Shown: positions 1 through 64,000 of the stretch, piece after piece | Layout: each line of letters starts with the position of its first letter | How positions within the stretch are numbered: the first letter of the stretch is position 1 | NCBI GenBank assembly: GCA_035578175.1 | Contig: JAQMRL010000005.1 | Coordinates: 59,687,722 to 59,751,721, forward strand | Length of the DNA stretch: 64,000 bases | Direction: 5' to 3' | Origin: Catonia carolina | Lineage: Eukaryota; Arthropoda; Insecta; Hemiptera; Achilidae | Program-made: the position numbers and the translations under genes | The notes under the pieces: model-generated | What the model saw: the letters and a program-made list of their open reading frames with translations, nothing else | What the model was told of the DNA's origin: nothing | The model's database searches: none

Positions 1-129
1 TAAATCTATAGAGGAACAGCTGTACCAATCTCTTAAGTTCTTCAGCGATTAGGCTTGTTATTTTCCCAGACTTCTCTTACTGGATATTTTACCCTGTGAA
101 TCAGTTGGAAATGACCTATAGGCAAGGCA

Positions 130-688
130 AGAAAAGTAATTAATTAAATGGGTTTTATTTTTAAGAGCCACAACCTTACTCTTGCAACAAAAGTGAGGCA
201 TCTGAGAATGTTATGTCTTCTCTGTGTTCCTGTATGGTGTAGAGTCCTGGACCTTGGATCAAGTCATCACAAAGAAACTGGAGGCATTTATGATGTGACT
301 GTACTGACAAATTTTGAGGGTCCCATGGACTGCTCGGATGCCAAATATAGAGGTTCTCAGGAGAATGAAGAAAGACATGGAAGTCATTTCCAACATAAAG
401 TGTAGGAAGCTCCAATATTTGTGAAATGTCATGTGTCAATCAAAATGTGATGTGAATCAAGGCTTCGTTATTACAAGCCATTCTGTTGGGGGGAAATGTA
501 TGGAAAAAGAGGACCTGGCAGAAGAAGGTTATCATGAGTTATCAGAGAACTTGGTTTGAAAAGAGCTTAGAGCTATTTCTCAGTGCAACAAACAAGGTGG
601 GAATTTCTGAGAGTAGCCTGTATCATTCTCATGCATAACTGAGATATTGCAGTTTTCTGGTTTTTATAACCTTCGTAACCATTCTTTA
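130..688 (+). pseudogene. Non-LTR retrotransposon 3' fragment (RT C-terminal region), decayed
   Basis: With frame shifts and stops, positions about 200-560 translate to segments such as SVFLYGVESWTL, KKLEAF, EVLRRMKKDMEVISNIKCRKL and GKRGPGRRRLS. These line up one by one with the better preserved LINE at 37703-38921 (ALLYGAESWTL, RRLEAF, EVLQRMKKSTEIIRTIKTRKL, GGRGPGRRRTS). It is therefore the reverse-transcriptase C-terminal and 3' end of the same family, dead by mutation, lying in an intron of the KATNIP gene. The first ~130 bases show nothing recognisable. Confidence 0.7.
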
Positions 689-1090
689 TGCCCATAACAA
701 GCAGGTGGAGTGTTAAGTTATTTGCACTCGATCTGGAAGTTCCAGGACTATAAAAAATAGTTCTTTTTCTTATTACATGGTCTGGCAATTATATGACTAA
801 AGCATTTTTTTAAAACAGAAGAGGTAGAGATGTAAAAGACGCTAGGCAGAGTTATCTCCTCTGCGAGTAATGAATTTCATTATACATCCAGGCTCCTGTG
901 GTGAATGAAGTGAAGGTGTTAATTGCAGTGTGGAAAGTAGATGCTTTCCAGTGGGCCTGGTATGCTGATAAGCATAGGCTACTTTTCCACTCACTGAGGA
1001 AGACACTGGTAAACCACCTCACTCCTCATTTTACTTAGTAAAACCTCTAGAGGTTTAAACCAGCCTGTCCACTGTGACCTAAACAACAAG
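689..1090 (+). repeat. R1 SINE-like repeat, copy 1
   Basis: This matches eight other copies in the window. It starts with GCCCATAACA and ends with GACCTAAACAACAA, an AAC-type tail. Near the 3' end lie the palindromic motifs shared by the family (TTTTACTTAGTAAAA, CCTCTAGAGG). It sits directly after the LINE fragment and 30 bp before a KATNIP exon acceptor. Confidence 0.8.
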
Positions 1091-1121
1091 ATAAAATAAC
1101 TGTACAATTATATTTTTTCAG

Positions 1122-1223
1122 TTGAACAGAGTTTACATCGTGTTTGATGCTGAAGTTACAGTTGCGATGATTAAATTATGGAATTATGGGAAAACACCAA
1201 ACAGAGGAGTCAAAGAATTTGGT
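1122..1223 (+). CDS. KATNIP: KATNIP exon (third from the 3' end)
   Basis: There are 34 codons, phase 0 at both ends, between ttttttcag and gtaagt. The translation contains [20 protein letters not shown], the beta-strand region of the DUF4457 domain. Confidence 0.85.
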
Positions 1224-4200
1224 GTAAGTACTTTTAAGATTTTAATACTAAAGGTGTTTGTTTTTAGTCATCTTTGCGGTGTATAATCTCCTAATAAGTT
1301 TACATGTTTTAATGAAACTATGACTTGATTGAAAAGACCATATGAGACGCATTCTAGGTTAAATGTAATTTACATTAAATGCCAACTTAAATTTGTTATA
1401 AAATTTTATTGAACCTCAAGGTGGTTGCGTAAAAACCTGTTTTAACACTAAGTTACTGAAAATGTTGTAATTTTTTTTTATAAGTAAATTCTTATGGGAT
1501 TTTTGTTCATTAACTTGAATTTTCTCTAGAAAAAATTATTGCATAAAATATTTTCTACCAAACAATAAACAGTGAAAATTATTAATAGATTGTGTATTTT
1601 TTTCGAGTAGATATAATTTTAGACCACATAAAGTAACTTAAGACATTTATGGAACCTCTTTTTGAAGTTGACATTTTCAGAATTTGTTCACTGTAGGCTT
1701 TTCTTCTTTCTTCTATCCATTAAGAGTTTTGGTTTTTGTGGAAACCCTAAAATCATTAATCAATTGCCTGGATTTGGTTCAATTCATTAAGTTTTCTCGG
1801 TTCATTTAAGTTTTCTTAATAGCCCTTCTGACTTCTTTAAACCTCTTATTCAGCACCTAAATGTTTAGTGCCTTGAAATTTTTTTGTCATCCATTCTATA
1901 CAGGTGTCCACAGAATTTTATTCTAGGATTTTACAGTATCTACCATTTATAATGGACATTTTATGTATTTTATTGTAGATACTTGTTGATGATCTACTTG
2001 TGTACAATGGTGTCCTTGATACAGTTGGAATAAATAGTGGAAGACCGAATAAGCAACAAGTTTCTTACAGAACAGTTTTGTTTTCCAATGACAGAGAATT
2101 GGCCAGGCGTGAACGTGGTACACAAGTTGCGTATGTATCAATTATTTTATGTTTATTGTGAGTTATTTAATAAATGTAATTAGGGGACAATTGAGAATAG
2201 ATATCCTGATAAGATGACTTAGGCAGACACAGTTACACTTATGCGGTCTTGTCAGTCAGATGGAGGAGGGTACATTGAATAAAAGAATGCATAGTTATGG
2301 AAAGAAAATGATGAAGCAGTAAATATTATTTCTGTAATATTACTAACAGCTATTCTCTAGGTGATATCAAGGAAACTCAAAACATTTTAAGCCTAAAGTT
2401 GCCTGATAAGGTGCCTTTAATTGCCATGGCATACAGAGAAGGTTTACATCTCTGACAAAATATATGTTATTGTGTAATTTTAACCCTTTCAATCCCAATT
2501 TTTTTAACTATACACAAAAAATATCTGTACATTGTTTCATAAAACAATATAAATATATAAAATTATGTTCAGGCTTCCTAAACAAAATATATTCCCTTAC
2601 TTAGATTTGTAGCAAAAAAATTAAATATGATTTTAATTTTAAAGTCATCATTTAAGACAAAATATTTTACAATTAAAAATATTGATAAAATGGATAAAAT
2701 CACTTTTTACAAACAGTCTAAAAATATATACTTTTATGTACATATGACATATTCGAAGAAATTCTACTTTATTTTAGTAAATGAACTCGAATATTTAAAA
2801 CTAAAATTAATTTTTAAAAGAAACTAATTAATGGTCACCTCCGTAGCACAATGGTCAGTATGCTACACTGCAAAGCAGAAATCTCAAGTTCGATTCCTGG
2901 CTAGGGTACAGAAAATTAATGCACTTCACACCCAGCGTTCCTAATCCAAAGTAGTCACTAATAACTAAAATTTTGATGTCTGTTATTTCACTTCAGTGTG
3001 ACTTCTTCGTTACACTGGGTTAGAAAGGGTTAAGTATTGTGATGAGTTGGCGATGTGGTAAAGCCACGAAAGCACTTCTCAATTGTTAAGTGTTCGTACA
3101 CATTCTTTGAGCATTTCTCATGGTTTTAATAATTTTATTTCGAATAGAATAAAAAACTAAATGAAAATTAATTGAACGGTGGATACAGGGTCTGTCCCAA
3201 AAGTTCCAGTATTTTTTTTAATCATTTATTGAATATAAATTTACAATCTCTTAGGAATTTTTTAAAGTACTCTTTTTCCGACTCTATGCACCTGGTTTTA
3301 TTTTCCAATGCTTCACGCACCACTCGTAGGCCTCTAGAAGGGGCCTCTCGTAGACAGGCCACCAAAGCTTCTTTTACCCTCTCCAGCGTCCCATGATGTG
3401 TCCTTTCAGAGTTTTTTTTATCTTGGGGAAACAAAAACAAAATTCCTTGGTGCAGACCTTCCAAAGTTAAAATGTGGTAAACAATTAATTAGGGTACACC
3501 ACTTTTTTCAGCACTCATTCCTTGATTGCTGCAGAAGTTGTCGCGCTTTTTGGGCTGCATCGTCAGTTTTTATTGATGATGGGTGCCATGAACGCTCGTC
3601 ATCGTCGACAGTCTTCCGATCCTCCCAAAACCTGTTGGCCAATCAAAAGTTTGGTTCTGTAAAATTGTGTCCTTCCCGAAGGCTTGCCTAAATATTTTTA
3701 GCATATATGTAACATTTTTACCCAGTTAAACAGAAAATTTAATTGTGTAAAGCTGGTCCAAATTTTGCACCATCATTTTTCGATGAGTTTATGGTGACAC
3801 ACTTTGTGCTAAGCATGATCTTCACTCAACCACTGCCTCTAGGTGACTGCGAACAGTGACATTCTCTACCTAAGACCCCTGACCACTTTTTCCATCAGGA
3901 GGAGTGCTGCGCAAGCATGAGTAGCCGGCTGCGGAAATTCATTACTGGAACTTTTGGGACAGACTCTGTATATGCTAGGACAATGTTTAACATTTTATAT
4001 TATATAGGTACATTTGTGAGATAATTGCTTATTTCATTTGATATACCGGTGTGAGTAATTTTGTATTGTAATGATCCATAAGTAATACAGTTAATTACAT
4101 TTGAGCCACTAGTGATACACACTAGTGATACACTAGTGATTGTACATTTGGTTTTGAAAAGAATGTTCTTAGTTAGCACACAGTAGTGATTGGGTGATTT

Positions 4201-4526
4201 GTAGGAAGGTGATACTTTGTACCTGATACAACCTGATACACTAGGAACAGACACAGAGTACATTCTGTATCAGGTACAAGTTACTGATGATTACTTGAGA
4301 GCTGTTTTACATTAAAATTTTAACAATTTTCAGATGCAGTCATTACGGCCGTGAACTTGATCTAGTTACGTCATTAGATAATTCAAGAGCAACATCTGGA
4401 GGATCGTTAATATCAGCCGACCAATCACAAAGGCCATTTACATCGTTGCATGTACCAGGATCATCTGGTATTATAACTAGCAGTAATCATCATTCTAATA
4501 CTAATAATGAAATCTTACGATCCTGA
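1122..4526 (+). CDS. KATNIP: KATNIP (katanin-interacting protein, DUF4457) C-terminal part, three exons
   Basis: Exons 1122-1223, 1979-2130 and 4334-4526 join in phase and encode the last ~147 residues of a KATNIP/KIAA0556-type protein. Diagnostic blocks are [17 protein letters not shown] and [11 protein letters not shown], typical of the last DUF4457 repeat. They are followed by [20 protein letters not shown] and a low-complexity Ser/Asn-rich tail ending at TGA 4524-4526. In vertebrates KATNIP is a ciliary, microtubule-associated protein that interacts with katanin. The role here is inferred from that family only. Splice sites are ttttttcag/gtaagt, attgtag/gtatgt and ttttcag. The protein is about 1,600 residues in mammals, so most of the gene lies left of the window. 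Intron 2 holds a piggyBac-like MITE with a SINE inside it and a mariner relic. A possible AATAAA signal is at 4645. Confidence 0.85.
1224..1978 (+). other. KATNIP intron, AT-rich, nothing else recognised
   Basis: This is AT-rich sequence with a normal donor and acceptor. No ORF, TIR pair or family repeat was seen. Confidence 0.6.
1979..2130 (+). CDS. KATNIP: KATNIP exon (penultimate)
   Basis: The exon is 152 nt, starts in phase 0 after attgtag and ends in phase 2 before gtatgt. The translation starts [17 protein letters not shown], the strongest KATNIP signature in the window. Confidence 0.87.
2484..3029. mobile_element. piggyBac-like MITE flanked by TTAA
   Basis: TTAA is present at both ends (2480-2483 and 3030-3033). 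The ends are inverted: CCCTTTCAATCCCA on the left, and CCCTTTCTAACCCA when the right end is read on the other strand. CCC...GGG ends with a TTAA duplication are the piggyBac hallmark. There is no coding capacity. A tRNA-Gly SINE lies inside it. Confidence 0.65.
2833..2990 (+). repeat. tRNA-Gly-derived SINE (SINE1), diverged copy
   Basis: It contains CACCTCCGTAGCACAATGG (A-box region) and AGTTCGATTCCTGGC (B-box), then the family body (ATCCAAAGTAGTCACTAATA). It is more mutated than the copy at 22145, so older. It lies in KATNIP intron 2 inside the piggyBac-like MITE. Confidence 0.75.
3186..3968 (-). mobile_element. mariner-like element, decayed
   Basis: The TIR is CAGGGTCTGTCCCAAAAGTT on the left. 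The right end reads GGAACTTTTGGGACAGACTC on the + strand. Both ends are flanked by TA. The - strand near 3222-3464 contains [14 protein letters not shown], like the C-terminal end of mariner transposases. The rest is frameshifted and too short (783 bp against ~1.3 kb) to encode an active enzyme. Confidence 0.75.
4214..4281. repeat. Hairpin-forming inverted repeat in KATNIP intron 2
   Basis: GTACCTGATACA at 4219-4230 is complementary to TGTATCAGGTAC at 4266-4277, with a short repeat of CCTGATACA between them. The upstream stretch 4107-4140 also repeats ACTAGTGATACAC units. Confidence 0.55.
4334..4526 (+). CDS. KATNIP: KATNIP terminal exon
   Basis: The exon begins after ttttcag and completes the split codon of the previous exon. 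It encodes [20 protein letters not shown] and a Ser/Asn/Thr-rich tail to TGA. The tail looks poorly conserved; assignment rests on phase and position. Confidence 0.75.
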
Positions 4527-4644
4527 CATCGTCAATTTTAACAAAACTAACGTTTATTAATGTCATTTAATTAGTACAATAATACTGAGTAATTCTGAAA
4601 GCGAAATTAAATCAAATAATTAGATTAATTTAGATTAATAGATT

Positions 4645-4650
4645 AATAAA
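4645..4650 (+). other. Possible KATNIP polyadenylation signal AATAAA
   Basis: This AATAAA hexamer lies 119 bp after the stop codon. The context is AT-rich, so the match could be chance. Confidence 0.35.
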
Positions 4651-4867
4651 TTATTAGCTAAGAAAAAACATGAATAGGTATGTAATTCAATTGATCAATT
4701 ATTTCATGTTAATGTAAGTAACTGGCGTTTCTTTTAGTAGCATACAATTAAAAATACAGTAAACTCCCTCTTAATTGGGTCCAGATAAGTTTAAAACCCT
4801 TTAAAGAATATGTTTTTGTTTCTTATGAACTCAGGTTTTACCAGAAGGAATAAGCAAGATAGATCTA

Positions 4868-5600
4868 CAGTGTCTGTCAAAAGTATGTTTACGGACACCG
4901 CTACTTTTCACATTATTGGGTTTTGTCCTCATACATTTGCTAAACTATACAATGAAAAACATCAGCCAAATATCCCTTAAAATTAGTAGTATTTCAGCGC
5001 ACATTCGACTTCTCTATCTTTTATAGAACTAATTTTATTGTAGTTTTCCGTTCAAAAAAAAAATCTAATGTAGGCCAAATTTTAATTAAAAAAAATTATA
5101 ACTTTAGAATGACTACACTCATACTAATGAATCTTGATATGTGTATAGGCTTGCAGGAAAAGCACTTTGGGCCAGCTCCTTTTTTTTAGAAAAACACGCA
5201 AATCATCTTTGTCACAGGGTTGAATGCATAATTTTTTAACCCTGTTTGCAGATTGAAAACACCTGTTTTGTTAACTTTGCTCGTGTTCATAATTGCCACC
5301 GTATTAATTTCAAACAGCCATTGCCATTCAATCGGAATCTGAGGAGCTGGTAGGATTGACGAAACAACTGATTCCCGCCACTTGTCATTTACGCTGTTAA
5401 GTTTACTAATAGCGAGTTTTAAGTTAATTTCTTAACTTGAAAATCTGAAAATGGGCCGCAAGTCAGTGAAAAACAGTGTGAAGTGGCAAATTGTGGTATG
5501 TGGAAAAGTGACTTAAGCTACAGAGAGATCACAGGAAAACCTTTATAAGAAAAAATAAATTTTTTTTTAAATGTTGTCCTTAAAGTTTTGACAGACACTG
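4868..5600 (+). mobile_element. Tc1-like transposon, internally deleted
   Basis: The inverted ends are CAGTGTCTGTCAAAAGTATG on the left and TTTTGACAGACACTG on the right, flanked by TA. A start at 5451 gives MGRKSVKNSVKWQIVV, a typical N-terminus of the Tc1-type HTH, followed by a stop. It is short (733 bp), and the DDE domain is absent. Confidence 0.75.
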
Positions 5601-5605
5601 TATGA

Positions 5606-5991
5606 AGTTGTTTAGGTTATTAGCCGAATGGCTGGTTTGAACCTCTAGAAGTTTTACCAAGTAAAACTAGGATTGAGGAGGTTTACCATTGCCTTCCTCA
5701 CTGAATGGAAAAAGCATGTTCATCAATACGCCAGGCCCTCTGAAAAGCACCTATTTTCCACCCTGCAAATGACACCTTCATTTCATTCACCTCAGGGTCT
5801 AGGTGTGAAATAAAATTCATTACTTTCAGAAGAGATAACTCTGATTAGTGTCGTACACACCTCTACCTCTTCTGTTTTTAAGTATTTAAGTCAATTATTG
5901 ATCATGTGATAAGAAACAACTACTTTGTACCCCTGGAACTAACAGATCGAGAGCAAATAATTTAACACTTCACCTGTCTGTTACGGGCAGA
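5606..5991 (-). repeat. R1 SINE-like repeat, copy 2
   Basis: This is a reverse-strand copy, starting GTTGTTTAGG and reading to the CTGTTACGGGC end. It begins only 5 bp after the end of the Tc1 derivative. Confidence 0.8.
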
Positions 5992-6084
5992 GATCTATGA
6001 TATGACATTATTGTTGGTATTATTAATCAAATTATTATTATTAAATGGCCAGTTAATTATGAGGAAGAACAGGACTATTGACTT

Positions 6085-6660
6085 AGGAGTGTGGCTTGTC
6101 ACTAAGCTTTTGTTTAGAGACCACTAACAGCAATTGTGGCAAGAGCCCAAAGAAAGCTTAGACTTGTTGCATAGCATAAATCAGCAGGGACTTTTGCAAG
6201 TGCTGGCTCACTGGTGCGACTGTGTAAGTCTCTAGTTAACCCCATACTTGAGTACTGTGCTTCAGTTTGAAACTATCAAAGGGAAATCACTGAAAAAAGA
6301 GATAGAAGGTGTCCAAAAAAGATTAATCAGCATTCTGGAGTTTAGGACAATCAATCACTAGTCACTACGAGCTACAGAAGTTGAGTGTTCAACAAACGAT
6401 TCAAGAGATTGTGTATGTGTATAACATCGTACATGTGAAAATCGATGTCCAGGCTATTTATATAATTCGCTTAAGGGTACCGTATGTCTGAGTAAGAAAT
6501 CATAGGCTGCTATCTGGCGCTGGTGATAGCAAGCTATCTCTGACTAATATATGCATTGACACTGTAAATCAGGTAAATGATAAGATTGATATTTTCAAAA
6601 AATGAAATAACTTCAGGGAGAGATTAAATAAATATTTTGTGTGAATTTATGTTTTACATT
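6085..6660 (+). pseudogene. CR1/Jockey-like LINE 3' fragment
   Basis: The translation contains ARAQRKLRLV, then KSLVNPILEYCASV, the RT C-terminal block usually seen as RPILEYAS, and further on EGVQKRLI and FRERLNKYFV-like segments. Frameshifts and stops are frequent. It is a different clade from the other LINEs in the window. Confidence 0.6.
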
Positions 6661-7189
6661 GTACATAATACGAACATATTTTTTGGTTATGTATATGTTC
6701 AAGAGTTGTGACTTTATGAAGATAAGAAAAAATTATAGAACTCATTGAGAGAGAACTCGTTATTTGTTATATTATATTATGTACAGCATACAATGGCTGA
6801 TTGCCATTTTGTTGTACCATCTCTACATACCTTGTACTAGTCATATTCATGGTAGCAGATGAATGATTGTTGGGGGATGTGAGGAGACGTCAAAAAAAAC
6901 TATAGAGGTTGTTCTACTAGGCCATTTACCACAACTTAAAACACCATTCATTCTTATTGAACCCTTCTTCATCCCGTAGACACCTCATCTCCTTAAACAT
7001 CCATCCACTCCTTTCTGTGTCGCCCTTACTTTCTCCATCTTGCTGAAACTCATTGTCAAATCTTCTGTGGGAACCTATTCTTCTGCATTCTCCGCAGATG
7101 ACTGTTACAGATGAGTTGTCTTTCTTGAATTCTATAAATCAATAAAGAATTTGACAAAATTTTTCATTCTATATTATTTAAAGCCATTG

Positions 7190-7380
7190 CCACAGGTCAG
7201 CTGTTTAATAGCTGATTTTTGAAGATGAAAGTTTAAATCTTAGATTTAAATACTAGACAGTGGTTACTGGTGTACTTTGATGGTTGGGGTTTAATTAACC
7301 ATACTCTCTCAGGAATGGGTCTGTACTACACCTCATTTACACACTATACATCTCATTGGGTCATGGGGTTGCTTATTACA
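7190..7380 (+). repeat. SINE2 repeat, copy 1
   Basis: It shares GACAGTGGTTACTGGTGTAC, TTAACCATACTCTCTCAGGA and CTCATTGGGTCATGGGGTTG with copies at 23218-23489 and 45886-46157. The 5' tRNA-like head is partly lost here. Confidence 0.7.
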
Positions 7381-8439
7381 GTATTCTGATTTTAATAGAT
7401 TTAAAATAATAACAACTTATTTAAAATAATTTTATATTTAAAAAAGTGCAGTATTTTTATTTTCAGATCTGTATAAATATTTATTTGTTTTTATACTCTC
7501 AAACAATACAAGTTTCTATTCATTATATGCTTGTTTAACTGACATGTCTACATGTGTTCATATTTCAAGTAATCATTGAATTATATTTAACATTATTCAA
7601 AATGGTTTTTTTAAGACTGCAACCTGAATATACATTTTAGAGCTAAAACGCTTATAATCAAAGTTATAAAAAAATTAACAAACCTACAACTTTTATTTTA
7701 ATAATTTTTAAGTTGATAAGAGGTTGATTTTCATTTAGTGTCGTTCACTCATGATTATAATTAGGTTGTTTTTCATTTTATATTGTTTGTTTACTCATGA
7801 TTAAATAGATTAAGCTATTTTTTCATTATTTACATTGGAAAGAGAATGTCATGTGATTGTTCCATACCAGTTTTTTTAACAATGGAGTTGTTTTAACTTC
7901 GCCTCTCCAAATGTTGGTCAAATATATTCAGGTTTCCAGGTAATTTCTATGATGATTACCTGTTATATATTTTTATGTTTAATCACTATGCAAGTCAACC
8001 AATAATTAAGTTAATAATTAATTAATAATTAAGAAGGAGTTTACTGTAATTAAGCAACATCAGTTTAATCTTAAATATGATTAAAAATCTAATGATAGAG
8101 ATAGTGAACAAGACGTAGAAGGGTATACATTACATTAATCAGTTTAATGGTATGTTGCCTTCTAACTTTCGTAGGTAAAGACTGTACAGTAAGAAAAACC
8201 TTTGTAGTGTTTGCACTGTTTATAAAATTAATGATTAATTATTAAAATTTATTAATTTGTACACTGGGTGGAATGTACGTCACTTTTCCTATGCAATGTG
8301 TTAATTTTTCGAAAAATTGGCAACAGCATGTATAACATTCCTTTGTTTACTATATCAGTGCTGGTTTATTTGCGTTTGTCTGTTGTAAAACTCATGATTT
8401 ACTGTATCATAAAATGTTCACTTAAGAACAATAAGTTTA

Positions 8440-8750
8440 TATGCTGCAGTTATGTTGGAAGCTTTGTAAAAAAAACTGCTCAAGTTCATTATGAATTTAG
8501 TGCTAAGTTTTCAAGTGTGACATTAACAACTCTGCACCATTTACGTAAATTAAATAAGAAATTTGAAACAAGAAGAAACGTTATGAATGCACAAAAATCT
8601 GGTCAACCATGATTCTTGAAGAAACCCTAACCAGTTCTGGTAAATCAACTCGGAAGGCTTCTGAACGAAACATACCAGGAAGAAGTGTACAAAGAATTCT
8701 ATAAGATTTAAAATTAAGCTGTTTGATCCATCTTTACTCAACGCTCTTTG
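8440..8750 (+). pseudogene. DUF4817-type transposase N-terminal remnant
   Basis: The segment translates as SYVGSFVKKTAQVHYEFSAK, then HHLRKLNKKFETRRNV, and after a frame break SGKSTRKASERNIPGRSVQR. That layout resembles DUF4817 HTH regions of mariner-like transposases found in many insects. It has several stops and no catalytic domain. The sequence at 8268-8440 in the same frame is open but not recognised. Confidence 0.45.
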
Positions 8751-9700
8751 TTAAGCCCTGCCTGAACTGCAGCTTGGAATTTGATATAACCTTTTTGATA
8801 ACTTATTTAATGCGGTATATTTTCTGGAGAACCAGGGTGAGTAATTACGGTCTTCACCCAAGACCGAGAAATTAGGTATCGACACAAGCGTGAAGCGATG
8901 CGGTAATTGTAAATGAAAGAGAGGAAATCTAGGATAGAGAAGTGCAATGAGCATAGGAAACAAAACGAATAGGAAATGACAAGTGAAACCAACTTAAATA
9001 AGATGTACAAATAGCCACTTACCAGAAATTGCAATATCGAAGAACAACGTAGCCTGTGAAACAGGAATGTAAGCCAGTTAATCGTTGAAAGCCTGGAAAT
9101 CATCACGAAGCAGCAGAAAATGCTAAAGCCTTGATGTATAGAACACAACACATAGAGTCTGAATCATTCAGTCGAATTAAAGCCTGAATTATTGTCAATT
9201 GAGTGCATAGTCTAGGTAGTGTCCCCTAGATTAGCAGCACGAAGCAGTACATGCACACCCATTCAAGATCAGTTCACTAGTGATTAGGAAACCGGGAAAA
9301 AAGCCAGTGGATAGGTGGGGGAGAGATGATGTAGTATGGTGGAACATAGAATGATACAGCATAATTGGAATTAATAGATGAAATTAAGAACGCCAAGGCG
9401 CGAGCATTTGAAATCAGCACGCGGCGATGAAAAACTACTTAACCCGGGTGAAAATGCCCCAACACTCTTTATCTGGTTACGTGATAAAGCCCCAACACTC
9501 TTTGCTAGGGAAAACTGACTTACACGCCACTCAGTACATATTTTAATTTTATACAGGGATTATTAAATTAGATTTTGGTTAAGTTCTTTGTCAAGTTTAA
9601 TTTTTTTTAAAGTTTAAATTGATAAGAGTTCTGATGGGTGCTTTTCAGCTGTGAGATGCTTGAAAAGAATTCTGTATTACCACCTCTACTTCTCATTAAA
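8751..9700. other. Unassigned stretch, slightly GC-richer than its surroundings
   Basis: No gene was recognised. A direct repeat of GCCCCAACACTCTTT occurs at 9456 and 9489. The raised GC content suggests old transposon sequence, but I could not assign it. Confidence 0.4.
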
Positions 9701-10129
9701 TATCAGTTTGAACGTAAAACATTATACAACTATTTGTATAACTCTTTTGTTGAAGGTTTGCATCTGGTGAGCTGGAATGTCTATTACACTAATCAATAAC
9801 ATAACATCGGTTCAGTACAATTGTGTACACGATCTCATTAATAATTGTTCTATATACCCTAGAATGATGTCAGTGGCTACAATAGTACGAACGTTATTTT
9901 TGACTCCATTCTCCTCATCTCTCCTTAACTACGTGTCCATTCAGTCCTCAAGAATGGGCAAACCTGAGCTCAAGATTTATATTTTTGTAAGCTATGAAAA
10001 TCATGAGATAGTACCAAGAACGGAACATTCCATGTTGCAAGTCAGAAAAAAAATTGAAGACAGCTTCTGATGAGCTCCCAAAATTTAATTTTTTATAGGA
10101 TTTAGCCTCAAACAGAGGTCCTGGTTCAC

Positions 10130-10505
10130 TGCACATCTTTCAGTAACAGTCCAAAAATGAACAACTGAGGTCTAGTAATATGCTCGTTCAGTACATTATT
10201 ACTTCTCAAAATATGTTTTGGAAATTTTTTTCTGATCGTTCTTATGAATGTTTTTTCTGTGTTTTTCTGCTCCAAGTTCACTAAATTTTTATCCTGAACA
10301 ATGTTTAAAAACTCCTTCAATGCTTGAGTATGTATTTTTCATCAATTTCTTATTCAATTTTTTATTGTCCATGGTACTTGAGGAATTCTTCTGTGAAGCT
10401 ACTTAAAGCTTCCATACGGTTGATGCTTGCAGCTTTGTATCCAAACCTCTACTCCATACAACAAAGCCGACCAAATATAGAATTTTATCATTCTCTCATG
10501 TATCT
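10130..10505 (-). pseudogene. LINE RT C-terminal fragment, decayed
   Basis: The - strand translates, with stops, as YIWSALLYGVEVW, then LHRRIPQVPWTIKN and a continuing segment NTEKTFIRTIRKKFPKHI. The order matches the YxxSALLYGxExW ... RRxLRxxWxD ... IRTIKxRKLxxxGH layout of the LINE at 37703-38921. It has no intact frame. Confidence 0.5.
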
Positions 10506-12051
10506 TAAATAAGTTAAAAAAAATTAGATAAATTAAAAAAAAATTCTGTTACAAATTTCTAGATTTAAACGAATCACTTTAAAATATTCATGCCAATCTG
10601 GTATTTAGCTTATCCAAACAACACCCCATCCATTTGAGCCCCGTTCAATTCAAATTAACAATGTGTTACAGTATTTCTGATTAAAACTGGTTTTCTAATT
10701 GACAAGAAACTTCACCAAATAAAAAATATAATTTTTTTGTAATTTTTTTTTATTAACCAGATTCTTACTTATTTGGATTTTCTATAATTTTATTTATTAC
10801 TGGACCAAGCAAAGTATTTAATTGTTAGCAGCACTGTTTTGTTTTAGTGAGTGGATGATATAAAAAGGTGGTAATATAAATTATTATTACTGAATAATGG
10901 TAAAAGATAAAGCTTGTCAGGTTAAAATGAAGCGGACAATCATATAACTTAAAATAAAATATTTGAATTATTATAAGACATTTTGTTATTAATTTACTAA
11001 AGATTAGATAATAATAAAAAATTCATTCTGCCTTAAAATTTTAATATGAACTATGGTTTGCTGAAAAGATCACGAATAAGTTCTTTCCAAAGATTCATCT
11101 AAGCGGTTCTTGAAGGCACACTAACAATATTATACGGATGCCTGTTATGAAGATTTACCAGATACAGTTTGGAGAAAATCTGTTTCGAAACTGTAATAAA
11201 CTGGCTTTTAAGTACAGCAATTGTGTAGCCACAAGTTCTACTGTCGAGGTTCCTTATGAACAATCAAACTGGAGTTGAGTAGAAATCGTTTAATATTTTG
11301 CACGTTTCAATCAGATACCATGGTAGAAAGCCTAAATAGATGTGCTCGTCTTGCTACTAAATTTATTTCAATCCATGCAGCTATATCACCCATGTAAAAT
11401 GGAGCCCAATTGTTTTCCACTTATCTGCTTTGACAATGGTGTTACAACTAAGAACAGTTGTCCAATCTGAATTGGTACGTATAGCTATAAAGTTGTATCT
11501 CTCCTTGTCCCTCTCCTACATGTACAAGATAACTCACAATGTGACAGAAAATGAGTGAATTGTTTATTTATTTTTCTCGATTAGAAGGATAAAATTTTTA
11601 AACAGTCTGTGGTTTTAGGAAAAACTCTGTACTTGTATATCTATTTGAGTTGATGCGCCAGTTCAGTTCAGTTTGGACATACTATACTGCACAGCTAGCC
11701 ATTTTAAATTTAGCTTCAGTAATTGTTACTGAATACTATGTCACCTACGATTGGAATTATAGCAAAATATTTGTGAACGCACTACAACTTAACACTATAT
11801 AAGTGTTAGATTAAATAATACAAAAAGACAGTGAATATGACCTTCAGTTGTGTTGCAGTCAGATGAGGAACAATTTTCATTGGTGACATCACAACAACGT
11901 ACGCATCAGCATATCTATGTATTCTTTCCACTGAAGATAACTAAAATTTGGTTCTCTGGCTCTGAAGACCAAAATGTTCATTGTATGTGTAAGGTGTAGT
12001 GGATGGATTGTAATAAGAAATAAACTCCATTGTGAAATAGCTGTTTATTAA
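10506..12051. other. AT-rich intergenic stretch, no gene recognised
   Basis: Only short chance ORFs were seen, and no TIR pair or family repeat. 11050-11560 is somewhat less AT-rich and may be old repeat sequence. Confidence 0.5.
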
Positions 12052-12617
12052 CCCCTTCAGTACCAACGTCCGGAAAACAGGACTGATATATTTTACGTAG
12101 TGACAACATCTGGTTTACCGAACGTCCGTAAGTTTTGCATTAAGTGCCAAAGTCTGGATAGCCAAACATTTCCAAAAAAATTTAAACAAAATTTAATGAA
12201 ATAATATATTTATAAACCGCCTCCGTGGCGTAGGGACTAGCGTGCTAGCCTACAAAGCGAAAGGTCCCGGATTCGATTCCCAGCTAGGGTCTGGAAATTT
12301 TAACATGTTAAAACCATTGTTAAGCTACCAAAACCAAAATAGTTGCTAATGATCAAGCTGTCGATGCGACTTTAAATAAACCAAAAAAACTATTTTGAAT
12401 ATTTTTAGTGTTTGAACGATTTCGTTTTTTTATGAACAGAATAAAAATTAATTTTGAACAGGAAATGTTAGTTTTCTGTAACATTGAAATTTTGGTTGGC
12501 AATGGGAGGTTCACACCTGGAAGTTGTCAAAATAAGGGCTGGCACTTTTTGTACACTCTTATTCAAATTAAATGGCTTTAGATCAAAATTTGAAATATTG
12601 TTTCGGAACTGAAAGGG
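12052..12617. mobile_element. piggyBac-like MITE flanked by TTAA
   Basis: TTAA lies at 12048-12051 and 12618-12621. The ends are CCCCTTCAGTACC and, read from the other side, CCCTTTCAGTTCC. It is non-coding. A SINE1 copy is inserted at 12215-12389. Confidence 0.7.
12215..12389 (+). repeat. tRNA-Gly-derived SINE (SINE1)
   Basis: The head is GCCTCCGTGGCGTAGGGACT (12222 on), followed by the B-box GGATTCGATTCCC, GCTAGGGTCTGGAAATT, and the 3' end GCGACTTTAAATAAA. It lies inside the piggyBac-like MITE. Confidence 0.8.
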
Positions 12618-12621
12618 TTAA

Positions 12622-13996
12622 TTTTATACCCTACTTCAATTTTCTATCTTAGGCTCAATCACCAGACCCAACACAAATCTTGTAAATGTAATGGAAGTGT
12701 ATTACCTCTACTTATGGTTACTACAGCAACCTCATGTACTTTAATGGCAGTGTGGAAAATACTTGTCATTTTCCTTCACCCTGCAGAGGCAAACTTATGA
12801 ACAGTATACTCTCTGCACATACCTGATATAAGTCATAACTAATACAGCATTTATCATCATCATAATATTATTGCACTATAACTGTACTCACAATTAGTTC
12901 CTAATTCTGCCAATTAAATACTTCGCTTGGTTTAATTATATAATTACTTTTACATACTCTATATAATATATATTAGAATTTAAATCTAGATTGTACTGAA
13001 TTAATTTAAACTATGGCGAGTAGAATTTATTATTCTCTTATGACTTTTGTAAAAATTTGCTCAAACTGTTTAAAGAATACGATCATTTATTTACATATTT
13101 ATTAAGGCAATTTGTTGTAATTTTAGGTTAAAATTTTCAATTATCTTACATTCCTATAAACAATTTAACAATATTTATGCTAGTAGTAGTGTATAAAATT
13201 TTGATAAGATTGTACAAATTTATGGCCCCTGGTTTTATTACTACTGAATTACATATTAACGGAAATTTTTGTTTTTTACAGATATTTTATATGGTCAAAT
13301 GGTAAGTTAATTGAATAATGTTTTTCTTTTTGTATTTATTTTAGGTTAGTTGAAACAATTTTCTGTTTTTATTATCTGAATTTTTTTAAATGTACTATAT
13401 AAAAAATATTCATCATAATTATTTTGCAAAATAATTGTTCAATTTGAGGACATAGTTATTGTTTTAATAATGTTATAATTTTTGTTCATAACTTGTTTCT
13501 TGTTTATCACTCAGGAAATTATAATCAAAATTATTTAGTAGCTACAAAAAATGTATTTAAAAATAAAACCAATGCATAAAATATAATTTTAATTTACTGT
13601 TGTAAATTAGTGAACAATTTTATGTAAAATTTTCATACTTTATTGGTTACCTGATTAGATTACATCTGTTTATCTACAAGATATAGGTACCTATGATTAG
13701 AAAGTTTCAAGACAGCGCTTTTTATTTTAAAATGGCAGTGCTTAAAGGCTATTATTACGGATCTCCTTCAAAGTCGATTCCTTCTCACTTAATATACCAA
13801 CTTCAATGGTGAATTGGGAACAAGTGTTCCATATTGTAGGTCCACAGTCTAATATATGTAGTCATAAAGCTTAGTGGCAGCAATAAAGTGCAAATGGTAC
13901 ACTAGCACCCGAAGGAGTAAGTAAGGTTACTTATAAACATTCACACATCTCAGAGTTAAAAATTTAACTGTTTTTCCTGCTTAATATTAATAAATA
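12622..13996. other. AT-rich intergenic stretch
   Basis: No gene or repeat of the families named here was seen. Confidence 0.5.
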
Positions 13997-14904
13997 CTAG
14001 GGGGTACCCAAAAGAAACCGGAATTATTTTTCAAAAGGTATTTATTTTCAATTTTTTTTACAAAACATCCTTATTACTTTAAAATACTCTCCATTACAAC
14101 TAATACATTTGTCCCGCCGGTGCTTCCACTGTTCGAAACATTTTTTGTAGTCATCTTTAGAAATGGCTGACAGCTCCTCCCTCGTTTTTTTCTTGACTGC
14201 TTTAGTGTTGTCAAATTGGTGTCCTTTAATGTCCCTTTTCATGCGTGAAAATAAGAAAAAGTCGCACCGAGCCAGGTCAGGCGAGTAAGGTGCATGAGGC
14301 AGCGGAACCATGCCATTTTTAGTCAAAAACATCTTTCACTGAGATGGCTATGTGTGCAGGTGCATTGTTGTGGTGGAAGAACCAGTCTTGTGTCTGCCAC
14401 AAATCGGATCTTTTTTGACAAACACTGTTGCGCAATCTTCTTAAAACTTCCAATTTGTCAGTCGACGGTCTGAGAGCACATGCTCTCGAATTTTTTAAAC
14501 ATTTTCATCGATTCGGGTAGTTAATGGACGTCCAGAACGAGGTTTGTCATCAATCATTGTGATGCCATTTTTATATCGAGAAAACCACTCGTATACTTGA
14601 GATTTTCCTATAGCGTCATCTTTGTAAGCTGTTTTCAACATTAAAACAGTTTCAGCAGCACGTTTACCAAGTAGAAAACAAAATTTCACAGCTACACGTT
14701 GTTCACTTAAACCTGCCATCATAAAAAACAAAACAGCGCTAGCAAAAACAATCACTGCAGATGAATATTGAACTCACAATGGGTTCCAATCACTGCACTG
14801 AACTCGCAATGAGTTGCGCTATACATGTCTGCGTGGCAGAAATGTGTACTACACAAGCACCGCCCACGGCAATGCTATTCCGATTTCTTTTGGGTACCTC
14901 CTCG
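13997..14904 (-). mobile_element. mariner transposon, internally deleted and inactivated
   Basis: The left TIR is CTAGGGGGTACCCAAAAGAA. The right end on the other strand is CGAGGAGGTACCCAAAAGAA. Both have TA flanks. The length is 908 bp against ~1.3 kb for complete mariners. It encodes mariner transposase pieces on the - strand. Confidence 0.85.
14048..14755 (-). pseudogene. mariner transposase, broken
   Basis: The N-terminal HTH region reads QRVAVKFCFLLGKRAAETV, then KSQVYEWFSRYKNG and DDKPRSGRP. The C-terminal part includes WFFHHNNAPAH, then YSPDLARCDFFLF and CISCNGEYF. The central region with the first catalytic Asp is missing. The usual H-D-N-A-P-x-H second Asp reads Asn (HHNNAPAH). Frameshifts separate the blocks, so it is certainly inactive. 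Confidence 0.85.
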
Positions 14905-15084
14905 TACTACCACAAACACTGTAATTTATTTATTTATTTATTCATTTATTCAGTGATACACGCTTTTTTCAATTCAACAGAATACATAATTTAGTATAAC
15001 ATATTAATTAATGCTGCATCAGCCAGCAGAAGCAAGGCCTGGGCTCTGGCTGCCGAGTTTATTCATCCATTAGGCTACTCAAAA

Positions 15085-15135
15085 CCATTATTTTGTACTA
15101 ACAATAATAATATTTTTATTAGTACAAAACAATGG
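15085..15135. repeat. Short near-perfect hairpin
   Basis: CCATTATTTTGTACTAA at 15085-15101 pairs with TTAGTACAAAACAATGG at 15119-15135, with one mismatch. The loop is AT-rich. It may be the remains of a small foldback element. Confidence 0.6.
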
Positions 15136-15657
15136 CTTGGATTCATATATTATATGAAACAAAATTAAGGGAAAGACAAAGGATGAAAAGAAACCAAGAA
15201 ATAGGGATTGACTTTAACGGAGTTTTTCTAACAAAAACATCAGTAAACCTACGGACTTATATTTTAAATTATGGAAAAATTATCATAAAATAATGATTGA
15301 GTTTGCTGACCATTACAAGTGTTGCTGTTGTATTAATGACAAAAAAGTGACCAAAGCTTTGGGGTGTGCTAGACTGTGGTAGGTCCTGTACATATGGTAG
15401 GAAATTTTCAGAAGCAAAAAAGATTTCACATACTGCCAAGATTACTGTTGATGCTGCCATATACTCTTGGTTTATACCTATAATGAGGGACCCAAAACAA
15501 ACTGGACTGACAGTGTGCTGCCATTCGTAGATGTAGTAGAGAGTTCTCTCGCCAGATGGCGTTAGTACAGACCTTCAACAAACAACTGCCCAGCCTTTAT
15601 TGCAAATGCATCCTGCAGCTTATATTCAATCCTATTGTAATAATATTAAATTCTTCT

Positions 15658-15920
15658 CTGACCTGTTACAGCTGCTATATTACATGTGTTTTTACCTTTT
15701 TTTTATATAATCCTGCTTTCTACTGACATGTTTCAGTGGATCCTTCACCATCAGAAAACAGAAAATTGAAATTAAATGTTTTAATATTTTTCATGAAGTT
15801 TAGTTTCAATTTTGTGCACTCTGATAATGGTGAATTCACCTAAACATGTCAGTAGAAAGTAGGATTACATAAATAACCTGTTAAAAAAAGTGCAAAGTAA
15901 TAGCAGTGTAACAGGTCACT
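15658..15920. mobile_element. Foldback / MITE-like element with ~110-bp arms
   Basis: The outer ends are TGACCTGTTACAGCTGCTAT and, on the other strand, TGACCTGTTACACTGCTATT. The arms also share CTTTCTACTGACATGTTT and TCACCAT(T)ATCAGA. It is non-coding. The whole 263-bp unit would fold into one long hairpin. Confidence 0.65.
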
Positions 15921-16026
15921 GAAAAATTTTAAATTTTTATGATAGTACTTATATTCTAACCCTATTTAATACTATCAACAGGAAAAGGGGGAAATAAATA
16001 GGGAATTTTACAATGATTTAAAATTA

Positions 16027-16122
16027 GTTGATAAAAAATTTAAAAAAAGCAATAGGGAAAAAAGAAAAATCGTTGATAAAAAATTTAAAAAAAGCAATAG
16101 GGAAAAAAGAAAAATCGTTGAT
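16027..16122 (+). repeat. 45-bp tandem duplication
   Basis: A 45-bp unit starting GTTGATAAAAAATTT at 16027 is repeated exactly at 16072, with a partial third start at 16117. The two copies look identical, so the duplication is recent. Confidence 0.85.
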
Positions 16123-16174
16123 TTACTTGACAGTTTTTTAATTGTGCCTACAACTAAAGCAATACAAGTTAAAT

Positions 16175-17605
16175 TAGGTTTACATTGGGCGATTTTTTGG
16201 TAGAGAGACTAGTTTACTTTTATCTGAATAGTAAACGGTAGAGTGAACTTGCATCTTTTTATGGTAGAGTATCGCATTTTATTTTCACAAATGACAGTAT
16301 AAGAAATAGGACAGTGTGTCATGATGAATATTGATCATCATTGTTCTTTGTTTAAAAATTATTTTAAAATGTGTTTGAGTTTTTACTTGAAAAATGTTGA
16401 GGTTAATAAAGTTTATGTATTTCAATAAAAGTGTTCGTACTTTCACTTATACTGCCTTCAATTCCCGTGTCTGACATGTTTTCCCCTGGTATTTTAGTCA
16501 TTTGCATAAAACCATCCACCTATTACCGGGATTGTAAATATCAGCAGATTTTACCCCTAAATGTTTTGATCTTTTCATTGTTTGTTTAAGTTCAGGCACC
16601 GTAAAATTTTCTTTATTCAACTCTTACAATATGTTGTGGTACGCAGTTTCTTTTATGAGTTTTTATATATATATTTATATATACATCCGAAGATTTGCGG
16701 CCCCAGCTGAATCTTGCTTCCTAAGCACCACCTCTCTTTGTTTTGCCAGTTACCATCGAAAAGCCGCCGCAAAACCATTACCTCCTGCACACCAGCCAAC
16801 CAAGTCATCTCCGGCCTATCTCTCCTTCTACCAGCTGGTGTCCACTCCCTTACCCTCTTTGGCCACCTACCATCCTCCATCCTCTGCAAATGGCTAAACC
16901 ATTTTAATTGCTCCTGGGATATGGTATCCATGATATTTCCTTGAATACTAATTATTCTCCTAATTTCAGAATTTGAAATTCAATCGATGTGCGATACACC
17001 GCAGCTCTGCTTCCAGAAATCCATCTCCACCGCAATCCTGCCTCTTAATCAATACTCATACTTCTGCACCATAGGTACACACACACACACACAATCCAGT
17101 ATAGCATGAAAATTTTTTTTTGTAATTTACACCAATATTGTTCTACAAACATTCATTTCCCTTATAACTCAAGAAGTTTTAGTGTTTCAGATTCTGACCA
17201 CTTCATTATTTAAATAGGCTTGGTAACTAAAAAACATAGAAGCAACGAAACACAAGTAAACGATAAAGGTTTAGTACAATTAGACAAAATTACTAATAAA
17301 AATTAATAAATTACAAAAAGAATCAACAGATTTTAATTTTGTAAACTTGTCATAACAAAACCGCAACTCCTTTATCTGGTTCACACTGGTATAGTACCAA
17401 CAAAATAATTAGTAGAGTTGGAATAATGGTGGAGGGTTCATTTAGTAGGCAAGTTGTAGAGTTACTTTGCCATGGCTCTGACTTACACTACCAGTTTTAA
17501 TCTTTAGTACTCTACCATTGACTATCCCAACCATTTACATGACAATAGCAGAGATGGTAGAGTACAAAACTCTTACCGATTACTATACGAATGTAAACTA
17601 GGCCT
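16175..17605. mobile_element. Possible TIR element interrupted by a LINE fragment
   Basis: Left TTAGGTTTACATTGGGCGAT and right (other strand) CCTAGTTTACATTCGTATAG are similar. Both flanks repeatedly contain GGTAGAG/CTCTACC motifs. Ends and duplication are not sharp, so this is tentative. Confidence 0.35.
16690..17070 (-). pseudogene. LINE 3' fragment (same clade as 41828-42790)
   Basis: The - strand gives DTISQEQLKWFSHLQRMEDG and WPKRVREWTPAGRRR, preceded (with frame breaks) by DFWKQSCGVSHID-like and IRNSEIRRI-like segments. These correspond to MDFWRRSCRVSRMDHIRN and GRWPNRIWNWTPTERRKRGR in the better copy. It is broken and ends in a TATA-rich tail at 16650-16690. Confidence 0.65.
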
Positions 17606-18056
17606 AACTATACTTGGTATCAATCTGGTAACAAGAAAGTGTGAAAAATTATAAAGTTTTTACGAAAATAATCTCAAGTAAGAATATTTATGTACTAAGT
17701 CAATAATATGAATTTATAATGAAATGTTTGATAGTTTATGTACTTTATATATTGTAGTGATTATGTTTATGTATTTATGGTGTTAGTAATAATAATAGTA
17801 ATACATTTATTTATATGTTTACATTAAGAATTACCTATAAATATTTGTTATCTATTTTATTATTTATTGATACAATATTGATAATTTTACTGTATTTAGT
17901 GTAATAAATTTGTTTAAATTTTATTCTTGTCTTTAATTTTTTATTAAGTCCCTAGATCATGATAAAAGTAGTTAAGGTACATTGTGCTTGAAGTGATTAT
18001 TTTGATTATTATGATTATTATTATTAAGTGATTATTATGATTGCCACGGAAATGTT
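17606..18056. other. AT-rich stretch with GATTATTAT simple repeats
   Basis: 17980-18045 consists of repeated TGATTATTAT units. No gene was seen. Confidence 0.55.
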
Positions 18057-18700
18057 GTGCTTGAAGCGCTATTCTGTCAGTTGTACTGTGACTTGTCAAA
18101 AACTGTTCTGAACGTAGTGATGAGTATAAGTAAAAATAAAAAGTTATTGCTAAAATACCTTTTGGTAGAAGAAATGAATGATGAAGAAATCTTAGATATG
18201 TTAAGTGCTCCAAGACTTGGCAAACATAGCATCTTCAAAAGAAGACTGGTGGAAGGGTACTTAAATGATAACTAATCACTTGCAAGGTGAAAGTTTACGG
18301 ATTTCTTCAGACTGTCTAAACTTCAGTTTGAATTTGTGTTAGGCTTAATCAGAGAGGACCTTCTGAAATTATCCTCCCACTGAATCTCTACCCAATTACA
18401 GCAGAGGAGAAGCTTATAAGATGTAAATCTTATCAGTATTTTCATATTGTAAATGGACCCAGAATTATTAAATAGTTGCCCTGCGACTGTGATTATATCT
18501 GCTCTAGGACTAGATGCACATAATCGACTCTAGTGATAATCGTTCAAGGAAAACGGAACCATATAATACAATGCTAGCAGTGCTCTACGATCATCAGAAT
18601 AGTTGCTTCAAGCACAACATACCCTAAAGCTTGTCTGACAGCTCAAGTTGGCTGTGTTATGAACAAGATAATGCTTTCACTTCATCCCTCATCAATTCTG
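18057..18700 (+). pseudogene. Harbinger (HARBI1-like) transposase N-terminal relic
   Basis: The open segment includes SKNKKLLLKYLLVEEMNDEE and ILDMLSAPRLGKHSIFKRRL, ending in VEGYLNDN. This acidic DDEEIL ... YxxxxVPxYxDxxF layout is like the N-terminal region of PIF/Harbinger DDE proteins. Downstream, with frameshifts, an RxxxxxFxFxLGLIREDLLKLS-like stretch follows (around 18320-18380). No DDE motif is retained. Confidence 0.5.
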
Positions 18701-19242
18701 ATAAGTCTGAAGTCTAGGATTGTTTAACAGAGTTTTATTATAGTTGTTTATATTAGTCATTTTTAGTATTCTAATTTGTATCTAAATAAACTATCCCTCA
18801 CTGTTCTTGCAGCCAATTCAAAGCATCAGATAAGCTCTAAAAATTTTTGTTTTGATAAACAGATTTGGGTATCCCTATAACCGATATAACTAATTTATTT
18901 GTTTTCCTATTTAATCATACTCCCATAAACTTGAAATTTTAGAGGGAAAATATTTTTATTCCATATCAAAATTGGTCTCTGAGCTACCCTAATACTTGTC
19001 TTCCATGTTTAGGGGCTGTGTGAAGACAAGAGGGGTGCATTAGAGAGCAGTCTGAGGAAGCACATTGTAACTGGTGAGCAAAATGAAACCGAACCCATAA
19101 CGTAACTGCTGCAGCATCGGTAGGTTATATTGTAATGAAATTGCATGAATGATGCTGATATAAAAATAACATTAAATGTAGTATCCTTCATTAACCATAA
19201 TATATAAAATGTAATAGCCTTATTTATTAACCGTAATTTGTG
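18701..19242. other. Unassigned AT-rich stretch
   Basis: No gene or repeat of the families named here was seen. Confidence 0.5.
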
Positions 19243-19650
19243 TTGTTTGTTGTTTAGGTCATCAGCTGAAAGGCTGGTTTTAACCTCTAGAGGCTTTACT
19301 AAGTAAAACGAGGAGTGAGTTGGTTTACTTATGCCTTCCTCACTGAGTTAAAAAGTATGCTTATCAGCATGCCAGGCCCTCCTTAAAGCATCTACTTTTG
19401 ACTTCGCAAATGTCACCGTCACTTCATTCACCACGGGTCTGGCTGTGTAAAGAATTTCATTACTCTCAGAGCAGAAAACTCTGACTCGTGTCTTTTACAC
19501 CTCTACCTCTTCTGTTCTTAAATGTTTCAGTTGTATAATTGGCTTACCATGTGATAGTAAACAGAACTATTTTTCTATTTTTGTAGCCCTGGAACTAGCA
19601 GATCAAATCCAAATAATTTAACACTCCACCTTCCTGTTATGGGCAAAACC
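19243..19650 (-). repeat. R1 SINE-like repeat, copy 3
   Basis: This is a reverse-strand copy with a (GTT)n start (complement of the AAC tail), TTTTACTAAGTAAAA, and the CCTGTTATGGGC end. Confidence 0.82.
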
Positions 19651-19835
19651 GTAATTTATAAATGTAATAGCTTTAATTTATTAGCCATTATTAACTTGAA
19701 TAGCCTTCTTTGCTATCGCTATCACCGTCGTCTTCACTATCAGTCTCAATAATATCTACATAACCGTTTCATTTTTTACCAGGTGTCACAAAACTGTTGA
19801 AGAATTATTTTCTTCACTGTCTTTAACTTTATTCT

Positions 19836-20190
19836 TTATAATTCAAATTTCGGAAAGAGAAACATCACAGTAGTTAGCTGCTTGCTCATGGCTTTTATTA
19901 AGAGGCATGGAAAGGTATTTTTGTTTAGCTTTAACTTAAAATTTTAGCACTGAATAGTCTATCACATTTTTGAGAAACCGACATTTCTGTTTACAGTAAC
20001 AAACAGTTATACTCTTACAGTTAACCTATAAAAGTTTTCCCAATATGTGGTCTGGGTGTAGTGTACATTATTGTGTTGACTAAACTGAAACCAAAGCAGT
20101 TACACATGTGTATTAATGCTTTTTCTCCTTTACCCCTCGTTAAAACCAAAGGCATTCTTGTGACTCAAGTAATATTATGTTGTACTTGGA
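19836..20190. repeat. R2 dispersed repeat, copy 1
   Basis: It aligns along its length with 58703-59080. Shared blocks include AACATCACAGTAGTTAGC, GCTCATGGCTTTT, GGTATTTTTGTTTAGCTT, GTAACAAACAGTTATA and CCTTTACCCCTCGTT. It has no coding frame and is of unknown class. Confidence 0.7.
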
Positions 20191-20194
20191 TATA

Positions 20195-20365
20195 TAAAGA
20201 AAAAGACCAATGGGTAGACCAAGAGTGAAGTGATGGATTCAGTTATGAATAAATTAGGAAAAAGATGCCATGCCAAGAGAGAAATGCAGTTGAGATGGTT
20301 CAGCGACAAAGAGATTTAAGAGAACTTGTGTTAGATCCGACTTAAGGAAACTTGGAAATTACAAG
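20195..20365 (+). pseudogene. LINE C-terminal tail fragment
   Basis: The translation starts KRPMGRPRVK, then shows SATKRFKRTCVRSDLRKLG-like sequence. This resembles the GRPxxRW...DRxxWRxxxR terminus of the LINEs here. The region is short and contains stops. Confidence 0.45.
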
Positions 20366-20544
20366 TAGATTGTACTTGAGAAAAATGAAAAAGTAAAAAA
20401 CACAAAAAATAATGAAAATTTAATTTTATTGTAAAAACATGATTGAATTTTTTCATTTAAAAAAATTCAAAATAACAAATCTTTTTAAACAGTAAACATT
20501 TTTACATTCTAATAATATATTTTTATTATTCAGTTACAATAATA

Positions 20545-21302
20545 CGAGGGTTATTTTTTTTTCAACCTCCGATCGTGTTTCTAAACAAGCAGAAGGTGGG
20601 CGGTGGTGTAATCTGCGCGTCAGGCGATTGCGCATCTCTCCTCCACACTGCCTGTGCCAGCCGCATCTTCACAGCGTAAGTTGTAGCTGAGATACGGGAG
20701 CTGAATCATGGCCGATACGATCGAATCTCCCGCCAAATATGAGTTGCGAAGTGTGGTTCGCTTTTTGCAAGCGGAAGGGTGTAGTGCTGCTGAAATTCAT
20801 TGCAGAATGAGCCTAGTGTATGGTGAAAAGTGTATGAGTGATTGTAGTGTACGGGAATGGTGCAGAAAATTTAAGGAAGGGCGAACCGATGTCCATGACG
20901 AAGGGGGTCAGGGACGCAAGTCCGTCGCCACTGCAGGCATTGTTGAGCGGATTGATCAGTTTAAGTGGGAAGTTTTTGATCATCCAGCGTATAGTCCAGA
21001 CCTAGCACCGAGTGATTACCACCTCTTTCGAGAATTGAAGTCGTGGTTGGGCGGGCAACGCTTCGCTACCAACGAAGAACTTCAAGATGCTGTCCAGATG
21101 TTCCTGACCTCATTGGCGGCAAACTTCTTTGAAGAGGGTATCGAAAAGCTGGTGTCACGATACGACAAATGCCTCAATCGATTCGGCGATTATGTACAGA
21201 AATAAGTAAGACTTTACTGTAATTTTAGTAATAAAATCATTTTTTAATCAAAATCTGTCTATTTTTTTCCACCATCGGAGGTTGAAAAAAAAATAACCCT
21301 CG
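20545..21302 (+). mobile_element. mariner-like element with perfect ends and an in-frame deletion
   Basis: The TIRs begin CGAGGGTTATTTTTTTTTCA. The right end reads TGAAAAAAAAATAACCCTCG, with TA at both flanks. The TIRs continue with the sequence ACCTCCGAT on both sides. It is 758 bp and carries one uninterrupted ORF. Confidence 0.9.
20708..21205 (+). CDS. Truncated mariner transposase (HTH joined to the last catalytic block)
   Basis: This 165-codon ORF starts MADTIESPAKYELRSVVRFL. It encodes the two N-terminal helix-turn-helix parts (ending near VREWCRKFKEGRTDVHDEGG) joined in frame to HPAYSPDLAPSDYHLF and the C-terminus CLNRFGDYVQK. About 180 residues, including the first two catalytic Asp residues, are absent, so it cannot catalyse transposition. 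It could still bind TIRs. The TIRs are preserved, so the element may be mobilised in trans. The start ATG at 20708 follows ~160 bp of 5' leader. Confidence 0.85.
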   Translation: MADTIESPAKYELRSVVRFLQAEGCSAAEIHCRMSLVYGEKCMSDCSVREWCRKFKEGRTDVHDEGGQGRKSVATAGIVERIDQFKWEVFDHPAYSPDLAPSDYHLFRELKSWLGGQRFATNEELQDAVQMFLTSLAANFFEEGIEKLVSRYDKCLNRFGDYVQK

Positions 21303-21304
21303 TA

Positions 21305-22144
21305 ATTCTAATACATATTTATGCTAAGTAATTTATTATTTTTAATAATAACATCTTGTATTTATAAAAACTTAATACCTAACCTAAAAACTACTTCTTA
21401 AAATTATAACTAATTATACATATTTTATTTAAAAAAATACTACAAAATTTGTTTTAAACTAAATTATAAAATTATGATATGTTTTATTAGTGACATATAA
21501 ATTGAATGAGTTGGATGGAATGATTTCTTAATTGAGTATTATAATACAATTTATATTAATAAATTTAATTTAATTAAACTATTCACGTTTTGCTAATTAA
21601 AAATTAATTAATGTGTTTTCTTTAATTGAGATGAAATATTTTTGTAATTTGGGCTTTTATGTATCATTATAATAAATACAGTAGTGCCCTATAAATTGGG
21701 ACATTATAAAGAAATTATTTGCTGAAAAATGAAAAAACCACTATTGGTAAAAATTAAGTTTGGTAGCATCACAAATTATATTATGTATGTCATTATATTA
21801 CTTGAATTATTTAGATAAAAAACTGGTCCTGCTTTTGTGGTTTCATTCCTGGTTATTTTCTTGAAAAAATTTTGAATAGACACATTTTGTATAGTATCTT
21901 TGTTATTTCACACATTAAGTTAACCATTTACCACATTATGTTGTTAACCATTTCACTAAATTGTTTGAACAAAAACCTAATTAAGCAGGGAAAAAATAGA
22001 TCAATAAATGACCACAATCTTTATAAAGTTCTGCGAGTTGAATTTGTTTAAAAAGAATCTGAAAAATTATACTTGATCAATGAGACATTTTACATTTACA
22101 GTGCATAAGAATTCTGTAATATTTTATCTAAAAAAAGTAAATAA
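21305..22144. other. AT-rich intergenic stretch
   Basis: No gene was seen. CAGTAGTGCCCTATAAATTG at 21679 resembles a pogo-type end but has no partner. Confidence 0.45.
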
Positions 22145-22312
22145 GGCCGCCTCCGTAGCGTAGTGGTAGCATACTGGCCTACCACGCGAAGGTCCCAGGT
22201 TCGATTCCGGGCTAGGGTCTGGAAATTAAACAAGTCACAACCCAATGTTCCATAACCCACTGTAGTCACTAATGACCTAGCTGTTGATGTGACTTAAAAT
22301 AAATAAAAAACC
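22145..22312 (+). repeat. tRNA-Gly-derived SINE (SINE1), best preserved copy
   Basis: The head reads GCCGCCTCCGTAGCGTAGTG, then CTACCACGCGAAGGTCCC and the B-box GGTTCGATTCCGGGC. The CTGCCACGCG...GGGTTCGATTCCCGG layout of tRNA-Gly(GCC) is clearly recognisable. The 3' end is ATGTGACTTAAAATAAATAA. It is flanked by a 9-bp duplication AGTAAATAA (22136 and 22313). Confidence 0.88.
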
Positions 22313-23217
22313 AGTAAATAAACATCGAAGCGAATGGTAAAACAGCTGTACTATTGGGTAAATTTTAGAAGATGACACATTTATTGTAGTAAGTAATTAA
22401 GAAGTCATATGAGTTGTGGCTATAATAAGACTAATGCTACTACAGAAGAACTACACAAATCCAAAATTGTATGACTGATAGTTGTGTAGAGTAAAACATT
22501 CATTTGTACAATATTTATTTCTGTTTTGCCAAAAAAAGATGTTTAAATAAATCAATGAATTGTCTTGAAATTTTACATAGTATGAAACTTGTAAAAACTG
22601 TTACAGAAACTTATCTTTTATTAAAAGAAGAATGTGGCAATGAAAGTTTATCATGTGTGTAAGTGATTTAAGCATTTTCAAGATGGCTGAGAAGACGTTG
22701 AAGATCACACACATCCGGGTCACTCTCCCACGTCAAAAACAGAAAAAAAATAGTTTGTTAATGTGGGATTGCTGAAACTGTAGGAATTTACAAAGAATAT
22801 GTAAGCAAATTTCACATTAGAATTTTAACATGCAAAACTTGTACTGAAAATTCTTATAATCGAACATGAAGAAGCTTGTGAAAATATTTGTTCTAATACT
22901 TCAAATGCGAATAAAAACCTAAACTTAAAAACAAAGTGATAACTTTTCTGTGAGGCACACAGAAAAGTTTATGACGAGGTAGTGAAATTAGCATCATTAT
23001 GGTTTTTGATATTACAACATTAAACAATTAGTGGTTTTACACAGCCAGGCAGTAGTGAAAGTGTATAATTTTTAATAACTTCTAATGAACTAAAAAATGA
23101 TTCATATTAGGAACTTGGTTATGTTCGTTTTATATTCTCAACTAGTCATTTTTAAAATTTAATTTTTGTGTTCAAAAAAATTTTTCATTACAAAATTATT
23201 TAATTTTTATTTTAAAC
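22313..23217. other. AT-rich intergenic stretch
   Basis: No gene or repeat of the families named here was recognised. Confidence 0.5.
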
Positions 23218-23489
23218 CTCTAGGTTGGTCTAGTGGAGAACTCAACACTTTGAGTAAGCTGTTTAACAGCTGATTTTTTAAGATGAAGATTCCATTGTTT
23301 GAATCCTGTACATATGGGTTTGAATAATAGACTTAGTGGTTACCAGTGTATGTTGATGGTTGGGATTCAATTAACCACACTCTCTCAGGAATGGTCAGCC
23401 TGAGTCTGCGCAATAATACACCTCCTTTACACGTCTTATAATATCATCTTAATCTCATTGGATCATGGGGTTGTTTGTTGTTTGAAATT
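23218..23489 (+). repeat. SINE2 repeat, copy 2
   Basis: The head GGTTGGTCTAGTGGAGAAC (A-box-like) is followed by TTTGAATCCTG (B-box-like) and the shared body TTAACCACACTCTCTCAGGA and CTCATTGGATCATGGGGTTG. It ends where a LINE-derived insertion begins. Confidence 0.75.
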
Positions 23490-23502
23490 GAACATGTTAG
23501 GT

Positions 23503-23967
23503 CTTCTTCTTCTTCTTCCAAACAAGGATTAGACCACAGCCTGTTCTGAACTCACACATTATATCATCTATCTCCATCTTTGGAACTCCGCCAATGGTGT
23601 TCTTTAATGCCGCCAGTTGCAAGCCCGAGGCCTCATCTTGCAAGTGATGGGAAGGAGGGAGCAGGAGGAGTAATAACCTTTTAAAAAACCTGCTCTGGAT
23701 AGTAGCACCCAGTTATAGGGCCCCTGCCTAGGGTATAAGTGAAAAACGGTCAACGGTCTCAACGGCGGATGAGGAATTTTCCCAACGGAGAAGAGGGCGG
23801 AAGAACCTAGGAGTGGGTTTCCGAATGAAACCCAGGGTACGGCCAGGTGCTCAAAGATGGCAGCCCCACCACTGGTAGCAGGGTTTGTACCCCGACTGGA
23901 GGACATTTTAACCTACAGGCAAACTCACAAATAGCCTCGGAAATGAGTCAGGGATTTTTGGCAATCA
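23503..23967 (-). mobile_element. Internally deleted LINE / LINE-derived SINE with 13-bp TSD
   Basis: GAACATGTTAGGT is repeated exactly at 23490-23502 and 23968-23980. On the - strand the insertion ends in (GAA)n, as the other LINEs here do. Its 5' part is GC-rich (the complement of 23640-23960) and not RT-coding. So it joins a probable LINE 5' UTR to a 3' UTR, with the coding body missing. Confidence 0.7.
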
Positions 23968-24401
23968 GAACATGTTAGGTATATGTAAAAAAATTTAATT
24001 TCAGAATAGTGGGGTGTATTTCATATTTTTATATGATACGTAAACGCCCTTCATATAAAATCTCAAGTAAAACACAAATAAGATAATAAAACTAAAGCTA
24101 AATTAATGTAGTAACAGTTACTCAGTACAAAAGTTGTATAATAAAGTAAAAACTCAATGAGGTGAATACATATGACTAAAATACGTATTTAGTATTATAT
24201 ATGATATGAATTGATTATAAAAATTGTTTGGTTATTAATTGACTAAATGAATAATGCACTTATAATTAAAATGTATTTTATTTAATTAATAATACGTATT
24301 TACAATGTATTGTCTGAGACAATACAAATCACATTAATTAAAATTAATGATACAACTAAATTTTTTAATAAAAAAACATAATGTAAATTTTTTTAAGTAT
24401 A

Positions 24402-25423
24402 GTAGAAACCCCCTTTTCCAGAAGTCTGTTATTTGGATCTCTCTGCATCCAGATACAATGAGGATAAATGGTGAACACACTCAAACTTTAAGAAATTACA
24501 GAGAAATCTTTTATGACAACTTTTATCAGCTAAAAATGATAATGTTGACAGTAATATTTTTTTAATACATGATCGAGGATAATTGGGAATAGTACCTTAA
24601 AAAAGTTTTGAAAATCTATTGAGGAATAAAAAAAGATGAAAACAATAAAATGACAATGTGGGGCATGGGCGCACCCAACGATGAGTAGGGGGCAGCTGCC
24701 ACCCCTAGAAGCAGACAAAAATCAACTAAATGGTTATAAAGTGATGGTTATAAACCAAATAATTAGTTGTTTACCACACTGAAATAGTGTAAAAATCGAG
24801 AAGTATTTGCAGGTCTAAAATACGTTTGTCTTTAAAATGTTACAACCTGAATGACCATGGCTTGCCTGCCTCTAGTTTTAATCCTGGATTTGCCCATGAA
24901 TAAGGGTGTACCAGTAGATGTTAATGCTTGAAAAGAAGTATCAGAAATTATTGAAAAAAGACAAGAAAACTATTACCGTAAGTAAGAGAATAAACCTTTG
25001 TTAACTAACTAGACCCTGGGGCCATTTGAAGCACTAGATATATTTTCCAAATGGTTTTAAAGACAAAATGAATCTGACAGTGCCAAATAGTAGAAACTCT
25101 TGGAAATTTATGATTTAGCAAAGGCAAATAAATCATAACTGTTGTATATACACTGAACTATTGATAATTCTTTTATGAGTGAAAATAAGTAAGTTACAAA
25201 AATATTTTAAGTGAAAATGAACTCTTTTATAATGTAACGGTTATATTTTTGAACAGCTTGAGTGAGTTCTTATAGTTTTGTAAATAAATATACAAAGGTT
25301 ATACAGTGTGTAGTTTTTTCAATTTTTTTACATTTATGATTTGTTCTTCTCTTATCTGGATTGTCTCATATCCAGATTAACCATTTGTCCCTATAAATCC
25401 AGAAAAAAGGGTTTCTGCAGTAC
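24402..25423. mobile_element. Possible pogo-like non-autonomous element
   Basis: The left end AGTAGAAACCCCCTTTTCCA and right end (other strand) GCAGAAACCCTTTTTTCTGG lie next to TA. Both subterminal regions contain ATCCAGAT motifs. There is no transposase frame. Confidence 0.45.
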
Positions 25424-27650
25424 TATAAACTTTCAATTATCTGGCCACCATCTTATTCAACCTAACCTGACTTTCGATTATACTATATAATATTATATAT
25501 ATATAAAAAAACATTAATAATAAACTAGATAAATTCTTTATTATAAAATTGAAGTACATTTGAGATTATCTTTTTTAATCTCATAGGAACTTTTCAACTA
25601 CATTTTTTATTTATTTTTAGATTTAAAACTAAGTTGTATCATAATAATTTTCAATGGATTTTGTTTCTATAAACATAAAAATATCTAATATTATGTATAC
25701 ATTATTATAAAATATATCAAGACAGTTGTTTCAAAACAATAATAAATTTTGTTTTATCTGAAATTATTTTGAAAGAAATAAAAAAGTATTTCTTCATAGT
25801 ATTGAAATTATATTAAAAAAACAAAAAAAGGTTTATAAATCTAACAAACAATGTTTTTTTTTCTCAAAACGGAGGCCATCTTGATTTATTTTTACTATTT
25901 TTGACTCATCTGATGGAATCAAATTTTCTGATTGAAATCACTGAATATTTCATATTAACTTCAATTTGTAATTCATTTATTAGAAGTGTAAAATGAAAAA
26001 TATTTTAATTTTTTTTGAAATTTTTTAAAATTAAAAACAAGATGCCATTATAAGTTAGAACTATTTTCTGCAATAACGTGATTATGATCGGATTTTTACA
26101 AATAAGGGTAATTTTTACATTAAAATGCTGAATAAGTTTTACATTTACACAAAATTTGATAAATTTAAGAGATATTAAAAATTTAAATGGGCACCATTTT
26201 ACAACTGCATCAAAGAGTTTCCATGTTTCTTCCTCTATTTAAAAGTGTCAGTTTAAAAGAAAACAGTAAAGTTTTACTAAAAGTATCACAAGATAGATTT
26301 TTTAGAAATTCTTTACTAATCAATTAGGTAATATGATCTGAGTTATTGCATTAAAAAAATTGCCACATATGATAAAAAGTTGCTAACATTTACTTATCAT
26401 TATTAAATTTCATCTCTTAGCCTGTATGCTATATTAAAGTGGGGGTAATTTTTTATATGGTAAAATGGAGAGGTTTTTCATTTAAAAGGAAGTAATTTAG
26501 AGGGAACTATCTAAGCTAATGTAGAGAGACCATTATTTTTAAGGAGCTTCAATTGCCTACAATTTCTTCCTTGTAGGCCTACATTTTTGAAGTAAGTTAA
26601 ATAACATGTGTAAAGCAAAATAACATTTCAGAATTAAAATGTCTACAAAAAAAATTGATTACTATATTGCTAATCAAAACCACTAAATTGTTTGAATAAA
26701 AGCTAACTTATTCAGATGTAAACACATCAATAAATTACCACAAACTTTTGAAATTTATGGTAATCTGTTTATTTCTTTAAATAGTAGGATTGATTAAATA
26801 TTTTATAATATGAAAGTGTTCCTTTCTAAATAAATTTTTGTGGTAAAAACTGGAGTAAATTGTGTGATAGTTGGTAAAAATGTTATTAAATGCTTATTGA
26901 AGAAATTAGATACCCAAGAAAATTGTAGTAATAGGGCTTATAAGGTAATGAATAAATTGTTAAGTTATGAAGTTGTTAATGAAGCGTTAATATATTTAGG
27001 CTTGAGTTTTATCTTGACATGTCCCTTTTTGGAATCTCCTGGATGCAGTTTACAAAAAATACAAAATGGCGAACTGACAGGAAAATATGAATTTTCTTCA
27101 ATGTTCACTGGACTTTTTTGGAATGTTGTGCGGTGTCATTCAGAGAGTTTAGCTTCACTTTGTGACAATACTCTAATAGAGAAAGGAATTTGTTACGTAC
27201 TCAGTTTTCATACAAGCTACAATCTGTCCAAAAATATTTTAATTTTATTTTCTTAATAAAATAAACCATCTATCATCTTCTACATTATTTTAACATCATC
27301 ATCATTTTGTTTACAACACAATCTCTCACAACCTACGGAAGGGACACAAACAAAAGAATATATTGAGGTTAGAATTCCACTCGAAATGAAAAATACAAGT
27401 AATTGATTGTCAAATTTTTAAAATTTGTCAACAGGACGGTTAAGTATTATATATGATTATTTTGCATGTGTCCCTTTTTAATATATCCTTTAATATCTTT
27501 AACTTTGATTTCATCTGAACATATATAACTAATACGTACGAACGAAACCTTAATAACTGAGATACAATTATTAATTTGAGCATCATTTTTATGAGATATA
27601 ATATCTCATTTTAGTTAAGATATTGACCTAAAAATTTAATAAAAAATATC
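25424..27650. other. Long AT-rich stretch downstream of the scavenger receptor gene
   Basis: It has strong AT-bias and only one longer open frame (26840-27256). Two fragments (26540-26575 and 26995-27060) recur in altered form at 29090-29290 and 44830-44960, so part of it is an unnamed repeat. Confidence 0.45.
26840..27256 (+). CDS. Unrecognised 138-codon ORF, doubtful
   Basis: I do not recognise this protein. It is Leu/Asn/Lys-rich, has no obvious signal peptide or motif, and sits in AT-rich sequence with repeat fragments inside (the part around LTCPFLESPGCSLQK recurs as DNA elsewhere). The first codon of the open frame is not ATG (GTG). It is more likely chance or repeat-derived than a gene. 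Confidence 0.12.
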   Translation: MVKTGVNCVIVGKNVIKCLLKKLDTQENCSNRAYKVMNKLLSYEVVNEALIYLGLSFILTCPFLESPGCSLQKIQNGELTGKYEFSSMFTGLFWNVVRCHSESLASLCDNTLIEKGICYVLSFHTSYNLSKNILILFS

Positions 27651-27956
27651 TCATAATTCTGAATCTAACGCAGTCTCTGTTGCTGTGCTATTTAAAAGGG
27701 TATAAGAATCGCGGACGATAATTAACCGATGTTGACCGTTCACGATAAAACTACTGCCTCTACGGAATTTTTGTTTGCCTCGTTCAATGTTTTCTCTCGT
27801 GAATACAAGATTTTTGTACGCTTGTATGAATACGCTGACCAGAATTATAATACCAGTAAACATAAGCCCATATGTTAGGACTGGTGCTACTATATCTGCC
27901 ACTGTTGTTGATAAGTATACCCAACGATGGATTGCTGGGGTTAATTCACCTACTCC
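27651..27956 (-). CDS. CD36-family terminal exon (C-terminal membrane span)
   Basis: Acceptor tgtttttcag is followed by GVGELTPAIHRWVYL. It contains the hydrophobic span LTYGLMFTGIIILVSVFIQA, then a basic tail (ENIERGKQKFRRG), ending in TGA at 27653-27651. Confidence 0.9.
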   Translation of the reverse strand, partial: GVGELTPAIHRWVYLSTTVADIVAPVLTYGLMFTGIIILVSVFIQAYKNLVFTRENIERGKQKFRRGSSFIVNGQHRLIIVRDSYTLLNSTATETALDSEL

Positions 27957-30900
27957 CTGAAAAAACACACAAATATTATTTATAAATTAAACAAATAATT
28001 GAGTCTTTACTGACATATAACTATTTTACATGCTTTTGGAGATAATTTATAATGCTCTGGTATTCAGATAGGTCCTATGATGGATGATGATACAGGTGTT
28101 TATCCAAAGAGGGAATTTCTGTTTCTCTGGGGGGATATGCCACTGTGTTCAAGTTAGAAATACTGACTATTTAACATCTGTCTCTGTAAGAATTTGAAAA
28201 GGGGTACAAAGGCGACCCTGTCGCAATTCTTTTAGAAAATCAGGCAACTCTGAAGGTAGTTGGATCATGGCCAGGGCAGTCCTCGGTAGTACCAGAGTGC
28301 CTATAAAACCTAATACAATTGGCCAAAGAAAACACGTTTACCTTGGTAAGGGTGCCAAATTATAAAAGGACAGATCATTGACATTTGGGGTACACCAGAG
28401 GTACTAGAATCAAACTGCTGGACTAAAGGCCAATAAAAGAATGATGAACATCATATCCCATACTCTTACTGATCAAGTACTTTGTCTCGGCAGGAAGTAG
28501 CTTAGGATGACTGTAGGTCTGTTAATGAGGCACCGTCACCTTAGTTTCCTAAGGTGACATCTATATAACAAGGGGACCGCTACTATTTTTCAAAGCTTAG
28601 CAGCTCTGAACGTACGCATTGCCACCTACCCACTTTATAGCTAGCCAATGACTTGCCAGCAACATTGCCAATACTTGTTCTCGTAGCTCTGTTATATATT
28701 TTGTCAGTCATTTTTTTGGTCTTTCAATAACAATTATAGCTTATGAATGTACTACCAGCTGATTATATTACAAAGTATTGCATGTTAACACGATGTGTTC
28801 AGTACAAGATGCAAAACACGGGTGAACTACTATACGCATGCACACATAATGTTTGTCAAGCTGGTAGATTCGTACAATCTGACAACGCCCGAAAATGTTC
28901 TGATTGGTCTAAAGTCGTGGAACAGCAGAGCTCATCAACTGTGAAAAGCATTATAATGCTTTTCCTGTGTATTGATTTTGTGGAGAGATGGAAGGAGCAG
29001 CAACTAATAGGTGATACGCAATCTTCAAGCTAATAAATTTTTTGATTGAAGCAAAACACCTTACTTCATACAGAACATTGTACAAGGAGCTTCAACTGCT
29101 TACAGTTTCTACATGGGATGTTTTTGAAATGATTTTTAAAGGAATACTGTTTCACAGAACAGGCCACAAGCAATAGCATTGATCGCTATGTTCATCAAAT
29201 TTTTTAGATAATTTAGTTTTATCTTAATATGTCCATTAACACACTACTCTACTTGGAGTCTTCTGGATTTAGCAATTAACAAAACAAAACATTAATGAGT
29301 CCATTCGAAGTCCATCTATCTAATTAAGTTTCCAAATATTCAATAGAATTAATTATTAGATTATTCAAAAGGACATATTAATATTATTCTATACTGTAGA
29401 CTGTAATAATTCATCTAAACAAAAGAAAATTTATAAAATATAATTTCATACTTTGCCCATAACAGGCAGATAGAATGTTAAACTATTTGCCCTCGATCTG
29501 CTAGTTCCAGGGCTACAAAAAAGTTCTGTTTTTTACCACATGGTCAGCCAATTATATGACAAGAATTTAAGAACAGAAGAAGAAGAGGTGTAAAAGACAC
29601 TAGTCAGAGTTATTTCCTCTGAGAGTAATGAATTTCACCGTTATACAGCCTGTGCTGAATGAAGTGAAGGTGTCAATTGCAAGGTGGAAAATAAATGCTT
29701 TTCAGAGGTTGATGCTGATAAGGATACTTTCCCACTCAGTGAGGAAGCAATGGTAAACCACCTCACTCCATGTTTCATTTAGTAACGCCTCTAGATGTTC
29801 AAACCAGCCTTTCAGCTGATAACCTAAACAACATTCAATGGAATTTATTACTAGATTACTCAAAAAGGAGATATACTGCTGTAACTTATCTAAGAGAAAA
29901 TTTATAAAACATAATTTCATACTAACCTCTTCAAGCCACATTACTGGAAATATCATGCTTGGAAAATTACGAACAATATGCAGATCTGATTGATCTACTT
30001 TTAAATTCATCTGTACTCTGACTTTAGCTTCTATTGTTACACCAAGTTTCTGTAGACAGAAAAATTGAAGCATTAAAATAAGTGGTTAAGGATTTAAAAA
30101 AAAGTTAAATAGTTTAAAATCTTTCATAAATGTTTAAATAAATTTTGGTTATAAGTATTTCAAATAAAATTACTTGCAATTTAATGACAAACTTGTCCTT
30201 GATGTTTTGTGGAAATTTTGGAAATTCTTGGTCGGATTCAAGAGTTCAGTTCAACTTTCTTACTTTTTCTTATAATTAATTGCTTTACCTATTTTTTATC
30301 TGCTTACGGTTTCTTTTTAATTAGCTGGTTTAATAAAATTGTTGTGTAGTCAGTGACTACCATGGCACCCGTAACTCTTGCTTGTGACACCCCAGGTGAA
30401 CCACTGGTGAATAGCATAGTGTCTCAATCTTTTATTTTAAATATTTTTTATCAGTTTATATGTTCTCTTCTGCCTATAACAGACAGGTGGAGTGTCAAAT
30501 TATTTACTCTCAATCTGTTCGTTGTAGGGCTAAAATAAAAATAGTTCTGTTTTTTATCACATGGTCAGCCAATTAAATGACTGAATCATTTAAGAACAGA
30601 AGAGGTAGAGGTGTAAAAGACACTAATCAGAGTTGTCTCCTCTGAAAGTAATGAATTTCATTATACAGCCAGACCCTGGGGTGAATGAAGTGATAGTGTC
30701 ATTTGTAGAGTGGAAAATATGTGCTTTTCTGAGGGCCTGGCATGCTGATAAGCGTACTTTTCTATTCAGTGAGGAAGGCAATATAAACCACCTCACTCCT
30801 CGTTTTACTTAGTAAAACCTCCACAGGTTCAAACCAGCCTTTCGGCTGATGAACTAAACAACACAGGCTCTCTTAATTTTATCTGTTATATTTTTCATTT

Positions 30901-33900
30901 CTTCATCTTCATTATCATTTTTTTGGAATATACAACCTAGATATTTACATTTATTTACTATTTTTATTTTCTGATCTTCAAATAAGTATTTCCAATTTTC
31001 TTTCTTAATATAAATTTATACAAGAAATATTATTAAATTTATTATTTTTTTTAATAATTATACTTACAGGCTGAATTTTAAAGTATGTTTCATGCTTCTC
31101 TCGTTCTGGTGTTAAACCTTCAACTGCATCTAAGAGTTCCTTATCAGCTTGATAAAAATGTGGGAACGACAAATAAACTGGAGCATCTGAAATAAAAAAA
31201 GGTTTAGTTGTAATAAAAGGTTCAGGATTTCTTCCTGTTTACATAGCTCCTTGCTTCTTTCACTATAACTGAGGCACTGATTTAATTTGTAGGGCTACTA
31301 ATACTAACATCTATACACAATTTAACGTTCTGAATGCAGTACAGCTCTTATGAAAACCCGATATGTTATCAGGCGTATGGAAAACATCTGGCACAGTCAA
31401 TACAATAACTCTTCTCCACCAACAACATCAGAAGGTCACGGGGAAAAATATTTAGTTTTTCTTTCCACGCTCTAAGAAGCTCATTTTTAATCAAATTACT
31501 TTTTTTTAAAAATTACTTTCGCTTCCTAATGAATTGTATCTTATTATGATATACCTAATTGTTATTATTATACTCTGATATTTAGATAAGATATGCTCGT
31601 ACAAAGTTGGAAGTTTAAATCTTGTCACAGTTTTTGCGTTTCACATCATAAAACTTTTTTCTTTCAATGACAACCACTGAGCTAGAAATATACGTATTTA
31701 TTTCTTATAAAACATGTATGTTTTATTATTTTGGTATAAAATATATAATTTTATCTGTAATTTAATTTCTGATGAGTCATCTATTGGACAGCAACAGAAA
31801 TAATAGATGAGTTTGAAAAAATCACTGATTCGAAAGCAGGTCAAAGATAGATAAATTGGCTGGTTTGTATTTCGAGAATCTCTGAATCATTTTGACACCT
31901 GTAAAGTTATACCAAACATAATCTATTTTTAACTCCGATGGAAAAAGAGGGATGTTCAAACAAGAAATAATTGTTTTTTGTAATTGTCTACTTACCAAGA
32001 TTTAAACAATATAACTATTCTTTAATTTAAAATAATTAAAAAAGACGTCTAACTTGATAAACAATTCCATTACTATAATAATTGTCGGTATCTGATCTTT
32101 AAAACGATACAAATATTAAGTATGTTTTCTTACTAGGATATTCAAAAGGAGTTTGTAAATGAGAACGTGTTGTGGTGCGGAGTCGATATTTTTATTTAGT
32201 GTAGTAGCGCTCAACTCCCGTCTAAAGTACATTGCTGATGGACTTTCCATACTGCTTTCTGAACGTGAAATTAACAATAGTTAATGCCTTAATTCAGATA
32301 TTAGTGTAGTTAAAAAATCATAGAGTAATAATATACTACGCAGGGCCTATGTGTGTTTAAGTAGGCTGTAATAATAATATTATTATTACATAGAAGTGAG
32401 ATGGTTAGCTCCTACCATCCACTTGATCGAATAAAATAGTAAAATAACTTTGTTAATCCTTAATTAAGTCATTAATTCTTTTAATTCATTCAATCTAAAT
32501 GGGCCAGTGAAATTGCCACCATGATCTCCTGAACTCGAGGCATCAGACTTTTCCCTGTGAGGTTATTTTGATGTCAATTGTTTATTCAAGTCATTCATTG
32601 GTATAACTGAATTCTAGGTAAAATCTTTTCCCAGTTGTAACTTGCTACCTACGCCGCTTTGTGTGTATGTTTATCTTCTTCTTCTTCCTTCAGGGCATAG
32701 GCGAAACGCCTGTTCCGATCTCAAAGGGTTTATTTGTTAAATGTTGTTACATGACCATCGCTTCCTTGGTCTTCCAACATCTCTTCGACCAACTGGCTTA
32801 TATTGCCAAACTTTTTTGGGAATTCTTTCATCATTCATCCTTTCCAGATGTTCCATCCACCGTTGTCTATTTTCAAAGATCTTGTCTTCTAGTTTAAATA
32901 CTGCCAGATCCTTGCGAACATCTTCGTTGTACAACCTGTCCAGCAATGTACAACCTTTAACGGACCTGAGGAATCTCATTTCTGAAGCTTATATTTTGCT
33001 AAGGTGCCTCTTATTCGTTGTCCATGTCTCAGAGCCATATAACAAAGATGGTACAGCCATTACCCTATAAAATTTCAATTGGATATCTTTCCTTGTTTTT
33101 TTGTTTAAGGTGCGTCGGATGGTACCACATAAAGACTGAAACTTGTTCAACTTATTATTAATGTCTAAATCCTCTTCATATGTTATATCGCAACCGAGAT
33201 ACTTGAAATGAGAAACCTGTTCGATATTTGTGTTGTATACCATTATTCTTGTGCGAACAGGATATTTGCCTAAGAAAGCCATGGTCTTTGTCTTTTGTAC
33301 AGATAGTTTCATATTATAATCTGAACAGATTTGTTATAGTTGGAAAACCGATCTCTGAAGTTCATCCTCACTTTCCTGTATAATCACTTGGTCATCAGCG
33401 AACAACATTGTATTTAAGGAAAACTTATCCCCTATTTTAAATCCAGGGCTAATCTTAAATTTCCATTCCCTAATCATGTCATCTATATATATATTAAAAA
33501 GTGTTTGGGATACACAACATCCTTGACGTACACCTTGATTAATATATATCTCTTCTGACAGTTCCTCACCTACTTTTAGTATTATCCTTGTATTGCAATA
33601 CAAACTCCTAATGACATCTATTAGGTGTTTAGGATATCCCCTTTTAGCTAGAATACCCCATAGGAGAGCTCTCTTAACCCTGTCAAAAGCCTTTTCATAG
33701 TCTATGAAGGCTAGGTGCGTCTCTAAATTAAATTCCCTTCTTCTTTCAATCAGTATTTTCAAGGAAAATACGTTGTCTGTACATGACCTTCCACCTCGAA
33801 ATCCCGCCTGTTCGTCAAGCAATAACACATCCGAGATAGGACGAAGCCTTCCGTTGATAATCTTCCCATATAGCTTATAACATGTGTTCAACAAGCTTAT

Positions 33901-36900
33901 CCCGCGATAGTTAGTCGTTTTAGTTCTATCTCCTTTCTTAAAAAGAGAGATAACCTCCGCTATCCTCCATTCGTCTGGTATTATGCATTGTTTCCAGCAT
34001 ATATTCATGAAATGTAATAATCTGAACTTGAAAAGCAAACCCGAATATTTAAAAAGTTCAGAATTAAGCCCATCTAATCCAGTCGCTTTCCGGTTCTCCA
34101 ATTCCGAAACAGCTCTGTCCAACTCCTCTATAGTAATCTCGTCCACATTCGTCTCTTCCCGCACTCCTCTAACAATTTCTTGGGTAGCATTCGGATCATA
34201 CCATAGCCCCCTATAATGTTCAACCCACTGATCTTTAGGAACGAAGTTCAAATGGACAGTCTCTCTTTCTTCTTGATTTAGATGTTTCATCATTTTGTAT
34301 GCGATGTGTATGTTTATGTGAACAGTTTTTCTTAATTATGTCTATACAATCATCTCTCGCGAGATTGCTGTTCAATTTTGAATTACTCTGATTTAATAGC
34401 CTATTCTGTAAATAAGTTCAAAGGCTACGTTTAAAAATGAATAAAAAGTACTTACCAAACTGGCACGGACTAATATTTTGAAGTCCCCTTGGTGGACATT
34501 CACCTCTGCCAGGACAATAACACTTATTATCAGTTTTCTTTTCACCATTTTCAAAAATATCATCATCTGGCGAGTAATAACCTGCTCTGATTCCTTCTTT
34601 CTCAATATTGTATCGATACCTTAAAGGCCAAATACGACAAAGATCTTTGTCGTACACATGTACTATATCAGAATGTGTCAAATCTCTTGGTGGAAATAAT
34701 GAACCTAAAAAATTAAAAATTGTTCCGTTAATTTATAATTTATAACACAGGTTTGTATTTGTAAAATTGTCTAAGTCTTTTTAGTGATTTCAAGAGGTTC
34801 TTTGGTGATTAAAATGGAAAAATATTTAAAAACTCAATCACATAAGGTTTTTTCACAATTTGTGGAAATTTGTCTTATTTATATGTTGGTTAGTCATCTA
34901 CAAGTATAAAAGTGGTACAATAAAATGTATAAAATTTATAAAGTATAACGAGTCGGATTTTATGGATTGTGTGTAATTCTAAGAACACTTCTATTAGTAT
35001 GTCTAATTCGATCAAAAAAATTACGCTTCACAAAAAATCATCATCTAGGATTTAAGGTAGCAGCATGATACTGACACTTCATAGATGTAAAGGATAAATT
35101 TTGTGTAACTTGCTATTTTACTAAGATTATAATGTATAATTTTAGGTAGTATAATGCAAGATGTTGATATTCTTAATAAAAATATACTGGAACAAAAATG
35201 GGGATAGATTACTCCATTTTAGTTCTAAGATTGTAAATTTAGGCTTTCCCCTTCAATTTAGTAGAACAGATGGTCAGCCTATCCAAAGCCACACCATGGA
35301 GGTTGCACCTTGAGATGGAAAATGGACCTTACCAACCATCAGCTGGCTGTTACCAGTTCTGATTGGTCTTAACTCTTTTCAGCGCAGGAGAACGAGTCCC
35401 AAGATGAGTAGATTAATTAAAACTAAATATAAAATTTTTATGATTTCAGTGTTCTCTCACATACTATAATGTACATAAAGAAGAAACAAGGAAAAAAATT
35501 GATTCGTTGTTTATTTTTTAAATTACCTTCAGGCCTCCGGGCCAGTCAGTCAGCTGGTAGAATTATTTGTTTATAATTCTATTATTTATTATATATTATT
35601 TTTATTCTATTATTTGTTAAGTAACACCGGTTGGGCAAGCAACTTTGTGTGGTGATCAGCTGACAGCCATCCATGAACAAACTCTACTGCGGGTCCCTGT
35701 TCAAACTCATGTCTAATCCGCTTAAAATAAATACAGCGAAAAGCAGCGATCAAACTGGGTAGGTGTCAATAATGTACAGTCCCAATCACAAATAAAAGCT
35801 AAAAAAAAAATTACCTTCAGATGCTTTGATAGAATTACATGGTTGTTCATTCCAATATGGTAAATGATCTAGTCCATTAAGTTTGTTGAGTAGTCCAAAG
35901 TTTTCCATACCAGCATGACCAGTGTACATTGTATGTACTTCTTCAAGAGTACCATTTCTCTTTAAAAAGAAAAACAAATTTTACGTTAATAAAAATAAAA
36001 TGAATTCTATTAAAAATATTGGATCTTTTCCGTTTAGTCACAAGAAATGTACTGCATTTAGCACTTGTTAAGCGGCTTGCGTCACCCTCAATAAACTCAC
36101 CTAATTTTAATCATATATTATGAAAGACGTATATAGTGACGGCTTGCGTCATTCTCAATAAACATAACCTAATTTTAATCGTATAATGCGGACCGTACAC
36201 GATCATTAATAATGTCATTCCCTTATCATAATGACATTATTACTGACCGTCTACGGTTGACAAAGCTGGAATGATCCTCAGTAATGATGCGAATCCGGAT
36301 TTTCTGATTTCGTTGCTTCATTACTGCGGCAGAGTGGGGATAATGTCAGTAATAATGACCGTGTACGGAGCATGCATCATTCCTTCATCATTATTTAGTT
36401 AAGTTTGTAGCGTGCTGCAGTAAACATGAATGATGAAACTGAAGTATCGTTTTAAAGTTAGTTTTAAAAACTATTTCTCCAATAATTTATGTACTATATT
36501 AATTGTAAGTAGGTATGTACAGATTTACAACTGAGAAATTTGTATTTACCAGATAAAAAACAAAAAAGTTGAAACATTTACATAAACGAAAAAAGTACAT
36601 TAATCATAACGCGTAGTCTGTCAGACGACGAACACCAATTTCACAACCAATGGCACAAGTTACCACTTCGCAGTCAAGGTCAGCACTAAGAATTAGGGTA
36701 GATAGGAAGGTAGAGGGAGAACGGTCTCAAACACCACACTACAAAAAGGTTAAAAACGATAATTTAAAAGTGTGTAGTCTGGTTGACTACGCGTTATGAT
36801 TCTAGGGCTAAATAATCATTAAAATAAAATTTTAAAGTTAATATGTTATCAATAATCAGTAAAATATTTAAATGTAGGCCAAAATGTGGAAAAAACATGA

Positions 36901-39900
36901 ACATTGGCCTCTAGTTTGGTTTTACATCTACGAATTTGAAATGGCTTTCGGCAGCAGCATGTGCATAGTTATACTATTTTAACTTGAAGGCTGAATGTGT
37001 AAGCTCTGTACTGTGCTACACAAGTACCACCATTACTTTGCATACTGGAATAGAATCTCATCCAGTTATAAATGCCCGGCATCTGAAGACCAGATCATCC
37101 TACAAAATTTATAGAATTTTGTAACCTAAAAAAATTCTATATGAATAAATAGTTGAGTTATTTAACATTAAATACCAAATTTATTATGTCACATATTTAG
37201 GTATGGGATATTTACAGCCCATCTCAGATCCTTTTGAATAACTGCCATTGTCTCTTATAACTTTTTGTTCTAAACTGTTTTATATTCAAAATAAATAATT
37301 TAAGCAAAATTGTACTTTTTAAGTAAAGAGTATGGAACTTATAAGTTGTTTAATAAATTAGCAAGATCTTACCAAAATTTGTCCTTGAAGAGCATGAAAA
37401 AATACAATCACAATTTTTATACATCATATTTTTCACCATACTGTGTGTTTTTGACTGTACTATGCTTTTGTTAAAGCTTTACCCCTGTCCTTAAGGATTG
37501 AATGGAATAGATGGGTGGCTTAAGAGAGATGTGGTGAGCCAGGTAAAAAATAATGCTTGTACTATTGTAGCTGCTGATATCAATCCAGGCGGTATAGTGC
37601 AACTATTAATGAGAATGGCTTAAACATATTGGATCGATGTTATTTATTGACTAGTATGCTACAGCTGACCAGAGATAAGCTTTGGCAAAAGAGTTATTAT
37701 CTTCTCTTCTTCTTTAAGTACCATGCCCGACTATCGGACGTTGGCAATCATATTGGCTACCATCACTTTATTCACTGCAACTCGGAATAGCTCAGTGGAT
37801 GTTTTGTGGTACCACTCACGGAGGTTTCGTAGCCAAGACGTCCTTCTTCGTCCCGGTCCTCTCCCTCCGGCAATTTTACCCTGTATCACAAGATGCAGAA
37901 GGTTATATTTTCCTGGGTGTCTCATCACGTGGCCAAAATATTCGAGCTTGCGTGTTTTTATTGTTCTGATTATTTCTGTGCTCTTTTTCATTCTCTGTAG
38001 GACCTCTTCATTTCTTACTCGGTCCACTCAACTTATTCGGAGAATTCTTCTGTAGACCCACATTTCAAAAGCCTCCAGCCTCCTCATTAAAGTAGTCGTC
38101 AGCGTCCAGCTCTCCGCACCATATAACAAAGCGGAGAATATGTAACAGCGTGTTAATCTGATTTTTAGTTTTAAAGTGATTCCTCTGTCACATAGAATTC
38201 TCTTCAATTTAAAGAAGGCGGTCCTGGCTTTTTCAATACGGATCTTTATTTCCTTACTCATGTCCCATTTGTCGTTGACACTGGCGCCCAGATAAGTGAT
38301 GTTTTCAACTCTTTTTAGCCTTATACCGTATGCGTTGATTTGTACAGGTTGTATTGTTCCCTTGCTAACTACCATAAGTTTGGTTTTTGAAGCGTTGAGC
38401 TTTAGACCATATTTGTCACAAGCTGAGGTTACCCTGTTTACGAGTGTTTGTAATTCCTCTTGGCTTGCCGCAATTAAGACCGTGTCATCCGCGTATCTTA
38501 AATTATTGATGTATCTTCCATTTACTCGAATGCCGCAGTCCACTTCATCCAAGGCCTCCTTGAATATGTAATCAGAGTAGATATTAAAAATTAAAGGAGA
38601 CAGGATGCATCCTTGTCACACTCCCCGTTGTATCTCCACTTCGTCTGATATATTTGGCCAACTCTGATGTTCGCGCGCTGGTGCCAGTAAAGATTCGCGA
38701 TAATTCTCAGGTCCTTGTCGTCAATTCCCACCTGCTGTAGTATTGTGATCATTTCTTCGTGTCTTACCCTATCGAAGGCCTTCTCGAAATCTATAAAACA
38801 CAAAAAGACTGGCTGTTGCACATCTCTGCATCTCTGTACCAAGACCTGAAGACTAAATAATGCTTCTCTGGTTCCGAGGCTGTTACGAAATCCAAATTGT
38901 GTTTCACTTAGCTGAAACACAAGTTATTATCTAGATAACCTATAACTATAGTTTATATTCTTAAAATATTACTATAAAGTAGTGGGAAGTTTCATTAAAA
39001 TCATTAGAGACATTTTTTCAGAGTACTATCTGATTTTAAACTGTTGAATCAAGTAATATTCTCCTTATTCATGTAAATGATCATCAATGCAAAAAAAGTA
39101 AAAATATTGAAATTACTATATTCGTAATTAAAATAATAAATTACTTACCCCCAATAGAAGACCCATTTTTTCAGGTGGTCTTTTACCTCGTGGATAATAT
39201 TTACTAGCGAGCTTAGTTAATGTATCATCATATCCAAATACTAATTCTTCCGCTGTAATTTTTTTGAACGGCTTCATTTTCACGAATCCACCCAGAAATA
39301 TTGACATTCCATATTTCATAAAATGACCTAAATGTTTTGTTGCACTCGTTAACGTCTGAAACAAACAATTTATTATAAAAAAATCGAATGTATTTATATT
39401 TAAACATTTGTGCCAAAGGGATAAAAGAAGGATGATTGCTCGAAAACAATAAATATTATTTTTATTATTTTTTACCAACATTTACAGTAAACCCTCCCTT
39501 ATTTGGGCCTCTGATATCTAAAACCTCTAATATATAGTGAAGTTTTTCAAAAAAATTGTAATTTTAAAAATTCACATTTATGAGCTGACGGAAAAGAATG
39601 TTTTTTTTTGTCGAGCAAAAGTATGAGTATGAGCGTATGGCCTTCAGTAATGCTGCAGAGGGGGTTAAGTCATTGCCTGCAGTCGAAATTCTGTTCATGA
39701 CTTTTTCCTGACTACAGCAGTTCAGTACTTAGTTTTTTTATTAATTTTCACCCAAAAAACAAGTTAAATCATATTTTAAATGAATTTATCTCAAAAATTA
39801 ACCAAAAAAAAGTATTCTTCTATAAAATTAACAATGGAGTCCAAATATGATCGCTCTAAATCTGCATGAAGGTATCCATTTCTTATACATTAAGACAGTG

Positions 39901-41182
39901 TTCACCTATCAACGGGCTGCAGACTTACTTTTTACGCACTGTGAGCTAAAAAGAATAAATTTTTGTATGCAGATTTTATATTCATGTATGATGTAAATTT
40001 TTTTATGTTTAGGCTATTATACATGCTGAGAGCAAATGGTTGTGTCAGCATGATGTATACTCAAGTTTCTCTGAAGAGAGTCGATGCTCGCTGGAGAAGT
40101 TTACGGCCGTGATCAGGTTGAAAGAAACTTGTGATAGTGCTGGACTACAAGATACAAACAAAGTACAACTTTTGTACTGGGGCCTGCAGTAGCTTGAAAC
40201 TTTTGTTTCATTCTATGGCTCAAACCTTTTCAAAATTAACAATTAGTATTAATGATTAGAACAATTAGATTTAGCATGATTGCCTTATCTAAATTTTTAC
40301 AGTTGGTACAATAGGCTTACGTTAAATATTGGTCAAACCATGGCAGTCTCATCAAAATTTTAAACGGGCCTTGATCAAATTTAGTTGATGACCAATGCAT
40401 AAGATGTCCTCTTTCATGTGAAAGTCTTGGAGTCTTTTCTTTTTGATTTTCTATGAATGGGCCAATGTTACCCCTTACGGGCCAAAGTATTTATGAATTA
40501 TGGTTTATGGTACTCAAAACCAAAACTTAACCCTTTATAGGGCAGTTCTACAGGGAAAAATATTCATTTTGTAAAATGTTATATTTTGCTTTGTAGGGAC
40601 ATGAATAATTTATTTCTATGGTACTCAAAACCAAAACTTAATTTGTTTTGTCAAAATGATCAAATTTTTTCCTTGGCCTGCCCTTAAGCACTTATAGTTT
40701 ATCCCACAGAACCGTGCAGCAGATATAAACAGACTACGGGTTGAAAGTCAGTAAAAAGGATGCATAATCATGTTTCACTCTAGCAACATCTTTAGTCAAA
40801 GCAACTGATCACAAAACGGATGTTTTATTATAGGCCTACAGGATGGATTCTTTCTATTGGTACTGCATATGTTATATTTAGTATATGTTTCAATTACTAT
40901 AGCAAGTTTCATCTGACAAGCAAAGAATATTTTTTGTAACGAATGGATTGCGCTAAATTCAATCACAATTTTAATGCATTTATGTGTTGACGTGCTGACA
41001 ATTCTATGGGATATAGTTTAGTAAATTAATTAATGATACTTACTAATAATGGAATGTTTGGTACAGTAATAGGAAGGTCCTTAGGAACAGACATTTCAGG
41101 TACAAAGACTAAGATTTTCTTGTGTTGGTAAGTAACTGTACCATTATCATAAAAGCGTACATTTATTTTCTGCATGTCTTCC
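27651..41182 (-). CDS. Class B scavenger receptor (CD36 family), 3' seven exons
   Basis: Seven exons join in phase: 41182-41044, 39355-39149, 35959-35815, 34704-34456, 31186-31068, 30049-29927, 27956-27651. Together they give ~428 residues out of ~500-550 for the family. CD36 members are two-pass membrane proteins with a large extracellular or lumenal loop that bind lipids, lipoproteins or apoptotic debris. Seen here are the ectodomain blocks VTVPNIPLL, FPPRDLTHSDIVHVYDKDLC, the six conserved loop cysteines (in PCNS, KDLC, KCYC, GEC, SPC), YLSFPHFYQAD, AVEGLTPEREKHETYF, FPVMWLEE and the C-terminal membrane span in APVLTYGLMFTGIIILVSVF. The cytoplasmic tail is ~50 residues, longer than in CD36. 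The N-terminal membrane span and start exons were not found. Sequence style suggests the insect emp/debris-buster side of the family, but I cannot place it firmly. Confidence 0.9.
27957..29333 (-). other. Intron of the CD36-family gene, mixed repeat-like sequence
   Basis: 28040-28740 is less AT-rich and may be an old element, but no family was recognised. An open frame at 28743-29033 (+) is not recognised. Confidence 0.4.
29334..29924. repeat. Imperfect intron duplication flanking an R1 copy
   Basis: 29334-29453 and 29832-29924 align (ATTCAATRGAATT, TAGATTAYTCAAAA, GAAAATTTATAAAA, ATAATTTCATACT). The R1 copy 29455-29832 lies exactly between them. The right copy abuts a CD36-family exon donor. 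Confidence 0.65.
29455..29832 (+). repeat. R1 SINE-like repeat, copy 4
   Basis: It starts GCCCATAACAGGCAG and ends AACCTAAACAACA. It lies in an intron of the CD36-family gene in the opposite direction to the gene. Confidence 0.82.
29927..30049 (-). CDS. CD36-family exon (FPVMWLEE)
   Basis: There are 41 codons, phase 0 at both ends, between tgtctacag and gttagt. It encodes KLGVTIEAKVRVQMNLKV and MIFPVMWLEE, the beta-rich end of the ectodomain. Confidence 0.9.
30470..30863 (+). repeat. R1 SINE-like repeat, copy 5
   Basis: It starts GCCTATAACAGACAGGTGG and ends CTAAACAACA. It lies in the next upstream intron of the same gene. Confidence 0.82.
31068..31186 (-). CDS. CD36-family exon (SFPHFYQAD)
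   Basis: The acceptor is tatttcag and the donor gtaagt. It encodes APVYLSFPHFYQADKELLDA followed by VEGLTPEREKHETYFKIQP, a hallmark CD36 segment. Confidence 0.92.
31187..32661 (-). other. Intron of the CD36-family gene, AT-rich
   Basis: No gene or named repeat was recognised. Confidence 0.5.
32675..34304 (-). mobile_element. 5'-truncated non-LTR retrotransposon with 13-bp TSD, in an intron
   Basis: TGTGTATGTTTAT is repeated exactly at 32662-32674 and 34305-34317. On the - strand the element ends in (GAA)n-like GGAAGAAGAAGAAGA. It carries RT sequences, but the 5' end (endonuclease) is missing. Confidence 0.88.
32737..34293 (-). pseudogene. LINE reverse transcriptase, one or two frame breaks
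   Basis: 34293-33334 is open for 319 codons and holds the RT core in order: NRKATGLDGLNSELFKY, PDEWRIAEVISLFKKGD, YRGISLLNTCYKLYGKII, EQAGFRGGRSCTDN, FIDYEKAFDRV, GVRQGCCVSQTLFNIYIDD and the catalytic LFADDQV. The reading then shifts (after about 33330) into 33312-32989, with KLSVQKTKTM, FKYLGCDI and SLLYGSETW. It shifts again into 32979-32737, which ends PVGRRDVGRPRKRW. So it is nearly complete from the RT on, but broken. It resembles insect LINEs whose proteins end in GRPxxRW. The exact clade is not decided. Confidence 0.85.
34456..34704 (-). CDS. CD36-family exon (cysteine-rich loop)
   Basis: The acceptor is tttttag and the donor gtaagt. It encodes SLFPPRDLTHSDIVHVYDKD and the CYC, GEC and SPC cysteines that form the family disulfides. 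The LINE insertion 32675-34304 lies in the intron just downstream in transcript sense. Confidence 0.92.
34705..35520 (-). other. Intron of the CD36-family gene
   Basis: 35215-35410 is less AT-rich than the rest. No family was recognised. Confidence 0.45.
35533..35808 (+). mobile_element. Short retroposon inserted at an exon donor, 12-bp TSD
   Basis: AATTACCTTCAG occurs at 35521-35532 and at 35809-35820. The inserted 276 bp ends in a poly(A) run at 35801-35810 on the + strand. A GTCCCTGTTCAAACTC stretch at 35693 resembles a B-box. The right duplicate is the living splice donor of the CD36-family exon (read on the - strand CTGAAG/GTAATT). Confidence 0.75.
35815..35959 (-). CDS. CD36-family exon (NGTLEEV...NEQPC)
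   Basis: 48 codons plus one base encode NGTLEEVHTMYTGHAGMENF and LPYWNEQPCNSIKASE. The donor is GAAG/gtaatt. A retroposon has inserted right behind this donor (35533-35808). The acceptor tttttaaag is weak in pyrimidines close to the AG. Confidence 0.88.
36072..36186 (+). repeat. Imperfect direct repeat, ~70-bp period
   Basis: GGCTTGCGTCACCCTCAATA at 36073 and GGCTTGCGTCATTCTCAATA at 36144 are both followed by CCTAATTTTAATC. Confidence 0.7.
36187..36390. mobile_element. Foldback MITE rich in small palindromes
   Basis: Ends GGACCGTACACGATCATTAA and (other strand) GCTCCGTACACGGTCATTAT are inverted. The interior repeats AATGACATTATTACTGACCG-like blocks in both orientations. Confidence 0.6.
36602..36801. 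mobile_element. 200-bp MITE with 17-bp perfect TIRs
   Basis: AATCATAACGCGTAGTC at 36602-36618 and GACTACGCGTTATGATT at 36785-36801 are exact inverted repeats. Inside, AGTCTG/CAGACT extends the pairing. The CpG-bearing ends stand out in AT-rich sequence. No coding capacity; it lies in an intron of the CD36-family gene. Confidence 0.8.
37703..38921 (-). mobile_element. 5'-truncated non-LTR retrotransposon with 11-bp TSD, in an intron
   Basis: AGTTATTATCT is repeated exactly at 37692-37702 and 38922-38932. The - strand element ends AAAGAAGAAGAGA. The truncation point falls within the RT domain. Confidence 0.88.
37731..38920 (-). pseudogene. LINE reverse transcriptase C-terminal half
   Basis: 38920-38591 encodes QFGFRNSLGTREALF and FIDFEKAFDRV. 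After a frame break at about 38600, 38552-38028 is open with DEVDCGIRVNGRYINNLRYA and the catalytic YADDTVL. It also holds KLNASKTKLM, ITYLGASV and SALLYGAESWTL. A stop or frame change at ~38028 separates DRVRNEEVLQRM, KLEYFGHVMRHP and GGRGPGRRRTSWLRNLREW. This layout (YADD, then FGHVMR, then GPGRRR) is typical of RTE/BovB- or CR1-neighbour insect LINEs. It is the same family as the relic at 130-688. Confidence 0.85.
38933..41043 (-). other. Introns of the CD36-family gene, AT-rich
   Basis: Apart from the exon 39149-39355 there is CAGTAAACCCTCCCTTATTT at 39485, a pogo-type end without a partner. There is also a direct repeat ATGGTACTCAAAACCAAAAC at 40508 and 40619. Confidence 0.5.
39149..39355 (-). 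CDS. CD36-family exon (KPFKKITAEELVFGYDD)
   Basis: 69 codons, phase 0, lie between ttgtttcag and gtaagt. It encodes TLTSATKHLGHFMKYGMSIF and KITAEELVFGYDDTLTKLAS, where the family has the T-x-x-E-x-x-x-G-Y-x-D block. Confidence 0.9.
41044..41182 (-). CDS. CD36-family exon (first recognised)
   Basis: Acceptor gttttcag, donor gtaagt. It encodes EDMQKINVRFYDNGTVTYQH and PEMSVPKDLPITVPNIPLL, as follows the G-P-Y-x-Y block in CD36 proteins. It begins with one base of a split codon, so at least one more 5' exon must exist. Confidence 0.88.
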
Positions 41183-41810
41183 CTGAAAACAAAAAAAGAA
41201 AACATTTCTATTAAATTATTTTAAAAATAACCTCTGTATATATTAAACAAATATTTGTATATACCATTTTACCACAAGTAAAAGTTTATCCTGTTCATTA
41301 TTTTGTCAGCTTTGTTATTGGCATTTGATTTTTCCATTTCATAATTCGAGGCCATTATGACAAATAACACTATCAACAGAAATTAGATTTGTGAGATAAA
41401 TGTCCTACGTATGCAGATAGATAAAGGTGCATCTACTGTCAATTGATTGCAACTTTATAACAACTACATAATAATATTCAACAATAATTTCATGTACAAT
41501 GTACTAGAGGTAATAAGGACAATATTGATCAGAAGTTGTTTTTTCACTTCCCTGAAAATTGAGGGTTTTGTAAAATTTACGAAACCTAAAAAAATTTACA
41601 AAATAAAAAACAGCACTATTTATAGTGTTGTTTCATATTAATCCCTGGAATTGATCCATTATGAACTAATGACATGGTGTGTTGTAGGAACAAATACTTT
41701 GTGTCAGTTCCCTTCAAGTTGATACTTTGTGTCAGATGTCTAATATTATTTATTAGATATTTCATAGTCAAAAAGAAAAATGACTAAAATGTACCAAACT
41801 TATTTAAGAA
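41183..41810. other. AT-rich stretch, probably intronic
   Basis: If further CD36-family exons lie to the right, this is intron. No coding signal was seen. Confidence 0.4.
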
Positions 41811-42752
41811 ATGGAAAAAGAAACAGTCAGACTGCAGGGTCGTCTGTCTACCCCATTTAAGGTTACAAAAGGACTTCGTCAGGGATGCTGTCTCTCTCCT
41901 ACTTTGTTTAAGATTTATATGAATGAAGTTTTGAAAGAGTGGAAGGCAAAATGTGCTAATATGGGTATCGACATCGATGGAGAATATTTGTATACCCTTC
42001 TATTTGCAGATGATCAAGTAGTAATAGCGAATGACGAGTTCGATATTGAATATATGATGAGGAAACTGACAGAGGTTCTTGAGAAATGGGGCTTAAAAGT
42101 TAACTATTCAAAGACGAAGTATTTACCGATTGGAGTTGTTGGACGAGATCTGCATATAGGGGGGCATAGGATAGAGGTATGTGAAGAATATAAGTATCTG
42201 GGTGTGGTGTTGAGTAAAGAAGGAAACAGCCAACGGGAGATAGTAAATAGAGTGACTCAGGGAAAAGTAGTTACAGGAATGCTGAATTCAGTTTTGTGGT
42301 CAAAGGATATCCGGACAGAAACAAAGTGTAGAATTGGAAGAGCGATACAACAAAGCGTTCTTACATATGGTGCGGAAACGTGGGAGCTAACTGAGAGAAG
42401 TAGACGAAGGATTGCGGCTGCACAGATGGACTTCTGGAGACGAAGTTGTCGTGTTTCGAGGATGGACCATATACGAAATGAAACAATCTGGCAGAGAGTA
42501 GGAAAACCAAGTAGGGTATTGGATGAAATTGGGAAAAAGGTATTGTTTTGGTATGGGCACTTGAGAAGGATGAGTGAGGGCAGATGGCCCAATAGGATAT
42601 GGAATTGGACCCCAACAGAGAGAAGGAAAAGAGGCCGTCCAACGAGACGGTGGATGGAGGAGGTGATGGAAGCAATGAGCAAGAGAGATCTGCAGGAGGG
42701 TGATTGGCTGGATCGGGAGGCTTGGCGATTGAAATGCGAAAGACGGCTTTAA
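41811..42752 (+). CDS. LINE reverse transcriptase C-terminal half, intact frame
   Basis: 313 codons. The ATG and the first ~6 residues are host flanking sequence read by chance; the element itself enters at 41828 in RT motif about 4. It contains GLRQGCCLSPTLFKIYMNEV, the catalytic LLFADDQVVI, then LKVNYSKTKYL, YKYLGVVLSKEG, VLTYGAETWELTE, MDFWRRSCRVSRMDHIRN, WYGHLRRMSEGRWPNRIW and KRGRPTRRWMEEV. Without the RT N-terminus and endonuclease it cannot act alone. The lack of stops over 940 bp, with the long poly(A), shows that the insertion is recent. Confidence 0.88.
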   Translation: MEKETVRLQGRLSTPFKVTKGLRQGCCLSPTLFKIYMNEVLKEWKAKCANMGIDIDGEYLYTLLFADDQVVIANDEFDIEYMMRKLTEVLEKWGLKVNYSKTKYLPIGVVGRDLHIGGHRIEVCEEYKYLGVVLSKEGNSQREIVNRVTQGKVVTGMLNSVLWSKDIRTETKCRIGRAIQQSVLTYGAETWELTERSRRRIAAAQMDFWRRSCRVSRMDHIRNETIWQRVGKPSRVLDEIGKKVLFWYGHLRRMSEGRWPNRIWNWTPTERRKRGRPTRRWMEEVMEAMSKRDLQEGDWLDREAWRLKCERRL

Positions 42753-42790
42753 TTGCTGTAGAAATTCGCAAAAAAAAAAAAAAAAAAAAA
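41828..42790 (+). mobile_element. Young 5'-truncated LINE with poly(A) and 13-bp TSD
   Basis: AAAAAGAAACAGT lies at 41815-41827 and again at the end of the poly(A) run (42786-42798). The poly(A) at 42770-42790 is uninterrupted. The retained ORF is intact to its stop. Confidence 0.9.
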
Positions 42791-42830
42791 GAAACAGTAC
42801 AAGAAAAAAAAGAAAAAGATAAGAGTCTGC

Positions 42831-45460
42831 TAAATTAATGTCATTTATTGATTGGTGTAAAATGAACCCATCTACACTCTGAGTTACTAACAAGTGAATC
42901 AGTCATTTCAGAAAGCCTATTAGCCATAATTTTATATTGTTTCTTTAGTTCATTTTAGAACTAACTAAATGTAATCACACCATCCGTACAAAAATCACAA
43001 AAGTCTGGCTTTCCTTAAGTAATATATAACACTAAGAAAAGGCTTATCTTAAGGATATAAAGTGTTTACTTCTAATTAAAAAATGAAAGTGGAAGTTCTT
43101 TTGAAGCTCTACGTTCTAGTGGAAGAGGCCATACGTAGATTCTATGGAAAAATGTATAACTACTGTTATGACAACGACATGAAAAGCCCTGAAAATCAAC
43201 ATTTTTCTTTCTTAAAGTTAAGAATTTCAATTTTTATTATTGCAAAAAGCTGTTTTAAGTCATTATGCAAACTACTAAAATAAATAAATGAATTAGTACT
43301 ATTGTACAGCACAATTTTCTTCTGGTCTAACATCGTAAGTAAACATTTTACTCCAATTTATTTCAGAAACACTGTAAGTTTAAATTTTCAATTTTTTTAA
43401 ACAAGTGGCTTGTCTTTAAAAAGACAAAAGTATATTTTATATTAACAGGGACAGCCCTCTGAACAATTTATATTTTTTAATTGAAACATAATAAATTACA
43501 AGTTTTAAAATTTTTCAAAAAAATAAGTTTTTTTGACTTATGGGCTTAATGTGATGACCGATTCAAGTGCTCTACTGCTTGTTTATGGTATTTTGGTTAA
43601 TCAATTATTGTGATTTTTGCCTATAATTGTCTACTTTATAACATTTTATTTAATTACTATAATGTTTTAACACACTTTGTGTTTTATAAAACCCTTTGAG
43701 GCTAACAATAAGAATGTTTTTAGTGCAGACATAGTTATTAATAATTATGTATTACATCTGGTTTACAATTTAAAAATATGACATGGTTTTCCTGGTTATT
43801 GACCTCATCTTACTACTTATTTGAAAAAATATATATTTGACATAATTTGTTAATTTTTTAAATGTATTTTCCTTATTGAGTTTATTTTATGTAGTTTACT
43901 CATGTTATTTTTTTAGTACGGTAGAGAATACAGTAATAAAAAAAATTCTGTAAAGTGTAAGGCATAATTACATGTCAGCAATATTAAAATTTATGCAAGT
44001 TCAATGAAAACATATTTTCATGAGCAATACAAATTTCTTTTACGAATTTAAAATTCTTTATTATTAATGTCTTGATAAATCTGATGCCTTATTTATTGCA
44101 AAATTGCATTTTTACTGTTTTTTTAATTTAAGAATGTAAAAGAAACTGGTTTAACATAATAGTACAAATTATTTTGTTTTAAAAATTAAACTAGTAATCA
44201 CGCCTGCGCATAGCATGTGCTTATGCACGTGAATACTACTTGTTAACGTAGAGTTTAGATTGCAACTCCTGAATGGTAACAGTCTATTGAAAAAAGTGTC
44301 AATATTTATAGTTTAAAAAACAAACATAATGTAAAAGCAAATACAGATGTGGATGTTGTTATTAATAACTAACATATCCTACTCACTGTGGTTCATGGCA
44401 AACTAAACTTAAAGCATTTAAATTCTCACATAACATTACAAATTGAAAGTACAAAATTACACTATACAAATAAAACCAATAATTACTGAAAACAGGAATA
44501 TTGTTGTGATCGATATGAATTACCAGTGGAATGGGAGAAATAACTAAATTTGTGTTACAAGAAAAGTAGGTTAAATCTATTTCTTAAAAAAAATGATACA
44601 CTCTCTTTGTTTTGAGAAAACTTTCTATGCAGAAATTGAATGTGATATTATATCTTTGTATAAAAATTGAATTGGTTATTAAAAACAAAAATGGAGACCA
44701 TACACATGGCAACCACTGATGCAATGGGAAGATTACATCAAGAGAGTAATGGAATTAAACTGAACAGTGCTAAAAATATAAATAATTGAATCAGAAAATA
44801 ATGAATCTAACTTAGTGTTAATATTTAAACTTATTAGTTTTTATGTTTTTAATTCCAATATGGAATCTCCTTTTAAAGAATCTTCTGGATGTAGTTAATA
44901 AACAAATTAGTTTTTTGTTAGCTTTTTAAGGAGATCCATGGAAAATAAATGCAATTAGATGATTTATAAAAACCTTGAAAAATTAACTGACATTTTTAAA
45001 CTCATTGTGTTAATTAAAAAAAACAATAAATTCTAAATTTAATTAATTAAAAATGATCATTCTATAAAATTAATTAAATCTCATCATTCAGTTATACATT
45101 ATTAATTTACTACTTTATATAAAAAGAAAAGGACGTAGAACGCTTCCTTGAAAGAATCGTTAGATGATTTTTTTATTATTTAATTAAACTTTGGTCATTT
45201 ATCATTTATATACTCATCATGATATATTAATGTACTTTTTACATAGAAATATCATGAAGATTTCCTAAAATTTATCATGAAAATATTAAAATAAACAACA
45301 ATAGAGTTTATAGTAAAATAAAATAAAAATGAAAAATTAAAATAACGTTATAAGTAAACATAGAAATTTTTTTTCAGGTTGTTTCATGAGGATTGTGGAG
45401 TCAAAAAATTTAAGTTTTCTTCTGAATTTAATCATTATAATCATATTTACTTTATTTATT
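42831..45460. other. AT-rich stretch, no gene recognised
   Basis: Only short chance ORFs were seen. 44848-44925 resembles fragments at 26995-27060 and 29212-29290 (GGAATCTCCTTT, TCTTCTGGATGTAG). Confidence 0.45.
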
Positions 45461-45464
45461 TTGG

Positions 45465-45590
45465 CTGGCTGGGGTCCCGGGTTTGATTCCCAGTCAGGAC
45501 TGGTATTTCTTCATCACTCATTTTCATCTATCAGCCTTCTCATCGTGTGCATAGCGGTAATTCCAAAACAGTCGAACATTAAAAAAAGTT
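45465..45590 (+). repeat. SINE3 repeat, copy 1
   Basis: CCCGGGTTTGATTCCCAGTC is a B-box. It is followed by CACTCATTTTCATCTATCA, shared with the reverse copy at 46940-47105. The A-box part is replaced by AT-rich sequence. Confidence 0.6.
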
Positions 45591-45885
45591 AATTTCCAAG
45601 TTTCTCTCTATTGTTGAACCATCTCTCCTCCATTGCTCTCTTGGCATTGCATCTTTCTCTCAATTCATGCACAAGTGAACTTATCTATTCCACTTTTGGT
45701 CTACTCCTTCACTTTTGGTATTTTTCCTTCCACCTCCAAGAACAGCCTATCCTCTTCCATCATATTACTAATTATATCATATCAATAAATCTATATATCA
45801 TATCATATTACTAATTACTATAATATATCCAAACCATCATAATGTTTTCTGTTCAAAAATGCTTGTCAATTTAATAGAATTAACC

Positions 45886-46157
45886 CACTGGGTTGGTCTA
45901 GATGTAACGTGAGTCACTTGTTTAACAGCTGATTTTCAGAGACAAAGGTTCCCGGTTCAAATGCTAGTAAACAAATGCTAGTACAAATTTGAATACTAGA
46001 CAGTGGTTACCGTTTACTTTGATAGTTGGAGTTCAATTAACTTTACTCTCTCAGGAATGCTCGGCCTGAGTCGGTACAACCCTACACCTCATTTACACAT
46101 CATACACATCATCATTGGGTCATCTCATTGGGTCATTTGGTTGCTTATTGTTCTTAA
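45886..46157 (+). repeat. SINE2 repeat, copy 3
   Basis: GGGTTGGTCTAGATGTAACG (A-box) and CCCGGTTCAAATGC (B-box) make the tRNA-like head clearest here. The body CTCTCTCAGGAATGCTCGGC and ATTGGGTCATTTGGTTGC is shared with the other copies. Confidence 0.75.
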
Positions 46158-46739
46158 ATGGAACAGATTCGAACGTACACACATTAGGGATAAAAGAAAA
46201 TTTAGGAGAATTCATTTTATTGAACAAAACTTCTAGATTTTAGATCTTGGGGAAGGCTACGATTTTGGTGAATTTAAGTGATCAAGTATAAAAATTATGA
46301 CATCTACGTTAAGTCTACAAAAGTGTATGTTATAAATTATAATGTAAGAATTCATGAAGTAGATCTAAAAAAAACATTTAGGGAATTTTCTTAGAATTTA
46401 TCCTGCAAAAGGTGTATCTACTAAGCTGAGCAAACTAGTGGGAGATTAAGTGAAAATCCCAAAGAAGCACTTAGTTGGTAAAAAGGTTTTTGTAGGGGAT
46501 TGGGTCATCTTGTTGATCTGGTTATGGATAAGTCTTGCATGCTGCTCTGTGAAACAGGCAGGGGCAAGCAAGGCAACCCCCCAGGCCTCACGCTGGCAAA
46601 AATTTAAAGATTACAAGTATTATAACAGTAGAAAACATCAAAAAAGTGGAAATCAGCATTATACAGTGACAAAGTGTTTATCATTTTAATTTTATCTATT
46701 TGTAATTTTACTGACACTTGAATAATGAATTAATTTTAA

Positions 46740-46939
46740 TTGTCGCGCGCAGCTTCGGACTGGAGTGGACACCTGGCAGATTGTGTTACTACACCGGGCT
46801 TAAGAGCCCTGCGTCCAACATTTGCCCTGGGCCCGGCAACTGTTAGGGCCAGTGCTGCCTTGGAAGTAGCTCTTTCTCATGATAGCCTTGGGATAGGGTT
46901 AATAACCCACCTGGAGTGAATTACTAAAGCCATTTAGAG
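46740..46939. other. GC-richer block, unassigned
   Basis: This block begins TGTCGCGCGCAGC and abuts SINE3 copy 2. It may be part of the same insertion. Confidence 0.35.
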
Positions 46940-47105
46940 TAAAAAATAATTTTTTTATGTTGTTTTGCCCATGAACTCTAAAATACCCATGAATGACAAT
47001 GAAGTGTGATAGATGAAAATGAGTAGTGAATAAATGACTGGGAATTTAACTCGAGACCCCTGGTGTAGAAACCAGTTTGCACTGACCACTACACCATGGG
47101 GCGGC
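46940..47105 (-). repeat. SINE3 repeat, copy 2
   Basis: Read on the - strand: GCCGCCCCATGGTGTAGTGG, TCTCGAGTTAAATTCCCAGT, then CATTTTCATCTATCACAC. It has a tRNA-like A-box and B-box ~35 bp apart. Confidence 0.7.
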
Positions 47106-47339
47106 AGAAGAAATGGTGAACAGCATTATCAGAACAAGCATTGGAAAAACATGATTTTTATAAGTTAGAACCTTTATAACTGGAAAAAGAGACCAAGATA
47201 GTTGAAGAAATGATTCATAGGAAGAGAGGCTAGGTGCTTTGGGAAGAGAAAAGAATAGCTTTGGATGGGAGAGAGTTTGGTACTAGGCTGAATGCTTTCA
47301 TGCTGGAAGGCACATTGAAAATTATGAAAAACAAAAAGA

Positions 47340-47450
47340 GGTAAGATAAGAAAAGTAGGAGATGGATGGGGTGAGGCAGAGGAGAAAGAGAAAAAGAAGA
47401 AGATGGAGGAGAAGGAGGTGAAGGAGGGTAAGAGAGAGAAGGGGATTTTC
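47340..47450 (+). repeat. Purine-rich (GA/GGA) tract
   Basis: This tract consists almost entirely of A and G in AGGAGAAAGAG-type units. Confidence 0.7.
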
Positions 47451-48189
47451 CAGTTTTTAATATTTTTTTATCAATATACTACATAGAAATTGATCATTTT
47501 TAAATAGATCTATTATTGAAAAATGAAAAAAGGGTCTACAATTCTCAAAGAGACTCATTTAGGGTCCAAGATTGTTGGATATTTTTAAGAATCTCTGCTC
47601 TAAAACATAGAGTTCACAGGCAAATAAAGTTGGGTGCATTTCATCAAACAATCTGTGTTTCTTTATCGCATTGACAAAACTACACAAGGTTAAAATTGAC
47701 AGACTGTACAAAACAATCTATAGACAGCTTTGTCAGTAGTTTCCATCTTAATATTAATAAAGTATATAATTATTTATTCATGTAAGTGTTAATTTAATTA
47801 ACAATACTACTGATATATTTATTTATTTGTATTTGTTTTATTTACATTATGTAATTTATATGAATACACTCTGTAGCTGTCTTTCTAAGAATGACTGTTA
47901 CAAGAAATCTTAACCATTTAGCATAACAATATTGTCAATATTTCCTTGTCTATAATAATCATAGGTGTCATAAATCATTTCTATGAAAGCATTAGTCATA
48001 TTAACCATGCACAGCAACAAAAATAAATTTATTACAAACACAATTTTCTTACACTGGAAAATTAAATTAAATTGTTAATTAAATCTTTTTATTTTTTGTA
48101 AATTGTAAATTAAATTTGTAGTTGTGAATTAAATTAATTAATTGTAAATTAAATTTGTAGTTGTAAATTAAATAAATTAATTGTAAATT

Positions 48190-48870
48190 AAATTTTTTTG
48201 TCATCAGTCTCTTGACTGGTTTGATGTAGTTTTCCAAGCTGTACTACCATGTGCAAGTTGTTTTACATCTACATACTTGCAACACTCTGTATCTTTTGTA
48301 ATTTGTTTTAAATATTCTAACTTTCACCTCCCCCTACAATTCACTCCCACAATATTACCCTTCATTATTGATAGTGCAGTACCTGGATGTTCTAAGATAT
48401 TCCGTATTAGTCTATCTCTTCTGGTAAATGTTTTCATGATACTTCTTCTTTCATCCACTTGTCTAAGAACCTCTAAATTACTTATTTTGTCCACCCACCT
48501 AATCTTTAACATTTTCCTATAATGCCACATTTCAAAAGCCTCTATCCTCTTCCTTTTTACAGCCCCTGCACCCATGTTTCATTTCCGTGTTATGCTACAC
48601 TTCAAACATAGTGTTTTAAAAATTTTTTCCCAATCTATAACCAATGTTTGTAGTCAGTAAGCTGTTTTCATTTCAAAGGCCCTCTTAGCTCCAGTAATCC
48701 TACTTTTGATATCACTTGTGCTTCTACCATTCTTTGTTATTTTACTCTCTAGATAGCAGAATTCCCCAACTTCCTGTTTGTTTTTGTTGCCTACTTTTAA
48801 ATTTCCCATCTTTTTTAAACCACTCATGCTACTGCATAAAACTTTCGTTTTGTTCTTATTAATTTTCATG
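48190..48870 (-). pseudogene. LINE C-terminal fragment
   Basis: The - strand gives MKINKNKTKVLCSS, FCYLESKITKNGRSTSDIKS, then (other frame) KRIEAFEMWHYRKMLKIRWV and SNLEVLRQVDERRSI. The blocks are in the same order as in the other LINEs. It ends at 48190-48230 with the 3' UTR motif CAGTCTCTTGACTGGTTTGA common in arthropod LINEs. It is broken by frameshifts. Confidence 0.75.
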
Positions 48871-49564
48871 ATTAAATCTTAGTAAACCAAAATTCTTGAT
48901 AATCTGACAATAATGTAGTAAAATAACTGTCAGACTTGTGATTTTCACACCGCACCAATATGTAGTAAAATAATGTGTTTCAAAAAAGACAAAACTGTAT
49001 CGCATAGATAAATTTCATTTTGCCATACATGTCAGTTGGCTACACTGTAATCAAGGTAACAGGTTGTAACAATTTAAATGCCGTTCTTGTGAACTAGTGC
49101 TGTATCGTGTTAATGATATCATTTTCCAAAGATGAGTGTGAGTGTACTATATGTTACACTTTTTCAGCTTCAGGTGGGCATAAATACAAGAATCATTTGA
49201 AAAAAGGTATACACTGTTTTACTTTATACTACAGACAAGAGGTGTAAAAAAATAAAAGTAAAAAACTTTTTCAATTATAAAACACTGAAGAAAACACATG
49301 GTCAGTCTCATAAAATAACATAAAAACATAAAATTTAATATTTTATGACATGCAATGTAATTTCATTGAAGACGTACTTGAATTTTATTAATTCTCTTTA
49401 AATGAAGGCAAAACAATGCGTTTTTCCAATAATAATTGTACAATTAATATTGTATCTATTATAATATATAAAAATGAAATCATTGGAGCATGGATTATGG
49501 GCAGGAAATAAATATTTTTATACTGTTTAAAAATAGCACACTTCCATTTTGTTTTTTTATTATT

Positions 49565-51174
49565 GGGTGATTAAAAAATGATGCTCGCTACACTTTTTTG
49601 AATTTTCTTCTTCTTCTCGTCGTGCCTATCCAATTCGGATGGTGGCGATAATCATGGACATTTTGACTTTATTAGTCGCAATCCAGAAAAATTCCTAAAC
49701 CTCTTACCAAACCAAGTCCTCAAATTGGCGAGCCAGGAAATTTTTCTTCGATCAGGATTCCTCTTTTCCTCTATCTTCCCCTGCAGAATGCACTGCAGTA
49801 GATCATAATATCTGATTTCTCATAATATGCCTGAGGTACTGCAGCTTAATTCCAATTCCAGACCTTTGTCTCAACAAAAACTTCAACATTTAGTAACTTT
49901 TTGAGTTTACAAAACTTTTAATATTCCCCTATACAATTACAGTTCAAAAGCCTCAAGCCGTGCAGTCGCCCTGTTCAAGGTCTCAACATCATTCAGAAGA
50001 ACAGATAACACATAGCATCTGTGAAGCCGTAATTTGGTGCCTAATGTCAGGTCATGGCTCCAAAACACTGAACCCATTGCAATGAAAACCACTCTGGTCT
50101 TTCCAATACGACACCGTATCTCCTGCGAGTTGTCTCATGCCTCATTAATAGCCTAAAGGTGCTCAGGTATGTATACTGCGAAACACGAACTTTTCTATTC
50201 CCGTATACGTTCAAAACCAAACCATGCGTATTAAAATTCCACTTGTATGTAATTTAAAAAAAAATATCCTACGGAAAAATTACATTTTCCCCTTTATTTC
50301 CCCGCTATCCACCATTTTATTATTTTATGTTAAAATTTGTATCTTATGATTGGATAAAGAAATCACATTAATTTTTGGGGAGAATCTTTATAACAATGTT
50401 ATTTGATAAATAAAAAAAATCAGAATTTAAATTTAAATTCCTTTACAAATTATAAAATGGCGACTATGTTTATCTCCGTTGTATCTCAATAATCATTAGC
50501 TTTATCAGGAAGTTTGTTGTATGCTTAAATATTTTCCATTTAATTTGGAACAAAATCACATTTAATTTTGTTAAATCGGTTAATAAATAAGCGAGTTACG
50601 CCAGAAAAATGATTTTTTCAGAAAAAAGTAAAAATCACACGAATAAACTACTACTTCCGGTTGACCTATTTTGATGAAAATGTTCGTGTCAAGTCCGCTA
50701 GTGGTACCTAGTTTAAGTTTCAAGTTTCAACTTCATACGATGTTCTGTTTTTGAGATATTTTGTTCACACTCACCTATAGCTACATGACTTTTGGGCTCA
50801 GGAGGCCTGAAAACGTGTATGTCAGGTGAAAACTCGATTTCGAAAAATCGACATGTTAACAATACTTTTCTTCCCTACGTATTCATACAGGGCAATAGAA
50901 AGTAAAAATGGCGGCCATTTTGTAATTTGTGAAGGAATTTAAAAATTATGATTTTTATTCGTTACATAAGGTTACTAGAAAGACACTCCCGAAATATTAA
51001 TGCGATTTCTCTATCCAGTTGTAAGATATGAATTTATAGACAAAAAAAATAAAATTGCGAACAGGAGGAAAACACAGGGGTAAAGACAAATTTTCCATAG
51101 GAATATTTTGTTTAATTAGCCTATACAAGTAAAATCCAAAAAATGTTTAGCTAGCCAATGTTTTTTAATCACCC
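49565..51174. mobile_element. Long-TIR (foldback) element interrupted by a LINE fragment
   Basis: The outer ends are GGGTGATTAAAAAATGATGC and (other strand) GGGTGATTAAAAAACATTGG. The inner arms 50245-50480 and 50885-51120 are inverted copies of each other. Shared blocks include GGATAAAGAAATCACATTAA/GGATAGAGAAATCGCATTAA and ACAAATTATAAAATGGCGAC/ACAAATTACAAAATGGCCGC. There is no ORF. Confidence 0.75.
49606..50230 (-). pseudogene. LINE fragment inside the long-TIR element
   Basis: It starts at a (CTT)n run, which on the - strand is the GAA-type 3' tail. It then shows RT C-terminal-like sequence with many stops (around 49920-50010, where the - strand resembles the RLEAFEL...CYLF region). It splits the left arm of the surrounding element. 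Confidence 0.55.
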
Positions 51175-51579
51175 TGTACAAACTATCATTAAATTGCTGT
51201 AATAAAATATAAATAATTTTACTTCTTTATGTTTCCTTAAACTATATAATGAAATGTTAAAATATACACTTGAAGTTTATTAAATTTAAGATTTATACCT
51301 GTTATAAATTTATATTTATTTAATATAGTATATTATTATTTAGTGATTGTAAAAAGTTTTGCATAAATATTTGAAGGTCTTTGCATTGTTCTTTGATTTA
51401 AATAAAACTAATAATTGCATATATTCTGCGTGTTGGTTTATTGCTAGATTTGAAGGGGTTGTGTTGAAATTCGTTTTACATTATGTAAATGGGTGAATAA
51501 AGTTTATTAATATAAAATTTCTCTTAAATACCACCTCTATCCAGTAATTACCCTTGTTAACCAGTGACAGATTTAACAT

Positions 51580-51675
51580 CAAGTTTGGGTGGGGATAACT
51601 ACGGGGAGGTCTGGGGGTATCAAATACCCCCCAGAAAAGCGGGGGGTCCGGGGGTCCTCCCCCGGGAGAAAAATT
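51580..51675 (+). repeat. GC-rich palindromic block
   Basis: GGGGGTATCAAATACCCCCC and GGGGGTCCTCCCCCGGGAG form strong hairpins in otherwise AT-rich DNA. A frame reads GEVWGYQIPPRKAGGPGVLP, a peptide pattern I associate with dispersed metazoan repeats. No gene. Confidence 0.55.
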
Positions 51676-51689
51676 TTAAAATACACATA

Positions 51690-52239
51690 TTAAATACAGG
51701 TTTTCGTGGATTTCTAAAAATTTTCAATTTTTATACTGTTACAACAAAAAAATGGAACAATTTTAGACATCTAAAAATTCAACAACGCGGAATAGATTAC
51801 CTACTATTGCTAATTTGAAATTTAAACGAATTTTATATCATAATGCCTCATACAACAAACAAAGTAAGAAAATAATTTATTGTTAAAGGTTTACAGTAAT
51901 ACATGCACTTACATAAAACTATTTGTTATGTTGGGTGCTTATTTTGCTGCATCGTATCGTGTAAAAAAATAATTTATAATAAATTAACATATGATCAAAT
52001 TTTTTGAATTATGGAATGGGGAAATCAAGAAAATAATTACATAGTACTACACATTAGTGTTTATTTGTGTAAAATAAAACTGTTGAGATTACGATTAAGT
52101 ACATCTTTACACAAAAACAAATCTGTGTTAAATTTTAGAAATACTTAGAAATTGTGGCTGAAATATGCAATAACACAAATAAAATTTAACGTCAAATATC
52201 AATATTTACAAAACTATTCAATCTATACGAATATTATAA
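51690..52239. other. AT-rich stretch
   Basis: Nothing was recognised. Confidence 0.5.
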
Positions 52240-52372
52240 AGACAAAGCGTTCGATTCCCGGCCACGATCTGGAAATTTTCACGTGTCAAATCTCACAGTT
52301 AATGTTACATAATCCACCCTTGTCGCTAATGACCAAGCAAATGATGCGACTTTAAATAAATAAATTAAAAAA
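52240..52372 (+). repeat. tRNA-Gly-derived SINE (SINE1), 5'-truncated
   Basis: It starts at the B-box (GCGTTCGATTCCCGGCCACG), continues with the family body CACCCTTGTCGCTAATGACC, and ends GCGACTTTAAATAAATAAAT. Confidence 0.8.
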
Positions 52373-52526
52373 AAAAACAAAGCGTGTTTTTTTTGTGCAG
52401 GTTAATTTCCAAAACTACTGAACGGATTTTCATGAAATTTTAACAGCATAATCGCATTTATACTCAACAGCATTTTTCTTTTAAAATTTTCAAAAGTGCC
52501 AGGCGCTCTGAAAAGCATCTACTTTC

Positions 52527-52647
52527 TAATAAAACGCATGGATAGTAGTTGAAAACAGACTGACTTTTATTTGTAAAAATGACAGGTAGGTACACATTAT
52601 ATACACTAGATGGCGCTAGCTATTATTTAGTTACAACAATAACAATA
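52527..52647 (-). repeat. Copia 3' LTR
   Basis: It runs from TAATAAAACGCATGG to CAACAATAACAATA on the + strand and is identical to the 5' LTR. Confidence 0.93.
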
Positions 52648-52705
52648 CCACCACTTAACTAAATAATACTAAAATACCTATATAAAGAAACAAACACTTT
52701 ATAGA

Positions 52706-52891
52706 CTATTTATCTAGTTTTACAACACCCATCTTTTTAACAAAATAATAATGTTTAATTTTGGACAAACTTTTGGTCAATAAGTCAGCAGGCATTTCAG
52801 AACTTCTCAAATATTCTAATTTAACATATCTTTTGCCTACTGCTTCCCTTATAAAATGAAATTTTACATCAATGTGTTTAGTACGACGGTG
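52706..52891 (-). CDS. Copia polyprotein C-terminal end (after the insertion)
   Basis: HRRTKHIDVKFHFIREAVGK is the end of copia RNase H. KRYVKLEYLRSSEMPADLLT follows, and a stop at 52706. It continues the frame that was cut at 54668 if the transposon and one ATAT copy are ignored. Confidence 0.88.
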   Translation of the reverse strand, partial: HRRTKHIDVKFHFIREAVGKRYVKLEYLRSSEMPADLLTKSLSKIKHYYFVKKMGVVKLDK

Positions 52892-52895
52892 ATAT

Positions 52896-54664
52896 GAGTC
52901 GACCAGATGCAAAAGAGAGTAAGTCCAAAATTTTCGAAATTCATATTTTCGCGCCAGTTTGTTCAGGATACGGTGCTACACACGACGTGCTATTTTATTT
53001 GTGTCAAAAAGGACTAGAATACGCTCTTTTTTCATGTTAAAAATTGCATTTTGTTGCAAAACAGAGTATGTCCCACCCCCATTTCATTGCAGACAGGAGT
53101 AAGTCCAATGATATTTTTACAGTTTCAAAAAGGAGCATGTCCCATGATAATTTATTTTGGTATCACTAATACAGTAGCAAAAAGGAGTATGTCCAATATT
53201 ATTTAATATTTGATTTTTAATTTATTTAGAAACTCATTTCACAGATATAATTTTGAAAATCAGTTTATATTTATTTACTTAATAATAATTTTTTTAATTA
53301 TTTATTTTTAGCCGGTGTTTGGTTGGCTATTCTGGTTTCTATCATCGTTCGTACAGCTGATTATCTAGCTAAAGCCACTTGCCATTTAGCCAGTGTGTGT
53401 AAACGTTTGTGAATTATTGGAGTTCTTGTATTTTAAAAGATTTTAATAATAATATATTGCAACATATTACATTAATATGTTCCTTCAACATGTAATCATT
53501 ATTACATTAATGAACCACAAAACAATGAGAATACGTTCATTTACACCTGGTTAGAAAGTGAACACAAAAAGGGGTCAAACGAAATAGTTTCTTGTGTTTA
53601 TAACCAACTTAGTAATACTGACTTGTCAACTGTCCACACAATCCGTCTGTTTTCAGACGGATGTGGTGGGCAAAACAAAAACCAAACCATGATTGGAATG
53701 ATAAGTACGTTTCTATATGATGCTCCAACTAATTTGAAATCTATTCACTATTTTTATCCAGTGGTTGGTCATTCTTTTATACCACCAGACAGGATATTCG
53801 GGCGAATTGAAAAGCAGGTAAAGAAGTTGAATGTGCTAGTAAATGTAGAAGATTACTTGAAAATTTTTAAGAAACACGGAACAGTTATCCGTGTTTCAGC
53901 AGACTGTAAGGTATATGACTGGAAGAAGTCTATTCAAAATGTTTATAAAGCGCCAGCACGTTGGCATTTCAAATTTGCCCCTGTCAAAAGAATTATTTTC
54001 AGCCGAAGCAAGACGGGGACAGTTTTAATTAAAGGTGAGCCACATTATGAACGAGATGTAGGACAAGCAAGATCAGTGCTGAAACCTGGCAAGACGCTCG
54101 ACTTTGTACCAGATGAAATTAACCCAGGTATTTCAATTAAAGATGCTAAAAAGGCAGATGTTATTAAATTACTAACAAAGCATTATGGAGGAAATTGGAT
54201 GGCATTACCTGAACTTCAATATTTTAAGAAGGTTGTGGAAATAGAAGCTACGGGAGATGAAGGCGACATCGAGTCAGATATTGGAGATTTAAATGTTGAA
54301 GAAGAGTTTCAATTGTAAATAAAAACATTGTAGACATTTTTTGAAATGTATTTTAATAAAATAATTCAATAATAAAAGTGTTTTTCATAAACTACCAAGT
54401 TCTACAATTTATACTATTGCAGAATGGAGTAAGTCCCACAATTTAGTGGCCAAACGGGGTATGTCCAATTTATTTTCTAATAAAACTTGAAAAATAAACA
54501 CTTAATATTTTAGGGATATTAAGATATAGTTTTAGTTGTCTATGACTATAATGGAGAATGTTTTAATACATGGTTTTATGTGATGGAACAAGGTACAGCA
54601 GTTTTTGGCTTCTACTGAAAAATTTACTCCAATGGACATACTCCCTTTTGCATCTGGTCGACTC
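52896..54664 (+). mobile_element. Nested DNA transposon with SDGCGGQNKN-type (DUF7869-like) ORF
   Basis: The left end GAGTCGACCAGATGCAAAAG and the right end read on the - strand share the first 20 bases exactly; the pairing runs for ~32 bp with two mismatches. ATAT is duplicated (52892-52895 and 54665-54668). Motifs of the form GGAGTAWGTCC recur at about 52914, 53062, 53095, 53131, 53182, 54425 and 54456, all in the same direction. The last TIR carries the inverse copy. It interrupts the RNase H codons of the Copia element. Confidence 0.9.
53476..54318 (+). CDS. DUF7869-like protein, probable transposase fragment
   Basis: The frame is open from 53476 (after TAA at 53473) to the stop at 54316-54318, giving ~280 residues. 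No ATG is placed to give a complete protein, so the N-terminal part is missing or encoded by a deleted 5' region. The open part includes NTFIYTWLESEHKKGSNEIV, SCVYNQL, FSDGCGGQNKNQTMIGM, HSFIPPDRIFGRIEKQV, then a basic middle and an acidic tail (DEGDIESDIGDLNVEEE). The S-D-x-C-G-G-Q-N-K-N and G-H-(S/T)-x-x-x-x-D...E motifs are those of the DUF7869 family, which has an RNase H-like look. I infer a role as nuclease or transposase, because the gene lies alone between TIRs. An internal Met occurs only after the SDGCGG motif. Confidence 0.75.
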   Translation, partial: YVPSTCNHYYINEPQNNENTFIYTWLESEHKKGSNEIVSCVYNQLSNTDLSTVHTIRLFSDGCGGQNKNQTMIGMISTFLYDAPTNLKSIHYFYPVVGHSFIPPDRIFGRIEKQVKKLNVLVNVEDYLKIFKKHGTVIRVSADCKVYDWKKSIQNVYKAPARWHFKFAPVKRIIFSRSKTGTVLIKGEPHYERDVGQARSVLKPGKTLDFVPDEINPGISIKDAKKADVIKLLTKHYGGNWMALPELQYFKKVVEIEATGDEGDIESDIGDLNVEEEFQL

Positions 54665-54668
54665 ATAT

Positions 54669-56461
54669 ACAGAATTTTCAGTAAGTTTTTGAGCACTTTG
54701 ACTGTCAGTATAAATTGTTACAGGCACATTATTTTGTCTATTTGTTAGCTCGTGTAATAAATTTCTGAGATGAATAGCCTCCTTGGTAGCTTCACAGGCA
54801 GCCATATACTCAGCCTCGGTGCTTGATAAAGCCACCGTCTGTTGCTTCCTACTTTCATGTGACACTATACAATCTGAATATATAAAACAATATCCTGTGT
54901 AGGATTTACGATCTAAATTATCAGATGCCCAATCAGCATCAGCATAACCCATCAAATCTGAATTATTTTTAACATATTTTAGCCCAAATGACTTTGTACT
55001 ATACAAATATTTCAATACTCTCTTAGCATGTTTATAATGAGTCTCTGTATTACGATTATTGAATTGACTGAGATAACTTATACAATATGAAATGTCTGGT
55101 CTAGTCAAAATTGACAGATACATTAAACTCCCTATTAATTGTTGATAAGGAAATTTAGAATTCGAATTTTCTCCCTTCTGTAATTTAAGATTAACTTCCA
55201 TAGGGGTTTCTACATTTTTACATTTCTCCAGACCAAATTTAGATACTAATTTATCAATAAAGCTCTCTTGACTTATAAAAATACAATCCTTCTGTATCTT
55301 AATATCCATACCTAGACACTGTCTTAATTGACCTAGGTCTTTTAATTTAAATCTCTTACTTAACTCACTTTTTAAGTATTCTACTTCTTTATTACAATTA
55401 GAAAACAAGAAAAAGTCGTCAACAAACAATGCAACAAAAGTTTTACAATTTTCAGTTGTTTTTGTATACAAACAATGCTCATACAAGGACTTTTTATAGC
55501 CTAACTGTTGTAAACAAACATCAACTTCCTTATTCCAAGCTCTAGCCGACTGCTTCAACCCATATATGGCCCTTTTCAATTTTAAAATTTTATTTTGATT
55601 AGAATCACATTTAAAATTCTGTGGTAACTCCATATAAACTGTTTCATCTAAGCGGCCATTCAAGAAAGCTGTAGTTACATCTAAATGTGTGATGTTAAGA
55701 TCTAGTTTTACACTTAAGGCAAATAACAGTTTTAATGTGGAATACTTTAGCACTGGTGAGAAGGTCTCTTTGTAGTCTATGCCTTCCCTCTGTGTATAAC
55801 CTTTCGCCACTAATCTTGCTCTGTAACGCACTGTATTGTCAATGTTTAACTTCTTTTTATACACCCACCGACACTGCACTACCTTAGCATCACTTGGTTT
55901 GTTCACAATCTCCCAAGCTTCATTTTCATGAAAGGATTTAAGCTCTTCTTCCATCGCGTTGCACCACTGCTCTCGTTCAGGTCCATTCATTACCTCCTCA
56001 TATGTAAGACTGTCTTCATCCAAATCTTCATTATTTTTACACATGTTACTATATCCATACCGATCTGGAACTCTTCTTTGTCTCTTTTCTGTGCCAGCAA
56101 CATCTGTCTTAACAAGTGTCTCATTTTCAGTTGCATCTTGCATAGACCTACTGTCACTGAACTCCTCTGAACTTGATGTACTTGCAGTCTCGTCCGGGAA
56201 ATATGTTTCATCATTTATTGTGTTTGAGCTATCTCTTTCAGAAGTCAAGGTTGTGTCGAAGGGGTCCACGGTTTGACTTTCTACACTTTCTTCCTGCTGA
56301 ACAACTGGCACAGTATCTTCCACAGAACTTCCATCAGTCGATTCTTGCTTATGAATATCCACTCCGTCTAACATCAAAAAGTTTTCAGCAGCAAACGCCC
56401 ACTCGTCGTAGTTTTCTCTACCTTTTAGCTTCGGCACGTTAACAATGTAGCTACCGGCCAT
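54669..56461 (-). CDS. Copia polyprotein: gag N-terminus fused to RT and RNase H, interrupted
   Basis: The ATG at 56461 starts MAGSYIVNVPKLKGRENYDE and WAFAAENFLML, the N-terminus of copia gag. About 35 residues on, it passes in frame into the acidic linker before RT. The rest of gag, the zinc knuckle, protease and integrase are absent. RT follows: WCNAMEEELKSFHENEAWEI, RWVYKKK, THLDVTTAFLNG and the catalytic FVDDFF. RNase H follows: YADADWASD, STEAEYMA, IYTDSQSAQKL. At 54668 the frame runs into the nested transposon and ends at 54563 after nonsense residues. The remaining RNase H C-terminus lies at 52891-52706. Lacking integrase and protease, it could only move in trans. Confidence 0.9.
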
Positions 56462-56631
56462 TTTGCACGCGGTAACTAACAGCCAACAGACACTCGGAAA
56501 TACAGGAACAATATAGCGATTTCCACCGTTATTTTATATTTCACGTGTAACGGCGCACTGATAGTCCACAAAAAGTAAATAATCCGAAATATAACTTGAC
56601 TATATCGCGAATTATACCTGGGCCCATAACC

Positions 56632-56752
56632 TAATAAAACGCATGGATAGTAGTTGAAAACAGACTGACTTTTATTTGTAAAAATGACAGGTAGGTACAC
56701 ATTATATACACTAGATGGCGCTAGCTATTATTTAGTTACAACAATAACAATA
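56632..56752 (-). repeat. Copia 5' LTR
   Basis: It matches the 3' LTR base for base by eye. Its inner edge meets the primer-binding site without a gap. Confidence 0.93.
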
Positions 56753-56843
56753 CTTTCCACCCTGCAAATGACATCTCTTCATTCACCACAGGGTCTGGCT
56801 GTATATAGAAATTCATTATTTTCAGAGGAGATAACTCTGACTA

Positions 56844-57622
56844 TATTACGTAAAATGGAAGATAAAGCCTGTGTTTTTATATTTTGTTTTACCGTCCGAC
56901 TGTTCTGCAATTACTGCTAATGCAGACGGTGAAGGATGAAATTATTTTTTGTAACGTATGAAAATATGCCGTGCCTGAATGGGATTCGAACTCAAGACCG
57001 AAAGATGAGAGGCGAGCACGTTACCAACTACGCCAATGCGGCCGGCATGAAGCCTGTATTTGGGACCGGGTATCTCACCAAGTAAAAACCATAAAAATTT
57101 CAGATACGGCTCGTTTTAAAGCTTATTTTACATTGTTTTTGGTATTTTATGAAATATTTAAAGTAAGTATAATTATTTCATTCATTTAATAATTTCATTC
57201 CCTTAGTAATTAAAGGGATACAAGTTTATTTTACTCGTTACGTCCATCAGAACAAAAACAATGGATTTTTTAAAACGCTCTAATTCCTTTACCATTTGTA
57301 CTAAAAGTCTAAATTTTAGCTGAAATTTATTAGAAAACATGCAGTAACACTCTTTAAAACGCCATATTTTTCCTCATAAAATTGATCGTGCTACATGTTT
57401 TGAAACATGAATTAAGTGAAAAATGCGCTAAAAAGAAACTGGTACATATTTTGTTCCAAGTCGCTAGAAAATTCCTAATATATTCCCGTGTTTTGTAATT
57501 TATACGAATAAAATAACAAACAACCAAGCTTTAAAATAAGCCGTACCTGACTTTTTTATGTTATTTACTTGGTGAGATACGCGGTTCCAAACATCTTCAT
57601 ATAGGTATTATTTTATGTACTT
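56844..57622. mobile_element. TA-flanked TIR element with a SINE inside its left arm
   Basis: Inside R1 copy 6, TA is duplicated (56842-56843, 57623-57624). Inner arms 57059-57125 and 57525-57591 are inverted: TTTGGGACCGGGTATCTCAC pairs with TTTGGAACCGCGTATCTCAC (other strand), and the pairing continues through ACCAAGTAAA and TACGGCT. There is no ORF. Confidence 0.65.
56877..57049 (-). repeat. tRNA-like SINE (SINE4)
   Basis: Read on the - strand: GCCGCATTGGCGTAGTTGGT (A-box), then GAGTTCGAATCCCATTCAGG (B-box). The 3' end is A-rich. It is flanked by AAGCCTGTRTTT (56865-56876 and 57050-57061, one difference). Confidence 0.7.
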
Positions 57623-57774
57623 TAGTGTCTTTTACATCTCTGCCTCTTCTGTTCTTAAATGCTTCAGTCATTTAATTGGCTGACCATATGATGAGAAACA
57701 GAACTATTTTTTGTACCCCTGAAACTAGCAGATTGAGTGCAAATAATTTAACATCCACCTGCCTGTTGTGGGCA

Positions 57775-58702
57775 CGAACTATCAGTATTAATGTAATTTT
57801 AAAATTTCTTGTCAAGAATAAATTAGTATTAGTGTTTAAATTTCACACGGATCAAAAAGTAAACTTAATGTAGTTATAAACTTTTTCAATCAAAAATAAA
57901 AAATATTTTTCAGTAAATAATAAAGAAGTAAATAGAAAAAAGATTTCCATATTTATTTACAACCCACACAATGATTATAATATCTATATTAAATTTGAAA
58001 TTGCAGCGTCACTTCATTCCTGTCATCAAATCAAATAATCTGAATCTCAACAACAAAATAAACATAAATAACAATTTAAAAATTAATTGTCTATCTACTA
58101 ATAAAGATAGGCTACATAAATTTTATTTTTACAAATTTATATAAAAATAAATTTAAATTATTAGACATATTAAGTAAGTTAAACTTCATTTTTTCACATG
58201 ATTATTCATTTTTTAATGTATTTTGTGTAAAGTACACGCATTCATAGCCTAATAGAATGTCCTTGTAAATATAAAATAACTACGTACAATATTGGAAACG
58301 TTGGTCTTACCTGCTTATGTCGTATTTGAATTGTCATACAAAATAAATAAATAAAGAAATAAAATAAAATAGAAATGACAAAAGGATTTGCAAAATATTA
58401 ATAGGCCTAATTGTTGTATTAGGGAAATCCAACAGGATAAATTATGACTAAGTAAATACCGTAAAAATTAAAAAAAAAATTGTTATGCATAATAATGCTT
58501 ATTACAATACTTAATAACATTTATAAATAAGTATTTAATAAACTATAATTAATGTAATTTCTTGAAATAATGCTTAAGAAAAAATTAAATATTCGACATA
58601 ACTTATACAACTCATTTGAATGCAAGATAAAATACTGACCTGCTCATCAGGAAGTCTCAAAAACGATGTGGCATGGAAACATACAATTTTGTATGTACAT
58701 TT
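57775..58702. other. AT-rich stretch
   Basis: No gene was recognised. Confidence 0.5.
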
Positions 58703-59080
58703 CCTTCTATATTTTTCGAATTGTGGAAAGAAAAACATCACAGTAGTTAGCCACTCGCTCATGGCTTTTTTTAAGAGGCAGGTAAAGGTATTTTTGTTTA
58801 GCTTCAACTTCATAAAATTATTACACTGTATATTAGATTTCATTCGGCACTGTGAATAGTCTGCCCATCTTTTTCAGAAACTAACATTTCTGTTTTCGGT
58901 AACAAACAGTTATATTTGTTAACCTAAAAAAGGTTCCGCGATGTAATCTGGGTATAGTATAAGTTGTTGTGTTTGTTGTACTGAAATTGAAGCAATCGCG
59001 CATGCGCACTGATGCTTTTCCCCCTTTACCCCTCGTTGAAAACAAAGGTAAACTCGTGACTCAAGTAACAATACTGTTGT
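58703..59080. repeat. R2 dispersed repeat, copy 2
   Basis: It aligns with 19836-20190. Differences are scattered, and one ~25-bp indel lies near 58840. The copy contains GCGCATGCGC at 58997, absent from the other. Confidence 0.7.
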
Positions 59081-59811
59081 ACCCTGTCTATGAGGGTCTG
59101 GACGATAAAAGTGAACTCCATTCACATCTCTTTGCTGATTATCATGAACTTCATTTTCAGAACGTTGATACTGAGTCCAAACCGCTAAAATTATTATAGT
59201 TTTTAAATAAATACGATATAATAACAGACGCAGGAAATAACAGTCGGCTAATGATTATAGTTAATATAATAAATTTTATTATATAATACTAATTAAATGA
59301 AATAATGAAAGAATTGTCTTTTGAGTTATATCATGTCATATCAATTTAAAACGTTACATAACTTAATTAATCGGAAGTACTATTATAATATATTATATCA
59401 TAGTATATTTTAATTGATTTAGTAACAAAAATGAACTCAATTCTATAAGTTCGTTTTGAAAAAATTGTATTGTTTTGTTCTTGTCAGTTCATAGTAGTGA
59501 ACTACAGTATGTTATTGACATTACAAGATGTAACTGTACAGTGAAAGTAATGCGAGGTTAGTATAGGGTATCAAAAAATTTATTGACAGTACATCTTTTT
59601 TTGTTTTACTTTTCCAATACTTTATCAAAAGTAAAGAGATTTTTTTGTTTTACTTTAGAATGCTTTGTATATTAAAGGTGAAGATAGTTTTCCGTGAATA
59701 TTTAAAATCTTTATTAGATGAAAAATATTTTTATCGGATTAGGGGTGTAAAGATGAGATTCCTACAAAAGGTAAAAGAGTGCGCAAGATTAGATCAAATA
59801 AGGAATGAAGA

Positions 59812-59857
<46 letters not shown>

Positions 59858-59860
59858 TAA
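59812..59860 (+). repeat. (AAT)n microsatellite
   Basis: About 15 perfect AAT units stand directly before R1 copy 7. Confidence 0.9.
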
Positions 59861-59867
59861 GAAATTC

Positions 59868-60263
59868 CCCATAACAGGCAAGTGGAGTGTTAAATTTTTT
59901 GCACTCGATCTGTTAACTCCAGGGGTACAAAAAATAGTTCGTTTTCTTACCACATAGTCAGCCAATTACATGATTGAAGCATTTAAGAACAGAAGAGGTA
60001 GGGGTGTAAAAGACACTAGTCAGAGTTATCTCCTCTAAAAATGGACTAATGAATTTCATTACACAGCCTGACCCTGTGGTGAATGAAATAAAGGTGTGAT
60101 TTGCGGGGTGGAAATTAGATGCTTTTCAGAGAGCTTGGCATGTTGATAAGCATACTTTTTCACTCAGTGAGGAAGGCACAGCTAAACCACCTCACTTCTT
60201 GTTTTACTTAGTAAAACCTCTAAAGGTTCAAAGAAACTTTTCAGATGATGACCTTAACAACAA
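59868..60263 (+). repeat. R1 SINE-like repeat, copy 7
   Basis: It starts CCCATAACAGGCAAGTGG and ends CTTAACAACAACAA. Confidence 0.82.
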
Positions 60264-60785
60264 CAAAGGAATGAAGAAAGTTTCAAAATATTATGTTCTA
60301 CAAAATGAAAATAAGAAATTAAATTAGACTCACGATCGCGCTTGCTCAACACGCGAGTAATTTTTTATTTTAAATTTGTGGACCATATCTTTAAAGTTTC
60401 AGTATATTTTTGAATCACTCTATATGTTATATAACTGGTGATTAAATATAATGTTATTAGTGATTAATGAGTGATTGTAATTTGACAGCTAAATAGAAAT
60501 GAATAAAATTCATTGCATGTTATTTTACTATCAACACACCGATTAGGAGATAGTTCTAGTTTGATAGTTAATGGCAAGATGTTTGAAAGACAGTTCTAGT
60601 TAATCAGATTTTAAATTTGACATTGCTGATTTATAAACTCATGAAGATTTTCTTTAAGTCAGTTATGAAAGATACTAATATGATATTTACTAAACGTTCG
60701 TCAATTTTTTGTTACAGAACTAATTATACAGGCGATAAAAGAAGCAACATATCTGCATTTCTTAAAACAAATCCATAAATAGGTT

Positions 60786-61188
60786 ATTGTTGTTTAGATC
60801 ATCAGCCAAAAGGTTGGTTTGAACCTCTAGAGGCTTTACTAAGTAAAATAAAGAGTAAGGAGGTTTGCTATTACCTTCCTCACTGAGTAGAAAAGTATGC
60901 TTATCGGCATGCCAGGCTCTCCGAAAAGCATCTACTTTCCACTCTGCGAATGACACCTTTACTTCATTCACTTCATTCACAGCGGGTAGCTGTTTAATGA
61001 AATTCATTACTCTCAGAGGAGATAACTGTGACTATTGTTTTTTACATCTCTACCTCTTTTAATTTTAAAAGCTTCAGTTATATAATTGGCTGACAATGCG
61101 ATAAGAAACATAACTATTTTTTGTAGCCCTGGAACTAGCAGATGGAGTGCAAATAATTTAACACTCAATGTGCCTGTTATGAGCAAAG
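60786..61188 (-). repeat. R1 SINE-like repeat, copy 8
   Basis: This is a reverse-strand copy from TTGTTGTTTAGATCATCAGC to GCCTGTTATGAGC. CTTCATTCACTTCATTCAC at 60961 shows a small internal duplication. Confidence 0.82.
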
Positions 61189-61228
61189 AAATAGACTATG
61201 GTGCAAAAATAACCACGTGATTATCTAA

Positions 61229-61924
61229 AGCACGGTCTACACGTAACGTTTTGCCTGTCCGTTTCGTATACATGCAAAACGGACGGAAAGCATGCGTCCA
61301 CACCACTACGACTTGTAGTTGACCGTGGAGTTGTAGTGGACCGTGCAGTGATGGAAGAAGAGTGCTTAATTTTGTCTGTAATATCATTATGTGCTGCAAA
61401 AATGAAAACTAAAATAATTAAAAGTCGTAACCGGTGGTCTAAAAAGTGGTAATGAAGAGAGGGAGATTCTCTCGTGTTAAATTAATGAGAGAACCAAGGT
61501 AAGAACACGAAGATTGGTAAAATTATTTAAGAATGGACGTGGGTATATATTAACAGTTATTGTCTTTAGTAACACCAGAAATACAAAATAAATAATTCAA
61601 GAAACTCAGTACAAAGATTACACGACCACTGTCTCATATATGACATTTTAATATAATGTGAAAACTGAACTGCACTGCTGAAAGATTTATGAAAAACAGA
61701 GAAGTCATCAAGAAAATCGGGCAGGGTATCTACACGTTCGAACTTGCTCTGACTTGTCCTACGTTTTGCATGAACTCAACGCTCCAGCCCATCCGACTTT
61801 TTGAAGTCATCCGACTTCATTTAGATCAAACAAAACGTACCTTTTGCTGTCCACACGTAACGTTTTGTCCGTTTTTTAATATTACCCAAAACGGGCATGC
61901 AAAACGTTACGTGTGGACCGCGCT
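61229..61924. mobile_element. Harbinger-like non-autonomous element with TAA duplication
   Basis: TAA lies at 61226-61228 and 61925-61927. Ends AGCACGGTCTACACGTAACG and (other strand) AGCGCGGTCCACACGTAACG are inverted and continue with TTTTGC. Internal copies of ACGTAACGTTTTG recur. Near 61350-61440 a frame reads ILSVISLCAAKMKTKIIKSR followed by NRWSKKW, like Harbinger protein starts, then stops. Confidence 0.75.
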
Positions 61925-62024
61925 TAACACTGAGCTACAAAAAAACTTTTTCAAAGATATTTCTAGTTATTACATGGAGATATGCTGGCAACCAAACCTA
62001 GGCATGACAGCTGATACTATTGCG

Positions 62025-62215
62025 TGAAAAAAAGAAGGAGGAGGAGGTGAAGAAAATGAAGGGGAAGAAAAGAAGAAGGAGAATGAGGAGGTGGAGGGGA
62101 AAGAGAAGGAGGAGAAAGGGTAAAGGGAAGGGGAAGGAGGAGAACAAGGAGAAGGAGAACGAGAAAAAGAAACAGAAGGAGAAAGAGAAAAAGATTAAGA
62201 AGTAAAACAGAAGGA
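62025..62215 (+). repeat. 190-bp polypurine tract
   Basis: This tract is almost pure A/G (GGAGGAGG, GAAGAAAAGAAGAAGG, AGGAGAAAGG). The long Lys/Glu/Arg-rich frame across it is a by-product of composition and not a gene. Confidence 0.85.
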
Positions 62216-63139
62216 GATGGAGAAAAGAAGAAAAAAATGTACACTATAAACATGAGTATGTCGTGTGATAAACATAAATGTTAAACGTTTAACATACGGA
62301 TCTATTCTAACTCAGTTTTAAAAGAAAGTAATGCATTTGCACTTAAGTAGCCGATTAAAACAGTTTAAAAACAAGCTTTTTATGTTCTTTTGCAAATTTC
62401 ATATTAATCGGATCACCCGCTTTAACTCAAAGATGAAAACATGCATAAATACAAACTAAAGACGATTTTCTTCTTAAAACAAAAATCAGCTTTGTAACAT
62501 TAGGGGGTAATAAAACGTGAAAAGTTATTGAAATCAGAGTAGCCTGCATAATTTTTCACTTTTCAATTTTACTACTATAGATAGCGTTGCGAGAAGATAA
62601 ACATTCTTTAAATGGATGTTGTAATTAAATATTTTTATTATTTATAAATAAATAAATAGTTAAAGAATTTAAAAATTGTCAGGTAGGTAACCTTGCATGT
62701 AAACTAATGATTCATATTTTACTATTAACTTACTGGTTTTCAGAAAAGATTGCATCTAATGCTGAGCCAGTATTAAGTTGGCTCTGCAAGTAATGGCTCC
62801 ACATACCTTGACCAATATTAAAGTAATTTAATTTGTGAAAGTTTCCTTAACGTATAACTTATCAAATTACAAATTTTACGGCAAAGTGTACCAGTTTTCT
62901 AGTGATAAACAATAATATTACATAATAAAAATTTCTTTTAACGATCACCTCCATCCTGTGTCCAATCTTGTTTAGAAAAAAATTCTTCAAGAACTGATTT
63001 TATTTTACTCAAGATCACATGTAAATTTTAAGACAGTTGGGATATTATGCGTTCACTCCATAAACAGGATGTAATAATCTGGTGATGACCTTACCTATGC
63101 TAACATTTTACAAAATATCATTGTCATAACCCTAGTATT
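62216..63139. other. AT-rich stretch
   Basis: No gene was recognised. Confidence 0.5.
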
Positions 63140-63536
63140 TGCCCATAACAGACAGGTGGAGTGTCAAATTGTTTACATTCAATCTATTAGTTGCAGGGCT
63201 AAAATAAATAGTTCTGTTTCTTATCACATGGTCAGCCAATTAAATGACTGAATCATTTAAGAACAGAACAGTTAGAGGTGTAAAAGACACTAATCAGAGT
63301 TATCTCATCTGAAAGTAATGGATTTCATTATACAGCCAGACCCTGTGATGAATGAAGTGAAAGTGTCATTTGCAGAGTGGAAAATATAGGCTATGCTTTT
63401 CAGAGGGCCTGGCATGCTGATAAGTGTACTTTTCCAATCAGTGAGGAAGGAAATGGTAAACCACCTCACTCCTCGATTTACTTAGTAAAACCTCTACAGG
63501 TTCAAACCAGCCTTTTGGCTGATGACCTAAACAAAC
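63140..63536 (+). repeat. R1 SINE-like repeat, copy 9, with exact TSD
   Basis: A complete 397-bp copy. AACCCTAGTATT lies at 63128-63139 and again at 63537-63548, a 12-bp target-site duplication that fixes both ends of the element. Confidence 0.9.
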
Positions 63537-63616
63537 AACCCTAGTATTGTCTAAAAACGGTCAGTTAGATGAATTCTTGGTAATCGTCGGATTTCTTAGT
63601 AAATTTATTAATATAG

Positions 63617-64000
63617 TGAAACGTCAGTTATCCGAACTAACTGGGACCAGAGAGGTTCTAATAATCAAATAGTTTGGATAATCAAAAACGCTAAATACTG
63701 TACTTTGATACATTGTACCGTAACAATATAATTTAACCTAAATGTTTAATAGATTAATAAAGGCTAATATAAACTTTAATTAAAATAATTTTTTTATTGC
63801 ATTTATTACAAATTTAGAGAAATAAACATTAATAAAAACAATCGGAAAAATACAGAATTTCAAAACTAAATATATTAGAAAGAAATAAACTTCAGTAAAA
63901 TCCTTTATGAAATATTTTTTCACTCACTTGTATATGTACTATTGTATTTTTTTTAAAATTTTGTATTTTCTTTTGAACTAAGACTTTTTGTAGCAGCAAC
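63617..64000. mobile_element. Possible pogo/Tigger-like end, runs out of the window
   Basis: GTGAAACGTCAGTTATCCGA followed by an interior ATCAAATAGTTTGGATAATC resembles pogo/Tigger ends (GAAACCCxxGTTATCCG). The partner end would lie to the right. Confidence 0.4.

Follow-up and report, generated by a model that had tools for sequence, protein, structure and literature searches.

A 1769-bp segment interrupts a Copia element in the window (the whole stretch of DNA analysed, 64 kb), and it raises the question of what kind of mobile element it represents and which protein moves it. The best explanation, to which we give a probability of about 0.82, is that it is a recent non-autonomous copy of a cut-and-paste transposon whose 2.9-kb relatives encode a DUF7869 transposase, the element most likely belonging to Sola2.

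The insertion and its ends

The earlier note on this DNA described an insertion of 1,769 bp with terminal inverted repeats (TIRs) of about 32 bp (30/32 matching) and an ATAT duplication, and this description was confirmed when ends and flanks were rechecked (Table 1). The TIR pair amounts to 36 nt at 94% when ATAT is counted in. The Copia element is the insertion host of the transposon, and six unoccupied Copia copies were drawn from 40 scored genome matches to the 296 bp right of the insertion. At the matching place all six carry ATAT once, in the context ...GGTG-ATAT-ACAG..., and lack the insert; two of the six show a one-base difference in the 56 bases left of the site. Since the unoccupied copies have ATAT once, the duplication in the window is exactly 4 bp long, and the empty site is known exactly, as the note had held.

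The comparison of flanks across copies supports a 4-bp duplication for the family as a whole. Identical 4-bp flanks are present in 14 of the 19 window-family copies of the host genome that have both ends, the window copy being counted; the five without a matching duplication are L021, L024, L025, L046 and L049. Shuffled pairing of flanks gives a mean of 2.6 and a maximum of 8 identities, versus the 14 real ones. No copy shows identical flanks at a length of 3 or 5 bp, 2-bp identities are in no excess over shuffles, and those at 6 bp and 8 bp are one each, both from L050, which sits in an AT repeat.

Several features of the surroundings were also recorded. The host Copia (52700-56461) has 82 first-look candidates and 40 scored places that are 100% identical over 296 bp, which by sequence would be a very recent burst of this family. 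The Copia frame at 54563-56461 (-), whose end is truncated by the transposon, passes by eye from a gag-like start directly into reverse transcriptase, and this Copia copy looks internally deleted. Fragments resembling non-LTR reverse transcriptases were read by eye at 33334-34293 (-), 38028-38552 (-) and 41811-42752 (+), and short tandem arrays are found at 16020-16122 (45-bp units) and 48101-48195 (39-bp units).

Table 1. Positions of the transposon, its end sequences and the parts of its coding frame in the window
Feature	Position	Strand	Remark
Whole inserted element	52896..54664	+	1769 bp, internal-deletion, non-autonomous derivative
Left target site duplication ATAT	52892..52895	.	present once in unoccupied site, 6/6 Copia copies
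Right target site duplication ATAT	54665..54668	.	present once in unoccupied site, 6/6 Copia copies
Left terminal inverted repeat, 32 bp	52896..52927	+	
Right terminal inverted repeat	54633..54664	-	30/32 match to left
Subterminal motif AGAGTAAGTCC inside left TIR	52916..52926	+	core TAAGT at element base 25
Subterminal motif, one mismatch	53063..53073	+	
Subterminal motif	53096..53106	+	
Subterminal motif, one mismatch	53132..53142	+	
Subterminal motif	53184..53194	+	
Subterminal motif, right side	54426..54436	+	missing from 600-610-bp derivatives
Subterminal motif, right side, one mismatch	54456..54466	+	missing from 600-610-bp derivatives
Subterminal motif inside right TIR	54634..54644	-	
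ATG, first-exon start in long copy L047	53477..53479	+	remainder of exon deleted in window copy
Junction sequence, 28 bp	53480..53507	+	without match to long copies
C-terminal part of DUF7869 transposase frame	53509..54318	+	stop included
Codon, second conserved Asp	53656..53658	+	SDGCGGQNKN
Codon, third conserved Asp	53788..53790	+	HSFIPPDRIFG
Codon, Glu of FGRIE	53809..53811	+	not universally conserved

The claim of at least seven GGAGTAWGTCC motifs in the same direction near the ends also agrees with the count: at no more than one mismatch the element contains seven sites on the + strand and one on the - strand. Elsewhere in the 64 kb there is no such site, and six appear if two mismatches are allowed. 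The two internal right-hand sites seem, by sequence comparison, to be dispensable for movement, because there are derivatives of 600-610 bp that do not have them. Paired GGAGTAWGTCC motifs were also met in 15 stretches of bacterial MAG records, perhaps by chance or through contamination; one record filed as an actinomycete MAG (L044, JAKAVM010000029.1) has four matches to the paired motif within about 0.6 kb.

Relatives of the window copy and the coding frame

The note was ready to give up its proposal if the genome held no other copy with these ends. The host assembly (1.47 Gb) contains at least 55 matches to the element, the weakest of which, near 67% identity, probably belong to other families, and a second copy is identical to the window copy over all 1769 bp. 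The longer relative that had been expected from the missing N-terminal part was found twice, as copies of 2891 bp (L046) and 2895 bp (L047) that are 99.4% alike and have an open frame of 578 codons each. In L047, the longer of the two, a first exon some 35 codons long and a GT-AG intron were read by eye, from which full-length relatives would have two exons and about 604 aa; this copy has no other stop-to-stop frame of at least 100 codons. Shorter copies include nine derivatives of 600-610 bp that retain the first 467 and the last 135 bp, one of 774 bp, four of 1871-2162 bp and one of 1761 bp (L003).

The open frame 53476-54318 of the window copy matches Pfam PF25273 (DUF7869; E 4.1e-10, 40 bits versus a cut-off of 26) and encodes the C-terminal portion of such a protein. 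Both motifs that had been pointed out in it, S-D-G-C-G-G-Q-N-K-N and H-S-F-x-P-x-D-R-x-F-G-x-I-E, are present. The window copy rejoins the long copies at about 53508, within the latter half of the transposase, and the first exon past its ATG, the intron and approximately the first half of the protein, including the first conserved Asp, are missing. A TATTACATTAAT repeat flanks the deletion junction (53465-53476 and 53500-53511). The loss of the first exon and first half, together with the 28 unmatched bp at the junction, identifies the window copy as a young, non-autonomous deletion derivative, and the loss of the first Asp likewise makes it non-autonomous. The earlier proposal of a compact element is thereby amended: the copy derives from a 2.9-kb element by internal deletion. 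The 774-bp copy (L052) departs from the element sequence almost exactly where the window copy does.

With respect to the active site, the note had suggested an RNase H-type arrangement of D/H/D/E residues. In L047 the DUF7869 match is located downstream of the first Asp; across the long frames the matches lie within residues 294-520 and span the second and third Asp, which are separated by 43 residues. All three Asp are invariant in alignments A2 (61 rows), A3 (9) and A4 (55). In a motif scan of 306 proteins, 23 had no motif, and among the remaining 283 the third Asp is kept in 281, whereas the Glu at +7 is found in 190. The D/H/D/E set was rejected on this low conservation of the Glu. The active site is, according to the conserved residues and the predicted fold, D-D-D, so that the predicted RNase H-type fold stands and the proposed residues do not.

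In its predicted fold, the catalytic domain is similar to retroviral integrase and Mos1. Foldseek searches with models of the whole protein and of the domain gave no solved structure at E <= 0.001; the best rows, all outside that limit, were an IstA transposase and Argonautes with the whole-protein model, and viral terminase nucleases and PIWI with the domain model. Nothing at E <= 0.001 was found in the viral library, and a sequence search of solved structures gave 0 matches at E <= 1. A shared fold alone is no proof of chemistry.

These features suggest how the element could move. The N-terminal part of the DUF7869 protein would bind the TIRs and the subterminal GGAGTAWGTCC array, and the three Asp of the RNase H-fold domain, judging from the predicted fold and their conservation, would cut both ends. 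The ends would then be joined to the target with a 4-bp stagger, preferably at A-W-W-T, giving the 4-bp duplication; the length of the duplication and the target preference are established from the copies. The window copy has retained both ends and the repeats while losing about the first half of the transposase, and the 28 unmatched bp, with a TATTACATTAAT repeat on either side, are as interrupted gap repair might leave them. Such a copy could be mobilized only by the transposase of another copy, as the 600-610-bp derivatives presumably were.

Other DUF7869 families

When the host genome was searched with the Pfam DUF7869 family, there were 1141 first-look candidates; 150 of these received a score, in every case above the cut-off, and none was found in 14 control genomes. 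Five further families (A, B, D, E and F), each with several rows of equal score, were chosen. Copies of all five are likewise bounded by GA...TC TIRs and by 4-bp duplications of the form ANNT. For instance, family B (element of 3036 bp, measured in L077) shows 4-bp duplications in 10/10 copies and family A in 8/8 copies with the left end fetched, out of 17. Shuffled flank pairing gave means of 3.0 (B) and 2.5 (A); in family A, 8/8 was reached at least once in 2000 shuffles, because few target words recur. The two copies of each of the other families, read by eye, have AAAT and AATT (D), ACTT and ATTT (E), and AATT and ACAT (F). When the six families are pooled, 38 of 43 copies show a 4-bp duplication, all 38 words being ANNT and 32 of them AWWT. 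In all six the first two bases of the element are GA and the last two TC, and the size in families B, D, E and F is 2599-3036 bp.

The position of the repeat core at element base 25 is common to the window family and families A, B and F, the core being TAAGTGCC in A, B and F and TAAGTCC in the window family. Families D and E have end repeats of their own (AGAACGAC and CATTCTCC, respectively), and the TAWGT(R)CC core was not found near their ends. The loose core pattern also matches mid-element in B, E and F.

Several DUF7869 families form runs of near-identical open frames (e.g. L055-L071 and L075-L084), which suggests several recent amplifications within one genome. A total of 931 proteins match one DUF7869 alignment at E <= 0.001, of which 120 are listed. 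Phage and plasmid records gave no match, viral contigs gave none with P0003, and the A2 and A3 patterns gave 11 and 17 stretches of viral contigs, none confirmed. One DUF7869 protein (P0064) is filed under a Lactovum miscens MAG, perhaps as insect contamination.

Nature of the element and comparison with known systems

A Tc1/mariner-type element whose TA duplication was misread because of the ATAT flank would be compatible with the window flanks, which by themselves fit TA or ATAT, and with a predicted fold near that of Mos1. However, other copies have AAAT, AATT, ATTT, AGAT and AACT duplications, by which a TA duplication is refuted, 2-bp identity is no better than in shuffles, and 43 residues separate the second and third Asp. 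The corresponding spacing in mariner is about 34 residues. The probability left to this explanation is negligible. It is also very improbable that these elements are moved by another transposase, with DUF7869 as a passenger or captured gene. Accessory genes do occur in some transposons, such as Fanzor in Sola2 elements (PMC3627910), and the frame of the window copy is broken. Against this, no Pfam family other than DUF7869 exceeds its cut-off in the long frames of the six families, L047 has no second frame of at least 100 codons, and the predicted fold is integrase-like with a conserved DDD. The rows under the cut-off in the long frames were Glyco_hydro_45, TAF1D and Flavi_DEAD, and no known integrase or transposase family (retroviral-type integrases or Ginger) matched above it.

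The other alternative is that DUF7869 elements constitute their own superfamily, in which DDD and 4-bp AWWT duplications arose independently of Sola2. The name DUF7869 is absent from the open-access literature searched, no solved structure is matched by sequence at E <= 1, and the likeness to Sola2 is known by description alone, all of which speak for it. Yet in target preference, length of the duplication, TIRs, size and DDD the elements all agree with the published Sola and Sola2 features, and a separate superfamily is unlikely. The same doubt attaches to what it would add, namely a separate DDD superfamily behind a DUF label, with recent bursts and a TAWGT(R)CC core at base 25 across distant families. 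In the literature the motif "GQNKN" led only to papers unrelated by title. The Sola passages of PMC5753468, PMC5199201, PMC10294476, PMC11071193, PMC12220107, PMC11245825 and PMC7998251 contain no Sola transposase sequence or motif.

An element kind already named is most likely involved (Sola2); what is gained is the link between DUF7869 and a transposase. A Pfam family of unknown function is thereby placed within a transposase family whose active site and target rule can be put to the test, and the results suggest that it acts as the enzyme moving such elements. Insect genes annotated as "uncharacterized, DUF7869" can be treated as likely transposon genes, and the host genome, with near-identical copies of several of these families, is a good source of candidates for activity testing.

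The predicted domain is like Mos1 and retroviral integrase in its RNase H fold and in acidic residues on what we take to be the corresponding strands and helix; it is unlike them in target duplication, in the spacing of the acidic residues and in showing no detectable sequence similarity. Pfam labels PF25273 as of unknown function, whereas the window-family match lies in a transposase; the window ORF and the long frames of the six families score above its curated cut-off. The nearest known system is presumably the Sola superfamily, group Sola2. Sola elements have a DDD transposase, 4-bp duplications, TIRs of 11-1124 bp and a size mostly of 2-9 kb (PMC10741241), and amoebozoan Sola2 elements have AT-rich AWWT duplications, e.g. 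ATAT, AAAT and ATTT, with 12-21-bp TIRs and, in some, Fanzor (PMC3627910). The DUF7869 elements agree in their 4-bp duplications (38/43 copies, six families), in AWWT targets (32/38), in a DDD triad seen in residue conservation with catalysis predicted from models, and in TIRs of 32 bp and a few-kb size (2891 and 2895 bp in the long copies, 1769 bp in the window copy). The view that TIRs with a 4-bp ATAT duplication are not standard for such proteins is weakened by these descriptions of Sola2 with AWWT (PMC3627910, PMC10741241); the note itself took placement in a known superfamily as refuting its novelty. The window family differs from the amoebozoan elements in its longer TIRs and its single frame of at least 100 codons. 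By target duplication, triad and anatomy, compared with Sola2 by description, the window element is most likely a member of the Sola superfamily, group Sola2.
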